Shown here piece after piece: positions 1 through 56,190 of a stretch of 56,190 nt of DNA. The DNA lies in assembly GCF_013816785.1 (NCBI RefSeq), contig NZ_JACDDV010000007.1:1-56190 (forward strand). Direction: 5' to 3'. This stretch comes from Sphingomonas sp. Lineage in GTDB: Bacteria; Pseudomonadota; Alphaproteobacteria; Sphingomonadales; Sphingomonadaceae. Both the position numbers and the translations under genes were made by a program. Under the pieces are notes generated by a model. The model ran no database searches, had not been told where the DNA came from, and was given only the letters and a program-made list of their open reading frames with translations. Every line of letters begins with the position of its first letter. Position 1 is the first letter of the stretch.

Positions 1-168
1 GCCCTGGGCAGCCGGTTGCTGTTCGAACCGGAACTGGGCGTAGGAATGCGCCTGGCGCCTCGACTGACAGCCGAGGCCAGCCTCGTGCATTTGAGCCATG
101 GGCAGCTGTTCGGCGGGCAGAACCCCGGCATCGACAACGTCGGGGTTCGCCTCAACCTGGCGCTCTAG
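1..168 (+). CDS. Acyloxyacyl hydrolase / PagL-like lipid A deacylase, C-terminal part
   Basis: Only the last 55 codons are in the window; the reading frame is open from the first base to a TAG. The fragment contains VHLSHGQLFGGQNPGID and then VGVRLNLAL. PagL-family outer-membrane beta-barrels remove the 3-O-acyl chain from lipid A. They carry their catalytic His and Ser as H-x-S close to the C-terminus, and end in an NPG turn plus a final barrel strand. H-L-S is present here, so the visible part looks catalytically competent. The family call is from motif memory; another small barrel protein is possible but less likely. Confidence 0.65.
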   Translation, partial: ALGSRLLFEPELGVGMRLAPRLTAEASLVHLSHGQLFGGQNPGIDNVGVRLNLAL

Positions 169-185
169 GCGCTTATTTGAAGGTA

Positions 186-221
186 TCGGCCGGCGGCCCG
201 GGGCGTTGGGACGCCGGCCGA
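186..221. terminator. Hairpin between convergent genes
   Basis: A perfect 10-bp inverted repeat (TCGGCCGGCG ... CGCCGGCCGA) with a 16-nt loop lies between the stop of the PagL-like gene and the stop of the fasciclin gene. It could end transcription from both sides. There is no U-tract, so it is not a textbook intrinsic terminator. Confidence 0.45.
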
Positions 222-226
222 CCTCG

Positions 227-775
227 CTACGGCATCAATACCGTGTCGATGACATGGATGACGCCGTTCGACTGCATAACGTTGGCAATAGTGATCCGCG
301 CCGAGCCGCCCTTGGCGTCGGTGATCCGCCAGCCCGATCCAGCCTTGGTGAACTTCAGGTTCTCGCCCTGCACCGTCTTTAAGGTCGCGGTGCCGCGATG
401 CTTGGCGGCCATCGACGCAATCTGGCCGGCGGTGATCCGGCCGGGGACAACGTGGTAGGTCAGGATCGAGGTCAGTGTCGCCTTGTTCTCCGGCTTGACC
501 AACGTCCCGACCGTGCCCGCGGGAAGTTTGGCGAAGGCGGCATTGGTCGGCGCGAACACGGTAAACGGACCCTTGGACGACAGCGTGTCAACCAGGCCGG
601 CGGCCTTGACCGCCGCGACCAGCGTCGTGTGGGCCTTCGAGTTGACCGCATTCTGGACGATATTTTTCGTCGCGTACATGGCGGCCCCGCCGACCATCGG
701 GTTCTTGGCGGCAGCCGGCGCCGCGATCGCCGCGGCGGCAAGTGCGGCGAGGACAAGACGGTTGACGTTGAGCAT
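227..775 (-). CDS. Secreted fasciclin (FAS1) domain protein
   Basis: This 182-residue protein has a signal peptide (MLNVNRLVLAALAAAAIAA, cleavage likely after PAAA) followed by one FAS1 domain. FAS1 hallmarks are visible: FTVFAPTNAAF around residue 75, then a YHVVPG block, and a C-terminal NGVIHVIDTVLMP. FAS1 domains mediate adhesion or protein-protein contacts outside the cell. The ATG at 775 was chosen because AAGGGAA precedes it and the signal peptide starts there; the longer open frame upstream has no such support. It sits 83 bp after the anti-sigma gene on the same strand. That order (ECF sigma, anti-sigma, fasciclin) suggests it is a target of that sigma factor. Confidence 0.88.
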   Translation of the reverse strand: MLNVNRLVLAALAAAAIAAPAAAKNPMVGGAAMYATKNIVQNAVNSKAHTTLVAAVKAAGLVDTLSSKGPFTVFAPTNAAFAKLPAGTVGTLVKPENKATLTSILTYHVVPGRITAGQIASMAAKHRGTATLKTVQGENLKFTKAGSGWRITDAKGGSARITIANVMQSNGVIHVIDTVLMP

Positions 776-832
776 GACATATTCCCTTTTTGCCGATGAG
801 CGCCGCATTGGCGTCTCGGGGGGAGATACGAC

Positions 833-852
833 GCATCCGCCCGCGCGGATGC
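833..852 (-). other. Perfect hairpin in the anti-sigma/fasciclin spacer
   Basis: GCATCCGC-CCGC-GCGGATGC forms an 8-bp perfect stem with a 4-nt loop, between the anti-sigma stop and the fasciclin start. It has no U-tract. It could stabilise or separate the two parts of a common mRNA, or act as an operator. Confidence 0.4.
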
Positions 853-858
853 AGCCAG

Positions 859-1545
859 TCAGACTTTCGACAGTGCCCCGCTGGCGATGACCGGCCCGGT
901 CGGCGCGCCGGTCGGCGATCCGCCCACAGGCTCGATCGAGACGGCGAAGGTCGTGCCCGGTGCGAACGGCGCGGCCGCCTTGGCGTCGGCGACAATGTCG
1001 GTCCCGGCGGCATGGAACAGGCCCAACGGTTGCGGCGCATTCGTGCCGGCGATGGCCCACAGCTGCGCATCGTGCCCGGCGGGAATGTCCATCGGCCCCG
1101 GCATTGTCAGCCTGCCGGCCCGGGCATCATAGACCGCGACCACGGGCATATCGCGGCCGGGAAGCGAGAAAGCAGCCACCAGCGGCGCCGGGGTCGGCTG
1201 GACAGCCGGCGTCGGACCAACGGTCGGGTCCGGCCTGAGCAGCACCACTCCGAGCAAACTTGCCGCGGCCAGCGACGAGACGATGGCCGTCGGCCTCCAC
1301 CATCGCCCAGCCAAGGATAGCCGCCCGTCAATTCTCGCCTCGATCCGCCTACCAAGAGCGGCCGATGGCTCAATCGCGGGGATGCTGGCGAACAAGGCAG
1401 CGAACCGGTCACGCCATCTTTCGACCTCGCGCGCGAAATCCGGCTCGGCGAGTTGGCGTCGCAATGCTGCCGCTCGATCGTCGCCGGCGAGCAAGCCGAG
1501 CGCCTGCTCAGCGGCCATTACGTCGCGGTCGGAGGGCTCAGTCAT
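859..1545 (-). CDS. Anti-sigma factor, RskA/ChrR-like
   Basis: This 228-residue protein has a cytoplasmic N-terminal half rich in short helices (AEQALGLLAGDD near the start, then FAREVERWRDRFAALF). A single membrane span follows (about residues 90-108, IVSSLAAASLLGVVLL), and then a Pro-rich periplasmic part. This is the RskA type of anti-sigma: the cytoplasmic domain holds the ECF sigma factor at the membrane until a periplasmic signal arrives. It overlaps the sigma gene, as expected for a cognate pair. Of two adjacent ATG codons the second has better spacing from GAGGG. The extracytoplasmic C-terminal domain (residues 110-228) fits RskA. The signal it senses cannot be read from the sequence. 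Confidence 0.85.
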   Translation of the reverse strand: MTEPSDRDVMAAEQALGLLAGDDRAAALRRQLAEPDFAREVERWRDRFAALFASIPAIEPSAALGRRIEARIDGRLSLAGRWWRPTAIVSSLAAASLLGVVLLRPDPTVGPTPAVQPTPAPLVAAFSLPGRDMPVVAVYDARAGRLTMPGPMDIPAGHDAQLWAIAGTNAPQPLGLFHAAGTDIVADAKAAAPFAPGTTFAVSIEPVGGSPTGAPTGPVIASGALSKV

Positions 1546-2161
1546 CATAACCCTCGTCGCTACTCAGGCAGTTCTTGAGGTGCATGAGCCCACGCCGGAC
1601 CCAGCTTTTCATCGTTCCGAGAGGCACCGATCGTTGCTCGGCGAGGTCGGCATAGGTCAGGCCATTGAAGAAGGCGGTGCGGATCGCGTCTCGCTGCCGT
1701 TCCTCCAGCTTGTCGAGGCACAGGTGAAGCCTGGTTTCCTGTTCGTCGAGCAGCATCCGGTCTTCTGCACTGACCCGCTCGTCGGGCAGGTCGTCGATCT
1801 CCTCTACCGGCGCGAGGCGATGGCGCCCGGCCGAGCGGCGCCAGTCAATCGCGCGGTTGCGCGCGATTGTCGCCAGCCAGCTGATCGGGCTGGCCCGCCC
1901 CGGTTCGAACGCCCCCGCCCTCTTCCAGATGGTCAGGTAGACCTCGCTCAACACATCCTCCGCCGCGCCCCGCTCGCCGCAGATACGCAGGCACACGCCG
2001 AATAGCTTCGCCGACGTCAGGCGATAGAGGGTGCGGAATGCATTGCGGTCCTCGGCTCCGGTCGCGACCAGTGCCTCGACCAGCCGCTGGCGCGCTTCAT
2101 CGGCATCGGATCGTGAGGGTGCGGAGTTCACGCCGGCGATCGTAGTCGGCCTGCAAATCAA
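1538..2161 (-). CDS. ECF-family RNA polymerase sigma factor (sigma-70 family)
   Basis: Region 2 is recognisable (FRTLYRLTSAKLFGVCLRI, then AAEDVLSEVYLTIWKRA and SWLATIARNRAIDWRR). Region 4 follows (RQRDAIRTAFFNGLTYADLAEQ and GTMKSWVRRGLMHLKNCL). There is no region 1 or 3, the ECF layout. The open frame begins at a TTG. A GTG ten codons in (before NSAPSRSD) is an alternative, and neither has a strong ribosome binding site. It is coupled to the anti-sigma gene and follows DUF4142 by 20 bp. In mycobacteria SigK-RskA controls the fasciclin proteins MPT70/MPT83; the same gene types are adjacent here, so control of the fasciclin gene is a reasonable inference. Confidence 0.88.
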   Translation of the reverse strand: MICRPTTIAGVNSAPSRSDADEARQRLVEALVATGAEDRNAFRTLYRLTSAKLFGVCLRICGERGAAEDVLSEVYLTIWKRAGAFEPGRASPISWLATIARNRAIDWRRSAGRHRLAPVEEIDDLPDERVSAEDRMLLDEQETRLHLCLDKLEERQRDAIRTAFFNGLTYADLAEQRSVPLGTMKSWVRRGLMHLKNCLSSDEGYDD

Positions 2162-2181
2162 TCACAATCCAGCGGTTGGCG

Positions 2182-2718
2182 TTAAAAACGCTTGATGGCC
2201 TCTAGCTCGGCAGCGAACACCGGGGCAGCCATTGCCGCAACCGGCCGCAGGGTCGGGCTGGTCCCGTACCGCTCATATTGACGATGCATCGAAAGCGTTT
2301 GCGACAGGACGCGTTTCATTTGACTAACATAGACTCCACCCGGGTCGCCGCTCGCGGCCAGCTCCTCGAGCATTGCGTGATCGGACGGAAGCAGCGCGGC
2401 CGATGGCAACAGATTCAGGCGACGGCCGGCAAACGACAGCTGCGACCCTACCCCTTGCTGCTCAGCTTGAGACTTGCGGGCGAACTGGCCAAGCCCCGTA
2501 TCGCCTTCCCGCGCGAGGACCTGTTCCGACGCCTTGATGATGAACAGGGATGCCGATGCGGCCCTCGCCATATAATCGGTGGGGCTGATCGCGATCGATC
2601 GAACGACCGGCGCGGCGGCAACCGGGCGAGGCAGAGCGGGTTGGTTGCTCGAGCAACTGGGCAGTGCGAGAGCGGATATCGCTCCCAAGGCCAAAGCGGC
2701 AATGCGCACTAGTCTCAT
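2182..2718 (-). CDS. DUF4142-type lipoprotein
   Basis: This 178-residue protein has a lipoprotein signal (MRLVRIAALALGAISALAL then PSC, Cys near residue 22). The body reads SPTDYMARAASASLFIIKASEQVLAR, then GLGQFARKSQAEQQ and YVSQMKRVLSQTLSMHRQYERYG. That is the helical pattern of DUF4142, a ferritin-like helical-bundle family of unknown function found in the periplasm. Its start lies 2 bp after the fumC stop. The ribosome binding site (GGGGAGAT) is inside the end of fumC, so it is translated from the fumC transcript. The sigma factor gene follows by 20 bp. Confidence 0.7.
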   Translation of the reverse strand: MRLVRIAALALGAISALALPSCSSNQPALPRPVAAAPVVRSIAISPTDYMARAASASLFIIKASEQVLAREGDTGLGQFARKSQAEQQGVGSQLSFAGRRLNLLPSAALLPSDHAMLEELAASGDPGGVYVSQMKRVLSQTLSMHRQYERYGTSPTLRPVAAMAAPVFAAELEAIKRF

Positions 2719-2720
2719 CT

Positions 2721-4115
2721 TTATCTCCCCAGCATATTTTGCGGCTTGACCACTCGATCGAAGGTCTCCCCATCGACCAGTTTCAATTCCAGCCCCGCTT
2801 CTTTCAAGGTCAGCCCGTTCGAATGGGCGTGCTTGGCAATCTTGGCGGCATTGTCATAGCCGATTTCAGGAGCCAGCGCGGTGACCAGCATCAGCGACTT
2901 GTTCATCAGCTCATCGAGCCGCGCCTCGTCCGGTTCGAGTCCGTCGAGCGCCCGCTCGGTAAAGCTTTCCATGCCCACCGACAGCAAATTGATCGAGCGG
3001 ATGACGTTCGCGCCAATGAGCGGCTTGAAGACATTCAGTTCCAGATGCCCCTGCAACCCGCCGATGGTCGCCGCGACATGGTTGCCCATGACCTGCGCCG
3101 CGACCATCGTCAGCATTTCGCACTGGGTCGGGTTGACCTTGCCCGGCATGATCGAGCTGCCCGGCTCATTCTCGGGCAGCTTCAATTCGCCGAGGCCGCA
3201 ACGCGGACCCGATCCGAGCAGGCGGATGTCATTGGCGATCTTGCTCAAGGACACGGCAATCGTGTTGAGCACCCCCGACAGCTCGATCAGCGTATCATGC
3301 GCGGCGAGTTCGGCGAATTTATTCGGCGCCGAGGTAAACGGCAGGCGGGTTAGGTTGGCGACTTCCTTGGCGAACGCTTCGCCGAATCCCTGCGGCGCAT
3401 TGAGGCCCGTCCCGACCGCGGTTCCGCCCTGCGCAAGGCGAAGGACGCGCGGCAGCGCGCCTTCGACCCTGGCGATATTGTCCTCGATCTGCGCCGCGTA
3501 GCCCGAAAATTCCTGGCCAAGCGTCAGCGGGGTCGCATCCTGCAAATGGGTCCGGCCGATCTTGACAAGGTGATCCCATCGTTTGGCTTGATCCGCCAGC
3601 CGGGCGTGGATTTTCCGCAACGCCGGCAGCAGCTGGCGATAGGCGGCGATCCCTGCAGCGATGTGCATCGCAGTCGGAAAGCTGTCGTTCGACGACTGAC
3701 CCTGATTGACGTGGTCGTTGGGGTGGACCGGCTCCTTGCCGCCCTTGTTCCCCGTCAGTTGTTCGTTGGCGCGCCCGGCGATCACCTCATTGGCGTTCAT
3801 GTTCGACTGAGTACCCGACCCGGTTTGCCAGATGACCAACGGAAATTGCCCGTCGAGGTCGCCGCGGGCGACTTCGGCCGCTGCTTGCTGGATTGCCTCT
3901 GCCAGCTGCGGATCGAGCCCGCCGATGCGCGCGTTCACCCGCGCCGCCGCCTGCTTCACATAGCCCAGCGCGTGGACGATCTCGGCGGGCATCCGCTCAC
4001 GCTCGCCGAATGGGAAATTGGCAATCGAGCGTTCGGTCTGCGCACCCCACAGGCTGTCGCCGGAAACCTCGATCGGTCCGAAGCTGTCGGTCTCGGTCCG
4101 GGTGATGCTCGACAT
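2721..4115 (-). CDS. fumC: Class II fumarate hydratase (fumarase C)
   Basis: The enzyme converts fumarate to L-malate reversibly in the TCA cycle without an iron-sulfur cluster. The 464 residues match the usual length. Visible family blocks are [17 protein letters not shown] (substrate site), [20 protein letters not shown], and the signature [11 protein letters not shown] around residue 325. The ATG at 4115 has GGAGG at good spacing; the open frame extends upstream but that part is unlike fumarase. The gene heads a run with DUF4142 and the sigma factor. The sspB gene is 91 bp upstream on the same strand. Confidence 0.96.
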
Positions 4116-4206
4116 TTTTCCTCCGTCATCCCGGCCTGCAGCCGCGATCCACCTTTGCTCTGTCACCGGCGACGTGCTCGAATGTCCCCAGGACATTTTG
4201 CGCGCG

Positions 4207-4689
4207 TCACTTCTTTCTGGTGAAATCCACCGAAACGACGTTCGACCCGTCCTCGACCGTCTCGGCGAGGGGCGAGTCATTTTCCGGCTCGTCATGGTCC
4301 TCATGGCCGTCAGCCGCGCCATTGGCCTGGAATTTAAGGCTGAAATCCACCGCCGGGTCGACGAAGTCGGTGACTGCGGCGAACGGCACGGTCAACGTCG
4401 ACGGCACTCCGCCGAAGCTGAGGCCCACGGTAAAGATGTCACCCTGGACTTTCAAATCCCAGAAGCGGTGCTGGATGACGATCGTCATCTCATCGGGGAA
4501 GCGCTCGGCGAGATGCTTTGGGATCGACACACCCGGCATGCGGGTCTTGAAGGTGATGTAGAAATGGTGCGCCCCCGGCAGCCCGCCGACCTGCTCAACC
4601 TCGTGAAGCACCCGCCCGACCACGTCGCGCAGAGCTTCCTGGACGATCTCGTCGTAGGGAATCAAACTTTCAGGTGTGTCGTCGGCCAT
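4207..4689 (-). CDS. sspB: SspB-family ClpXP adaptor protein
   Basis: This 160-residue protein is of the alphaproteobacterial SspB type. A folded substrate-binding domain (about residues 1-115, with [16 protein letters not shown] and [16 protein letters not shown]) is followed by an acidic linker ([10 protein letters not shown]). The C-terminus ([12 protein letters not shown]) ends in a basic peptide of the kind that docks on ClpX. SspB delivers ssrA-tagged peptides to the ClpXP protease. The start was placed at MADDTPES. The gene is divergent from the HIT protein with only 54 bp between them. Confidence 0.9.
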
Positions 4690-4743
4690 CGCTTTTCGTG
4701 GTAGCGAGCATCGCCAACCGGTCAAGCGGAGTATGATTGTTCG

Positions 4744-5121
4744 ATGCCGATCGATGCCAAGCGGCCCTATGAAGAGGGCAATATCTTTGCCCGCGTCCTG
4801 CGCGGTGAACTGCCCAACAAGACCGTACTGGAGACCGAGCACAGCCTCGCCTTCCACGATATTTCACCGCTGGCGCCGATCCATGTACTGGTGATCCCCA
4901 AGGGGCCCTACGTTAGCTGGGACGATTTCGCCGCCAAGGCGTCGGATGCCGAAATCGTCGATTTCGTCCGCGCGGTGGGCGAGGTGGCGCGAATGACAGG
5001 GGCCAACGCGCAGGGCTATCGCCTCCTTTCCAACGTCGGCAAACGGTCGGGCCAGGAAGTCCCCCACCTCCATGTCCATGTCTTCGGCGGAGCGCCGCTG
5101 GGGCCAATGTTGGCGCGATAA
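4744..5121 (+). CDS. HIT-family nucleotide-binding hydrolase
   Basis: This 125-residue protein contains the histidine triad HLHVHVFGG around residues 106-114 and the upstream HVLVIPKGPY strand. It is the HINT branch of purine nucleoside phosphoramidate hydrolases. The length is typical. It is soluble and cytoplasmic. The physiological substrate of bacterial HINT proteins is generally not settled. It is followed by an amino acid permease after about 90 bp, with no sign of a shared function. Confidence 0.9.
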   Translation: MPIDAKRPYEEGNIFARVLRGELPNKTVLETEHSLAFHDISPLAPIHVLVIPKGPYVSWDDFAAKASDAEIVDFVRAVGEVARMTGANAQGYRLLSNVGKRSGQEVPHLHVHVFGGAPLGPMLAR

Positions 5122-5210
5122 CAGGGGATTGCGCCCGTCGAATGAGGCGCTAGGTTCCTGTCCCAAACAACGGCGCCTTCGACCAGCGCCGCCATTGTAA
5201 GGGGAATGAT

Positions 5211-6779
5211 ATGCTGCTCGACCGCGTTAAATCGCTCGACGCCATTTTGGCGACTGCCGAGAAGAAGGGGCTGCACCGCTCCTTGGGCGCGTTTCAGCTG
5301 ACCCTGCTCGGCATTGGCGCGGTGATCGGCACGGGCATTTTCGTGCTGACGTCGGAGGCGGCGCAAAAGGCCGGCCCGGCAATGATGTTGAGCTTCATCA
5401 TCGCTGGCTCGGTCTGCGCGGTCGCGGCTCTGTGCTATTCCGAACTCGCCTCGATGGTCCCGGTATCGGGCTCGGCTTACACCTATACCTATGCCGTGAT
5501 GGGCGAGCTGCTGGCCTGGATGGTCGGATGGGCGCTAATCCTTGAATATGCGGTTGGAGCATCGGCCGTCGCGGTCGGCTGGTCGGGCTATTTTGTGGGG
5601 TTGCTCAAAAGTTGGGACATCATTGTCCCGACCGCCCTCGCGGTAGGCCCGACTCAGGGCGGTATTTTCAATCTGCCGGCAGCGGCGATTGCTATCCTTG
5701 TTACCCTGCTGCTGATCCTCGGCACCAAGGAAAGCGCGCGCTTCACCGCGGCGCTCGTGCTCGTCAAGGTGTTCGCCTTGACCGTGTTCATCATCCTTAC
5801 CTTGCCGGTGCTCAACGGCGCTCACTTCACGCCCTTCATTCCGAATGGATGGGGGACCTATGGAGTTGTAGGTGCGGCTTCGTCGATCTTCTTTGCCTAC
5901 GTCGGGTTCGACGCTGTCTCGACCGCCGCCGAAGAAACCGTCAACCCGCAACGCAATGTCCCGATCGGCTTGATCGGCAGCTTGCTGTTCTGCACCATCT
6001 TCTACCTGCTGGTATCAGCCGGCGCGATCGGGGCGATGGGGGGCGACCCGGTCCGCTCCGCCGCCGGCGTCGTGCTGGCGCCCGGCTCGACTGAGCTAGC
6101 CGCCCAGTGCCAGGCGATTGTCGCCAGTGGCGCCAACGAACCTTTGGTCTGCTCGAAAGAGGCATTGGCCCATGTTCTCCGCTCGATCGGCTATCAGCGG
6201 ATCGGCGACCTGATGGGCGTGGCCGCTTTCATTGCCCTGCCATCGGTCGTGCTGATGATGATGTTCGGCCAAACCCGTGTCTTCTTCGTGATGGCGCGCG
6301 ACGGGCTGCTCCCCGAAAAGCTCGCCAGCGTCCACCCGAAGTTCAAGACCCCGCACGTCGTCACCGCCTTCACCGGCGTCGTGGTGACGCTGGCGGCAGC
6401 CTTCCTTCCGGTCGGCAAGCTGGCCGATTATTCCAACTCGGGCACGCTGTTTGCCTTCGCTATGGTCGCGCTGGCGGTGCTAGTGCTGCGCAAGAAGGAT
6501 CCGGGCCGCCATCGTCCGTTCCGCACCCCTGCGGTTGCGATCGTCGCTCCGCTGGCAATCCTGGGCTGCCTTGGCCTTTACCTCTACCTGCCGTTTCTGG
6601 CGCAGATGGTGCTGTTCGGCTGGGGCGCGCTCGGCTTGATCGTCTACTTCGGCTATTCGCGTGGTCACAGCCACGTCGGCCGCGGGATCATCGAGGTGCA
6701 TGAGACCGACAGCGATGCCCCACCTTTGCCGGTCCCGCCGATGCCCGGCGCGCCAACGCCGGGTGGAACGCAGGCCTGA
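5211..6779 (+). CDS. APC-superfamily amino acid permease
   Basis: This 522-residue membrane protein has 12 or more hydrophobic segments. The first contains the APC substrate-binding motif IGAVIGTGIFVLTS (about residues 37-50), followed by AGPAMMLSFIIAG and ELASMVPVSGSAYTY. FAYVGFDAVSTAAEETVNPQRN around residue 240 is typical of the cationic amino acid transporter/YfnA branch. It probably imports an amino acid by proton symport or exchange; the substrate cannot be fixed. An ATG preceded by AAGGGGAATGAT sets the start. A clear terminator follows the gene. Confidence 0.92.
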   Translation: MLLDRVKSLDAILATAEKKGLHRSLGAFQLTLLGIGAVIGTGIFVLTSEAAQKAGPAMMLSFIIAGSVCAVAALCYSELASMVPVSGSAYTYTYAVMGELLAWMVGWALILEYAVGASAVAVGWSGYFVGLLKSWDIIVPTALAVGPTQGGIFNLPAAAIAILVTLLLILGTKESARFTAALVLVKVFALTVFIILTLPVLNGAHFTPFIPNGWGTYGVVGAASSIFFAYVGFDAVSTAAEETVNPQRNVPIGLIGSLLFCTIFYLLVSAGAIGAMGGDPVRSAAGVVLAPGSTELAAQCQAIVASGANEPLVCSKEALAHVLRSIGYQRIGDLMGVAAFIALPSVVLMMMFGQTRVFFVMARDGLLPEKLASVHPKFKTPHVVTAFTGVVVTLAAAFLPVGKLADYSNSGTLFAFAMVALAVLVLRKKDPGRHRPFRTPAVAIVAPLAILGCLGLYLYLPFLAQMVLFGWGALGLIVYFGYSRGHSHVGRGIIEVHETDSDAPPLPVPPMPGAPTPGGTQA

Positions 6780-6802
6780 GCTGCCGTTTCGAAAATTGAA
6801 TG

Positions 6803-6830
6803 AAAGGGGAGGCTTCGGCCTCCCCTTTTT
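6803..6830. terminator. Bidirectional intrinsic terminator
   Basis: AAAGGGGAGGC-TTCG-GCCTCCCCTTTTT is a stable stem with a UUCG tetraloop and a T-run on one strand and an A-run on the other. It ends the permease transcript. On the opposite strand it ends the adenosine kinase transcript, whose stop codon lies at its edge. Confidence 0.93.
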
Positions 6831-7824
6831 ATGACAAAAGGTTGCCCGCCAGCGCCTTGAGGTCCGCTTCCGGCCGCGCGCCATAATGCTGGACAACCTC
6901 GGCCGCGGCGATCGCGCCGAGCTTGAGCGAGGCCTTCAGCCCCAGCTCGCGCGCCTGCCCGGCGAGGAACCCCGCCGCGAACAAGTCACCGGCGCCGGTG
7001 GTGTCGATTAGCTGCTCGATCGGCTCGGCAGGAACCGCAGCGCGTTCGCCGCCGGCGACCGCGACCGCGCCGTGCTCGCCGCGCGTGATCACTAGCACAG
7101 AAACTTTCGGCGCGACCATCGCGACGGCGCCATCGATATCCTTGGCTCCGGCGAGCTCCAGGATTTCGGCCTCGTTGGCGAACAAGATGTCGATCCTGCC
7201 CGCGTCGATCAGCCGTTTGAAATCGCCGCCGTGACGGGAAACGCAAAAGCTGTCGGACAGGCTGAACGCGACTTTGGTTCCGGCAATTCGGGCGGCATAG
7301 ATCGCCAGCTCCATCGCCGCACGCGGTTCGACCGGATCCCACAGATAGCCTTCGAGGTAGAGTATCTTCGCCGAAGCGACTTCGTCCGAACGGATGCTTT
7401 CGCTGCCGAGACGCTGCGCCGCTCCAAGGAAGGTGTTCATCGTCCGCTGGGCATCCGGAGTGACGAGTATCAGCGATCGTCCCGTCGCACCGACATCGGC
7501 TCGCCGCGCCGTCCGAAACTCAACGCCTTGCGCGCGGATGTCATGCTCGAAAATCCGCCCCAACTGGTCGTCCGCGACCTGGCCGATGAACGCGGCCTTC
7601 AAGCCCATCGCGGCCAGACCCGACGCCGTATTGCCGGCGCACCCTCCCGACAATTCTCGCCCCGGCCCCATCTGGCCATAGAGCCGCACCGCCTCGGCCT
7701 CGTCGATCAGCCGCATCGATCCCTTGTCCAGTCCTTGGGCGGCGAGAAAAGCATCATCGGCATCGGCGATCACGTCGACGACCGCATTGCCCACGCAAAG
7801 CACGTCGAAACGGTGTTGGGTCAT
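6829..7824 (-). CDS. Adenosine kinase (PfkB-family sugar/nucleoside kinase)
   Basis: This 331-residue PfkB-fold kinase shows the N-terminal signature GPGRELSGGCAGNTASGLA and the C-terminal catalytic signature DTTGAGDLFAAGFLAG, whose Asp is the catalytic base. The N-terminus (RFDVLCVGNAVVDVIADAD) and length fit the adenosine kinase branch common in alphaproteobacteria. It would phosphorylate adenosine to AMP for purine salvage. A related sugar kinase specificity cannot be excluded. It is divergent from the small lipoprotein gene. Confidence 0.85.
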   Translation of the reverse strand: MTQHRFDVLCVGNAVVDVIADADDAFLAAQGLDKGSMRLIDEAEAVRLYGQMGPGRELSGGCAGNTASGLAAMGLKAAFIGQVADDQLGRIFEHDIRAQGVEFRTARRADVGATGRSLILVTPDAQRTMNTFLGAAQRLGSESIRSDEVASAKILYLEGYLWDPVEPRAAMELAIYAARIAGTKVAFSLSDSFCVSRHGGDFKRLIDAGRIDILFANEAEILELAGAKDIDGAVAMVAPKVSVLVITRGEHGAVAVAGGERAAVPAEPIEQLIDTTGAGDLFAAGFLAGQARELGLKASLKLGAIAAAEVVQHYGARPEADLKALAGNLLS

Positions 7825-7925
7825 TAAATCTCGATCCTGCTGAAAGGGGTAAGCCGCGCCGCCTAGCGGCGCCGGGTCCGCGCCGCAAGCTTGCCAGCAT
7901 CCCCAAGGCCCGCCACAACGCGGCC

Positions 7926-8276
7926 ATGCGCCGCCTCATTCCCGCCTCTGCCCTGCTCCTCGCCGGCTGCGCCACTGCCCCGCCCGTGCCGGTCGTTCCG
8001 GCCAAGCCGGCGGTGGTCGAGACATCCGAGCAGGGCGCGCTTATCGGGCTCGGCGCCAACGAGCTTGTCGCGCGCCTCGGAACGCCGCGACTTCAGATTC
8101 GCGAGGGCGACGGCACCAAACTGCAGTTCTCCGCGCCGGCCTGCATCCTCGACGCCTACCTCTACCCGCCGCCGGCCGGCCAGGGGATCGGCCGCGTCAC
8201 CCACGTCGACACCCGCACGCGCGATGGTCGCGCCACCGATCAACTCCGCTGCCTCACCGCGATAGAGACGCGCTGA
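7926..8276 (+). CDS. Small putative lipoprotein
   Basis: This 116-residue protein has a short lipoprotein signal (MRRLIPASALLLAGC, lipid on Cys15) and a Pro/Val-rich linker. A small domain follows: ELVARLGTPRLQIREGDG and then LQFSAPACILDAYLYPPP. The 'L-x-x-x-LG-x-P' start followed by a strand that reports a formatted value resembles SmpA/OmlA-like small lipoproteins, but I do not recognise a defined family. The 3' end overlaps the 3' end of convergent queG by 23 bp. Confidence 0.65.
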   Translation: MRRLIPASALLLAGCATAPPVPVVPAKPAVVETSEQGALIGLGANELVARLGTPRLQIREGDGTKLQFSAPACILDAYLYPPPAGQGIGRVTHVDTRTRDGRATDQLRCLTAIETR

Positions 8277-9300
8277 GCCGATCCGCCGCCCAGCGCGCCG
8301 CGTCGGCGACGACCGGATCGTCGCTCGCCAGGTGCCGCTCGACCGCCCCCGCCAGCGCCGGCTCCCCGCTATTGCCCGCCGCGATCAGGCAGTTGCGGGT
8401 CATCCGCGCCACGCCGATGCGCTTGATCGGCGATCCCGAGAAAAGCTCGCGAAAGCCGGCATCGTCGAGCGCAAGCAGGTCGGCCAGCGCCGGCGCCGCC
8501 AGTTCGGCGCGCGGCGTGAACGCCATGTTGACCTGCGCCTGGCTGGCGAACCGGTTCCACGGGCACACCGCCAGGCAATCGTCGCAGCCGTAGATGCGGT
8601 TGCCGATCGCTTCGCGAAACTCGTACGGGATCGGGCCGGCATGCTCGATCGTCAGGTAGGAAATGCAGCGCCGCGCGTTGATCTGGCCCGGCGCGATAAT
8701 CGCCTGGGTGGGACAGGCAGCGATGCAGCGCGTGCAACTCCCGCAATGGTCGCTGGCAGGCTCGTCGGGCTCCAGATCGAGCGTCGTGTAGATCACGCCC
8801 AGGAACAACCAGCTGCCGTGTTCGCGGTTCAGCAAATTTGTGTGCTTGCCCTGCCAGCCGATACCCGCGGCCGCCGACAGCGGTTTTTCCATCACCGGCG
8901 CGGTGTCGACGAACACTTTTAGGCGGCATCCGCATTCGTCGGCCAGCCAGCGGCCAAGCACCTTGAGCGCCTTTTTGATTACCTTGTGGTAGTCGGCCCC
9001 TTGCGCATAAACCGAGACACGGCCCCGATCCCTTGCCTCGGCCAAAGCCAGCGGATCGGTCGCCGGCGCATAGCTCATCGCTAGTGCAATCACCGACTTC
9101 GCCTCGGGCCACAGGCCGGTCGGGCTGGCGCGTTGATCGGCGCGCGCTTCCATCCACCCCATCTCTCCATGGTGCCCGGCAGCCAGCCAGTCGCGCAGTT
9201 GCTCGCCCGCTGCGGGCACCGCGCCGGCGCGGGCAAATCCGCAGGCAACGAACCCCAGCTCCATCGCCTTGTCGATAATGCTCTGCTTGAGGCTTGCCAT
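8254..9300 (-). CDS. queG: Epoxyqueuosine reductase
   Basis: The enzyme performs the last step of queuosine synthesis, reducing epoxyqueuosine in tRNA to queuosine with cobalamin and two [4Fe-4S] clusters. The 348 residues include both ferredoxin-like motifs, CGSCTRCIAACP and the second set CDDCLAVCPW, and the conserved IGWQGKHTNLL region. The C-terminal HEAT-like tail is short, as in many alphaproteobacterial copies. No other queuosine genes are nearby. Confidence 0.94.
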   Translation of the reverse strand: MASLKQSIIDKAMELGFVACGFARAGAVPAAGEQLRDWLAAGHHGEMGWMEARADQRASPTGLWPEAKSVIALAMSYAPATDPLALAEARDRGRVSVYAQGADYHKVIKKALKVLGRWLADECGCRLKVFVDTAPVMEKPLSAAAGIGWQGKHTNLLNREHGSWLFLGVIYTTLDLEPDEPASDHCGSCTRCIAACPTQAIIAPGQINARRCISYLTIEHAGPIPYEFREAIGNRIYGCDDCLAVCPWNRFASQAQVNMAFTPRAELAAPALADLLALDDAGFRELFSGSPIKRIGVARMTRNCLIAAGNSGEPALAGAVERHLASDDPVVADAARWAADRLSASLSR

Positions 9301-9329
9301 GACCCCGACAGCCTTTACCCATACGCGAC

Positions 9330-10277
9330 ATGGGGGAAAGAGCCATCGCCGCCGAAGCTCGGCAACTCGTCAAGCTGTTCGACGGCAAGCGCGCGGTCGA
9401 CGGTGTCAGCCTGACCGTCCCAGAAGGCAGCATCACCGGCATTCTTGGCCCCAACGGCGCCGGCAAAACCACCACCCTCCGCATGATGCTCGGCATTATC
9501 GATCCGACCTCGGGCAGCCGCTCGCTGCTTGGTCACGACCGCCCGCTCGAGGCGGCGCGTCAGGTCGGCTATCTGCCCGAAGAACGCGGACTGTATCCGG
9601 CCATGCTCGCCGCCGAGGCCATCGCCTTCATGGGCGCGCTGCGCGGCGTCCCGATCGCCGAGGGTCGGCGACGCGCGGTCGCCTTGCTCAAAGATCGCGG
9701 CCATGAGAATTGGGCAAAGCGCCCGATTCGCACCTTGTCCAAAGGCATGGCGCAGACCGTCCAGTTGCTCGGCACAATCATCCACAAGCCGAGGCTGATC
9801 GTCCTCGACGAGCCATTCGCCGGGCTCGACGCGCTCAACCAGGAAAAGCTCGAGCAGCTAATCCGCGACCAGGCGGCAGCCGGTATCACCGTTATTTTTT
9901 CGACCCATGTCATCGCCCATGCCGAGCGGCTGTGCGAGCGGGTCGTAATCATCGCCGAGGGCAAGGCCGCGTTCGAAGGCGCGGTCGACGAAGCCCGCGG
10001 CCGCCTCCGCCCGATCGTCCATTTGCGCACCCGCGCCAAGGATGGGCCGTGGCGATCGATCCTTCCCGTCCGCGCCAAGCAGATCGCGGGCGAATGGCGC
10101 TTCGAACTGCCCGAGGGTGGGCCCGAGCCGATGCTCCGGGCGCTGCTCGACGGTGGCGCGGGGATCGAGACGTTGAGCATCGAGCGGCCCGGCTTGCACG
10201 ACGCCTTCATCGCCATCGCCGGTGAAGCAGCGGCGCGGGCGATGGGCCAGCGTCCGCCCGAGGAAATGGCGTCGTGA
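9330..10277 (+). CDS. ABC exporter ATP-binding protein, NatA-like
   Basis: This 315-residue ATPase shows Walker A (GPNGAGKTTT, about residue 46), the signature LSKGMAQ, Walker B (LIVLDEPFAG) and the switch His (STHVIAHAERL). The C-terminal 90 residues form the extra domain seen in NatA/DrrA-type ATPases. Its stop overlaps the GTG start of the permease gene by 4 bp. The two form a NatAB-like two-gene ABC-2 exporter; the substrate (ions in B. subtilis NatAB, or others) is not shown by the sequence. Confidence 0.93.
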   Translation: MGERAIAAEARQLVKLFDGKRAVDGVSLTVPEGSITGILGPNGAGKTTTLRMMLGIIDPTSGSRSLLGHDRPLEAARQVGYLPEERGLYPAMLAAEAIAFMGALRGVPIAEGRRRAVALLKDRGHENWAKRPIRTLSKGMAQTVQLLGTIIHKPRLIVLDEPFAGLDALNQEKLEQLIRDQAAAGITVIFSTHVIAHAERLCERVVIIAEGKAAFEGAVDEARGRLRPIVHLRTRAKDGPWRSILPVRAKQIAGEWRFELPEGGPEPMLRALLDGGAGIETLSIERPGLHDAFIAIAGEAAARAMGQRPPEEMAS

Positions 10278-11494
10278 AGCTCCCCGAGACGATCCGCGCC
10301 GCCTTCGTCATCGCCCGGCGCGATTTCACTGCGACGGTCCTCAGCAAGACCTTCCTGCTGTTCCTGCTCGGCCCACTTTTCCCGATCCTGCTCGGCTTCA
10401 CGTTCGGCGGCATCGGGGCGCAGGTCGACCGGAACGTGGCGCCGCCGACGGTGGCGGTGATCGCGGCGCAGACGGATTATGAGCTGCTCGACGCCGCCCG
10501 GACGCGCCTCGCACCACTGGGCGGGGGCCGCGAGGTGATCCAGCTGCGCCTGGTCCGCCCTGAACAGGACACCGCCGGACAGCGCGCGCGCCTGCTGTCG
10601 GACGAGAAAAGCAGCGTCGTCGGGGTCCTCGACGGCGGCTTGATCGCCCCCCATTTCACGGGCTTGCGGGGAGGCGACGGACGCACGGTCAGCCAAATCA
10701 GTCTATTCATCGACGAGGCCCGGCGGCTCAAGGAATTGCCGACGGTCGGGGGCAGCCCGCTAGCGACCACCCCGACCAAAAGTTCAGCTGGCTCGCTTGC
10801 CTTTGCCCGCACGCTGACCGCTAGGCTTGGTCAGACGATCCTGTTCGTGCTCACTATCTTGCTGGCAGGCATGCTGCTGTCGCAACTGATTGAAGAGAAA
10901 TCGAGCAAGGTGATCGAGGTGCTCGCCGCCGCGGTGCCGGTCGACGCGATTTTCCTTGGCAAGCTGTTCGCTATGCTTGCCATGTCCTTGGTCGGAATTT
11001 CCGTTTGGACCAGCGCGGGCGCGGCTGCGGTCGCCATTTTTGCCAACGGCGGCTTGTCGATCCTGCCCCCTCCCGCGGTCGGCTGGCCGGCCTTCCTGGC
11101 CTTCGTCCTGCTCTATTTCTCGATGAGCTATCTGCTGATCGGCGCGACCTTCCTCGGCATCGGCGCGCAGGCTTCGACGGTCCGCGAGGTGCAGACGCTG
11201 TCGATGCCGGTCACCATGTCGCAGGTCTTGCTATTCGGTTTCGCCTCGATCGGCGTCGGCAAGCCCGCAAGCGCCGAGGCGATCGGTGCCGCTGTTTTCC
11301 CGCTGTCGAGCCCGTTCGCGATGATCGCCCGTGCGTCGGAGGAAGCGGCGCTTTGGCCGCACGCGCTGGCGCTAGCGTGGCAGGCGCTGTGGGTGGCGCT
11401 GATCCTCAAGGGCGCGTCGGCCATCTTCCGCCGCAGCGTGCTCAAATCCGGTCCCGCCTGGCGCTGGCCATGGCAGAAGCGGGTGACGGTCTAG
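10274..11494 (+). CDS. ABC-2 family permease, NatB-like
   Basis: This 406-residue permease has an N-terminal span (FLLFLLGPLFPILLGF). A soluble extracytoplasmic domain of about 160 residues follows, and then five or so spans (ILFVLTILLAGMLLSQLIEEKSSKVIEVLAA is the typical ABC-2 coupling region). That layout is the NatB/YhaP type. The GTG start lies inside the stop of the ATPase gene (GTGA). The stop TAG shares CTAG with the stop of the convergent gene. Confidence 0.9.
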   Translation: MKLPETIRAAFVIARRDFTATVLSKTFLLFLLGPLFPILLGFTFGGIGAQVDRNVAPPTVAVIAAQTDYELLDAARTRLAPLGGGREVIQLRLVRPEQDTAGQRARLLSDEKSSVVGVLDGGLIAPHFTGLRGGDGRTVSQISLFIDEARRLKELPTVGGSPLATTPTKSSAGSLAFARTLTARLGQTILFVLTILLAGMLLSQLIEEKSSKVIEVLAAAVPVDAIFLGKLFAMLAMSLVGISVWTSAGAAAVAIFANGGLSILPPPAVGWPAFLAFVLLYFSMSYLLIGATFLGIGAQASTVREVQTLSMPVTMSQVLLFGFASIGVGKPASAEAIGAAVFPLSSPFAMIARASEEAALWPHALALAWQALWVALILKGASAIFRRSVLKSGPAWRWPWQKRVTV

Positions 11495-12249
11495 CCGATC
11501 GCTGCCTTCGCCGCTTCGGTCAGCTGTTCCATCAACGCCATATAGGGGAAGGGCCCGTGGCTTATCCGCGAGACACCAGTAGCGGCGACCTCGTCATCGG
11601 ACGGACACCCGGGATAAGTCATGAAGTTCACCGGGATTGGAGAATCGCCGCATAGCTGCCGAAGCAGGCCGAGATCGCCCAGCATCGGCACGAAGAAGCC
11701 GCTTGCCCCGGCTTCGGCATAGGCCCGGGCGCGTGCGATTGCTTCGTCGAGCATGGCATCGTCATGCGTTTCCTGCGGTGTTTTGAGGAAGAGGTCGGTC
11801 CGCGCATTGATGAAGAAATCTGGGCCTACCGCCTCTCGCGCTGCCAAGATGCGTTGGGCCTGGACCGCAATCGGGTGCAAATCCTTGCCGCCCACGATTT
11901 GATCCTCGAAATTGCAACCGATCGCTCCGGTTTCGGCTAATCGGGCGATATGGCGGGCGCCTTCGGCGGCGTCGTCCGAATAGGCGCCCTCGAAATCGAC
12001 GGTGACGGGCAACTCGACCGCCTCGACGATGCGCCTGGCATTGCTCAGCGCGAACTCCATCGGCACCAGTTCGCCATCGCCAAACCCGTTCGCCATTGCG
12101 ACGGAGGCACTGCCGGTGGCAATTGCCCCCACCCCTGCCTTGGCTACCGCCTGCGCGCTACCCGCGTCCCACACATTGTAAAGCACAAGGGGACCTCCGC
12201 GGGCGTGCAATGCGGCGAATCGCCGCGCCTTGTCAGGATGCGAGGTCAA
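11491..12249 (-). CDS. Isocitrate lyase/PEP mutase family protein, copy 1
   Basis: This 252-residue TIM-barrel protein has VLYNVWDAGSAQAVAKAG near the N-terminus, LPVTVDFEGAYSDD, GAIGCNFEDQIVGG (the family's metal-binding E-D) and FFINARTDLFL. The superfamily cleaves or forms C-C or C-P bonds in 2-oxo acids. This 'PEPM-like' subgroup has no firmly known substrate. I place the start at a TTG preceded by GAAGG, giving MTSHPDKARRF, which matches the start of its paralogue about 1.8 kb away. It overlaps the end of the saccharopine-dehydrogenase-like gene by 17 bp. Confidence 0.85.
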   Translation of the reverse strand: MTSHPDKARRFAALHARGGPLVLYNVWDAGSAQAVAKAGVGAIATGSASVAMANGFGDGELVPMEFALSNARRIVEAVELPVTVDFEGAYSDDAAEGARHIARLAETGAIGCNFEDQIVGGKDLHPIAVQAQRILAAREAVGPDFFINARTDLFLKTPQETHDDAMLDEAIARARAYAEAGASGFFVPMLGDLGLLRQLCGDSPIPVNFMTYPGCPSDDEVAATGVSRISHGPFPYMALMEQLTEAAKAAIG

Positions 12250-13288
12250 ATTTTTGACCTTCAAGGAAAAGCTCAATCGAAAGAGGCTGGGGGGAAAGAG
12301 CTTCAAGGAAGCCCCGCGCGTCGAAAATCTCGCCAGCCGTGTAGACGCCGGGTGCCGCCGCGGTATCGTTCAAAAGACGGCCAAGCGCTTCCACCACAAT
12401 CGGTGCCGACACGGCGTAAATGTCCCGCCCACCTGCCACCGCGCGCCTCACCGCGCTCCCCAACCGAGCGACCACATCGACAATGAAGGTCTGGGAAGAC
12501 CGCCCGCTGTCGTCCGCCGCTATGGGCGGCGGTACCGAGGGATCGATCACATCGCTGACCGCCGCGACAGTCATATATGAACGGAACTCGGCGACCGGTA
12601 TATGATGCGGAATGGTGACCGCATCGGCCATGGTGAATTCTGTTACCACGCGCTGCCTGCCGAGCGGTTGGGGGAAAGTCCATTCTCCGACTGGCGCCGG
12701 ACCATCGCGATGTTCGAGACGGCCGTTGGCAAAGGCGATGCGTCGACCCCCTCGGCGTTCCCTCGACACCTTGCCGGCTGCTCGCGTTCCCGCAGTCGGG
12801 TGCCAGCTAGCAAGGCCATAGGCGATCGATATTTCGTCGACGTTCGGCCAATCGCCGATCGCAGCCGTCGCCAGCAGGTCGCCAAGCCCGCCGAAGAAGG
12901 CCATTGCCGGCAAAATCACAATTCCGGCGTCCCGCGCGCTATTTCCATAGTTGGCGAGGGTGTCGAGGTTGGCCTCAATCTCGGCGGCGATATCCAGATA
13001 ATGGATCTTTGATCGAAGGGCGGCTTCGACCACGGCCGGTACGGTTTCGGCGAACGGGCCGGCACAATTGATCACGGCGACCGAACCCGACAGCGCCCGA
13101 TCCAGCGCTGCCGAGTCTTCGAGCGCGGCGACCCGGACGTCCAAATCCGGAAGTTGCACGCCCAAGCTGTTGAGCTTGTCGGGATCACGCCCAGACAGGA
13201 CCGGCGTCCAGCCCCGCCTTTTCAGCTCCGCAACCACGAAGCGACCTGTGTGCCCATAAGCCCCGTAGACAGTTACATTTCCGCGCAT
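12233..13288 (-). CDS. Saccharopine dehydrogenase-like NAD(P)-binding oxidoreductase
   Basis: This 351-residue protein opens with a Rossmann motif, VTVYGAYGHTGRFVVAEL, and VLSGRDPDKL. A second block, VINCAGPFAETVPAVVEAAL, is typical of the saccharopine-dehydrogenase-like (trans-acting enoyl reductase) family. The substrate is unknown. The ATG at 13288 begins directly before the Rossmann strand. Upstream sits a consensus promoter element with two TetR-type operators, and the TetR gene reads away on the other strand. This gene and the overlapping ICL/PEPM gene are therefore its probable targets. Confidence 0.82.
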   Translation of the reverse strand: MRGNVTVYGAYGHTGRFVVAELKRRGWTPVLSGRDPDKLNSLGVQLPDLDVRVAALEDSAALDRALSGSVAVINCAGPFAETVPAVVEAALRSKIHYLDIAAEIEANLDTLANYGNSARDAGIVILPAMAFFGGLGDLLATAAIGDWPNVDEISIAYGLASWHPTAGTRAAGKVSRERRGGRRIAFANGRLEHRDGPAPVGEWTFPQPLGRQRVVTEFTMADAVTIPHHIPVAEFRSYMTVAAVSDVIDPSVPPPIAADDSGRSSQTFIVDVVARLGSAVRRAVAGGRDIYAVSAPIVVEALGRLLNDTAAAPGVYTAGEIFDARGFLEALSPQPLSIELFLEGQKFDLAS

Positions 13289-13300
13289 TATCGATCTCAC

Positions 13301-13316
13301 TACAGACTTGTCTGTA
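13301..13316. promoter_or_regulatory. TetR operator 1
   Basis: TACAGAC-TT-GTCTGTA is a perfect palindrome with 7-bp arms. It lies immediately upstream of the saccharopine-dehydrogenase-like gene and 72 bp before the divergent TetR gene. Size and symmetry fit a TetR-family dimer site. Confidence 0.75.
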
Positions 13317-13317
13317 T

Positions 13318-13346
13318 CGTATTGCTACAGACCTGTATCGTGTCAA
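13318..13346 (-). promoter_or_regulatory. Promoter of the saccharopine-dehydrogenase-like gene
   Basis: On the minus strand a consensus -35 box TTGACA (13346-13341) is followed after 17 nt by AATACG, or after 19 nt by TACGAT. Operator 2 lies inside the spacer and operator 1 just downstream, so a bound TetR protein would block polymerase. Confidence 0.6.
13326..13337. promoter_or_regulatory. TetR operator 2
   Basis: TACAG-AC-CTGTA repeats the half-sites of operator 1 (shared TACAGAC), with the centres 23 bp apart. The shared half-site supports recognition by the same regulator. Confidence 0.65.
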
Positions 13347-13387
13347 GCCTGATTTCGCCGGAAGACGCAGGTCCAGGGAGATAAGCG

Positions 13388-13993
13388 ATGAATCAGCGGA
13401 GGCCGGATAGTCCCGCAAAGGCGGGAGAGCCGATCGCCGCCCTTCGTGATCGGATTCTCGATACCGCATCTAGCCTGTTTTACCGGGAGGGAGTGCACGC
13501 GGTCGGCGTCGACTTGGTCGTCAAGAAATCCGGCATCGCAAAAACAAGCCTCTATCGACATTTTGGAAGCAAAGACGCCCTCATCGCTGCCTTCCTCGAG
13601 CGGGAGGATGCCGACTTCTGGCGCCAATGGGGCGCGATCGCCGATCGCCATCAGGATGACCCCGAAGCCGAGCTTGCGGCCTATCTGGAATGGATGGCTG
13701 AACGGCTGCGGAGGCCGGGCTATTGTGGCTGTCCTCAACTCAACGTCGCTGCCGAACTGCGCGACCCGGATCATCCCGCGCGGCGGATCGCCCAGGCGCA
13801 CAAGGACAAGATGCGCGGACACCTTTCGGTCCTCGCCAAACGCCTGGATTTAAAGCGTCCTGACGCCGTCGGCGCGCAGCTCGCCCTGGCTTTCGACGGC
13901 GCTTTCATCAGCGCTCCTTTCGGTCACACGGAGTTGTTAGTTGCCACGCTCAACGGCACCGTCCAGCTGATCGTGGAACCGGGGCAGCGCTAG
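13388..13993 (+). CDS. TetR/AcrR-family transcriptional regulator
   Basis: This 201-residue repressor has an N-terminal helix-turn-helix: ILDTASSLFYREGVHAVGVD, then IAKTSLYRHFGSKDALIAAF. The C-terminal ligand domain includes RRPGYCGCPQLNVAAELRD, a pattern seen in TetR proteins near detoxification or dehydrogenase genes. It is divergent from the saccharopine-dehydrogenase-like gene, and the shared 99-bp intergenic region carries two palindromic operators. It therefore probably represses that gene and itself. Its ligand is unknown. Confidence 0.9.
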   Translation: MNQRRPDSPAKAGEPIAALRDRILDTASSLFYREGVHAVGVDLVVKKSGIAKTSLYRHFGSKDALIAAFLEREDADFWRQWGAIADRHQDDPEAELAAYLEWMAERLRRPGYCGCPQLNVAAELRDPDHPARRIAQAHKDKMRGHLSVLAKRLDLKRPDAVGAQLALAFDGAFISAPFGHTELLVATLNGTVQLIVEPGQR

Positions 13994-13998
13994 CAACG

Positions 13999-14742
13999 TC
14001 AACCAATCGCGTTCCGCGCCGCCTCTTCCAATTGCGCCATCAGTGCGCGGTGCGGAAATGGGCCGTGGCTGATCCGTGCTATCCCCGCCGCCGCCCACTC
14101 GGCCTTGGGCGGAGCGCCGGGAAAAGCGACCGCGTTGACCGGCAATGGCACCGCCCTGCACACCCGCTCCATCTGCTTAGGATCGCCCAGCCGCGGCACG
14201 AAGAAGCCGCTCGCGCCGGCATCGGCGAACGCCTTGCCGCGCTCGATCACCTGGTCGATTAACGCGTCGTCGGCTTCCTTGTTCTTGAGCAACAAATCGG
14301 TGCGGGCGTTGATGAAGAAAGCCTCTCCGACCACGCGGCGGATCGCCTCAATGCGGCGGCATTGCAGCTCCAACGAGTGAAGCCCCTCGCCGCCGAGGAC
14401 CTGGTCCTCGAAATTGCAGCCTACCGCGCCGGTGGCGGCAAGTTGCGCGACGTTGCGTCCGCCCTCTTCGGGATCGGCCGAATAGGCACCCTCGAAATCG
14501 ACCGTCACCGGCAGTTCGACCGCCTCGACGATCCGCCTGGCATTGGCCAGCGCGAAGTCGATCGGCACCTGCTCGCCGTCGGGCCAGCCATGGGCGTCAG
14601 CCACCGGATGACTTCCCGTCGCCAGTGCCCTGGCCCCGCCCGCGACCACCGCGTTCGCGCTGCCGACATCCCAGATGTTGAACAGCACGACCGGATCGCC
14701 GGGGACGTGGAGCGCGGCGAAGGTCTCATACTTGCTGGTCAT
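13999..14742 (-). CDS. Isocitrate lyase/PEP mutase family protein, copy 2
   Basis: This 247-residue protein is closely related to copy 1 along its whole length (same blocks: NARRIVEAVELPVTVDFEGA, GCNFEDQ, FFINARTDL, GASGFFVP, ISHGPFP). Its ATG overlaps the stop of the upstream VOC gene by 4 bp, so it belongs to that transcript and not to the TetR-controlled one. The TetR gene ends 5 bp away on the other strand. The 2-oxo-acid substrate is unknown. The duplication around a regulator and dehydrogenase suggests related substrates or local gene duplication. Confidence 0.85.
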   Translation of the reverse strand: MTSKYETFAALHVPGDPVVLFNIWDVGSANAVVAGGARALATGSHPVADAHGWPDGEQVPIDFALANARRIVEAVELPVTVDFEGAYSADPEEGGRNVAQLAATGAVGCNFEDQVLGGEGLHSLELQCRRIEAIRRVVGEAFFINARTDLLLKNKEADDALIDQVIERGKAFADAGASGFFVPRLGDPKQMERVCRAVPLPVNAVAFPGAPPKAEWAAAGIARISHGPFPHRALMAQLEEAARNAIG

Positions 14743-15116
14743 TCGGGCTCCCCGCCGCCGATTTGCTGGAACAGTTCGACCTTGATTCCATCCGGGTCGA
14801 GGATCCACGCGAAGCGGCCATAATCCTCATCCTGCCGCCCGAGGATGGAAACCCCCTTGGCGGCGAGGTCGGCGATCATCGCGTCGAGGTCGTCGACCCG
14901 CAAATTGATCATGAACGGTGCCTCGCTTGGCGCGAAATAGTCGGTCGCGGCCTTGAACGGCGACAGCAGGGTGAAGCCATCGGGAAGGTCGTCTTTGAAC
15001 GGGAACATTGCTCCCCACTCGCCCCCGACGCCGAGATTGTCTCGGTACCAGGCCTTGGTCGCTTCCGTGTCCGCGACCTTGTAGAAGATTCCGCCCAGAC
15101 CGGTGATCCTAGCCAT
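14739..15116 (-). CDS. VOC-superfamily (glyoxalase-like) protein
   Basis: This 125-residue protein has one pair of beta-alpha-beta-beta-beta modules: GGIFYKVADTEATKAWYRD at the start and DYGRFAWILDPDGIKVELFQ at the end. The closing 'DPDG-x-x-x-EL' supplies the usual metal-ligand Glu. Members include glyoxalases, fosfomycin-type resistance proteins and many enzymes of unknown role. It is translationally coupled to ICL/PEPM copy 2 (ATGA) and lies 18 bp after the PD40 gene. Confidence 0.85.
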   Translation of the reverse strand: MARITGLGGIFYKVADTEATKAWYRDNLGVGGEWGAMFPFKDDLPDGFTLLSPFKAATDYFAPSEAPFMINLRVDDLDAMIADLAAKGVSILGRQDEDYGRFAWILDPDGIKVELFQQIGGGEPE

Positions 15117-15134
15117 TGTCTTGTCTCCCCTCGA

Positions 15135-15983
15135 CTACCGCCGCCTTGCTGGTTGACGCGAACAGGATGGCGGCCAGCCCTTTCGTCCGTTCACCAGAAG
15201 CATTTCGCCCGACCGCCCGTCCTTGACGTCACGCGAAAAGAGCCAGCTCTTGCCGTCGGGTGCAAAGGCGGCGCCGATTTCGCTTCCGTTGCGGTTGATC
15301 TCCAGACCCAGCTTCACGCGCGGTCTCCAACCCTTGGCCGTCCGCTCGCTCCGATAATAGCCGTCGCCGCCGCTCAGCAGCATCCACCGCCCGTCGGGCG
15401 AAGGCAGCGGTTCATATTCATGCTCGGCGGTGTTGAGCGCCGGGCCGGCATTCTCGACGACCCACCCGCCGCCCTCTTCGCGAGCGCGCCAGATATCGGT
15501 CTTGCCAAGTCCGCCGGGACGGTCCGAGCCGAAGTAAAGCCAGCCGTCGCGGTCGTGCCGCGGAAACCATTCCTGTCCGGTTGAATTGACCGGCGCGGGC
15601 AACCGCTCGGCTGTGCCCCATTTGCCGTCCCTGCCGCGCCGTGCGCGCCAGATGTCGAGATCCTTTTTCGCCACCCCGTCGGTTGTTCGAGTCGAGATGA
15701 ACCACAGCGTGCGGCCATCGGGGGAGAACCAAGGATCAGCCTCGACCCCGTCGCCGGCGATGGGCGCGTCGACCGGCTTGCTCCACCCGTCCTGTGCGCA
15801 GCGGCTGCGCTTGATCCGCCAGCCGGAGAATTGCGGGGAGGAGCGAACGAACCACAGATCGCCCGTCCTTAGATCGAAGGCCGGATGCGATTCGAACTGG
15901 CCGGTGGAAATCGGCGGCGCGGACCAGACGACGGGCTCGGCAGCCGACGCCGCGGCAAGCAACCCAAGCAGCGCATCGATCAT
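15135..15983 (-). CDS. Secreted PD40 (TolB-like) beta-propeller protein
   Basis: This 282-residue protein has a short signal (MIDALLGLLAAASAAE). At least four PD40-type repeats follow: SHPAFDLRTGDLWFVRS, DPWFSPDGRTLWFIST, EWFPRHDRDGWLYFGSDRPG and EPLPSPDGRWMLLSGGD, plus GAAFAPDGKSWLFSRD. Such propellers often bind peptides or glycans in the periplasm. It is placed 28 bp after the LytTR regulator and could be under its control. No specific ligand is evident. Confidence 0.8.
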   Translation of the reverse strand: MIDALLGLLAAASAAEPVVWSAPPISTGQFESHPAFDLRTGDLWFVRSSPQFSGWRIKRSRCAQDGWSKPVDAPIAGDGVEADPWFSPDGRTLWFISTRTTDGVAKKDLDIWRARRGRDGKWGTAERLPAPVNSTGQEWFPRHDRDGWLYFGSDRPGGLGKTDIWRAREEGGGWVVENAGPALNTAEHEYEPLPSPDGRWMLLSGGDGYYRSERTAKGWRPRVKLGLEINRNGSEIGAAFAPDGKSWLFSRDVKDGRSGEMLLVNGRKGWPPSCSRQPARRR

Positions 15984-16011
15984 CTCTTCCCCCTATCGCT
16001 CATCTCTACCG

Positions 16012-16818
16012 CTAATGCACGAACCGCGCGACGACGTCGCGGTAGCTGCGGCTGACCTTCACCTGAGCGCCCGAATCGAGCACCAGGAAACATTCGCCAT
16101 TGGTGTGCGGCTTGACCTGGCGGACGAGGTCGAGATTGACGATGGTCGAGCGGTGGACGCGCTGGAAGCGGCGCGGGTCGAGGCGCTTTTCAAGGTCCTT
16201 CATCGTTTCGCGCAGGATCAGCGTGTTCTCACCGGTCTGGATGCACATATAGTCGCCCGCCGCGTCGATCCGCTCGATGGTGTCGACGTCGACCCGGAAA
16301 ATCTGCCCCTGGTCGCGAATGTTGATCATCTTCTCGAAGCGGTTGGCGGCGGGTCCCTCGGCGGCACTCTCCTCGGCCAGCGTCTCGGCTGCCTCCGGCG
16401 CATGCTCGACCAGCGCTTCCTTGAGCCGTTCGGCCTCCTCTGAGCCACGCTTCTCGGCCAGGCGCGTGCGCACCCGGTCGAGCGTGGTCGCCAGCCGGTC
16501 TTCGTCGACCGGCTTCATCAGATAATCGACCGCCTGCGCGTCGAAGGCGCGCAGCGCATGCTCGTTGTAGGCAGTCACGAACACGAACAATGGCGGCTCA
16601 ACGTCCATCATGCCTGAAATGACCGAGAAACCGTCGAACCCAGGCATCTGAATATCGAGGAAGACGAGGTCGGGCTTATGGGTCTTGATCGCGCGGATAG
16701 CCTCGCGCCCGTTGGCGGCGGTCGCCACCACCTCGACATCGTCGTGAGCCTCGAGCCGCAGGCGCAGTCCCTGCGTGGCGAGCGGCTCGTCGTCGACGAG
16801 AATGGTCCTGATAGTCAT
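16012..16818 (-). CDS. LytTR-family response regulator
   Basis: This 268-residue protein has an N-terminal receiver (TILVDDEPLATQGL; phospho-acceptor Asp in LVFLDIQMPGFDG, about residue 54). The C-terminal LytTR DNA-binding domain includes FQRVHRSTIVNLDLVRQV and VKVSRSYRDVVAR. LytTR regulators bind direct repeats with a beta-strand DNA-binding domain. Its ATG overlaps the kinase stop (ATGA), so the two are a cognate pair. The linker between the domains is unusually acidic and alanine-rich (about residues 125-160). Confidence 0.93.
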   Translation of the reverse strand: MTIRTILVDDEPLATQGLRLRLEAHDDVEVVATAANGREAIRAIKTHKPDLVFLDIQMPGFDGFSVISGMMDVEPPLFVFVTAYNEHALRAFDAQAVDYLMKPVDEDRLATTLDRVRTRLAEKRGSEEAERLKEALVEHAPEAAETLAEESAAEGPAANRFEKMINIRDQGQIFRVDVDTIERIDAAGDYMCIQTGENTLILRETMKDLEKRLDPRRFQRVHRSTIVNLDLVRQVKPHTNGECFLVLDSGAQVKVSRSYRDVVARFVH

Positions 16819-17990
16819 GACTGGTCCCTTTGGTCGGAATCGAGGGGAAGTTCGATGATAACGCTGAACCCACCCCGTTCGTTCGCTCGCGTTGAAAATG
16901 CATGCGCCGGGCCATAGGCCTGCGCCAGCCGGTCCTGGATATTGGCCAGGCCAACCCCCATCGACTGGGTATCAATCGGGGCCCCGCCCGAGCCGGGACC
17001 GCTGTCGGCGACCTCGATCCGCACAGCGCGGCCTTCGCGCCGGGCTGTGACCCAGATGTCGGCGCCGTTCTCGGCCGGGGTAACGGCATATTTGATCGCA
17101 TTTTCGACCAACGGCTGGAGCAGCAGCGACGGCAGCCGCGCGCCGATCGTTTCGCCATCGATCTTGAAGTGCGGCCGAAGCCGATCTTCGAACCGCATCT
17201 TCTCGATCTCGAGGTAAAGCTTCAGCGTCTCGACCTCCTGCACCAGCGTCACCTGCGCGGTTGGCTCGTTGACCAGCGTATAGCGCAGGAACGACGACAG
17301 CCGCGACAGCATCGCGTTGGCGCGCTCGGTCTGCTTGAGCAGCACCAGTGTCGAAATGCTGTTCAACGTATTGAACAGGAAATGCGGGTTGAGCTGGTAG
17401 CGCAACATGGCCAGCTGTGCCGTCGACGCCTGGCTCTCGAGCCGCGAGCGCTGGTCGATCTCGCCCTCCAACAGCAGATAATAATTGATCCCGTAATAAA
17501 GCGCCGACCAGGCCGCGAGCAGCGAGAAATCGAGGATGATCGCACCGAAGAATTGCACCCCCGCCGGCCGCGCCTCAGGGTTGATAAAGGTCGCCAGGCT
17601 CCACGTCTCGATGAACGAGAAGGCCGCCGAGGCCAAGACCACCGTCGCCAGGCTAATCACCACCGTCCACATCGCCCGCATCACGATAAGGCGTCGGTAG
17701 AGCGAAGCCATGAGCAGCGTCAGCGAATAGCCGGTCGCGGTGAGGAGCAGCGTATGGACGACGAACATCGCCCCCATCGAATTGGCGAACCCGGACACCG
17801 AGCGAAGCACGAAATAGCCCGACCAGCCGATCGACTGCAGCACCCAGAAGGCGCGATTTTTGTCGTCGAAGAACGGCCGGTCGAGCCCGACGCCCTCGAG
17901 AAACGGCCGCGCCGGCCCCTTGCCGCGCGGGCGGGCGAGGCGATTTTCCGCGGCCGCCTCGGCCAGCGCGCGCACGCTATCGCTCGCCAT
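16815..17990 (-). CDS. LytS/YehU-type sensor histidine kinase
   Basis: This 391-residue protein has about four membrane spans in the first 190 residues (one is AAWSALYYGINYYLLL). A His_kinase domain of the PF06580 type follows (QLNPHFLFNTLNSIS, phospho-acceptor His) and then an HATPase with LLQPLVENAIKYAV, DSGPGS and GVGLANIQDRL. It phosphorylates the adjacent LytTR regulator. There is no periplasmic sensor domain of size, so the signal is probably membrane-related or intramembrane. The ATG at 17990 follows AAGGGCGGGC; a TTG seven codons upstream is less likely. Confidence 0.92.
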   Translation of the reverse strand: MASDSVRALAEAAAENRLARPRGKGPARPFLEGVGLDRPFFDDKNRAFWVLQSIGWSGYFVLRSVSGFANSMGAMFVVHTLLLTATGYSLTLLMASLYRRLIVMRAMWTVVISLATVVLASAAFSFIETWSLATFINPEARPAGVQFFGAIILDFSLLAAWSALYYGINYYLLLEGEIDQRSRLESQASTAQLAMLRYQLNPHFLFNTLNSISTLVLLKQTERANAMLSRLSSFLRYTLVNEPTAQVTLVQEVETLKLYLEIEKMRFEDRLRPHFKIDGETIGARLPSLLLQPLVENAIKYAVTPAENGADIWVTARREGRAVRIEVADSGPGSGGAPIDTQSMGVGLANIQDRLAQAYGPAHAFSTRANERGGFSVIIELPLDSDQRDQS

Positions 17991-18108
17991 GCCCGCCCTT
18001 GATCGCCTCAATGCTTCGCATCAGCGCGCTATAGTCGCGGCTTGCCGCCGCGCCTAGGCTTGGCGTCCGCACGGGTCCGGGTCTAGGGTGGCGACGAGGA
18101 GATGGACC

Positions 18109-18699
18109 ATGAACGAGCCTACCGCCCGCGCGACCTTTAGGTCGATGGAGGAATCGACGGCCGAAGACTGGCAGGTGATCGGCGCCAACTTCTTCTCCTA
18201 TGGCAATGGCCTCGCCGATCGCGTCCTGACCCATCTCAAATTGCTCGACGGCGACTATGGCGGCTTTCCGGTCGACCGGTTGCAGCACAGCCTACAGACC
18301 GCGACCCGCGCCCATCGCGGCGGCGAGAGCGAGGAATATGTCGTCACCGCCCTGCTGCACGACATCGGCGACACGCTCGGCAGCTACAATCATCCCGATA
18401 TCGCCGCCGCGATTTTGAAGCCGTTCGTCAACGATAAGCTGCATTGGATCACCGAGCATCACGGCATCTTTCAGGGCTATTATTTCTTCCACTACCTCGG
18501 AATGAACCGCGACATGCGCGAAGCGTTTCGCGGCCATGAACATTATGAGGACACGGCGCGCTTTTGCGAGCTTTACGACCAAAACGCGTTCGACGGTTCC
18601 TACGACAGCGCGCCGCTCGAGTTTTTCGAGCCAATGGTGCGGCGCGTGTTCGCCCGGCCGGTCAACAGCGTCTACAAGGCCGTGGCCGAGTCCGGCTGA
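18109..18699 (+). CDS. HD-domain protein, PhnZ/inositol-oxygenase-like
   Basis: This 196-residue protein carries DRLQHSLQTATRA, then ALLHDIGDTLGSYNHPD with the HD pair, and downstream His residues (WITEHHGIFQGYYF). HD proteins of this size with an H...HD...H...D pattern include phosphohydrolases and the mixed-valent di-iron oxygenases PhnZ and myo-inositol oxygenase. The family resemblance is to the latter, but the substrate cannot be assigned. The ATG was chosen over an upstream GTG because AGGAG lies 7 nt before it. The M1 peptidase follows after 21 bp. Confidence 0.72.
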   Translation: MNEPTARATFRSMEESTAEDWQVIGANFFSYGNGLADRVLTHLKLLDGDYGGFPVDRLQHSLQTATRAHRGGESEEYVVTALLHDIGDTLGSYNHPDIAAAILKPFVNDKLHWITEHHGIFQGYYFFHYLGMNRDMREAFRGHEHYEDTARFCELYDQNAFDGSYDSAPLEFFEPMVRRVFARPVNSVYKAVAESG

Positions 18700-18720
18700 G
18701 CCTTCTTCGGAGAGAAATTC

Positions 18721-20646
18721 TTGAGCTTTCGCTTGATTTTCGCCGCCGCGGCCGCGCTATCGCTCGCTTCGTGCCAAGGCGCCGACAAGGACGCCCCGCC
18801 CGCCGCTGCGGCCGCGAAGGTCTCCGCGATCCTCGACGCGCCCGACGCGGTCGACATCCATAGCTACGCAAAGCCCTTGATCGCCCGCATCACCCACGTC
18901 GCGCTCGACCTCGGCGTCGACTTCAGGACTAAACGGATCGGCGGCACTGCGACGCTCGACGTGCAGGCGAAGCCCGACGCAAGGGAAATCATCCTCGACG
19001 ATCGCGGGCTGGAGATTGAGTCGATCACCGACCCGGCCGGCAAGGCGCTGCCCTATGCGGTCGGCGCCGTCGACCCCAACCTGGGAGCGCCGCTGACCAT
19101 CCAACTCGGCGCCGCGCGCAAGATACTGATCCGCTACAAATCGGCCGCCGATTCCGACGCGCTACAATGGCTCACACCGGCACAGACCGCGGGCAAGAAG
19201 CAACCATTCCTGTTCAGCCAGGGCGAATCGATCGCCAACCGCAGCTGGATCCCGACCCAGGATTCGCCCGGCGTCCGCCAAAGCTGGGAAGCAAAAATCC
19301 GCGTCGACCAACCGTTGACCGCGGTCATGTCGGCGCCCCGCGCTGCCGATCCGGCGACCAAAGGCAACAGCCGCATTTTCTCATTCCGCATGGACCATCC
19401 GGTCGCGCCCTATCTGATCGCGATCGGCGTCGGCGATCTCAAGTTCCGCCTGCTCGGGCCGCGCACCGGCGTCTGGGCCGAGCCGGCGACGGTGGACAAG
19501 GCCGCCGCCGAGCTGGCCGACACCGAAAAAATGGTCGACGCCGCCGAGGCGCTCTACGGTCCTTATCAATGGGGCCGCTACGACATGCTCGTCCTGCCGC
19601 CGTCCTTTCCGTTCGGAGGCATGGAAAACCCGACCCTCACCTTCCTCACCCCTACCTTCATTGCGGGCGACAAAAGCCTCACCAGCCTGATCGCCCACGA
19701 ACTCGCGCACAGTTGGTCAGGCAATCTCGCTACTAACGCCACCTGGTCCGACTTCTGGCTCAACGAGGGCATGACGACTTATGCCACCAGCCGTATCGTC
19801 GAGGCGGTCTATGGACCCAAAGTCGCGCAGCAGCAGATCGCACTCGGCCAGGACGCGATGAATGAGGCGATCAAGGAGCATGGCGGCCCCACCGGTGCTG
19901 ACACTCAACTTCGCCTCAATCTCAAGGGTCGTCACCCTGACGACGCCACCACCGACATCGCCTATGAGAAGGGCGCCGCCTTCCTCCGCACGATCGAGGC
20001 GAGCGTCGGGCGCGACCGGTTCGACACGTGGCTCAAGGGTTGGTTTTCGCGCCACATGTTTCAGCCGGTGACCAGCTCGATCTTTCTCGCCGACATCCGT
20101 CAGCACCTGATCAAGGGTGACAAGACGCTCGAGGCGCGGCTGCAGCTCGACCGTTGGGTTTATCGCCCGAGCATCCCCGACAACCTCGCCGCCGCCGACC
20201 CCCAGGCCTTCGCCGCGGCCGACGCCGCCGTCGCCGCCTTCAAGCAGCGGACGATGCCTACGGACTGGGCTGGCTGGACGACCGATGAGCGGCTGCGCTT
20301 CCTCAACCGAATCGACCGCAAGCAACCGGCCGACCGACTTGCCGCGCTCGACAAGTCGTTCAATTTGTCGCGTTCCGGCAACAGCGAACTGCGCTTCGCC
20401 TTCCTCAGCCTGGCCGTCGAAAATCGTTTCGATCCGGCGATTCCGGCGCTCGAGGAGTTCGTGACGATCCAGGGGCGGCGAAGGTTCGTCAAACCGTTGC
20501 TGGAGACGATGGCTAAGGACGGAGCGTGGGGCCGGCCGATCGCGGTCCGAATCTATGCCAAAACGCGGCCGCTCTATCATCCCGTGACGGTCCGCGACAT
20601 CGACAAGCTCGGCATCGGGCCGGAGCCGAAACCGCCCAATTTTTAA
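18721..20646 (+). CDS. M1-family aminopeptidase (LTA4-hydrolase-like), lipoprotein
   Basis: This 641-residue protein has the exopeptidase motif FGGMENPT (about residue 300). The zinc site is HELAHSW, with the third ligand Glu 18 residues after the second His (LNEGMTTY). The final 170 residues form the helical domain of the leukotriene A4 hydrolase branch. The N-terminus (LIFAAAAALSLASC) is a lipoprotein signal, so it acts in the periplasm, removing N-terminal residues from peptides. The start is a TTG with GGAGA in front. Product specificity beyond aminopeptidase activity is uncertain. Confidence 0.92.
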   Translation: MSFRLIFAAAAALSLASCQGADKDAPPAAAAAKVSAILDAPDAVDIHSYAKPLIARITHVALDLGVDFRTKRIGGTATLDVQAKPDAREIILDDRGLEIESITDPAGKALPYAVGAVDPNLGAPLTIQLGAARKILIRYKSAADSDALQWLTPAQTAGKKQPFLFSQGESIANRSWIPTQDSPGVRQSWEAKIRVDQPLTAVMSAPRAADPATKGNSRIFSFRMDHPVAPYLIAIGVGDLKFRLLGPRTGVWAEPATVDKAAAELADTEKMVDAAEALYGPYQWGRYDMLVLPPSFPFGGMENPTLTFLTPTFIAGDKSLTSLIAHELAHSWSGNLATNATWSDFWLNEGMTTYATSRIVEAVYGPKVAQQQIALGQDAMNEAIKEHGGPTGADTQLRLNLKGRHPDDATTDIAYEKGAAFLRTIEASVGRDRFDTWLKGWFSRHMFQPVTSSIFLADIRQHLIKGDKTLEARLQLDRWVYRPSIPDNLAAADPQAFAAADAAVAAFKQRTMPTDWAGWTTDERLRFLNRIDRKQPADRLAALDKSFNLSRSGNSELRFAFLSLAVENRFDPAIPALEEFVTIQGRRRFVKPLLETMAKDGAWGRPIAVRIYAKTRPLYHPVTVRDIDKLGIGPEPKPPNF

Positions 20647-20702
20647 CCGGGTCGTAACGCTCCCTGTTCTATCCCTTGGCCGTTCACCAAGCGGAAGACC
20701 GA

Positions 20703-23039
20703 ATGTACGAGGCCCCTGACCGTTACAAACGAATGATCGCGGCGCGCCTGCCTGGCGGCGAATCGCTGGGCGTTACCTCGCGCGAAAGCGATGAGGGCAG
20801 CAGCCCGCTGCGCGATGTGCAGCTCATCGCGCGCGGCCAGCTGGCCCCCTTCTTCGCCGCCGCCAACAGCGTCGCCGCGGTGCTGATGGCAATGATATTA
20901 ATCGGCCACGTACCATCCTATTATCTGGGCGGCTGGGCGTTGGCGGTCGTCGGACTCAACGTCGGCGCGATGCATCTCGCCCGCACCCAGGCCGTTACCC
21001 ACGTCGGCCGGTCGGGCCGCAAGGTGCCGCACTGGCTGATGATCGGGGAAGTCGTACTGCGCGCCGCTGTCTGGATGTCGCTCCCGGTGCTTGCCTTCCC
21101 CACTCTAGGAGCTGAGAATCAGGTCGTCGCCGCTTCGCTGATGGCTGGCCTCGGAATTGGCGCCCTTGGCCTGGTCGTCGTCCCTTCCTGCGTGACCGGC
21201 TGGATGGCGATGTTTACCGCCGGCTTGAGCTACGCGCTTCTGGTCGGTCGCCACTCAATACCCTTCCAGAGCATGCTCGCTATCCTGTTCATCCTCGGCG
21301 TGGCCATTTTCGGAGTGCTGACCGTCGCCCGCTGGGCGTTCGGCCAATTGAAGACCAATGCCGATTTCGGCTCCCAGTCGGAAAGCGCCAGCCTGCTGCT
21401 GCAGGAATATGAGCAGCGCGGCGTCGGCTGGCTGTGGCAGGTCGATAGCGAAAACCGAGTGACCTACATATCCAGCCGGATGACCTCCCTGCTCGGCCGC
21501 CCGGCGACCCAATTGCTTGGCCATTCGCTCCCCGCCCTGCTTGGCGGCAATGCCGACCTTGGCCGGGTGCTGCTCGAAAAGCAGCCGTTCAATTCGCTCG
21601 AGATGGAATTGAAGACGGCACGCGGCCCGCGCTGGATTTCGATCGCCGGCGACCCGATCGTCGACACCGCTGGGCGTTTCGAAGGCTTCCGCGGGGTCGG
21701 CAGCGACATCACCGACGTACGCCAGACGCAGGAACGGCTGACCAATCTCGCCAACATGGATGTGTTGTCGGGCCTGCCCAACCGCGGCCGCGTCCGCCAG
21801 CTGCTGGGCGAAGCGCTGCGCGCCGCGACCAGCGGCAATGTCCCCTGCGCGATCCTGTTCCTCGATCTCGACGGGTTCAAGCCGGTCAACGACACCTTCG
21901 GCCATCCCAAGGGGGACGCCGTGTTGCAGGCGGTCGCCAAGCGGCTGTGTGAGGAAGTCGGCCCCGAGGGCCATGTCGGCCGGATGGGCGGCGACGAATT
22001 CGCCATCGTCCTCACCGACGCACAGTCGCGCCAAGCGGTCGAGCAGCTGGCCGACAGCATCATCGCCTCGATCGCCGCGCCCTATATGATCGATCAGACC
22101 GAAATCCGCATCGGCGTGTCGATCGGCTGCGCCTTCGGCCCGATCGACGGAGCGACGGTCGACGATCTGATCCTCAAAGCCGACCTCGCACTCTACGAGG
22201 CCAAGGGCGCCGGCCGCGGCGTCGCCAAATATTTCTCGTCGGAGCTGCAGACCGAGCAGGACGACCGTATCCGTCTCGAGACCGACCTGCGCGGCGCCAT
22301 CGCCGCCAAGCAATTCCATCTAGTTTACCAGCCGTTGGTCAATGCCAAGACGCAGAAGCTGGTCGGGTTCGAGGCGCTGATCCGCTGGAACCACCCGCAA
22401 CGCGGCTTGGTGCCCCCCAACGTGTTCATTCCGGTCGCGGAGGAAGCCGGCCTGATGCCGGTGATCGGCGAATGGGTCATCGAAGAGGCTTGCCGCACCG
22501 CCGCCACCTGGCCCGAGCCGATTACCGTCGCGCTCAACATCAGCCCCAAGCAGATCGTGCTGCCGGCGTTGCCCAACATCGTCAGCCAGGCGATCGGCCG
22601 CAACAAGATCCAGGCCAACCGTCTTGAACTCGAAGTGACCGAAGGCGTGTTTCTGGGCGACAATGGCGCCACGCTCGACGTCCTGAAGCGCCTCCGGGCG
22701 CTCGGCGTCGGCATCGCGCTCGACGATTTCGGCACCGGCTACTCGTCGATCGGCTATCTAAACAAGGCGGTGTTCCACAAATTGAAGATCGACGGCAGTT
22801 TCGTCCGCGAAGCCGGATCGCGGCCTGAGAATGTCGCGATCATCCAGTCGATCGTCCAGCTCGCCAAGTCGTTCCGCATGTCGATCACCGCCGAGGGGGT
22901 CGAAACCGCCGAGGACTTCGAGCGGATGCGCGACCTCGGCTGCGATACCATCCAAGGCTATCTTTTTGGCCGACCCCTAAGCTACGAGCGCGCCAATCAA
23001 ATGGTCCAGGGCCTGAGCGCCAAGCGGATGGCTGGCTGA
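20703..23039 (+). CDS. Membrane GGDEF-EAL protein with PAS domain
   Basis: This 778-residue protein has about five membrane spans (residues 45-200) and a PAS domain (about 235-340: YEQRGVGWLWQVDSENRVTY). The GGDEF domain has an intact catalytic motif (GRMGGDEFAIVL, about 427) and the EAL domain contains EALIRWNHP (about 557) and DDFGTGYSS (about 675). It could both make and degrade cyclic di-GMP. No RxxD inhibitory site precedes GGDEF, so product inhibition there is not expected. The ATG was chosen because GGAAG lies close before it; a TTG nine codons upstream is the alternative. Confidence 0.92.
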   Translation: MYEAPDRYKRMIAARLPGGESLGVTSRESDEGSSPLRDVQLIARGQLAPFFAAANSVAAVLMAMILIGHVPSYYLGGWALAVVGLNVGAMHLARTQAVTHVGRSGRKVPHWLMIGEVVLRAAVWMSLPVLAFPTLGAENQVVAASLMAGLGIGALGLVVVPSCVTGWMAMFTAGLSYALLVGRHSIPFQSMLAILFILGVAIFGVLTVARWAFGQLKTNADFGSQSESASLLLQEYEQRGVGWLWQVDSENRVTYISSRMTSLLGRPATQLLGHSLPALLGGNADLGRVLLEKQPFNSLEMELKTARGPRWISIAGDPIVDTAGRFEGFRGVGSDITDVRQTQERLTNLANMDVLSGLPNRGRVRQLLGEALRAATSGNVPCAILFLDLDGFKPVNDTFGHPKGDAVLQAVAKRLCEEVGPEGHVGRMGGDEFAIVLTDAQSRQAVEQLADSIIASIAAPYMIDQTEIRIGVSIGCAFGPIDGATVDDLILKADLALYEAKGAGRGVAKYFSSELQTEQDDRIRLETDLRGAIAAKQFHLVYQPLVNAKTQKLVGFEALIRWNHPQRGLVPPNVFIPVAEEAGLMPVIGEWVIEEACRTAATWPEPITVALNISPKQIVLPALPNIVSQAIGRNKIQANRLELEVTEGVFLGDNGATLDVLKRLRALGVGIALDDFGTGYSSIGYLNKAVFHKLKIDGSFVREAGSRPENVAIIQSIVQLAKSFRMSITAEGVETAEDFERMRDLGCDTIQGYLFGRPLSYERANQMVQGLSAKRMAG

Positions 23040-23114
23040 CCAGGCTACCCGAGTCGAATGCCGCCACGGGCCCGAATTTTCTACGAACGACTATCTCCCA
23101 ACGACCACTGGGGT

Positions 23115-23143
23115 GAATCGGGGCTCACCATTCATTCCGATTC
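23115..23143. repeat. Inverted repeat before the TonB-dependent receptor gene
   Basis: GAATCGG and CCGATTC form perfect 7-bp arms separated by 15 nt, in the 162-bp gap upstream of the receptor gene. It could be an operator or an mRNA hairpin; no known Fur-type box is evident to me. The rest of the gap shows nothing further. Confidence 0.4.
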
Positions 23144-23201
23144 TGGCAAACGGGCCCGGCGCGAGTAGACGTATTCCATCGGCGCGATTCAGGGGGAAGA
23201 A

Positions 23202-25127
23202 TTGAGCCGCTTATTGACCGCCCGCATGGCCGCGCTGTCGATCGCGGCTTGTGCCATCGCGGCCCCGGCGGTCGCTCAGCGAACCGGTGAAAATGCGGTT
23301 ACAGCTGCCGATGATGCGTTTGGCACCAGCGTCGGCAATGAGACGATCGGGCTATACAGCACCGACGAGGTCCGGGGCTTCAGCCCGGCGGCGGCCGGCA
23401 ACATCCGAATTGACGGCCTTTATCTCGGCGGGATCGTCATCGGTAATCAGCGCATCCAGTCGGGGTCAACCGTTCGCGTCGGCTTGTCGGCTCAAGGCTA
23501 CCCCTTCCCCGCACCGACCGGCATTGTAGAGCTGTCCCTGCGCCCGGCAGGAACGGAGCCGGCCCTTTCCGGCGTTCTTTACGGCGGTATCGCAGGCCAG
23601 AACGGGTTCGATCTCGACGGGCAGCTGCCGATCAGCAACACGCTGAGCTTGGCAGGGGGCATCGCCTTCAACCGCTATATCGACTTCCCGGGCGGGGATT
23701 ATGGCGATTATCTGGACATTGGCATCGCCCCGGCCTGGCGCCCGCGCGAGGGGACTGAGGTGCGCGCTTACTATGGCGTTCAATTCGGCCCGACCGATCG
23801 CAGCACGCCTTTCACCTTCGTCGCCGGGTCGGAGCTTCCGCCAGAACTTCCCAACCATTTCCAAGGCCAGAAATGGGCCGGTTGGAAGAACCGGTTTGAT
23901 ACGACGGGACTGTTCGGCCACACCACTTTTGGCAACTGGCGGCTGAGCGGTGGCCTGTTCCATCATGTGATTGACAGCAAGCGCAGCTACAACACGCTGT
24001 TCGTCAACGCCCAGAGCAACGGCAGCGCCCATTATATAGTCAACATCCATCCGCGGCGCACGACCACCTCCAACGCCGGCGAAATCCGACTGTCGCGTCA
24101 ATTGGACGAGGGTCCGCGGCATCATGTTGTTCACTTTTCGCTTAAGGGCCGGTCCCGGACCGGTGATTTCGGCGGGGAGCAAGTCGTCGATTTCGGCACA
24201 GTCAACCTCAGCGAGGTTCCGCCGGCATTCCCTGAGCCGGACGTCGAGTTCGGCGATGAAACCAAGGACGAGGTGCGCCAATATACGGCCGGGCTAGCCT
24301 ATCACGGCCGTTGGCAAAGCGTCGGCGAGATCAGCGTCGGCATTCAAAAGACCCGCTACCGCAAAACCGTGGAGCCGCCCCAAGATCCGGCAATTATCAC
24401 CCGCGCGGACCCGTGGCTGTGGAACGGAACGCTGGCCGTCAATCTTGCAAAGGGGTTAGTCGCCTATGCCGGCTACACCCAAGGCCTGGAGGACAGCGGA
24501 GTTGCGCCGGAGATTGCGGTCAACCGCAGCGAGGCCCCTCCCGCGCTCCGCACGTCACAGCGTGACATTGGCCTGCGCTATGCGATCGGGCCGATGCGGC
24601 TGGTGGTCGACGGCTTTGACGTTCGCAAACCCTATTTCAACCTTGGCCCCGACCTCAATTATGCCCAGCTCGGCACGGTCCGCCACCGCGGCCTCGAAAT
24701 CTCGCTCGCCGGCGAACCGATCAAGGGGCTGAACGTGGTCGCTGGCGCGGTAATGATGAAACCGCGAGTCAGCGGGCCTGGGGTGGATCTCGGCCTCATC
24801 GGTAAGAAACCAGTCGGCCAGGCCGAGCGCTCGGTCAGCCTCTATCTGGACTATCGCCTGCCGTGGACGCCTAGATTATCCCTGAACCTCGGCGTTCAGC
24901 ATCTTGGCAAGCGCCCGGCCAACGTTGACAATTCGCTGATCGTTCCTGGCCGTACGCTCGTCAATTTGGGTACCCGCTACCGCTTCCAACTCGCGGATTT
25001 CCCAGCAACGCTCCGCTTGCAGCTGACCAACCTGTTCAATGATTATGCGTGGAATGTGACCGGTGGTGGCGGCTTTCGCCGCGTCCCACCCCGGCGAGCC
25101 AACGCCAGCCTGTCGGTCGACTTCTAG
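23202..25127 (+). CDS. TonB-dependent receptor with a shortened plug
   Basis: This 641-residue outer-membrane protein has a signal peptide ending PAVAQ. The next segment reads TIGLYSTDEVRGFSPAAAGN then IRIDGLYLGG, as in TonB-receptor plugs. Barrel strands follow to a terminal RRANASLSVDF ending in Phe, as barrel proteins do. FPATLRLQLTNLFNDYAWNV resembles siderophore-type receptors. The plug is shorter than the usual 150 or so residues and I see no clear TonB box. It would import a ferric siderophore or another nutrient. The start is a TTG preceded by AGGGGGAAG. Its stop shares CTAG with the convergent kinase gene. Confidence 0.82.
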   Translation: MSRLLTARMAALSIAACAIAAPAVAQRTGENAVTAADDAFGTSVGNETIGLYSTDEVRGFSPAAAGNIRIDGLYLGGIVIGNQRIQSGSTVRVGLSAQGYPFPAPTGIVELSLRPAGTEPALSGVLYGGIAGQNGFDLDGQLPISNTLSLAGGIAFNRYIDFPGGDYGDYLDIGIAPAWRPREGTEVRAYYGVQFGPTDRSTPFTFVAGSELPPELPNHFQGQKWAGWKNRFDTTGLFGHTTFGNWRLSGGLFHHVIDSKRSYNTLFVNAQSNGSAHYIVNIHPRRTTTSNAGEIRLSRQLDEGPRHHVVHFSLKGRSRTGDFGGEQVVDFGTVNLSEVPPAFPEPDVEFGDETKDEVRQYTAGLAYHGRWQSVGEISVGIQKTRYRKTVEPPQDPAIITRADPWLWNGTLAVNLAKGLVAYAGYTQGLEDSGVAPEIAVNRSEAPPALRTSQRDIGLRYAIGPMRLVVDGFDVRKPYFNLGPDLNYAQLGTVRHRGLEISLAGEPIKGLNVVAGAVMMKPRVSGPGVDLGLIGKKPVGQAERSVSLYLDYRLPWTPRLSLNLGVQHLGKRPANVDNSLIVPGRTLVNLGTRYRFQLADFPATLRLQLTNLFNDYAWNVTGGGGFRRVPPRRANASLSVDF

Positions 25128-27478
25128 GTCTGGAGCGCATCCCTCACCGCCTGGTCGAGCGCGGCGGGGCGAAACGGCTTGGCGAGGATGATCGCTCCGG
25201 GTGCCGCGGCGCGTATCGCCTCGGTCTCGCTGTAACCGGAAACGAACAAGATCGGCTGGTCGGCCGTGCTGGCGAGAATCCGTTGCGCGACCTCGGCCCC
25301 GGACAGGCCAGGCATGACATAATCGATGATTACCAGGTCGGGCTTTGTCTCGGCATAGCGACGGATACCCTGTTTGCCGTCCGCCGCCTCGATCACGCGG
25401 TGGCCATATTCGGCCAAGGTAGCGGCGATGAAGCTGCGCACGTCGTCGTCGTCGTCGATCACCAGCACCGATGCACCGCCGCGCTCGCGGCGAAGCTCAT
25501 CACCCGTCCTGCCACCGCTCAGTGGTACTTCTCCGTCCTGCTCGGCTCGCCGGAAGAACAGCTTGACCGTCGTGCCGACCCCAGGCTCGCTCTCGATCCG
25601 AGCGGTGCCGCCCGACTGACGCGCCATGCCATAAACCATCGACAGGCCCAGCCCGGTGCCCTTACCGACCTCTTTGGTGGTGAAGAATGGTTCGAACGCG
25701 CGCGCCGCAATGTCCGGCGTCATGCCACTGCCGGTGTCGGCAATCGCCAACTCGATATAATCGCCGGAATCCAACTCCGGGTCATCCTGGACCCGGACTA
25801 GCTGGCTGGTAAATGTTAACGTGCCGCCATCGGGCATCGCGTCGCGGGCGTTGATCGCGAGATTGAGCACGCCGACCTCAAGCTGGGTCGGGTCGGCCAT
25901 CACCGGGATGAGATAATCGTCGAGGTCGAATTTCTTGTCGATCCCCGGTCCCAGCACGTTGCGCAGGATCGGCCCCATTTCCTCGATCAGCGGCGCGACA
26001 TAAGTCGGCTTGACCTCCAGCCTCTGGACCCGGCTGAAGGCCAGCAATTGAGCGGTCAGCCGCGCCCCGCGCTCGGCCGCCGACAAAGCATTGGCCGCGT
26101 AGCGTTGCAGCCTTTTGTCCTCGATCCCCTTTTGGATCAGGTCCAGGCCACCAACTACGACGGTCAACAAATTGTTGAAATCATGCGCTATCCCACCAGT
26201 GAGCTGGCCGAGCGCTTCCATTTTTTGGCTTTGGCGGAGCTGGTCCTGGGCCTGCTTCAGGTCGGTGATGTCGCGCGCTTCGAACAGCAAATAGGGTATA
26301 TCGCCGTCGCCGGTGCGCACCGGTTGAATCGACACGTCGAGCACCGAGGTCGGTGCGCCCTCCCGCTCCATCAGCACTTCGGCGCGAAAGATGTCGCCGC
26401 GGGCCGCGCTGGCCACGCCCTCTTTCAACGTTTCCACATGCTGGGGAAAATGTTTGACCGTCGGCGACTCCCACAGCAGCAGGCCGATGGCGCGGCGCGG
26501 ATCCTCGTCACGCCATGTCGCCGGCGTTTTGTTGACCTCGACCACCGTGCCGTCGGGCTTCAACAAGACGACGATTTCCATCACTGTGTCGAAGATCGCG
26601 CGGAAGCGGGCCTCGCTCGCGGTCAACTCGACCGTCCGCTCGGTGACCAGCGCCTTGAGGTTGCCTTCCGCTTCCTTCTCGGCGGTGACGTCCATCGCAA
26701 CACCGATGAACCCGATCAGTTCGCCGTCCGGCCCGAAGCGGGGCTGCGACACCGATCGAAGCCAGTGATATTCACCGTCAGGGCCGCGGTAGCGCGCCTC
26801 GAGCGTGAACGGGGCAAGGCTCGCCTCACCCGCGATGCTGTCGGCTGTCACCCGGTCGAGGTCGTCGGGATGAAGCGCGGTCCGCCAGTCGAACAGGCAG
26901 GCTTCCTTGATGCCAAGCCCGACAAACTCCGCATAAGCGTCGTTGACGAAGTCGCGTGTGCGGTCGAGCCGGCTGACCCACATCGGCAAGGGTGCTGAAT
27001 CGGCAATTCGGCGGAACCGCGCCTCACTCTCCCGTAGCGCCGCTTCCGAGGCGCGCTGCTCGGTCACATCCTCCACGACCATGATGACGCCGCCAACGCT
27101 GCCGTCCGGCAGGTAGTGAGGTACATATTGCGCCTGGGTCGCCAACGGTCCGCGAGTGGGATGGTCGAAAGCAGCTGCGAACCATTGTTTTTCGCCGTTC
27201 AGCGCGGCTTCGAGCGTTTCCTTGCGGATTTCATAATTGGCCTCGCCCATCACCTCACGCACCGAACGGCCGAGAATTTCTGCGCGCGGCCGTTCAAACC
27301 AATCGGCGATCGGCCGGTTCAGAAAGCGGTAGACCAGATCCCGATCGACATAGGCGATCATCACCGGCAGCGAATCGGCAATCGCCAAAATGCCGTGGAA
27401 GTCGAACATGGCGGGTGCGGGGGACGCATCGCCCGCTGGCTTGTCGGTCGTCGACTCGCTTACCCCCCGGTGCGCCAT
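25124..27478 (-). CDS. Multi-PAS hybrid histidine kinase with receiver
   Basis: This 784-residue cytoplasmic protein has three PAS domains (about 25-145, 150-275 and 290-410; the second ends GFIGVAMDVTAEKEAE). A HisKA domain has its phospho-acceptor His in LTGGIAHDFNNLLT. The HATPase has NLAINARDAMPDGG and GTGLGLSMVYG. The C-terminal receiver has its Asp in LVIIDYVMPGLSG. There are no membrane spans, so the PAS domains sense an internal signal. No partner response regulator is adjacent. The ATG at 27478 is preferred to a TTG two codons upstream. Confidence 0.92.
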   Translation of the reverse strand: MAHRGVSESTTDKPAGDASPAPAMFDFHGILAIADSLPVMIAYVDRDLVYRFLNRPIADWFERPRAEILGRSVREVMGEANYEIRKETLEAALNGEKQWFAAAFDHPTRGPLATQAQYVPHYLPDGSVGGVIMVVEDVTEQRASEAALRESEARFRRIADSAPLPMWVSRLDRTRDFVNDAYAEFVGLGIKEACLFDWRTALHPDDLDRVTADSIAGEASLAPFTLEARYRGPDGEYHWLRSVSQPRFGPDGELIGFIGVAMDVTAEKEAEGNLKALVTERTVELTASEARFRAIFDTVMEIVVLLKPDGTVVEVNKTPATWRDEDPRRAIGLLLWESPTVKHFPQHVETLKEGVASAARGDIFRAEVLMEREGAPTSVLDVSIQPVRTGDGDIPYLLFEARDITDLKQAQDQLRQSQKMEALGQLTGGIAHDFNNLLTVVVGGLDLIQKGIEDKRLQRYAANALSAAERGARLTAQLLAFSRVQRLEVKPTYVAPLIEEMGPILRNVLGPGIDKKFDLDDYLIPVMADPTQLEVGVLNLAINARDAMPDGGTLTFTSQLVRVQDDPELDSGDYIELAIADTGSGMTPDIAARAFEPFFTTKEVGKGTGLGLSMVYGMARQSGGTARIESEPGVGTTVKLFFRRAEQDGEVPLSGGRTGDELRRERGGASVLVIDDDDDVRSFIAATLAEYGHRVIEAADGKQGIRRYAETKPDLVIIDYVMPGLSGAEVAQRILASTADQPILFVSGYSETEAIRAAAPGAIILAKPFRPAALDQAVRDALQT

Positions 27479-27549
27479 GGCCAAAAACTGCTCTCATTTA
27501 AGGGGAGAGTCACGCACCCTGTGGATAAGTCGGGTGAACGACTCGATGT

Positions 27550-28077
27550 TCAGTCGAAATGCAGCCGCCGATAGCGGCCGCGAAAATAGAGCAACGGATC
27601 AAGCCCCGGCTCGAAGGTCGCCTTGACCACCTCACCAACCAGAATGAAATGGTCGCCTCCCTCGTGCACCGCGTGCCGAGCGCATTCGAACACCGACAAC
27701 GAGTCCATCAGCACCGGCACCCCGTGCTCGCCCATTGACCATTCGGTCAGCCCGAAGCGATCTTCGACCCGGGTCGAGAAGGTAATCGAAGCCGGCTGCT
27801 GCCCGGTTTGGAGTACATTGACCGCGAACCGCTCGGCCCGCCCGAGCGCCGCCGCGCTGGCCGAGTTAAGCGCCACGCACACCAGCAGTAGCGGCGGGTC
27901 GAGACTGAGCGCGGTGAAGCTGTTGGCGGTCAGGCCAACCGGATTTTTCTCGTCATCAAGGCAGGTCACCACCGTGACCCCGGTGGCGAAGCAGCCAAGC
28001 GCATCGCGCAGCGTCCGCGGATCGGACCCTGTGCGATATTCCTGCGGCAAGGCGGCGTCACTCATCGCCGTCGCCAT
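27550..28077 (-). CDS. Flavin reductase family protein
   Basis: This 175-residue FMN-binding split-barrel protein has RDALGCFATGVTVVTCLDD, then VGLTANSFTALSLDPPLLLV, the hallmark block of the HpaC/flavin reductase family. It ends with PLLYFRGRYRRL. Such enzymes reduce FMN or FAD with NAD(P)H and pass the reduced flavin to a separate monooxygenase. It lies 21 bp after phhA on the same strand and may share its transcript. PhhA itself uses a pterin, so a flavin partner elsewhere must be assumed. An ATG four codons downstream is an alternative start. Confidence 0.88.
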   Translation of the reverse strand: MATAMSDAALPQEYRTGSDPRTLRDALGCFATGVTVVTCLDDEKNPVGLTANSFTALSLDPPLLLVCVALNSASAAALGRAERFAVNVLQTGQQPASITFSTRVEDRFGLTEWSMGEHGVPVLMDSLSVFECARHAVHEGGDHFILVGEVVKATFEPGLDPLLYFRGRYRRLHFD

Positions 28078-28098
28078 AGCGGCAGCCCGTTGCCCCTG

Positions 28099-28875
28099 TC
28101 ACCTAGCCAGCGCGCTCAAGCCCGCCAGATCGAGCGATTCAAGGGCCGCCGCCGTGCCTTCGAGTGAATCCGAGACGAAATAGAGCGGCTGGAAGACATC
28201 GTTGCGATAGGGCGTGTTCGCGGCAGCAGGCAGCGTAAAGCGCGGCCGCGACAAGTCCGCTTCAAGCGCGACATGCGCTTCGCCAAAGCTCGACGCGAGC
28301 CCGGCGCCAAGAATTTTCACCTCTCCCGCCTCGCGCGCCAGCCCGAACTCGACCGTGTGCCAATATAGCCGGGCGATAATCTCGCCATGCCCGGCCGCGA
28401 TCGCCGCCACGCCGAGCCGCCCGAGCGCCTGCATCAGCCGCGCCACCGGCGGGTGCGCCAGCATCGGCACGTGGCCGAAGATGTCGTGGAAGCAGTCGGG
28501 CTCCGTCAAATAGTCGAGGTTGTCGGCGCCGCGAATGAAGTTGCCGATCGGGAATCGCCGCTCGGCCAGCATCGCGAAGAAGGCCGCGTCCGGGACGATG
28601 CCCGCGACCGAGGCCAGCCCCCAACCGGTCTCGGGTTGAAGCCGAGCGTTCAATCGCCCAAGCTCGGGAATCCCTGGCTCGTCGAGCCCCAGCGCCGGGA
28701 TTCCGGCCAGAAACGGGGCCACGATCCGGTTCCCGAGATACGGCACTTGCCGTGTGAACAGCGTGTCCCAAACGCGATGCTCTTCCGCCGTGAATCGCGC
28801 CCAATCCTGCGGCACCAGATAGTCGCGCCAACTGGCGGGTGGGCGATCGGCGTTGCTGAAATCGGATTGGTACAT
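28099..28875 (-). CDS. phhA: Phenylalanine-4-hydroxylase
   Basis: The enzyme hydroxylates L-phenylalanine to L-tyrosine with tetrahydropterin, O2 and non-haem iron. The 258 residues match the bacterial monomeric form without the regulatory domain. The iron ligands are visible in PDCFHDIFGHVPML (two His) and in the Glu of WHTVEFGLAREAGE. ATG 28875 follows AAGGAG; the longer open frame upstream runs through a terminator and is not coding. The pterin-recycling enzyme PhhB and the next catabolic enzyme Hpd are within 3 kb. A leader ORF and an attenuator-like structure precede the gene. Confidence 0.95.
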   Translation of the reverse strand: MYQSDFSNADRPPASWRDYLVPQDWARFTAEEHRVWDTLFTRQVPYLGNRIVAPFLAGIPALGLDEPGIPELGRLNARLQPETGWGLASVAGIVPDAAFFAMLAERRFPIGNFIRGADNLDYLTEPDCFHDIFGHVPMLAHPPVARLMQALGRLGVAAIAAGHGEIIARLYWHTVEFGLAREAGEVKILGAGLASSFGEAHVALEADLSRPRFTLPAAANTPYRNDVFQPLYFVSDSLEGTAAALESLDLAGLSALAR

Positions 28876-28896
28876 CGGACGCTCCTTGAATGGGCA

Positions 28897-28929
28897 ATAA
28901 AAAACCCCGCCGGAGCGAGGCTTGGCGGG
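28897..28929 (-). terminator. Intrinsic terminator in the phhA leader (putative attenuator)
   Basis: On the minus strand CCCGCC (28929-28924) pairs with GGCGGG (28911-28906). An inner AGC/GCT helix strengthens the stem and a T-run (28904-28899) follows. It sits between the leader ORF and the phhA ribosome binding site, so it would stop transcription before phhA. The 5' arm can alternatively pair with the upstream segment at 28977-28968. Confidence 0.82.
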
Positions 28930-28994
28930 CGGTGGGTCGGACCGGGACACGATGCCTCAGCCGGTTTCCACCGCGCCAGGATAATAGGAAACCG
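28924..28994 (-). promoter_or_regulatory. Alternative hairpins of the phhA attenuator
   Basis: On the minus strand, segment 1 CGGTTTCC (28994-28987) precedes the Tyr codons. It can pair perfectly with GGAAACCG (28969-28962). Segment 2 GGCGCGGTGG (28977-28968) follows the Tyr codons and can pair with CCACCGCCCGCC (28935-28924) as ten base pairs with a 2-nt bulge. That second pairing would consume the 5' arm of the terminator. The two foldings are mutually exclusive, as in classical attenuators. Folding energies were not calculated. Confidence 0.65.
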
Positions 28995-29049
28995 CCGCGG
29001 CCGGGGAGGAGCGAAGAAGCGAGCGGCACTGATCGGCGAGGCGGTTCAT
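28957..29049 (-). CDS. Leader peptide of phhA with tandem Tyr codons
   Basis: This 30-codon ORF begins MNRLADQCRSLLRSS and ends VSYYPGAVETG. It has a strong ribosome binding site (AAGGAGGAGCC directly before ATG), better than that of most genes here. The tandem TAT TAT codons (28986-28981) lie in the loop between the paired segments 1 and 2 of the downstream RNA structure, the position required for ribosome stalling to control folding. The ORF is too short for a normal gene and nothing resembles a protein family. I infer it works as a tyrosine sensor for phhA, whose product is tyrosine. Confidence 0.68.
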   Translation of the reverse strand: MNRLADQCRSLLRSSPAAAVSYYPGAVETG

Positions 29050-29086
29050 GGCTCCTCCTTATCGCCTTAACCCGCTGAACGCTAGC

Positions 29087-29142
29087 TGTCCGAGCGGACA
29101 TCGCTTGTTGCGATAACGAAACTAGTGGAACTTTTGTTCCAC
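29087..29142. repeat. Three perfect inverted repeats in the phhA/ldt intergenic region
   Basis: Three palindromes follow each other: TGTCCG-AG-CGGACA (29087-29100), ATCGC-TTGTT-GCGAT (29100-29114) and GTGGAAC-TTTT-GTTCCAC (29125-29142). They lie between the phhA leader and the divergent L,D-transpeptidase gene, where promoters for both must be. They may be operators or, if transcribed, hairpins. I cannot assign a regulator. Confidence 0.5.
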
Positions 29143-29177
29143 GCCGGCATTAGGCATTCAAACGAAAGAGCAGCGAA

Positions 29178-29726
29178 ATGAACAAGTTAGTCCTGGCACT
29201 GGCGGCAGGAGCGTTCGCCCTGTCGGCGCCCCTTACCCCCGCGATTGCCTCGGTCGAGACCGAAGAAGCGCGCACGGCTGCGCTCGACGCAGCAGAGCTG
29301 GCGCGCCAGGACATGATTGCCACGTTCGGCGACAAGCAACTCAAGCCGGGCCAATATTTGTGGGACGCTGACGCCCCCGCTTCGGGCCCGGTCCGGGTGG
29401 TGATCAGTCTCGCCGATCAGATGGCCTATCTCTACCGCGGGGGTACGCTGGTTGCAGTGTCGACCATCTCCAGCGGCAAGTCGGGCAACGATACGCCCAC
29501 CGGCATCTTCCCGATTCTAGCCAAGAAACCGATTTATCACAGCCGCAAATACGACAATGCGCCGATGCCGTTCATGCAGCAGATTGATGAGTATGGCATC
29601 GCTCTGCACGCCGGCATGAACCCCGGCTATCCCGCCTCGCACGGCTGCGTCCGCCTGCCGGCGAAATTCGCGGCCAAGCTTTATGGCGTGACCGAGCTCG
29701 GATCGGAAGTCCTGATCGCGAGCTGA
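29178..29726 (+). CDS. L,D-transpeptidase (YkuD-type)
   Basis: This 182-residue secreted protein has a signal peptide (MNKLVLALAAGAFALSAPLT). The YkuD domain reads RVVISLADQMAYLYRGG then TPTGIFPI, and the catalytic block ALHAGMNPGYPASHGCVRLP contains the active Cys and His. L,D-transpeptidases cross-link peptidoglycan 3-3 or attach proteins to it. The length is typical for a single-domain form. It sits between the two pterin-linked genes phhA and phhB but on the other strand, with no functional link. Confidence 0.92.
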   Translation: MNKLVLALAAGAFALSAPLTPAIASVETEEARTAALDAAELARQDMIATFGDKQLKPGQYLWDADAPASGPVRVVISLADQMAYLYRGGTLVAVSTISSGKSGNDTPTGIFPILAKKPIYHSRKYDNAPMPFMQQIDEYGIALHAGMNPGYPASHGCVRLPAKFAAKLYGVTELGSEVLIAS

Positions 29727-29730
29727 CGCG

Positions 29731-29979
29731 TCAAGCGAGGGCGTCGATCGCACTCGCCAGCGCTACATCCCGCTCGGTCACCCCGCCGGCATCATGGCTG
29801 GTCAGGCGGAAGTCCACGCGATTCCAAACATTGGTGAATTCGGGATGATGGTCGACCTTCTCGGCGTGCATCGCGACGCGGGTGAGGAAGGCGAACGCCT
29901 CCGAAAAATCGGCGAACCGAAAACTCTTCTCGATTGCCTTGCCGTCGCCGCTCGCGGTCCAGCCGCCGGGGATGTCCAT
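29731..29979 (-). CDS. phhB: Pterin-4a-carbinolamine dehydratase
   Basis: This 82-residue protein contains the family site EKVDHHPEFTNVWNRVDFRL followed by the late His and Asp (TSHDAGGVTERD). It dehydrates the 4a-hydroxy-pterin formed by PhhA, which together with a reductase regenerates tetrahydropterin. The start is the ATG at 29979, because GAGGA lies 6 nt before it; the ATG two codons upstream would touch the GAGGA. It converges on the L,D-transpeptidase gene with 4 bp between stops. Confidence 0.92.
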   Translation of the reverse strand: MDIPGGWTASGDGKAIEKSFRFADFSEAFAFLTRVAMHAEKVDHHPEFTNVWNRVDFRLTSHDAGGVTERDVALASAIDALA

Positions 29980-30357
29980 GGTCATTCCTCGTCTTGCCAA
30001 CCATAGCGGGCGGCCCAAAAATCGCCGCTCCGCAGGCAGGTTATCCGACCATGCCGCGCGAATGCCCCAAATGCCAAGGCTCCAGGGACGAGGGCTAGTT
30101 ATCGCGTCCTGAGTCGTGTGAAAACCCTGTCCTATTGTAACCGTATAGGTTATATGTCGCTCGATGTGCGCCCTTGCTTCCTGGATCACCCTTCTTTGCG
30201 CGACCAGAACACGCGCGGCCATCGAACGGCACGGATTCGTGCTCCACCATCAACTTCATCAACTTTCCCTCCGTGGAAATCCAACGGATCGCGTTCCCGG
30301 CCTTGCCAATTTGCCCTTCGCGGAGCAGGGACTCGGGCCGAAAAGGAGATTTTCGCC
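29980..30357. other. Intergenic region between phhB and hpd
   Basis: This is a 378-bp divergent gap. One long plus-strand frame runs into hpd but its translation resembles no protein. The only structure I see is the inverted repeat at 30138-30152. It probably contains both promoters and a 5' untranslated region of hpd. Confidence 0.6.
30138..30152. promoter_or_regulatory. Candidate operator upstream of hpd
   Basis: TAACC-GTATA-GGTTA is a perfect 5-bp-arm palindrome in an AT-rich patch about 210 bp before hpd. Its size suits a MarR- or Lrp-type dimer. The AT-rich context may include a -10 element. Confidence 0.45.
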
Positions 30358-31446
30358 ATGGCCACCGCCACCGCCGAGAAAAGCCCGCTCGGCCTCGACA
30401 ATCCGATGGGCACCGACGGCTTCGAATTTGTCGAATATGCCGCGCCCGACCCCGAGCTGCTGCGCTCGCTGTTCGCCAAAATGGGATTCCCCGCCGTCGC
30501 GACCCACAAGCGCAAGAATGTCACGCTCCACCGCCAGGGCGACATCAGCTTCATCATCAACGCCGAGGCGAATAGCTTCGCCGAGGAATTCGCCAAGGAC
30601 CACGGACCGTGCGCCTGCGCCATGGCGTTCCGCGTCAAGGATGCCAAGGCAGCGCACGCCCGCGCGCTCGAACTGGGCGCGATCGACCTCAAATCGGACG
30701 TCGCCGAGGGTGAGCTCGACATTCCGGCTATCGAGGGCATCGGCGGCTCGCGCCTCTATCTGGTCGACCGCTACGGCGCCGCCGGATCGATCTACGACGT
30801 CGATTTCGACTTCGAGCCGGGCTTCGAGGCGATGGAGGCCGACGCCGCCAGCCACCTCACCTACCTCGACCATCTGACCCACAATGTGAACCGCGGCCGG
30901 ATGAACCATTGGGCCGAATTCTACGAACGGCTCTTCAACTTCCGCGAAATCCGCTACTTCGACATCGAGGGCAAGCAGACCGGACTTATTTCCAAGGCGA
31001 TGACATCGCCCTGCGGCAAGCTTCGCATCCCCTTGAACGAGAGCCAGGACGACAAGAGCCAGATCGAGGAGTTTTTGCGCGATTACAAAGGCGAAGGCAT
31101 TCAGCATATCGCGCTGGGGTCAGACGACATTTATGCCGCGGTCGACATCCTGCGCAGTCGCGGCATTCCGTTCCAGGACACGCCAGACACTTATTACGAG
31201 TTGGTCGACGAACGGGTGAAGGACCACGGCGAACCGACCGCCGAACTTGAAAAGCGTCGCATCCTGGTCGACGGCGCCCCGACCGAGGACCAGGGCCTGT
31301 TGCTCCAGATCTTCACCCAAAATGTGATCGGCCCGATCTTCTTCGAGATCATCCAACGCAAGGGCAATGAGGGTTTCGGCGAGGGCAATTTCAAGGCCTT
31401 GTTCGAGAGCATCGAGCTTGATCAGATGCGGCGAGGGGTCATCTAA
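30358..31446 (+). CDS. hpd: 4-hydroxyphenylpyruvate dioxygenase
   Basis: The enzyme converts 4-hydroxyphenylpyruvate to homogentisate, the second step of tyrosine degradation. The 362 residues fit the family, which is a tandem VOC fold. The iron ligands are visible: His in [14 protein letters not shown], His in [13 protein letters not shown], and Glu in [20 protein letters not shown], the family's strongest signature. The ATG at 30358 follows AAGGAG; the open frame upstream is not coding. The pcaF-type thiolase begins 5 bp after the stop, so the two are co-transcribed. Confidence 0.96.
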
Positions 31447-31451
31447 CAGGC

Positions 31452-32650
<1,199 letters not shown>

Positions 32651-32654
<4 letters not shown>

Positions 32655-33091
32655 GCAACCTTGCCGCCATCGAGGCGGTGCTCGCCGCCGTCCCCGATCC
32701 GGAAATCCCGGCGGTATCGGTGGTCGACCTCGGCATCGTCCGACAGGTCACCGAGGAAAAGGTGACGATCACCCCGACCTATTCGGGCTGCCCGGCGACT
32801 CTATTTATCGAACAATCGATCCGCGAAGCGCTCGACGCCGCCGGCTTTCGCCAAGTCGCCATTGAGACGGTGCTGTCACCCCCGTGGACCACCGACTGGA
32901 TTAGTGACGCCGGCAAATCCAAATTGCAGGCCTACGGCATCGCCCCGCCCGACCTCGCCAAGGCGGCGACCTGCCCGCAATGCGGATCGGCCGACACCGA
33001 GGAAGTCAGCCGTTTCGGCTCAACCCCATGCAAGGCGCAGTGGCGCTGCAAGGCCTGCCTCGAACCCTTCGACCGCTTCAAATGCCACTAG
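32651..33091 (+). CDS. paaD: Phenylacetyl-CoA epoxidase maturation protein PaaD
   Basis: This 146-residue protein has an N-terminal MIP18/DUF59 domain ([20 protein letters not shown]) with [18 protein letters not shown]-terminal zinc-ribbon-like segment follows ([18 protein letters not shown], then CKACLEPF). PaaD helps assemble the metal centres of the phenylacetyl-CoA epoxidase PaaABCE, none of which is in this window. The GTG start overlaps the thiolase stop. Its stop shares CTAG with aroC. The C-terminal Cys cluster distinguishes it from SufT-like DUF59 proteins. Confidence 0.88.
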
Positions 33092-34080
33092 CCACATTGG
33101 CCGCGGTGGAGGAGCTTGTGGTCGGCCAACACCAGCGCAACCATCGCCTCGACCACTGGCGCGCCGCGAATGCCGACGCAGGGATCATGGCGGCCCCTGG
33201 TCGAGGCCTCGACTTCGTTGCCCGCCGCATCAATGCTGGCGATGGGGATGCGGATCGAGCTGGTCGGCTTGAACGCCACCCGGACGACGATCGGCTGCCC
33301 GGTCGAAATGCCACCGGCAATCCCGCCGGCATGGTTGCTCTCGAAGGCGGCGCCCGCCCGCATTGCGTCCGCATTCTCGCTGCCCTTGAGCCGTGCCGCA
33401 CCGAAGCCGTCGCCGATCTCGACACCCTTGACCGCGTTGATCCCCATGCACGCCGCTGCGAGTTCGGCGTCGAGCTTGGCATAGATCGGCGCGCCCCAGC
33501 CAGCAGGCACGCCGGTAGCCGCGCATTCGATCACCGCGCCAAGGCTGTCGCCACCCATGCGCGCTTCATCGAGCAGGGCGTCCCATCTGGCGGCATCTCC
33601 CTCGCCTCCGATCACGACCACTCTCGCCGAAATTTCGATCTCGGGAATCACCAGCCGCGCCACCGCCCCGCCGGCGACCCGCATCGCCGTTTCGCGGGCC
33701 GACGCTCTTCCCCCGCCGCGCGGATCGCGAAAAAACCCGTATTTGGCGTCATAGGCATAATCGGCATGGCCCGGCCGATAGGGCGCATCGGCCGGATAAT
33801 CAGCGCTGCGGGCATCGATATTGTCGATCATCATCGCGATCGGCGTGCCGGTCGTGCGGCCCTCGTAAACCCCCGACAAGATGCGCACCTTGTCGGGTTC
33901 CTGCCGCGCCGAGACATTCTTGTCGGTGCCGGGCCGGCGCAGGTCGAGGAAGCCTTGGACGTGCGCCTCGTCGAGCCCCAGCCCGGGCGGGCAGCCGTCG
34001 ATCACGCAGCCGATCGCTGGCGCATGGCTTTCGCCCCAGGTCGTCAGCCGCAATAGATGCCCAAAGCTGTTGATGCTCAT
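33088..34080 (-). CDS. aroC: Chorismate synthase
   Basis: The enzyme converts EPSP to chorismate with reduced FMN, the last step of the common aromatic pathway. Signatures are [18 protein letters not shown] near the start and [13 protein letters not shown]. The C-terminal block ends KLLHRGQCG. At 330 residues it is shorter than the usual 350-360; an internal segment after VVVIGGEGD seems to be missing. The normally conserved RRPG-x-S-x-x-T-T motif reads [13 protein letters not shown]. The catalytic region is otherwise intact. Its ATG overlaps the aroA stop (ATGA). Confidence 0.93.
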
Positions 34081-35360
34081 TGGATGTCGGCCCCCACGGA
34101 TCGCATCACCTCGATAAAGCCAGGGAAGCTGGTGGCAATCATTTCGGCCTGATCGACCTCGACCGGCTGTTCAGCGGCCAGACCGAGAGTGAGGAAGGCC
34201 ATGGCGATGCGGTGGTCGCCGTGGGTAACGACGCTGGCCCCGCCGCGCACCGCGCCACGGCCAAAAATGCGTAAGCAATCGCCGTCGGCAACCGCCGCCA
34301 CCCCACAGGCGATGAGCCCGGCGACCACCGCGCCCAGGCGGTCGCTTTCCTTGACGCGCAGTTCAGCCAGCCCCTCGATTAGGCTCTCGCCGTCGGCAAA
34401 GGCGCAAGCGACCGCCAGCGCAGGAATCTCGTCGATCATCGCCGGAATTTGCGAAGCGTTGACCTGGCATGGCGAAAGCAGGGAATGCCGGATACGAACA
34501 TCGGCGATGATCTCGCCCGACTGCAGCCGTTCCTGCGATAGCGACAGGTCCGCGCCCATCGCCTCGAGCGTCTCGTAAAGCCCGGTCCGCAGCGGATTGA
34601 CGATCACGCCGCGCGCGGCGACTTCCGATCCGGGCACGACCACCGCCGCGACCAGTGGAAAGGCGGCAGACGAGGGATCGGCGCCGATTGTAATGTTGCA
34701 CCCGATGAGCCCGCGCGGCTTGCCCAGACGGACCACGCCTTCTTGAACGGATACCTCACAGCCAAACTGGCCGAGCATGATCTCACTATGGTCGCGGCTC
34801 GGTACCGGCTCGATGACCGCCACTGGCGCGCCGGTTCCCAATCCGGCCAGCAGGATCGCCGACTTGACCTGCGCCGAGGCCGGGTCGTTGACATGCTCGA
34901 TTCCGCCCAGCCTTGCGCCATGCACCGTCAGCGGCAGCCGATCGTCGCCCTCGATCCATGCCCCCATCCGCCCCAGCGGCGCAATCACCCGGCGCATCGG
35001 CCGGGCCGACAGCGAACCGTCACCGGTGAAGGTCACGCTAACCCCTTCCATCCCCGCCACCGCGCCGATCAGCAGCCGCGCCGCGGTGCCGCTATTGCCG
35101 CAATCGGCCGGATCAACGGGCGAGGTCCAGCGCGCGCCCTCGACTCGCCACTCGTTCGGTTCCAACCGGTCGACCTTCGCCCCGAACGCCGCCACCGCTC
35201 GCGCCGTCGCCAGCACGTCGTCGCTTTCGAGCAGGCCGGAAATGCGCGTCTCGCCCTTCGCCATTGCCCCGAGGATCAATGCCCGGTGCGAGCAGCTCTT
35301 GTCGCCGGGAATCGCCACTTCGCCGCCGAGCGGACCGCGCCGCCGGGCGACCAGCCTCAC
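34077..35360 (-). CDS. aroA: EPSP synthase (3-phosphoshikimate 1-carboxyvinyltransferase), CP4-like class
   Basis: This 427-residue enzyme joins shikimate-3-phosphate and PEP. Blocks visible are [50 protein letters not shown] and [16 protein letters not shown]. The pattern resembles class II (CP4-type) enzymes. The position that is Ala in CP4 (GNAAT) is Gly here (GNSGT), so natural glyphosate tolerance is not predicted. The GTG start overlaps the DAHP synthase stop by 4 bp; the longer open frame upstream lies inside that gene. Confidence 0.94.
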
Positions 35361-36571
35361 GCCGTGCGCGCTTTCGCCGGGGCGAGCAGGGCGGCTAGAT
35401 GGTCGGCCAGGTCGATCGTTTGAGTGCGATTGAGCCGGGGGTCGCACGCCGTCAGCCAGTTTGCGTCCAGTTCGTCGACCGATGCCGGTCCGCGCCCGCC
35501 GAGGCACTCGGTCACATCGAGCGCGCTCATTTCCAAGTGCACCCCGCCGGCATGAACGCCCTCGACACGGGCGATGGCGACGAAGGCATCGATCTCGGCG
35601 AGGATGTCAGGCAAGCGGCGGATCTTGCGCGTGCCCGCCACTGTGGTGTTGCCGTGCATTGGGTCGATCGTCCAGATCGCCGCCAGCCCCGCTTCGCGCG
35701 TCGCTCGCATCAGCGGAGGCAGCACCTCGCCGATGGTCCGCGCGCCGAAGCGGCCGATCAGCACGAGTTTGCCCGGCCGGTTGGCGGGATCAAGACGGTC
35801 GCACAAGGCGAGCAGATCGTCGGCGTCCAGCGCCGGCCCACATTTTACCCCGACGACATTCTCGATTCCCGACAGATAATCGGCATGGGCGCCGTCCACC
35901 TCGCGCGTGCGGTCGCCGAGCCACAGCATATGCCCCGAAGTCGCCCACCAACGGCCCTCCGCGTCGCGGCGAGTTAGCGCTTGCTCGTAGGGCAGCAGCA
36001 GCGCCTCGTGGCTGGTGAAGATCGGCCGCCCCGGCTCTCGCGCGGCGGCGAGGCTGGCGGCCGCGCCGACCGACTGGAGGTGGGCGCGGATCATTCGCGC
36101 CGGATCAGGTTGGCGGGCGACGGTATCGAACGCTGCGCCGTTGATGATGTCGCCGCGATAGGCCGGCAGAGTCGAATGCTCCTGCGTCTCCAGGGCGGAC
36201 GTGCGCGGCTTGGCGAACTGACCGGCGATGCGGGCAATCTCGATCAACGGGCCGCCCGCGACCGGGTCGAGCCGCGCGGCCATCGCGTCGAACAGGCTGG
36301 CAAGGCTAGCGACCCGCTCGGCGACCGGATCGTCGAAGCTTTCGGCGCAATCGCCGCCCTGGAGTAGCAAGCCGCGATCGCCAGCGAGCGTCGCCATGGC
36401 AATGCGAAGGTGGCGCGCCTCGTCGATCGCAATCACTGGTGGAGCGGCGGCCAGCCGCGCCTCGACTGCCGCCAGCGCATGCGCATCGGCATAGGTCGGC
36501 TGCTGGCGCGCGCGGCGTCGACGCCACGAAGCGGGGTGCCAGCCCTCAGTGGAGATTAGCGTCGCACTCAT
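35357..36571 (-). CDS. Class II 3-deoxy-7-phosphoheptulonate (DAHP) synthase
   Basis: The first enzyme of the aromatic pathway condenses PEP and erythrose-4-phosphate. The 404 residues show the plant/mycobacterial type II blocks: QGGDCAESFDD, TSHEALLLPYEQALTR, GVKCGPALDADDLL, IWTIDPMHGNT and GGVHLEMSALDVTECLGG. Type II enzymes are usually about 450 residues. This one is short at the N-terminus, starting nearly at WHPASWRRRRARQQPTYAD, so N-terminal regulatory elements are reduced. The start ATG (MSATLIST) was preferred over a long upstream extension that overlaps the divergent gene. It heads the aro operon. Confidence 0.92.
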   Translation of the reverse strand: MSATLISTEGWHPASWRRRRARQQPTYADAHALAAVEARLAAAPPVIAIDEARHLRIAMATLAGDRGLLLQGGDCAESFDDPVAERVASLASLFDAMAARLDPVAGGPLIEIARIAGQFAKPRTSALETQEHSTLPAYRGDIINGAAFDTVARQPDPARMIRAHLQSVGAAASLAAAREPGRPIFTSHEALLLPYEQALTRRDAEGRWWATSGHMLWLGDRTREVDGAHADYLSGIENVVGVKCGPALDADDLLALCDRLDPANRPGKLVLIGRFGARTIGEVLPPLMRATREAGLAAIWTIDPMHGNTTVAGTRKIRRLPDILAEIDAFVAIARVEGVHAGGVHLEMSALDVTECLGGRGPASVDELDANWLTACDPRLNRTQTIDLADHLAALLAPAKARTA

Positions 36572-36667
36572 CGCCGTCGCCCTAGCGCAAAGCCGCGCGC
36601 CGCACCAAGAGCTGTTGCGCGAGCGAATGGCTTGACGAACCCCGGCGCACCGCGCTTGGCAACCGTC

Positions 36668-37840
36668 ATGCAACACTATGACGCGATCATCCTCGGCGCC
36701 GGGGCCGCCGGCATGATGGCCGCGAAGGTCGCCGGACAGCGCGGGCGGCGAGTGCTCCTGATCGATCACGCCGATGCGCCCGGCAAGAAGGTCCTGATCT
36801 CGGGCGGCGGCCGATGCAATTTCACCAACATCCACTCCGCGCCCGACCGCTTCATCTCCGCCAATCCGCATTTCATGAAATCGGCGCTGGCTCGCTACAC
36901 GGCGCAGGATTTCATCGACCTGGTCGATCGCCACGGGATCGCCTGGCATGAAAAGACCCTCGGCCAGCTATTCTGCGACGGCTCAGCGCGGCAAATCGTC
37001 GACATGATGTGGGGCGAATGCGCGGCCGGGGGTGTGGTATTGTGGCTTGGCCATCCGGCGGAAGTCGAACGAGCCGGCGAGGGCTTTGTTATTCGCTGCA
37101 GTGCTCGCTCGGCCTTCGCACCACGCCTCGTTCTGGCCACCGGCGGGCCGTCGATCCCCAAGATGGGCGCGACCGGCTTCGCTTATGATTTGGCCAAGAG
37201 TTTTGGGCTGAAGCTGATCGAGCCACGGCCAGCGTTGGTGCCGCTGACCTTGGCCGGCGATGAATTGCTGTTCCGTGACCTCTCCGGCGTCTCCACCCAG
37301 GTCGTCGCAAAGGCTGCTCGCGGCCCCGCCTTCCGCGAGGCGGCGCTGTTCACCCATCGCGGCCTGTCGGGACCAGCGATCCTCCAAGTCTCGAGCTACT
37401 GGCGAAACGGTGAAGCAGTAACTGTCGACTTCCTGCCAGGCGACGTCCCCGGCCAGCTGCGAGAGGCCAAGCGCGTTGATCCTCGACAGCCCGCATATCG
37501 CCCGCTCGAGGCTTACCTTCCGTCGCGCCTCGCCGGAACGCTAGCTGAACGTATCGGGCTCGCGGGTCCCCTCGGGGAGCTGACCGACCGCGATCTCGAC
37601 GAGGCTGAGCAAAGGCTTCGCGCTTGGGCCTTCACCCCCAATGGCAGCGAAGGCTTCGCCAAGGCCGAGGTCACCATCGGCGGCATTTCGACCGCCGAGC
37701 TGTCCTCGCGCTCGATGGAGGCGGTGAACATCCCCGGCCTTTTCATCATCGGCGAGGCGGTCGACGTGACCGGCTGGCTCGGCGGGTATAATTTCCAATG
37801 GGCGTGGACGAGCGGCGTCGCGGCTGGAGACGCGCTTTAG
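36668..37840 (+). CDS. HI0933/YhiN-family flavoprotein
   Basis: This 390-residue FAD protein has the dinucleotide fold IILGAGAAGMMAAKVAGQRG at the N-terminus and the family hallmark KKVLISGGGRCNFTN. The C-terminus is GLFIIGEAVDVTGWLGGYN. The family (BaiN-like) is widespread; a few members reduce bile-acid intermediates but most have no known substrate. The ATG at 36668 is immediately before the fold; a TTG twelve codons upstream is open but unlikely. It is divergent from the aro operon, with about 96 bp between, in which I see no clear regulatory motif. Confidence 0.9.
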   Translation: MQHYDAIILGAGAAGMMAAKVAGQRGRRVLLIDHADAPGKKVLISGGGRCNFTNIHSAPDRFISANPHFMKSALARYTAQDFIDLVDRHGIAWHEKTLGQLFCDGSARQIVDMMWGECAAGGVVLWLGHPAEVERAGEGFVIRCSARSAFAPRLVLATGGPSIPKMGATGFAYDLAKSFGLKLIEPRPALVPLTLAGDELLFRDLSGVSTQVVAKAARGPAFREAALFTHRGLSGPAILQVSSYWRNGEAVTVDFLPGDVPGQLREAKRVDPRQPAYRPLEAYLPSRLAGTLAERIGLAGPLGELTDRDLDEAEQRLRAWAFTPNGSEGFAKAEVTIGGISTAELSSRSMEAVNIPGLFIIGEAVDVTGWLGGYNFQWAWTSGVAAGDAL

Positions 37841-37986
37841 CCCGGCTTTGTGCCCGGCTGCCGCAGCGAACCGCTTAGTTTATTGTGCAAGTGCGAAATA
37901 AAGTGCAACCGCATCCTCAATCGGGCGTTGGTCGAGTCGGGTGCGAAATGTGTTTCGCCCCGCCACCAAAACAAAGTCGGGGCGTA

Positions 37987-40308
37987 ATGTTCGACATCAA
38001 CCAACTGATTGAGACCAACGACCGCGATTCGCCACCCGCGAGCCGCCGCAGCCCGGTCGCGCACCTGGCGCTGATCGGCAATGCCCTGCCGCGCAAATGC
38101 GGGCTGGCGACCTTCACCAGCCATGTCGCCGACGCGCTGCGCCTGCGCTACCCGGCAATGCGACTCGACCATTACGCGATGGATGATGGCAGCGGCGTCG
38201 CCTATCCGCACGACATCACCACCATCGACGCTTCCTCGCGCGCCGCTTACCGTGATGCGGCCGCCGAAATCGAACGTAGCGGCGCCGACGCCATCTGGCT
38301 TCAGCATGAATATGGGATTTTCGGTGGCGAGGCGGGTTCGCATATCCTCGAGCTAATTGAGGCGACCCGCTTGCCGCTGATCGTCTCGCTCCATACCATT
38401 CTCGACGAAGCGACGCCCGCGCAGGAAGAAGTGATGCGGCGATTGCTCGCCCGCGCAGAGCATATCGTGGTGATGGGTGAGCAGGGGCGCAAGATACTCC
38501 GCCGCCGTTACGGCGCGGACATGCGGCGCGTATCGCTCATTCCGCACGGCGTGCCCGACCGTCCCTTGCGCGATCCCGACGAGCTTAAGGGGCGCTTTGG
38601 CTGGCAGGGTCGCCAGGTGCTGATGACTTTCGGCCTGCTTGCCCCAAACAAGGGCATACGGCACATGATCGAGGCGATGCCCGCGGTTGTCGAGGCACAT
38701 CCCGACGCGTTGTACGTCATTGTGGGCGCGACCCATCCCAATCTGGTTCACCATGAGGGCGAGGCGCATCGCCATGCGCTCATGTCGCTGGCGTGCCAAC
38801 TGGGCGTGGGCGAGCATATCCGGTTCACCGACTCGTTTGTCGAGCAGGAGGAACTGCTCGACATGCTCCAGGCCAGCGACCTCTACGTCACGCCATATCT
38901 CAACATGGGCCAGGTCACCTCGGGGACGCTGAGCTACGCGGTCGCGGTCGGCAAGCCGGTCATCGCCACTCCCTATATCCACGCCCGCGAGATATTGGCC
39001 GAGGAGCGCGGAATTATCGTCCCCGCGGCAGATCCGGCTGCGCTCGCCGAGGCCGCCAACGCCTTGCTATCGGACGACCAGCGCCGGCTGGCGATGGCGC
39101 GCGCGGCCCACGCGCATGGCCGCGGCATGTTGTGGCCAAGTATGGTCGAGCGCACGCTCCTGCCGCTTGCCGAGCGGCCGCAACGCAAGGATCGCGCTAA
39201 GCCCGCCGAAGCCCGATCCATGCCGGTCATCCCACTGGATGCGATCCGGCGGATGAGCGATTCGGTCGGCATGTTGCAGCATGGCATCCTGAGCGTTCCC
39301 GACCGGGACCATGGCTATTGCATTGACGACAATGCGCGGGCCCTGATGGTCATGGCGCTCCGCGGTGAGGGCGAAGAGGAACGTCGTCACGAAGCTCGCT
39401 ATGCTGCGTTTGTGCAGCATGGTTGGAATCCCGACACCGGTCGCTTCCGCAACTTCATGGGTTATGATCGCCGCTGGCTCGAAACGACCGGCTCCGAGGA
39501 TAGTAACGGCAGAACTCTGTGGGCCTTGGGGGTCGCTGCGGCGCAATCTCCCTCGGCCGCGATCCGCGATTGGGCGCGGCACCTGTTCGACCAGACCGCT
39601 CCGCATCTCCACGACATGCCCCATACGCGATCGCGGGCATTTGCCGCGCTTGGCGGTTATGCGCTGCTCGCAGCTCGCCCCGGGCATGCCCGCGCGCTCA
39701 ATTTCCTCCGCTCGTCGAGCGAGCTACTGTTGCGCCATCATAGCGCCGCCTCGCGCCACGATTGGAACTGGTTTGAGCCCGAGATGGCCTATGACAATGC
39801 CCGCTTGCCCGAGGCGCTGATCCGCGCGGGACAGGCACTGGATAAGCCCGCCATGATCGACCTCGGCGTCGGCGCGCTCAAATGGCTGGTTGGCCAGCAG
39901 ACGGGCCCGCGGGGCACGTTCCGGCCGATCGGTTGCCACGGGTTCAGCCGCCCCTATGCCCCGCCGCTCGCATTCGACCAGCAGCCGCTCGAGGCGGCAG
40001 CAACCATCGACGCCGCCGCCGCCGCCTTTGAAGCAACGGGCGATGGCTATTGGCGCGATGTCGCCAGCCACGCCTTCGGCTGGTTTTTCGGCGACAATGA
40101 CGCCGGCATCCCCATCGCCATTCTGGATGAAGGCGGATGCCATGACGGGTTGATGGCTACGGGCATCAATCGCAATCAGGGCGCCGAATCAATCCTGTCG
40201 GTCCACCTTGCCGCACTCCGGATGAAATTGACGTTCGGGGCGACTGTTCGGGCTGGACAGACGCGTTCGACGCCCTCAGAAGCGAGGCCTTTCGCCGACG
40301 CTTCCTGA
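37987..40308 (+). CDS. GT4 glycosyltransferase fused to a C-terminal helical-barrel-like domain
   Basis: This 773-residue protein has a GT-B, family 4-like N-terminal half (about 20-410): GNALPRKCGLATFTSHVADA, then VSLHTILDE and LIPHGVPD. The donor-binding region reads GQVTSGTLSYAVAVGKPVIA. The C-terminal half (about 420-740) has spaced motifs GYCIDDNARALMVMA, SEDSNGRTLWALG, HDWNWFEPEMAYDNARLPEA and NRNQGAES, consistent with an (alpha/alpha)6-type carbohydrate domain. It begins at ATG 37987 (MFDINQL). A GH130 gene starts 5 bp later. The sugar is not shown; mannose is inferred from the GH130 partner. The 146-bp upstream gap contains TTTATT/AATAAA inverted arms and is probably the promoter. Confidence 0.82.
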   Translation: MFDINQLIETNDRDSPPASRRSPVAHLALIGNALPRKCGLATFTSHVADALRLRYPAMRLDHYAMDDGSGVAYPHDITTIDASSRAAYRDAAAEIERSGADAIWLQHEYGIFGGEAGSHILELIEATRLPLIVSLHTILDEATPAQEEVMRRLLARAEHIVVMGEQGRKILRRRYGADMRRVSLIPHGVPDRPLRDPDELKGRFGWQGRQVLMTFGLLAPNKGIRHMIEAMPAVVEAHPDALYVIVGATHPNLVHHEGEAHRHALMSLACQLGVGEHIRFTDSFVEQEELLDMLQASDLYVTPYLNMGQVTSGTLSYAVAVGKPVIATPYIHAREILAEERGIIVPAADPAALAEAANALLSDDQRRLAMARAAHAHGRGMLWPSMVERTLLPLAERPQRKDRAKPAEARSMPVIPLDAIRRMSDSVGMLQHGILSVPDRDHGYCIDDNARALMVMALRGEGEEERRHEARYAAFVQHGWNPDTGRFRNFMGYDRRWLETTGSEDSNGRTLWALGVAAAQSPSAAIRDWARHLFDQTAPHLHDMPHTRSRAFAALGGYALLAARPGHARALNFLRSSSELLLRHHSAASRHDWNWFEPEMAYDNARLPEALIRAGQALDKPAMIDLGVGALKWLVGQQTGPRGTFRPIGCHGFSRPYAPPLAFDQQPLEAAATIDAAAAAFEATGDGYWRDVASHAFGWFFGDNDAGIPIAILDEGGCHDGLMATGINRNQGAESILSVHLAALRMKLTFGATVRAGQTRSTPSEARPFADAS

Positions 40309-40313
40309 GGTTC

Positions 40314-41597
40314 ATGATCCAATCCAGTCTGCACCCGCTTCGGCTCAAGGCCGATCCGTCCCGGGTTGTCGTCCGTCCATTCCACCTCGCTTGGAAAGGG
40401 GTGGTCTCCGGTTCGGGACGCGCCAACCGGCTGGTCAGCGCTGTGCTGTCGCTAGACGACCGGGAAATCGGGCGACAGCTCAAGCTGGTGATGCGCGATT
40501 TCGAACAGCGTCACTGGCAGACGCGCAAGATTTTCCTGAAACGCTTCAAGCAAATCTGCGCGTTGCTCGACCTGTCGCTGGAGGGCGTTGGCGACAAGCG
40601 GCAGCAACTGATTGGTGCTTATTTCTGCCACGAGTACAGCTACGCCGCGGCGGCGCTCATGAACCCCAGCATCGTTCCACACCCTGACCAGAGCGGGCTC
40701 GACAAACACACCTGCCGCGTCCTGATGTCGCTGCGCGCGGTGGGCGAGGGGCACATCAGTTCGATCGCGTTCCGCGAGGGACTCGTCTCGGCCAAGGGCG
40801 GGTTCGAACTTGCACCCGAGCCACCGTTCGCGACCGCCGCCGACGCACCCGATGTCGACGGCATTTTTGAGGACGGCCCGATATCCGTGTTTCGCCACGA
40901 GGACAGCAATTTGTCGGGAACGGTGATCTTTCCCGTAACTCCGGCCCAGTCCAACGGGATCGAGGATCTTCGCCTCACCTCGTTTGTCCATGACGACGGC
41001 CGCATCGAATATTTTGGCACTTATACCGCCTTTTCGGGGCACGACATTCGTTCCGAATTGCTGCGCACCAGCGATTTTCGCAAGTTCGACCTAATCCCGC
41101 TGACCGGAACCGCCTCGCGCAACAAGGGCATGGCGTTGTTCCCACGCAAGATTGGTGGCCGTTACATGATGGTTGGGCGGCAGGACGGGCAAAACCTGTT
41201 TCTGCTGACGTCCGACAGCCTGACCAATTGGGACGAGGGCGAACTTCTGATGAGCCCCAAATATCCGTGGGAGTTCATCCAGATCGGCAATTGCGGTGCG
41301 CCGATCATGCTCGACGAGGGGTGGCTGCTTCTGACCCACGGCGTCGGCGCTATGCGGCAATATGCGATCGGCGCGGTGCTGCTCGACCTCGACGATCCGC
41401 GCAAGGTCATCGGTCGCACCCGCCATCCGATACTCACCGCCGAGAATGATGACCGCAACGGCTATGTCCCGAACGTCGTCTATACATGCGGGGCGATGAC
41501 CGTCGGCGACCAGCTGTTCATGCCTTATGGAATTTCCGACAGCTCGGTCGGTTTCGCGTTCCTGCCGATCAAGGAATTGCTCGCGGCGATGAGCTGA
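40314..41597 (+). CDS. GH130-family glycosidase/phosphorylase
   Basis: This 427-residue protein has GEGHISSIAFREG, then IEDLRLTSFVHDDGRIEYFG, TASRNKGMALFPRKIGGRYM and IGNCGAPIMLDEGWLLLTHG. This is the five-bladed propeller layout of GH130, which phosphorolyses or hydrolyses beta-mannosides (beta-1,2 or beta-1,4). There is no signal peptide, so it acts in the cytoplasm. It is coupled to the GT4 fusion gene (5-bp gap), pointing to one pathway for making and turning over an oligosaccharide. The linkage specificity cannot be read here. It converges on cysNC with 3 bp between stops. Confidence 0.85.
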   Translation: MIQSSLHPLRLKADPSRVVVRPFHLAWKGVVSGSGRANRLVSAVLSLDDREIGRQLKLVMRDFEQRHWQTRKIFLKRFKQICALLDLSLEGVGDKRQQLIGAYFCHEYSYAAAALMNPSIVPHPDQSGLDKHTCRVLMSLRAVGEGHISSIAFREGLVSAKGGFELAPEPPFATAADAPDVDGIFEDGPISVFRHEDSNLSGTVIFPVTPAQSNGIEDLRLTSFVHDDGRIEYFGTYTAFSGHDIRSELLRTSDFRKFDLIPLTGTASRNKGMALFPRKIGGRYMMVGRQDGQNLFLLTSDSLTNWDEGELLMSPKYPWEFIQIGNCGAPIMLDEGWLLLTHGVGAMRQYAIGAVLLDLDDPRKVIGRTRHPILTAENDDRNGYVPNVVYTCGAMTVGDQLFMPYGISDSSVGFAFLPIKELLAAMS

Positions 41598-41600
41598 AGG

Positions 41601-43508
41601 TCAGCCGCCGAGCTTCGCGACGATCAAGTCCGCGGACTGCTCGGGCGATAATTTGGTCGTGTCGATATGCAGGTCGGGCGCCTCGGGCGCTTCGTAAGGG
41701 CTGTCGATGCCGGTGAAGTTGTCGAGCTCGCCGGCCCTCGCTTTTTTGTAGAGCCCCTTGACGTCGCGCCGCTCGGCTTCCGCCAACGGAGCGTCGATGA
41801 AAATCTCCAGGAATCTTCCTTCGGGCAACATCGCCCGCACCATTTCGCGCTCGGCGCGGAACGGGGAAATGAAGGCAGTGATGACGATCAGCCCGGCATC
41901 GGCCATTAGTCTGGCCACCTCGCCGACGCGCCTGATGTTCTCGATTCGGTCGGCCTCGGTGAAGCCCAAATCGTGGTTGAGCCCGTGGCGGACGTTGTCT
42001 CCATCGAGCAGGAAGGTGTGCCGCCCCATCGCGTAGAGCTTCTTTTCCACCAGGTTGGCGATGGTCGATTTGCCTGCACCCGACAGGCCGGTGAGCCACA
42101 GCACTGCGGGGCGCTGATTCTTTAATCGTGCATGGGCCTCGGGCGTGACGTCGAGCGCCTGCCAATGAACGTTCTGGGCGCGGCGCAGACTGAAGTTGAT
42201 CATCCCGGCGGCCACAGTCGTGTTGGCGATCTTGTCGATCAGGATGAAGCCGCCAAGCGCCCGACTGTCGGTATAGGGCTCGAACACGATCGGCCGGTCG
42301 GTCGCAATCTCGGCAACGCCGATCGCGTTCAGGTCCAGCGTCTTGGCCGCAAGATGCTCCATCGTGTCGATGTTGAGCGCATATTTGGGGGTATGGACTG
42401 TCGCCGAAACCGTCTGCGTCCCGATCTTGAGCCAATAGCCGCGCCCCGGGATCATTGGCTCCTCGTCCATCCACACGATCGTCGTGTCGAACTGATCGGC
42501 GGCCTGCGGCGGATCGGCGGCGGCAGCGATCACGTCGCCACGCGAACAGTCGACCTCGTCGGCCAGACAAAGCGTGACCGACTGTCCGGCGACCGCCTCG
42601 TCGAGATCGCCACCGTGCGTGACGATCCGCGAGATGGACGAGGTCCGTCCGGACGGCAGCACCCGCACCGCATCGCCCGGCCTCGCCGCGCCCGCCGATA
42701 CCTGTCCCGCGAAGCCACGAAATTCCTGGCTTGGCCGGTTGACCCATTGCACCGGCATCCGCAGCGGCCGCGCCTGCTCCGTGACTGTGTCAACCTCGAC
42801 CGCCTCGAGTTGCTCGATCAGCGTCGGACCCGTATACCAGGACATAGACGCCGATCGATCGACGATATTGTCGCCGCTCAGTCCGGAAACGGGGATCGCC
42901 GTGAACGCCTCGATCCCGATGGCGTCGGCGAAGGTGCGATAGTCCGCGACAATCGCGTCGAATAAATCCTGCGAATAATCGACCAGGTCCATCTTGTTGA
43001 CCGCCAGTACCACTTGCCGGACTCCGAGCAGACGGATCAGCGCACTGTGCCGCCGCGTCTGGGTCAACACGCCTTTGCGCGCATCGATCAGGACTACGGC
43101 AAGATCGGCGGTCGAGGCGCCGGTGACCATGTTGCGCGTATATTGTTCGTGCCCCGGCGTGTCGGCGACAATGAACTTGCGTTTGGTCGTCGCGAAATAG
43201 CGGTAGGCGACATCGATCGTGATGCCTTGCTCGCGCTCGGCAGCCAGGCCGTCGACCAGCAGGGCGAAATCGATCGCGTCGCCTTGTGTCCCTACCCGCC
43301 GCGAATCCGCCTCGAGCGCTGCCAGCTGGTCCTCGAAAATTAGCCGGCTGTCGTAGAGCAGCCGCCCAATCAACGTCGATTTTCCGTCATCGACGCTGCC
43401 GCAGGTAATGAACCGCAACATCGTCTTATGCTGGTGCGCCTCCAGATAAGCGTCGATGTCGTCAGCGACGAGCGAGTCCGGACGATAAGAAGCCGACTTA
43501 TCGGCCAT
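41601..43508 (-). CDS. cysNC: Bifunctional sulfate adenylyltransferase subunit 1 / adenylylsulfate kinase
   Basis: This 635-residue fusion has an N-terminal CysN GTPase (residues 1-440: [34 protein letters not shown]). With CysD it makes APS from sulfate and ATP. The C-terminal CysC kinase (about 455-635: [32 protein letters not shown]) phosphorylates APS to PAPS. Such CysNC (NodQ-type) fusions are common in alphaproteobacteria. The ATG overlaps the cysD stop as TGATG. It is the last gene of a 10-kb minus-strand array. Confidence 0.96.
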
Positions 43509-44413
43509 CAGAAATAGCCCTCGCGCTTCTTCTTCTCCATGCTGGCATCGCCCGCGTCGCGGTCTATCGCGCGACCCTGCCGTTCCGAGGTGGTGGCCAG
43601 CAGCATTTCCTGGATCACTTGGGCGACGGTCGTCGCATTGCTCTCAACCGCGCCGGTCAGCGGGTAGCAGCCCAAGGTCCGAAACCGGATGGTCCGCTCG
43701 ACCGGCACTTCTCCGGGCTTGAACGGAAATCGATCGTCGTCGACCATCAGGATCAGCCCGTCGCGCACCACCGTCGGCCGCGGCGCGGCGAAGTAAAGGG
43801 GGACGACCGGAATTTCTTCGATCTGGATATATTGCCAGACGTCAAGCTCGGTCCAGTTTGACAGCGGGAAGACGCGGATGCTCTCGCCCTTGTTTTTGCG
43901 CGCATTATAAAGCGACCAAAGTTCGGGCCGCTGCCGTTTAGGATCCCAGCCGTGCGCTGTGCTTCGAAAAGAAAAAATCCGTTCCTTGGCCCGGCTCTTC
44001 TCCTCGTCGCGCCGCGCCCCGCCAAACGCGACATCGAAGCCGTGGAGATTGAGCGCCTGCTTCAGCCCCTCGGTCTTCCACAAATCGGTGTGCAGGGCGC
44101 CATGGTCGAACGGGTTGATGCCGCGCGCTTCCGCGTCGGGGTTGCGATGGACCAGCAGGCGCATGCCGCTCTCCGCCGCCATCCGATCGCGCAGGGCATA
44201 CATGTCCTGAAACTTCCAGGCCGTATCGACGTGAAGCAGCGGGAACGGCGGCGGCGCGGGGAAAAATGCCTTCCGCGCGAGATGCAGCATCACCGCCGAA
44301 TCCTTGCCGACCGAGTAGAGCATTACCGGCTGTTCGGCCTCGGCAGCCACCTCGCGCATGATAAAAATGCTCTCGGCCTCGAGCCGCTCGAGATGGGTCA
44401 GGTTTCGCGTCAT
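43508..44413 (-). CDS. cysD: Sulfate adenylyltransferase subunit 2
   Basis: This 301-residue protein of the PP-loop ATP pyrophosphatase fold has the loop [19 protein letters not shown] near residue 34. Other CysD blocks are [37 protein letters not shown] and [12 protein letters not shown]. It catalyses formation of APS with CysN. The length is normal. It follows the DUF1223 gene after 54 bp and is directly coupled to cysNC. No upstream riboswitch is evident. Confidence 0.96.
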
Positions 44414-44467
44414 CGCCCGCCGCTTCGAGAGCGGTTGGCTTAGATTGTCAATCGAGGGGCGGCCCGT

Positions 44468-45214
44468 TCACAGCTTGCGCGCGGCAATGATCGGCCCGCC
44501 GACCCCCTGCTGAATTAGGATCGCGGTGCGATAGGCGGGGTTTTCGGGGAGGGCCAGCGCAAAGCTAGCCCGGGCGCCGGTCCACGCCCCGAGACGCGTC
44601 AGCCGCCGGACGATATTGCGGTGAGGCAGCGTTCGGCCGCCATTCTCGCCCGCCTTGATCGCCACCTGCTGGTCTCGCGGGTCGTAATCGACCGCCCAGA
44701 CGCTGGTGCCTGCGGCCGCTTTCCCGGCACCGACCACCAGTTGACGGCCGGCCACGTCGATCGCCGGTCCACCGACGAGGTAACCCTGCCGTGCGATGAC
44801 CGAATCCAGTTCGGGCTTCACGTTGCCGACCAACGCCTCACGCCCGTTGACGACCACCTGCGGCGTGTAGACGCGTCCCCGCCCAGAAGCATGGGCATAA
44901 TCCCATTGACGCGCGGTATAGGCGGGCTTGGCGAATGTGTCGGCCCAACCCAGATAGTCCCAATAGGTCACGGCGAAATCAAGCGCCAGAATGTCGTCGC
45001 GGGCGGCGATCGAATTAACATTTTCGATGGCTGGCGGGCAGGAGGAGCAGCCCTGGCTTTGATAAATCTCAACCACCACCAAATGGCGCGCATCGCCCTT
45101 GGCGACATCCACCACGCGCTTCTCTGGCCGGGCCGGCGCCATGGCCGAATCGGATGAGGATGAGCAGGCCGCGAAGGCGAAGATCGCGCCGGAAAGGAGA
45201 AGGCGCGCGCTCAT
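44468..45214 (-). CDS. DUF1223 thioredoxin-like lipoprotein
   Basis: This 248-residue protein has a lipoprotein signal (LLLSGAIFAFAAC). The DUF1223 hallmark VVEIYQSQGCSSCPPAIENV contains a CxxC pair in a thioredoxin-like fold. VTYWDYLGWADTFAKP and RGRVYTPQVVVNGREALVG follow. Family members are periplasmic, of unknown function; the CxxC suggests thiol-disulfide or copper handling. Its ATG overlaps the molybdoenzyme stop (ATGA), so it is made with it and may maintain it. Confidence 0.87.
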   Translation of the reverse strand: MSARLLLSGAIFAFAACSSSSDSAMAPARPEKRVVDVAKGDARHLVVVEIYQSQGCSSCPPAIENVNSIAARDDILALDFAVTYWDYLGWADTFAKPAYTARQWDYAHASGRGRVYTPQVVVNGREALVGNVKPELDSVIARQGYLVGGPAIDVAGRQLVVGAGKAAAGTSVWAVDYDPRDQQVAIKAGENGGRTLPHRNIVRRLTRLGAWTGARASFALALPENPAYRTAILIQQGVGGPIIAARKL

Positions 45215-45975
45215 ATGCCCGCATACCAGGCGTAGCCGGTCTGGTCCTCCCACAACCCGCCCTTGCCGCCGTAAAGCCCTGCGAGCGTGTCGCGGGCTTC
45301 GATGCGCATGACATATTTTGCGTGCTTGTAGCCCAGCTGCCGCTCGACCCGCAGCCGTACGGGGGCGCCATTGGCGACCGGCAGCATTATGTCGTTGAGC
45401 CGCCACGCCATGATCGTCTGCGGATGGAAGGCGTCAACCAGGTCGATCGACTCATAATAGGGATGCCCGCCAATCATGTCGGCGCAATGAAAGACGATGA
45501 AGCGCGCGCGGCTTGACAGGCCCGCCTGTTGCAGGATGGTCGATAGATTCGGTCCTGCCCATTTGCCGATGGCGCTCCAGCCTTCGACGCAGTCGTGCCG
45601 CGTGATCTGGGTCCGCACCGGCAACGTCATCAATTGAGGCAGGCTGATCGCCAGCGGTCGAGTCACCAGCCCATCGACGATCAGCCGCCAATCGGCGAAC
45701 TTGGCTTTGAGATGCGTCTGATATTCCGACGTCATCGGCATAGCGGTGCCGTTCGACCGGAACACCGGCGACCGGTCGGCCGCGCCATATTCGCGCGCCA
45801 GCGACTGGCCGCCCGAAATCAACCGCTGGCTGCGGTAATGCAGCCCCTCGGCGTCGCGCAGCATCTTCTGGAATGTAGGCTGCGAATAGAGTTTGTCGCA
45901 CCCGGCGAGCAGCATTCCGCCGGCGCCCGCGCCAATTCCACCGATCAGGCGGCGACGGTCGATGAGGGCGCTCAT
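45211..45975 (-). CDS. Periplasmic molybdopterin-dependent oxidoreductase (sulfite-oxidase fold)
   Basis: This 254-residue protein has a twin-arginine-like N-terminus (DRRRLIGGIGAGAGGMLLAGC), with a possible lipid anchor at Cys26. The sulfite oxidase/YedY-type Moco domain has Cys129 in TRHDCVEGWSAIGKWAG, the expected molybdenum ligand, and ends with LGYKHAKYVMRIE. There is no separate dimerisation domain, so it resembles YedY/MsrP more than full sulfite oxidases. The substrate may be sulfite or an oxidised sulfur group. It is coupled to a cytochrome b gene on one side and DUF1223 on the other. Confidence 0.88.
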   Translation of the reverse strand: MSALIDRRRLIGGIGAGAGGMLLAGCDKLYSQPTFQKMLRDAEGLHYRSQRLISGGQSLAREYGAADRSPVFRSNGTAMPMTSEYQTHLKAKFADWRLIVDGLVTRPLAISLPQLMTLPVRTQITRHDCVEGWSAIGKWAGPNLSTILQQAGLSSRARFIVFHCADMIGGHPYYESIDLVDAFHPQTIMAWRLNDIMLPVANGAPVRLRVERQLGYKHAKYVMRIEARDTLAGLYGGKGGLWEDQTGYAWYAGI

Positions 45976-46853
45976 GACCTACCTCCCTTCCTGCCAGGCA
46001 GTCGATAGCGCCCAGTGACGATCGAGCGCACTTCGTTGAACGGTCCGGCGAGCACGACCATCGCAATGTGGACGAAGAAAAAGGCGACCAGTGCCCAGGC
46101 GGCGATGAAGTGTATCGACCGCGCCGACTGCCGTCCGCCGAACACGTCGAGCAGCAACGACAGGCCAGCGTTGAGGTTGGGCGACATGGTCAGGCCGGTC
46201 AGGATCATCAGCGGGATCAACACGAAGATTACGCCGATATAGCTCAGCTTCTGCAGTATGTTGTACCGCAGCGCTTCGGCCCCCGTAGGGAATCTGAGAC
46301 GCGCATGGTCCTTGATGTCCTGCCACAGGTGGTGTGGCGCAATCTCAGCCTTGCGGATGGCGAGATCGCGCTGGACGTGGCGGTTAACCAGCGACCAGAT
46401 CATATAGGCAGTGAGACTCAATGCCAGCAGCCAAGCGAAGGCGAGGTGCCACACCCGCCCGTCGGCCAGGCTGTAGGATGAAGGCACCGTCGCCCAATGC
46501 GGGAATGCGCGATGCTGAATTAGGCCGTTGCCGTCCTTCCATACGCCGAGCACGCCGCTGGTCGGGATTTCGAGGTCGACGAGTTTCAGATACCCCGCCT
46601 CGCCATGGCTTCCGATCTCGAGCCACGGCTGGTCGAAATTGGCGCCGTAGCTGCCCCAGTAAAGGCGCGGATGGGCGTTGAAGATCATCAGTCCGCTCAT
46701 CAGCATGACCAACAGGGTGATCGCGTTGGTCCAGTGCCAGATGCGGGTAGAAAGGCGATGGCGCTTGACCACATCGCCCGCGGCAAGCCCGGCTGCGGTC
46801 GGTTCGGCGATGGCCGGCTCGGGCAGTTCGGTCGCTTGCGCTTGGTCGGTCAT
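45972..46853 (-). CDS. Cytochrome b561/Ni-Fe-hydrogenase-type membrane subunit
   Basis: This 293-residue protein has at least four membrane spans: AITLLVMLMSGLMIFNA, LAFAWLLALSLTAYMIWSLV, IGVIFVLIPLMILTGLT and FIAAWALVAFFFVHIAMVV. Haem-ligating His residues are in STRIWHWTNA and in the later spans. It belongs to the thiosulfate-reductase/hydrogenase cytochrome b group. It would link the downstream periplasmic molybdoenzyme (ATGA overlap) to the quinone pool. This differs from the MsrQ-type partner of MsrP. It lies 43 bp after moeA. Confidence 0.88.
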   Translation of the reverse strand: MTDQAQATELPEPAIAEPTAAGLAAGDVVKRHRLSTRIWHWTNAITLLVMLMSGLMIFNAHPRLYWGSYGANFDQPWLEIGSHGEAGYLKLVDLEIPTSGVLGVWKDGNGLIQHRAFPHWATVPSSYSLADGRVWHLAFAWLLALSLTAYMIWSLVNRHVQRDLAIRKAEIAPHHLWQDIKDHARLRFPTGAEALRYNILQKLSYIGVIFVLIPLMILTGLTMSPNLNAGLSLLLDVFGGRQSARSIHFIAAWALVAFFFVHIAMVVLAGPFNEVRSIVTGRYRLPGRKGGRS

Positions 46854-46896
46854 CTGACGTTCCTTCGGCGGCTGGGCGCGCCTGGTTACTCTCGCT

Positions 46897-48099
46897 TCAA
46901 ATTGGCAAAAAGTCGATCCGATCGCCGGCCCGTGCCGCTGGCGCGCCGGGCGGACGGCGGATCAGCGCGTTCGCCGCGGCGAGCGGGGTCTGGAGGCCGC
47001 TGTCCTGTCTGGGATCGATCTTCGCCGTCATTTGCCCTTCGCCATCGATACTCGTTGTTCCGCGCAGATAAGCCTCGCGCGCACCGTTGGCGCCGACGTT
47101 GTCGGTGAGACGCGCCGCCGACAAGCGAACCGCAACCGCCGGGTCGCGGCCGGTCAGCGCGAACAGCAATGGCTTCAGCAGCAAATGGGCGCAGACGAAC
47201 GCCGAGGAGGGATTGCCCGGGAGGCCGAGCACGATGCGGCCGTCGCCGAAGCGCGCATGCCAGCTCGGTTTGCCCGGCACCACAGCGATTCGCTCGAAGC
47301 GGAGGCTGGCGCTCAGCGCCTCGAACGCCGCGCGCATCACATCGCGGTCGCCGACCGAGGCGCCGCCGAGCGGGACGATCAAATCGACCTCGCTCAGCGC
47401 GCCGATCCGCTCGATGCAAACATCGAGATCGTCGGGCAGGATTGCCTGCCGTACGGCTAGCCCGCCCCATCGCTCGACCAGCACCGCCAGCGCGTAGGCC
47501 GCGCTGTTGAACATCGCGCCCGGCCCGGCCTGGTCGCCCGGTTCGATAAGCTCGTCGCCGCTGGCGAGGATGGCAACGCGTGGGCGCCGGAAGATGCTGA
47601 CCCGTGCCCTCCCGCTCGCGGCCACCAGCCCGAGCCGCGCCGCGCCCAGGAATGTGCCACGAGGCAGCAGCACATCGCCCTCCGCAAAATCGCAACCCGC
47701 GGGCCTCACGAACATCGGCCCGGATGCATCGCAAACGACAATCGCGTCGCCGTCGCGCTCGACATGTTCCTGCACGATCACCCGGTCGGCGCCATGGGGC
47801 ACCACTCCGCCGGTTGCAATCCGGACGCACTCGCCTGCCCCGACCGCACCGGCGAACGGCGCGCCCGCGGGCGCCTCGCCGATTAAATGCAGCCGCGCGC
47901 CCGCGGCCACGTCGGCGTTTTGCACGGCATAGCCGTCCATCGCCGACAGCGGTGCGGGCGGCTGGCTTCGGACCGCCACCAGCTCCTCGGCGAGCACCCG
48001 CCCCGCTGCCTCGGCCAGCGGCACGATTTCGATCTCAAGCGCCGCCTGCCCGTCAAGCAACAGCCGCCGAGCCTCATCAAGAGCGATCAGGCCGCTCAT
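46897..48099 (-). CDS. moeA: Molybdopterin molybdenumtransferase
   Basis: This 400-residue protein inserts molybdenum into adenylated molybdopterin. Visible blocks are PLSAMDGYAVQNAD, GECVRIATGGVVPHGAD, AILASGDELIEPG, VPLGGASVGDRDVM and LGLPGNPSSAFV, all typical of MoeA domains I-IV. The start overlaps the moaC stop (ATGA), and the longer upstream frame lies within moaC. The cofactor serves the molybdoenzyme encoded two genes further along. Confidence 0.95.
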   Translation of the reverse strand: MSGLIALDEARRLLLDGQAALEIEIVPLAEAAGRVLAEELVAVRSQPPAPLSAMDGYAVQNADVAAGARLHLIGEAPAGAPFAGAVGAGECVRIATGGVVPHGADRVIVQEHVERDGDAIVVCDASGPMFVRPAGCDFAEGDVLLPRGTFLGAARLGLVAASGRARVSIFRRPRVAILASGDELIEPGDQAGPGAMFNSAAYALAVLVERWGGLAVRQAILPDDLDVCIERIGALSEVDLIVPLGGASVGDRDVMRAAFEALSASLRFERIAVVPGKPSWHARFGDGRIVLGLPGNPSSAFVCAHLLLKPLLFALTGRDPAVAVRLSAARLTDNVGANGAREAYLRGTTSIDGEGQMTAKIDPRQDSGLQTPLAAANALIRRPPGAPAARAGDRIDFLPI

Positions 48100-48560
48100 T
48101 CGCGCCGCCAAGTCCCCGACTTGCCGCCGCGCTTCTCGACCAGCTCGATCCGTTCGATCGTGATCCCGCGCGCCGCCGCCTTGAGCATGTCGTAGAGCGT
48201 CAGGCAGGCGATCGACACCGCGGTCATCGCCTCCATTTCGACCCCGGTGCGGCCGGTGGTGCGGACCTCGGCTTCGACCGTCAGCCCGCCGTCCCCCGGC
48301 GAAATCGACACGCTCACCGCGTCCAGCCCGAGCGGATGGCACAGTGGTATCAGCTCGCCGGTGCGCTTGGCGCCCATGATCCCGGCCAGCTCGGCGACCG
48401 CGATCGGCTCGCCTTTCCCGGACGCCTCGATCCGCGCCAGCACCTTCTCAGGCACCGCCACGAAGCCGCGCGCGATCGCCACCCGCTCGCTCGCCACCTT
48501 GCCCGACACGTCGACCATGCGCGCCCGGCCATCGCCGTCGAAATGGGTCAGCCCGCTCAT
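48096..48560 (-). CDS. moaC: Cyclic pyranopterin monophosphate synthase
   Basis: This 154-residue enzyme follows MoaA in the conversion of GTP to cPMP. It contains RMVDVSGKVASERVAIARG, IMGAKRTGELIPLCHPLGL with the conserved CHP, and GRTGVEMEAMTAVS. The C-terminus is VEKRGGKSGTWRRE. Its ATG overlaps the moaB stop and its stop overlaps moeA. The length is standard. Confidence 0.96.
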   Translation of the reverse strand: MSGLTHFDGDGRARMVDVSGKVASERVAIARGFVAVPEKVLARIEASGKGEPIAVAELAGIMGAKRTGELIPLCHPLGLDAVSVSISPGDGGLTVEAEVRTTGRTGVEMEAMTAVSIACLTLYDMLKAAARGITIERIELVEKRGGKSGTWRRE

Positions 48561-49060
48561 CGCTCCATCAATCGCGGCATGATCTCGATCAGGTTGCACG
48601 GGCGGTAGGCGGCGTCGAGCTGGTGCGAAATGATCTTGTCCCACCCGTCACGGACCGCCCCGTTCGACCCCGGCAGGCAGAAGATAAACGTGCCGCGCGC
48701 AATACCGGCGCAAGCGCGCGACTGAAGCGTCGACAGGCCGATATTGGCAAAACTCACCTGATGAAAAATCACCGAGAAGCCGTCGATGACCTTGTCGAAC
48801 AGCGGCGTCATCGCCTCGGGCGTGACATCGCGCCCGGTGAGGCCGGTGCCGCCGGTCGAAATGATCACATCGACTTCAGGATCATCGATCCACTCGTTTG
48901 CAGCAGCGCGGATGGCGGTGACATTGTCGGGCACGATTCGCCGAGAACCAAGCTCATGGCCGGCCGCGACAATCCGATCAGCGAGGATGGCTCCCGACGT
49001 GTCAGTCTCACTCGTCCGGCTGTCCGACACGGTCAGCAACGCTATTCGCACCTTAGCCAT
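48557..49060 (-). CDS. moaB: MoaB-type molybdopterin adenylyltransferase
   Basis: This 167-residue protein has KVRIALLTVSDSRTSETDTS, the MoaB/Mog signature DVIISTGGTGLTGRDVTPEA, and GTFIFCLPGSNGAVRDGWD. It adenylylates molybdopterin before metal insertion by MoeA. The ATG at 49060 begins directly before the first strand. It overlaps the end of moaE by 8 bp. MogA and MoaB are hard to separate by motif; the length fits MoaB. Confidence 0.93.
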   Translation of the reverse strand: MAKVRIALLTVSDSRTSETDTSGAILADRIVAAGHELGSRRIVPDNVTAIRAAANEWIDDPEVDVIISTGGTGLTGRDVTPEAMTPLFDKVIDGFSVIFHQVSFANIGLSTLQSRACAGIARGTFIFCLPGSNGAVRDGWDKIISHQLDAAYRPCNLIEIMPRLMER

Positions 49061-49505
49061 CGGCAACCTCCCACCGGCGGCGGTCGGCCCGGTCTTCGGC
49101 ACGGGCGTCGACCCATCGATCGCCATCGCCGCGCACTTCCTTTTTCCAGAATACAGCTTCGGTCTTCAGCCGGTCCATCGCATAGTCGACCGCGTCGAAC
49201 GCAGCGCGTCGATGACCCGCCGCAGCCGCCACCAGCACGATCGGCTCACCGGGCAGCAGCCGGCCGTGGCGGTGAATGATCAGCAGATCGACATTGGCGA
49301 ATCGCTCGCGAGTGGCGACCTCGACCGCGGTCAGGCTTGCTGGCGTCAGGCGAGGATGGTGGCCGAGTTCAAGCGCTTGGACTTCTTCTCCTTCGCCCCG
49401 AACATAACCCGTGAAGCTCGCCACCGCCCCAGCCCCCGCCGCTCCACAGGCAAAGGCAGCAAGCTCTCGCGCTGGATCGAATGGCTCGGCGCAAAGACGG
49501 ATCAT
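49053..49505 (-). CDS. moaE: Molybdopterin synthase catalytic subunit
   Basis: This 150-residue protein shows GAVASFTGYVRGEGEEV, IIHRHGRLLPGEPIVLV and the active-site segment DRLKTEAVFWKKEV. The conserved Lys residues hold cPMP while sulfur is transferred from MoaD. It overlaps moaD by 4 bp upstream and moaB by 8 bp downstream. Length and motifs are normal. Confidence 0.95.
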   Translation of the reverse strand: MIRLCAEPFDPARELAAFACGAAGAGAVASFTGYVRGEGEEVQALELGHHPRLTPASLTAVEVATRERFANVDLLIIHRHGRLLPGEPIVLVAAAAGHRRAAFDAVDYAMDRLKTEAVFWKKEVRGDGDRWVDARAEDRADRRRWEVADG

Positions 49506-49750
49506 CCGCCACTCACCGGCGGGATGAAGGCGATTTCGCGAGCGCCCGACAGCAGGTGCGCTTCATCGACAATCGCATCATCGACCACTGCCCTCACCCC
49601 CGGCGAAGCAAGCGCGACGGCCAGTTCCGACTCGCATTCGCCCAGCCAATGACGAAGGGCGGCGACGTCCTCTACTCCCTCGGGCAGGATCACCTCGCGC
49701 GGCGCGCGGCCCGCAATGTCGGTCAACCGTCCGAAAAACTGTAGCCGCAT
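49502..49750 (-). CDS. moaD: Molybdopterin synthase sulfur carrier subunit
   Basis: This 82-residue ubiquitin-like protein starts MRLQFFGRLTDIAGRA and ends FIPPVSGG. The terminal Gly-Gly is the site of thiocarboxylation, by which it donates sulfur to MoaE. It starts 4 bp after the moaA stop and overlaps moaE. Confidence 0.95.
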   Translation of the reverse strand: MRLQFFGRLTDIAGRAPREVILPEGVEDVAALRHWLGECESELAVALASPGVRAVVDDAIVDEAHLLSGAREIAFIPPVSGG

Positions 49751-49754
49751 CGGC

Positions 49755-50741
49755 TCAGCCCCCGGTCAGCGACATGGTCCGCGCCACCGCCGGCGCGGCG
49801 CCGCGCGCTATAGCGAAGTGATGCCGCTCCGGCTTAAGCCCAATCGCCGCATCGATCGCAGCGTCAAGCAATTTGTCGCCGGCGCTGGCCCTCAGCGGCG
49901 TACGCAAATCGGCGTTGGCGTCCTGCCCGAGGCACTGGAAAAGCTGTCCGGTGCAAGTCACGCGCACTCGGTTGCAATCGCCGCAGAAATTATGCGTCAG
50001 CGGGGTGATAAAGCCGATCGTCCCGCCTTCGTTGGTGCGCACGTATCGCGCCGGGCCGCCGGTGCGCATCGCCAGGTCGGTCAGGGTCCAGCGCTCGGCG
50101 AAACGACGCCGAATCTCGCTCATCGGGACGAACTGGTCGGAGCGGTCCTCGCCGACCTCGCCAAGCGGCATGACCTCGATCACAGTCAACGCGGCACCGC
50201 GAGCGTGAGCCCATTCAGCAAGACCAACCAGCATGTCGAGATTGTCCTGCGTCAGCGCCACGGCGTTGATCTTGACGTTGATCCCCGCCCCGATTGCCGC
50301 GTCGATCCCGGCGATCACCTGCTCGATACGTCCGCCGCGCGTAACCCGGGCGTAGGTTTCGGGGTCGATGCTGTCGAGCGAGACGTTGATCCGCCGCATG
50401 CCAAAGCTCGCCAATGCCGCGGCATGATCAGCCAGCAGCAGCCCGTTGGTGGTCATCGTCAGCTCGTCGAGCTCGCCCGATTGGAGAAACCGCGACAGCC
50501 GCTCGACCAAGTCGATCGCATCCTTGCGCACCAGCGGTTCGCCGCCGGTCAGCCTGAGCTTGCGCACCCCCTTGCGCACGAACGCGCTGCATAGCCGGTC
50601 GAGCTCATCGAGGCTGAGCAATTCCTCGCGCGGTAAGAAGCGCATCCGCGCGGGCATGCAATAGGTGCAGCGCAAGTTGCAGCGGTCGGTCAGCGACACG
50701 CGCAAATAGCTGATGCTGCGTCCGAACGGGTCGATCATCAT
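49755..50741 (-). CDS. moaA: GTP 3',8-cyclase (radical SAM)
   Basis: This 328-residue radical SAM enzyme starts cofactor synthesis from GTP. The SAM cluster motif is in [15 protein letters not shown] (CxxxCxxC). The second cluster is in [20 protein letters not shown]. The C-terminus ends SLTGG, the double-Gly tail needed in MoaA. The first of two adjacent ATG codons overlaps the upstream tauE stop (ATGA). The long frame upstream belongs to a shadow inside that gene. Confidence 0.96.
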
Positions 50742-51496
50742 TGCCAGACCATGATGGCGAAGCGGTAGGCCAGTTGCGCGCCGACATAAAGCACCAGCAC
50801 CGCGGTCGCGATCGAGAGATGACGCGCGGTCAATTTGGTGCTGCCGATCATCGAGCCGAATAGTCCGCCGACGACGACCGCCGGGACCAACAGCCAATAA
50901 TCGTGCAGCGCGGCCAGTCGGTCGAATCCGTCGGGCTTGGCCAGTTGCCCGGCCAGACCGGCGACCGAATTGACCAGGATGAACACCGCGCAGGTGCCGG
51001 CGATGTCCTTTGCCCGACCCCAGCGCATCATATGCAGCAACGGCGCGAGGAAAATGCCGCCGCCGATCCCGACCACGCCGGCAAGGAAGCCGAGCACGCC
51101 GCCGATCAGCGGCTCTCGCCAGCCGGCCGGACGCTCGACGGCTTCCCGATCGGGCGGGGGCCGCCAAAGCATGGCCAGCCCGGCAGCGATCAGCGACAAG
51201 GCAAGCAAGCCGACGAAGGCCAATTGAGGGACCACCAGCCGTCCTCCGACCCAAGCCAGCGGGACAGAGGTCGTGAACAGCGGCCAGATTCGCCGCCACG
51301 GAACTGCGCCGGATCGCGCAAAACGCCAGCTGCCGAGCGTCACGACGAACAGGTTGCACACCAGTGAAATCGCCGGGACGACGCGATAATCGGCGCCCCA
51401 CAGCACCAGCAGGGCGCTGTAAGTCGACCCGCCGCCAAACCCGACCGTCGAATAAAGCGTCGCGGTCAGCAGGAACAGCGCGGCGAGGCCGATCAT
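50738..51496 (-). CDS. TauE/SafE-family sulfite/organosulfur exporter
   Basis: This 252-residue membrane protein has about eight spans. The family repeat is visible as [18 protein letters not shown] in the first half and [19 protein letters not shown] in the second. TauE/SafE proteins export sulfite, sulfoacetate and related compounds. It is the first gene of the minus-strand molybdenum/sulfur array and is coupled to moaA. Sulfite export fits a neighbour that may be a sulfite-type molybdoenzyme, but the substrate is inferred only from family and context. Confidence 0.9.
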
Positions 51497-51554
51497 ATAG
51501 TGTTGGCTGTCGTACGCATGATGGTCATTCGAGCCGATCGCCTAGCCGGTTACC

Positions 51555-51736
51555 TCACAGAAGAGCCAGCAGCGCGAAACTAGCCAGCCAATGTTCCCCG
51601 GCATAATCGCCGGGATTGTCCACAGTAGCTTGTCGGATCGCGGCCGCCCGTCGGAAGTAGTCGATACGATGTCCGTGAACGTTCCACCGCGAACAATCGC
51701 GAATGTCCAGGTCAGCGCCACGCGGGCTTCAAGCAA
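51555..51736 (-). pseudogene. Remnant of an oxoprolinase/hydantoinase N-terminus (frameshifted)
   Basis: On the minus strand one frame reads TWTFAIVRGGTFTDIV and then DGRPRSDKLL, very like the start of 5-oxoprolinase/hydantoinase proteins (RGGTFTDIV ... DGR ... KLLS). At about position 51623 a -1 frame change continues as VDNPGDYAGEHWLASFALLA, which matches the following VDP-x-x-Y-x-x-A stretch of that family loosely, before a stop. The rest of the roughly 1,200-residue family is absent. The second frame alone also resembles a DUF2891 C-terminus, so identity is uncertain. A decayed gene is the simplest reading. Confidence 0.42.
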
Positions 51737-51791
51737 ATCAACCGACCGGCCTCAATCGATTTGTCGATTGTTGCCAGTGGTAAGGCAGGAT

Positions 51792-51803
51792 GTGGCGGAG
51801 CGG
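51792..51803 (+). repeat. Left copy of 12-bp direct repeat (att-like)
   Basis: GTGGCGGAGCGG is identical to 55390-55401, which covers the 3' end (CCA and part of the acceptor stem) of tRNA-Ser(GGA). The segment between the copies is 3.6 kb. Such repeats arise when an element integrates into a tRNA 3' end. No integrase is present between the copies, and a chance match is possible in GC-rich DNA. Confidence 0.45.
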
Positions 51804-51892
51804 ACCCTCTTGCAAACCGGTCCCCCATGTCCCCTGTTATCCCCTGAATTAGCCAGGGGCCGCTGCTACGATGCGTCCAATTCGGCGCTCGA

Positions 51893-52303
51893 TCACCCTT
51901 CGCAGCTCAGACGATTGTGCAGTTCAAGCGCGGCACGCTCAATCCAGCATTCGGCGAAGCGACCGTCTGCTACCCGCCAGATCGCAATTCCTGTGAACGC
52001 GATCGGCGTGCCATCAGCAGGAAGACCGAACACGCCATTGTTTGTGCCGCGAGTAATCCAGCGGGATACGATTCGATCTCCGGCGGCATTGCTGAACACC
52101 TCGAGATGCTCATTCGTCGCATCGCCTATCGCTTCTTGCATCTTTGCAACCCACGCCTTGAACGCCCGGCGTCCACTAATGACGGTGCCGGCGGTCGTGA
52201 TCCGATAATCTTCGGTCATCAACTCATCGATGGCTTCAAGGTCGTGAGGAGGTGCCCACACTCGGCGGAAAAACTCGCGGGCCAGATAGATATTGTCATT
52301 CAT
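51893..52303 (-). CDS. SnoaL-like/NTF2-fold protein
   Basis: This 136-residue protein has LAREFFRRVWAPPHDLEAID near the start, MTEDYRITTAG, and DGTPIAFTGIAIWRVADGRF followed by ECWIERAAL. That is the pattern of the SnoaL-like ester cyclase group of the NTF2 superfamily. Members bind small hydrophobic substrates; most have no assigned reaction. It is divergent from the GlxA-type regulator, separated by 216 bp, and may be its target. The upstream gap shows nothing further that I recognise. Confidence 0.78.
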   Translation of the reverse strand: MNDNIYLAREFFRRVWAPPHDLEAIDELMTEDYRITTAGTVISGRRAFKAWVAKMQEAIGDATNEHLEVFSNAAGDRIVSRWITRGTNNGVFGLPADGTPIAFTGIAIWRVADGRFAECWIERAALELHNRLSCEG

Positions 52304-52519
52304 GCATGCGTCGCGGCGATTTAGCCACGCCTCCTTTTCTCAATTTACGTGGAATTAGAAACTGCCGGCATGGCTCACACGCCGCCCGGTTTCACTCGAA
52401 CCCCGCATCCAATCCAAGTTCGTGTTCCCTTGGGCAGCCTCACCCGCAGGTGAAATATCTGGCCCTGGATAATCGCGTCCGCTAGTGGCGAAATAGACAT
52501 CAATCGGGGATGATCCGCC

Positions 52520-53485
52520 ATGACTATGGTCGACGTGATTATATTGTCCAACGCCATGGCCTCGAGTGTTGCGATCACGCTCGATGTTATGGCCATGGCC
52601 AATAGCATCTGCAGGGCCGACGGACGCCCAAATGCCTTTGAAATTCGCCTACGCGGCTCCGGTTCGCGAGCGTTTGCCGATTTCGTGGCCGCGCCCGCAA
52701 TTTCCGACGAGCCGGCGACGCTGATTATCATTCCTGCTCAGGGTTTTTCGAAAGCGGAGTGCATTGCCTCGAGGCTGGCGGAACCGGATACCGCCGAAGC
52801 GGGCGACTGGATCAAGGCCGCGGCGGGCGGAGGCGCGCGGATTACAAGTTCGTGCACGGGAACCCTGTTGCTCGCCAGCACCGGGCTGCTTGATGATCGC
52901 CGGGCAACCACTGCCTGGTGGCTCGCGCCGACGTTCCGGCAGCTTTTTCCAAAGGTTCAGCTCGACACCCGAGAACTCGTGACCACTGACGGCCCTTTCA
53001 CGACTGCGGGCGCGGCGATGGCGCAAATGGACCTGATGGTCGGAGTCATCGCCCGACATGCCGGTGCGCGGGTTGCCGATGGGTGCGCGCGAACGATGAT
53101 CCTCGATGAGCGCCGATCTCAGGCCCCTTACATGGGGATAAGCCTGCTTTCGGCGGGCGACGATAGCGTGTCCAAGGCAGCATCTTGGGCGCGCTCCAGG
53201 CTGGACGTGGGCATCAGCGTCGATGACGTGGCTTCAGCAGTAGGAATGTCGCCGCGCACCTTTGCACGCCGCGTTCACCGCACAACCGGCTTGTCGCCCG
53301 TTTATTTCCTTCAGCAACTCCGGGTGGAACGAGCGGTCGAGCTGATCGAAACGACGCGCCTCCCGCTGGAGGAGATCGCCGTTCGCGTAGGCTATGCGGA
53401 GCCGTCGACGTTGCGGGCGCTCATCCGTCGCGGCTTTGGTTTCGGCCCACGCGAGCTGAGAGCCCGCGCTCTCCGAGCGGCCTGA
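52520..53485 (+). CDS. GlxA-type AraC-family transcriptional regulator
   Basis: This 321-residue protein has an N-terminal DJ-1/PfpI-like domain (about 1-185), with its nucleophile-elbow Cys in ARITSSCTGTLLLASTG. The C-terminal AraC helix-turn-helix (about 220-318) has ISVDDVASAVGMSPRTFARR and EEIAVRVGYAEPSTLRALIR. GlxA-like regulators sense small molecules through the first domain. Its divergent neighbour is the SnoaL-like gene. The start ATG follows GGGGA at reasonable spacing. Confidence 0.9.
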   Translation: MTMVDVIILSNAMASSVAITLDVMAMANSICRADGRPNAFEIRLRGSGSRAFADFVAAPAISDEPATLIIIPAQGFSKAECIASRLAEPDTAEAGDWIKAAAGGGARITSSCTGTLLLASTGLLDDRRATTAWWLAPTFRQLFPKVQLDTRELVTTDGPFTTAGAAMAQMDLMVGVIARHAGARVADGCARTMILDERRSQAPYMGISLLSAGDDSVSKAASWARSRLDVGISVDDVASAVGMSPRTFARRVHRTTGLSPVYFLQQLRVERAVELIETTRLPLEEIAVRVGYAEPSTLRALIRRGFGFGPRELRARALRAA

Positions 53486-53681
53486 TCACCGCCAAGGCGA
53501 TGCCCTCAAAAACCGCGGACCGGTCCCGGAGCCGCACGAGAGTGCGGTGTGAACGCGACGCTCCGGAATGCGAGAACGACTGGCGCGGTGGCGAGATATC
53601 CCCGCTAATTGACCATCGTCCATCTCCCGCCCGCTAACGGATCCCGCAACTATGCGCCGAACAGCAAATGGATCATTGAAG

Positions 53682-54050
53682 ATGGACGTGAAAATCCCAA
53701 AGCCGGTCAGGCTGGCTGATAAATTCAGTGCATTTGACGCCCATTGGTCGCCGCAGATAGTCGCGCGATATAATGACAATGAGGTGCGGCTGGTAAAGAC
53801 CTCTGGCGAGTGGGTGTGGCACAAGCATGATGAGACTGACGAGTTGTTCCTGATCGTCGAGGGTGAATTCGACATGGACTTCAAGAACGGCAGCGTCACG
53901 GTGAGGCCTGGCGAACTGCTTGTTGTCCCCCGGGGGGTTGAGCATCGTCCCGCTGCGCGGCGGGGCGAAGTCAAACTCATCCTTCTCGACCCGAACGACA
54001 CGCCGAACACGGGTGATCCGGCCACCGCCGTCAAAGCAGTCGAGCTTTGA
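53682..54050 (+). CDS. Small cupin-domain protein
   Basis: This 122-residue single-domain cupin has motif 1 in WHKHDETDELFLIVEGEFDM, with two His and a Glu as metal ligands. Motif 2 is PGELLVVPRGVEHRPAA, with the last His. The fold is complete; the function is unknown, with small cupins serving as dioxygenases, isomerases or binding proteins. An ATG ten codons upstream is an alternative start, and neither has a good ribosome binding site. It is followed closely by the alpha/beta hydrolase gene. Confidence 0.82.
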   Translation: MDVKIPKPVRLADKFSAFDAHWSPQIVARYNDNEVRLVKTSGEWVWHKHDETDELFLIVEGEFDMDFKNGSVTVRPGELLVVPRGVEHRPAARRGEVKLILLDPNDTPNTGDPATAVKAVEL

Positions 54051-54076
54051 CGCCCGAGCCACCAAAAGACTCCCCC

Positions 54077-55225
54077 ATGCGCATGAACGATCATCCGGGC
54101 GCCCAGCTTTCTCGGGCACCGGGGCGCAGGCGGTCCACGCGTCCGATATGGGCTTTCGCTGCTGCTACGCTCCTCACTTTATCCCCAGCCGCGGCCGCGC
54201 AGGTCGTGGCGCCGCAGCTCGTGTGGCCGAGCATCGCGGCGGACTTCGTTCGCTCACATCAACTGGTCGATATTGGAGTGGACAGAAAGCTTAACCTGTA
54301 TTGCAGCGGCCAGGGAACGCGAGCTGTGCTGCTCGACGCGGGTGGAAGCGACTGGTCGGTCATCTGGGCGCTGGTTCAGCCCGTCGTTTCGACGCAGGCG
54401 CGAGTCTGCTCCTACGACCGCGCTGGCCTTGGCTACAGCGACCCTGCAAAGGGACCTCGCTCCCCGATCGCGATCGTTGACGATCTACATGCGCTTATCC
54501 ACCGCGCGGAGCTAAATACGCCGCTGGTCCTGGTCGGCCACTCACTCGGCGGCTTCAACGTCAAGCTCTACGCGGCGCTTTACCCAGAGGACGTCGCAGG
54601 TCTCGTGCTGGTCGATCCCGCCGAGGAGCGGGCGGCGGAGCGCTCCCGTGCGTTCCTGCGCAATCGCTATGGCCCCGCGCTGGCCGCTCGGATCGAGCTT
54701 TCCGACCAGCCCTGGATTGACAAGCTAATCGACCATTATCGCGAGTGCGCCAGCGCCGCGCGAGTTGCCGATCTGGCTTCCGGGTCGACTATCTACCGCT
54801 CCTGCACCGACCCCGTACGGCCAAAGCTCGGGCCGACGATCGCGGCCGAGCGGGCGCGCCTTCAAGGGAGATATTCCTACCAGCAGGCTCAGGCCTCCGA
54901 AATTGCCAACAGCGTCTATGGGCCACCCACGCCGGATGTCGCTTATGCGGCGCTGTTCCAGCCGGGGATGCTCGGCAACAGACCGTTGATCGTTCTCACC
55001 CATGGCATCCACGATTCCGAGGATCGGTTTGAGGCCGCGTCGTACCAAGCGGATCTTTTCCTTCACCGACAGACTGCGCGTCTCTCGACCCGCGGCGCGC
55101 ACCGAATCGTCCCGGGCAGCCACCACAACATCGAGATCGACGCGCCGGAGGCGATCACCGACGCGATCCGCAACATCCTGACTGCGATTGAACAGCAAAA
55201 AAGCGAAAAGGAGGTAGTTGAGTGA
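54077..55225 (+). CDS. Secreted alpha/beta-hydrolase
   Basis: This 382-residue protein has an N-terminal signal or anchor (RPIWAFAAATLLTLSPAAAA). The alpha/beta-hydrolase fold includes AVLLDAGGSDWSVIWALVQP, then CSYDRAGLGYSDP. The nucleophile elbow is VLVGHSLGGFNVKLYAALYP (GHSLGG), and the catalytic His is probably in VPGSHHNIEIDAPEAI. It probably hydrolyses an ester or amide in the periplasm; the substrate is unknown. A TTG ten codons upstream overlaps the cupin stop and is a less likely start. Confidence 0.87.
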   Translation: MRMNDHPGAQLSRAPGRRRSTRPIWAFAAATLLTLSPAAAAQVVAPQLVWPSIAADFVRSHQLVDIGVDRKLNLYCSGQGTRAVLLDAGGSDWSVIWALVQPVVSTQARVCSYDRAGLGYSDPAKGPRSPIAIVDDLHALIHRAELNTPLVLVGHSLGGFNVKLYAALYPEDVAGLVLVDPAEERAAERSRAFLRNRYGPALAARIELSDQPWIDKLIDHYRECASAARVADLASGSTIYRSCTDPVRPKLGPTIAAERARLQGRYSYQQAQASEIANSVYGPPTPDVAYAALFQPGMLGNRPLIVLTHGIHDSEDRFEAASYQADLFLHRQTARLSTRGAHRIVPGSHHNIEIDAPEAITDAIRNILTAIEQQKSEKEVVE

Positions 55226-55389
55226 GTGCTCACCTGACCAGCTAAGAGTTCGCTCGAGGACCAGCCCCATTACTCGCGCCGAGGCCGCAATATCGCGACG
55301 CTTTTTCGCGGCTGAGCACAAGGGTTTAAGTCAGACTGCGCACCTCGCGAAATCGGACCTTTGCGCTGGAGCGCGCGAAGCTTGACGCC
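55226..55389. other. Gap between hydrolase and tRNA-Ser
   Basis: This 164-bp gap begins with the small palindrome GTGAG-TG-CTCAC right after the hydrolase stop. It contains GCGC-TGGA-GCGC near the tRNA 3' end, a weak candidate for tRNA transcript termination. I see no gene. Confidence 0.4.
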
Positions 55390-55401
55390 GTGGCGGAGCG
55401 G
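55390..55401 (+). repeat. Right copy of 12-bp direct repeat at the tRNA-Ser 3' end
   Basis: GTGGCGGAGCGG covers the terminal CCA and the 3' acceptor strand of tRNA-Ser(GGA) on the minus strand. It is identical to 51792-51803. This is the side expected for an attachment site, because integrases usually act at tRNA 3' ends. Confidence 0.45.
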
Positions 55402-55481
55402 GAGGGATTCGAACCCTCGATGGGCTTTTGGCCCATACTCACTTTCCAGGCGAGCGCCTTCGACCACTCGGCCACCGCTCC
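55391..55481 (-). tRNA. tRNA-Ser (anticodon GGA)
   Basis: The minus strand reads GGAGCGGTGGCCGAGTGGTC at the 5' end, with the anticodon stem-loop CTCGCCTGGAAAGTGAG (anticodon GGA). A long variable arm is formed by TATGGGCC/GGCCCATC-like pairing. The T-arm is GAGGGTTCGAATCCCTC, the acceptor 3' strand is CCGCTCC, and the discriminator is G with an encoded CCA. The 91-nt length and long variable arm are typical of serine tRNAs. It reads UCC and UCU codons. Confidence 0.96.
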
Positions 55482-55556
55482 GCATTGCTTGGAAGGGGCG
55501 CGTTTAGAGAGGCGCGGCGCCGGGGGCAAGCTTGCCGCGCCGGGGGGTTGGCCCCT

Positions 55557-55967
55557 ATGCCGCTGCCGATGATGCGGCGCTTCGACCATCCTCCTTCGGC
55601 CGACGAGATCGAGGCGATCGCGCGCGCGGCGATGATGGGGCTACCCGAACCGTTCGCCGGTCATTTGCGCGAGGTCGTGTTGACGGTCGAGGAACTGGCC
55701 GACGATCCGCTGCTCGCCCAGCTCGGCATCGACCATCCGCTCGACCTGACCGGGGTCTATGAAGGCGTCTCGATCGGCGAGCGCAGCGTCGACACGTCGG
55801 GCACGCTGCCCGACCGCATCCGCCTGTTCCGCCGCGCCATCCTCGACGAATGGGTCGAGGAGGGTGAGCCGTTCGAGCACCTCGTCCGCCATATCCTGAT
55901 CCATGAGGCTGGCCATCATTTCGGCCTCTCCGACGCCGACATGCACGCGCTGGAAGAGCAGGCGTGA
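55557..55967 (+). CDS. Zincin-like metallopeptidase-fold protein
   Basis: This 136-residue protein has HILIHEAGHHFGLSDADMHA near the C-terminus, the HExxH zinc motif with the later Asp of the small zincin-like family (PF06262). VVLTVEELADD and LTGVYEGVSIGER precede it. Activity of the family is poorly known. The ATG at 55557 was taken; an ATG four codons later is equally possible. Its stop overlaps the GTG start of ccmA by 4 bp, a common sphingomonad neighbourhood. Confidence 0.87.
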   Translation: MPLPMMRRFDHPPSADEIEAIARAAMMGLPEPFAGHLREVVLTVEELADDPLLAQLGIDHPLDLTGVYEGVSIGERSVDTSGTLPDRIRLFRRAILDEWVEEGEPFEHLVRHILIHEAGHHFGLSDADMHALEEQA

Positions 55968-56190
55968 GCAGCCTCCTTCGCGGCGACAGGCTGGCGCTGG
56001 TGCGCGGCGGGCGGTTGCTGTTCGAAGGGCTGGGCGTGGCGCTAGAGCCGGGCGAGGCGTTGCTCCTGACCGGCCCGAACGGCAGCGGCAAGTCGAGCCT
56101 GATCCGGCTCGTCGCCGGGCTGCTCACGCCAACCGTGGGCCGCATCGAGCGGAGCGAGGCGGCGCTGGCCGACGAGGGGCTGGCGCTCGA
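55964..56190 (+). CDS. ccmA: Haem exporter ATP-binding protein CcmA, N-terminal part
   Basis: The first 75 residues are in the window; the gene runs off the end. Walker A is LLLTGPNGSGKSSLIRLVAG (about residues 34-53) and the preceding GRLLFEGLGVALEPGEALLL is typical of CcmA. CcmAB with CcmC and CcmD exports or presents haem for cytochrome c maturation. The GTG start overlaps the previous stop. ccmB would be expected next but is outside the window. Confidence 0.83.
   Translation, partial: MSSLLRGDRLALVRGGRLLFEGLGVALEPGEALLLTGPNGSGKSSLIRLVAGLLTPTVGRIERSEAALADEGLAL

Follow-up and report, generated by a model that had tools for sequence, protein, structure and literature searches.

In enterobacteria, the leaders of pheA/pheST, his, leu, thr and trp combine a codon run, a terminator and an alternative hairpin formed where the leader ORF ends. 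In attenuators of the Trp and His type, a 1:2 helix frees the terminator when the leader is unstalled; such a helix is not required in all leader-peptide attenuators. Antiterminators that overlap the terminator by only a few bases also exist, as in B. subtilis trp. The accessible part of a review (PMC11802643) names pheL and trpL among the enterobacterial leaders and reports, after Neshat et al. (2014), that the AroR leader of Corynebacterium glutamicum (Phe-Tyr-Phe), located before the aroF operon, responds to Phe limitation and is unaffected by Tyr availability. In the sources as far as they were accessible, AroR is the nearest described case that we met. Candidate codon-run leaders include uORFC-13-1, a Phe-codon uORF before aroF in Acholeplasma, and uORFC-8-2, with Cys codons before cysS in Rhodobacterales (both in the accessible text of PMC8632094). 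Attenuators have been predicted ahead of tyrA operons, for example hisHb > tyrA in Agrobacterium, in the Merino database as cited in the part of PMC1173090 available to us. The literature searched, which leaves out most subscription papers, yielded no description of a leader peptide that responds to Tyr.

Here we analysed a 56,190-nucleotide stretch of DNA (the window) from a Sphingomonas sp. genome, G000, in which the leader system lies on the minus strand. To judge from the names of the related loci, the genus of the window is Sphingomicrobium in GTDB's sense. An initial annotation had described a 30-codon ORF with tandem TAT TAT codons and a rho-independent terminator upstream of a phenylalanine hydroxylase gene, and we indeed found each of these elements in place. 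The gene phhA for phenylalanine 4-hydroxylase occupies 28099..28875 (stop codon included, ATG at 28875) and matches PF00351 (Biopterin_H) with an E value of 7.7e-40. The leader ORF, MNRLADQCRSLLRSSPAAAVSYYPGAVETG followed by its stop codon, lies at 28957..29049 and was identified by ORF reading and by leaders of the same kind in the genus; its TAT TAT codons are at 28981..28986, where relatives carry YY, YYY or YxY with TAT/TAC variation. Between the leader ORF and phhA, at about 28899-28929, there is an intrinsic terminator composed of a GC-rich hairpin and a U-tract. It can be drawn as hairpin T (CCCGCC...GGCGGG, 28906..28929) or as an alternative hairpin T' (AAGCCTCGC TCCG GCGGGGTTT, 28899..28923 with the U-tract), which uses the same U-tract and is compatible in equilibrium folding of the window with a second hairpin, P2. 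The arms of P2, located by folding and covariation, are the end of the leader ORF (5' arm, 28961..28974) and the region directly before the terminator (3' arm, 28929..28945). An Rfam search of window positions 28000-30000 returned four matches, the best at 17 bits against a gathering score of 45, and no leader or T-box family. The next gene upstream of the leader is a divergent ykuD gene, and a palindrome, GTGGAACAAAAGTTCCAC, lies at 29125-29142 between ykuD and the leader promoter, where it could be an operator.

To place this leader among its relatives, we compared 71 genomes of the genus, 65 of which carry phhA; they hold 69 phhA genes, and the upstream region was read for all 69. A leader and terminator with YY or YxY near the ORF end (within the last 17 residues) were present at 62 of the 69 genes, with endings such as YYYPDEVGIG, YYYLSAVETG, YYYPREAGTS and YAYGRAVETS. 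This number is the union of two automatic counts, 59/69 (L004, L114 and L124 missed by the terminator pattern) and, with another pattern, 61/69 (L015 missed), each missed leader having been recognised on reading its locus. Homologues without the ORF or its Tyr codons, which the initial annotation had named as evidence that would speak against it, are few: four genes (L008, L011, L116, L117) keep the leader and terminator with Tyr single or spaced, and three (L128, L129, L130) have no leader. The latter are paralogues in the tyrA-bearing genomes G007 and G010, both of which have PF02153 matches, that of G010 split in two pieces. With degenerate copies included, a leader of this kind is found at 66 of the 69 phhA genes. 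Two genomes carry two phhA copies, each with its own Tyr leader (L139 and L140 in G064; L019 and L131 in G024).

Outside the genus, the leader was present at all six phhA loci read from two sister genera, g75 (L162, L164, L167, L168) and g66 (L165, L166), and was not seen in 65 other phhA upstream regions. These leader-less controls comprise 18 family loci (L163, L169-L185), 19 loci from TyrA-less genera (L190-L208), 10 order loci (L150-L159) and 18 loci from L049-L067 without L062. In the family, 254 genomes have phhA, and upstream regions were read in 49 of them, one copy each; of one collection of 80 loci, 43 (L068-L110) were left out of the leader reading, and L160 (101 nt) was unusable. 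Dropping duplicates, one spurious ORF (L119) and the four degenerate leaders gave 67 distinct leaders, 57 of which are in alignment A1. Three kinds of candidate among the controls were inspected and not counted: Tyr pairs at L065 and other Caulobacterales loci, which by eye are the end of the upstream gene; MCGYYYWLWHGV at L158, 360 nt upstream, with a DYYNSP ORF running into phhA and no terminator; and a GTG ORF with spaced Tyr at L066, whose terminator is upstream of the ORF end and resembles one belonging to the preceding gene.

Those leader loci that carry names are listed as Sphingomonas or Sphingomicrobium, among them S. cremea, S. edaphi, S. daechungensis, S. sediminicola and S. rhizophila. 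When 105 PhhA proteins were placed in a tree, the 50 rows labelled as having a leader made up one side of a branch with support 100/100, which is consistent with a single origin of the leader; the leader label in this tree includes the four degenerate leaders, and L128-L130 and the 601-nt loci L125-L160 are absent from it. One branch of the tree (L005-L011, L116-L118, L120) holds Sphingomicrobium lutaoense and S. astaxanthinifaciens, which we take to be marine. Its Tyr run is YxY, YY or reduced to a single Tyr, with Arg, Trp and Cys codons nearby, and a loss or change of leader specificity is possible in this group.

A first scan placed a hairpin with a T-run 26-36 nt beyond the leader stop in all 67 distinct leaders (an inner hairpin being picked for L001). 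A second scan returned terminators at every leader locus except L118 (66 of 67), compared with 2 of the 65 leader-less phhA regions (L055 and L066), the match at L055 having no true T-run. The pattern TATTATTAT-N45..75-GGCGGGKTTTTT occurred in 18 of the 71 genus genomes, one copy each and in all 18 directly upstream of phhA, and the reversed control pattern gave no match in the same 71 genomes; the pattern misses leaders like that of the window because it requires three TAT codons. An order-wide search of 396 genomes with a two-Tyr-codon pattern gave mostly noise in genomes beyond the family, in which the reversed control matched as well, and the resulting loci L209-L238 were left out of the leader reading. 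The upstream neighbour of phhA is not fixed, as ykuD is divergent in the window and the pterin dehydratase gene lies at different distances in different loci, which lends something to the view that a chance ORF lies beside the ordinary terminator of an upstream gene. That view is contradicted by the comparisons, in which Tyr codons, spacing and covariation are conserved and terminators are found in only the two controls above, and we give it practically no credence.

The initial annotation had also proposed two mutually exclusive RNA pairings after the Tyr codons, and an alignment of related loci as the check for Tyr codons and stem covariation. Both pairings can be drawn; the alignment supported the Tyr codons and one of the two stems. 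This stem is P2, formed between the last part of the leader ORF and the stretch immediately preceding the terminator (GCGGTGG/CCACCGC). Its arms change together between groups of loci, from GCGGTGG/CCACCGC to CGAGGTTGG/CCAACCTCG and GGAGGCTGG/CCAGCCTCC, with two-sided changes at position 2 (C-G/A-T/G-C), position 5 (T-A/C-G) and position 6 (G-C/T-A). The helix score of P2 with its own partners was 17.98, against 14.00 (sd 0.45) for permuted partners and with none of 1000 permutations as high (66 of 67 loci, L015 left out), and for 12 codon-group representatives it was 15.9 against 13.1 with 4 of 5000 as high; these permutation figures are not probabilities, because the permutation ignores relatedness. 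In a seven-pair register, 448 of 469 cells were paired, whereas 500 swaps averaged 402 paired cells and never exceeded 417; the best-fitting partner was picked in the swaps just as in the data. As judged from these sequence comparisons, it is well supported that P2 is real and under selection. The other pairing, CGGTTTCC/GGAAACCG, corresponds to a 1:2 helix and was no better than shuffles (z of 0.23 in the window, mean z of -0.12 over 67 loci), and no conserved 1:2 helix was found in these 67 loci.

How P2 relates to the terminator differs between species. An arm shared by the terminator and P2, as originally suggested, holds for only part of the leaders: in the scan of 67 loci, P2 overlaps the terminator stem by at least 6 nt in 23, by 0-3 nt in 36, and is separated from it by a gap in eight. 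The window falls among these eight because the scan took T'; with T, a single nucleotide (28929) is common to the P2 3' arm and the terminator. As P2 merely abuts the terminator in about half of the loci, a strict 2:3 versus 3:4 switch is unproven. When a ribosome footprint was imposed in equilibrium folding, mean pairing of the terminator 3' arm was 0.96 with the footprint at the first Tyr codon and 0.99 with it at the stop, by a measure that counts any pairing within 34 nt. In the stalled state this pairing fell below 0.5 in 1 of 67 loci and a terminator-type hairpin stayed in 66. Such folding failed to separate stalled from terminated states because P2 often abuts the terminator, and the two often lie side by side in minimum-energy folds (19 of 67 loci folded explicitly).

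This coexistence in many of the minimum-energy folds shown, together with the small overlaps, would also suit a leader that senses Tyr and acts by something other than classical readthrough, namely RNA stability, pausing of RNA polymerase, or the action in trans of a peptide or a terminated RNA. A parallel is given in the accessible part of PMC7298713, where trans roles are reported for the leaderless attenuator RNA and the leader peptide of the Sinorhizobium meliloti rnTrpL/peTrpL system. The residues that precede the Tyr run vary, but the Tyr run itself and the coding of P2 are conserved, which points to a role in cis, and an unregulated terminator so close before phhA would presumably be costly. 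We consider an output of this other kind rather unlikely.

It is instead likely, on the comparative sequence evidence, that the phhA leader is a tyrosine-specific, ribosome-mediated transcription attenuator. With ample Tyr-tRNA, the ribosome would reach the leader stop and cover the P2 5' arm; the terminator, about 30 nt downstream, would then form and stop transcription ahead of phhA. Under Tyr-tRNA shortage, the ribosome would stall on the leader Tyr codons and leave the ORF end free to pair with the pre-terminator region as P2. This hairpin would hinder the terminator, through shared bases in some species and by abutting the terminator foot in others, and RNA polymerase would read into phhA, so that tyrosine could be made from phenylalanine. 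The ribosome stalling, the direction of control by tyrosine and the antitermination step are what we infer here, and P2 might prevent termination by sharing the foot of the stem, by hindering the polymerase sterically at its RNA exit, or kinetically.

We further examined how translation of the leader could begin. The initial annotation had credited the ORF with an excellent ribosome binding site. In the window, an SD-like AAGGAGGA is present at 29053-29060 and its strength is -11.1 kcal/mol, but this is an exception among the leaders and not a general feature: SD strength at the 67 leader ATGs averaged -3.4 kcal/mol (17 of 67 at -5 or below), close to random positions (mean -3.0 kcal/mol, 27% at -5 or below), compared with a mean of -5.9 kcal/mol at phhA starts (21 of 25 at -5 or below). 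The SD region of the window leader (29051-29058, minus strand) can also pair with GCTCCTCC at 29005-29012 inside the leader ORF. A candidate -10 hexamer, GATAAG, lies at 29058..29063, 8 nt before the leader ATG, and a similar hexamer with at least 4 of 6 matches is found 7-9 nt before the ATG in 42 of 67 leaders, the ATG being chosen for best match. Upstream of the hexamer, relatives carry by eye TTCAG-type elements (TTGATCGTTCAG, TGGCGTTCAG, TTCCATTCAG), or TTGACA-type elements in the sister genera; the window copy of the TTCAG-type element, TAGCGTTCAG at 29075..29084, would be the -35 region. A scan with the sigma-70 consensus found no site in the candidate -35/-10 region of the window. Transcription probably begins at the leader AUG or no more than a few bases from it, a position like that reported for S. 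meliloti trpL (PMC7298713, accessible part), and in most relatives the leader would be read from a leaderless mRNA, as judged by promoter position only.

TyrA (PF02153) scored over the cut-off in 4 of the 71 genus genomes compared with 263 of 298 sampled family genomes (a sample that includes 6 genomes of the genus of the window), and a profile search of G000 gave no TyrA match. This rarity in the genus, against its commonness in the family, suggests that PhhA is probably the main tyrosine source. Most of the genus thus probably makes tyrosine by hydroxylating phenylalanine, some perhaps imported, where the TyrA profile stands for the route examined. Prephenate dehydratase (PF00800) was matched in 14 of 71 genus genomes and not in G000; chorismate synthase was matched in 48 of 71, including a G000 copy inside the window, and not in 23. 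The window holds genes for chorismate synthase (33112-34053) and EPSP synthase (34080-35507), both on the minus strand, in spite of the lack of any match to PF02153 or PF00800 in G000. Three genomes that are 99-100% complete (G023, G074, G080) have neither a phhA match nor TyrA over the cut-off and are possible tyrosine auxotrophs. A gene of the phhB type for pterin-4a-carbinolamine dehydratase lies near phhA on the same strand (29731-29979, minus strand), and a homologue on the phhA strand was found at 29 of 44 genus loci searched, at most 600 nt upstream of phhA in 18 of the 44.

In the accessible parts of the literature, most descriptions of bacterial PhhA present it as catabolic (PMC7311316, PMC1173090, PMC3223726, PMC5343134), and gammaproteobacterial phhAB as a TyrR/PhhR target (PMC1173090, PMC3223726, PMC5343134). 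This usual description would fit a leader that raises phhA for phenylalanine breakdown when Tyr or Phe is abundant, as would HPPD, a Tyr-degradation enzyme encoded in the window as well as in 67 of the 71 genomes of the genus. TyrA, however, is missing in most of the genus, and its near-general loss points to a biosynthetic role of phhA; a terminator that forms with the ribosome at the stop would, in our model, mean that abundant Tyr switches phhA off. We hold the catabolic logic to be very improbable. PhhA has been proposed as a tyrosine-synthesis route from mutant fitness data in Dyella japonica and Echinicola and from mutant growth in Legionella (PMC7311316, as far as accessible). Equating the leader with TyrA loss would be too simple, given that phhA lacks the leader in 19 genomes of other genera that are without TyrA; TyrA matches and the leader occur together in G004, G010 and G090.

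Taken together, the leader has a run of codons specifying the amino acid that the downstream gene supplies, a terminator before the structural gene and an ORF-end hairpin under selection. The originally proposed Tyr attenuator for phhA is strongly supported by the Tyr codons, the terminator, one covarying hairpin and TyrA loss; its 1:2 pairing and a general SD-driven translation are not supported. We counted against the attenuator the paired terminator in stalled-state folds, the compatibility of T' with P2, the small or absent P2 overlap, the 4/69 degenerate leaders, the 19 TyrA-less leader-less genomes, the genomes with both TyrA and leader, and HPPD in 67/71 genomes. More tentatively, and as a possibility to which we give well below even chances, it may represent a previously undescribed amino-acid class: a leaderless Tyr attenuator that arose once in Sphingomicrobium and close relatives as a formerly catabolic hydroxylase took over tyrosine synthesis, and whose action in many species depends on a hairpin abutting the terminator foot and not on a shared-strand switch. 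A Tyr attenuator of phhA would let tyrosine join the amino acids sensed by leader-peptide attenuation, and would link a regulator to pathway rewiring, with TyrA lost and PhhA the probable tyrosine source, across most of the genus. The 67 naturally varied leaders would offer a direct test bed for the need of strict terminator/antiterminator overlap.

Among the described systems, C. glutamicum AroR shares with the phhA leader a Tyr codon in a leader peptide and an aromatic amino-acid gene, and stalling on AroR enhances transcription (accessible part of PMC11802643); unlike in AroR, the gene and phylum are others and the leader run is Tyr only in most loci. The predicted Agrobacterium hisHb > tyrA attenuator likewise concerns a tyrosine-synthesis gene in an alphaproteobacterium, but a different gene, and its description, as far as accessible, has no Tyr leader peptide. 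Like uORFC-13-1 and uORFC-8-2 (as described in the text available), our leader is a candidate codon-run leader found by comparison, and it differs from them in amino acid, gene and lineage. S. meliloti trpL/rnTrpL has in common with it a short ORF, a run of product-amino-acid codons and a terminator before the structural gene, with Trp codons before trpE(G) in the one and Tyr codons before a hydroxylase gene in the other; the 5' end of the trpL RNA is at the ORF ATG, and it is thus leaderless (PMC7298713, accessible part), whereas for the phhA leader this is suggested by promoter position only. With the enterobacterial leaders, the phhA leader shares the codon run, the terminator and the ORF-end hairpin, and it departs from them in sensing another amino acid, in lacking a conserved 1:2 helix, and in having a hairpin that abuts the terminator in about half of the loci.
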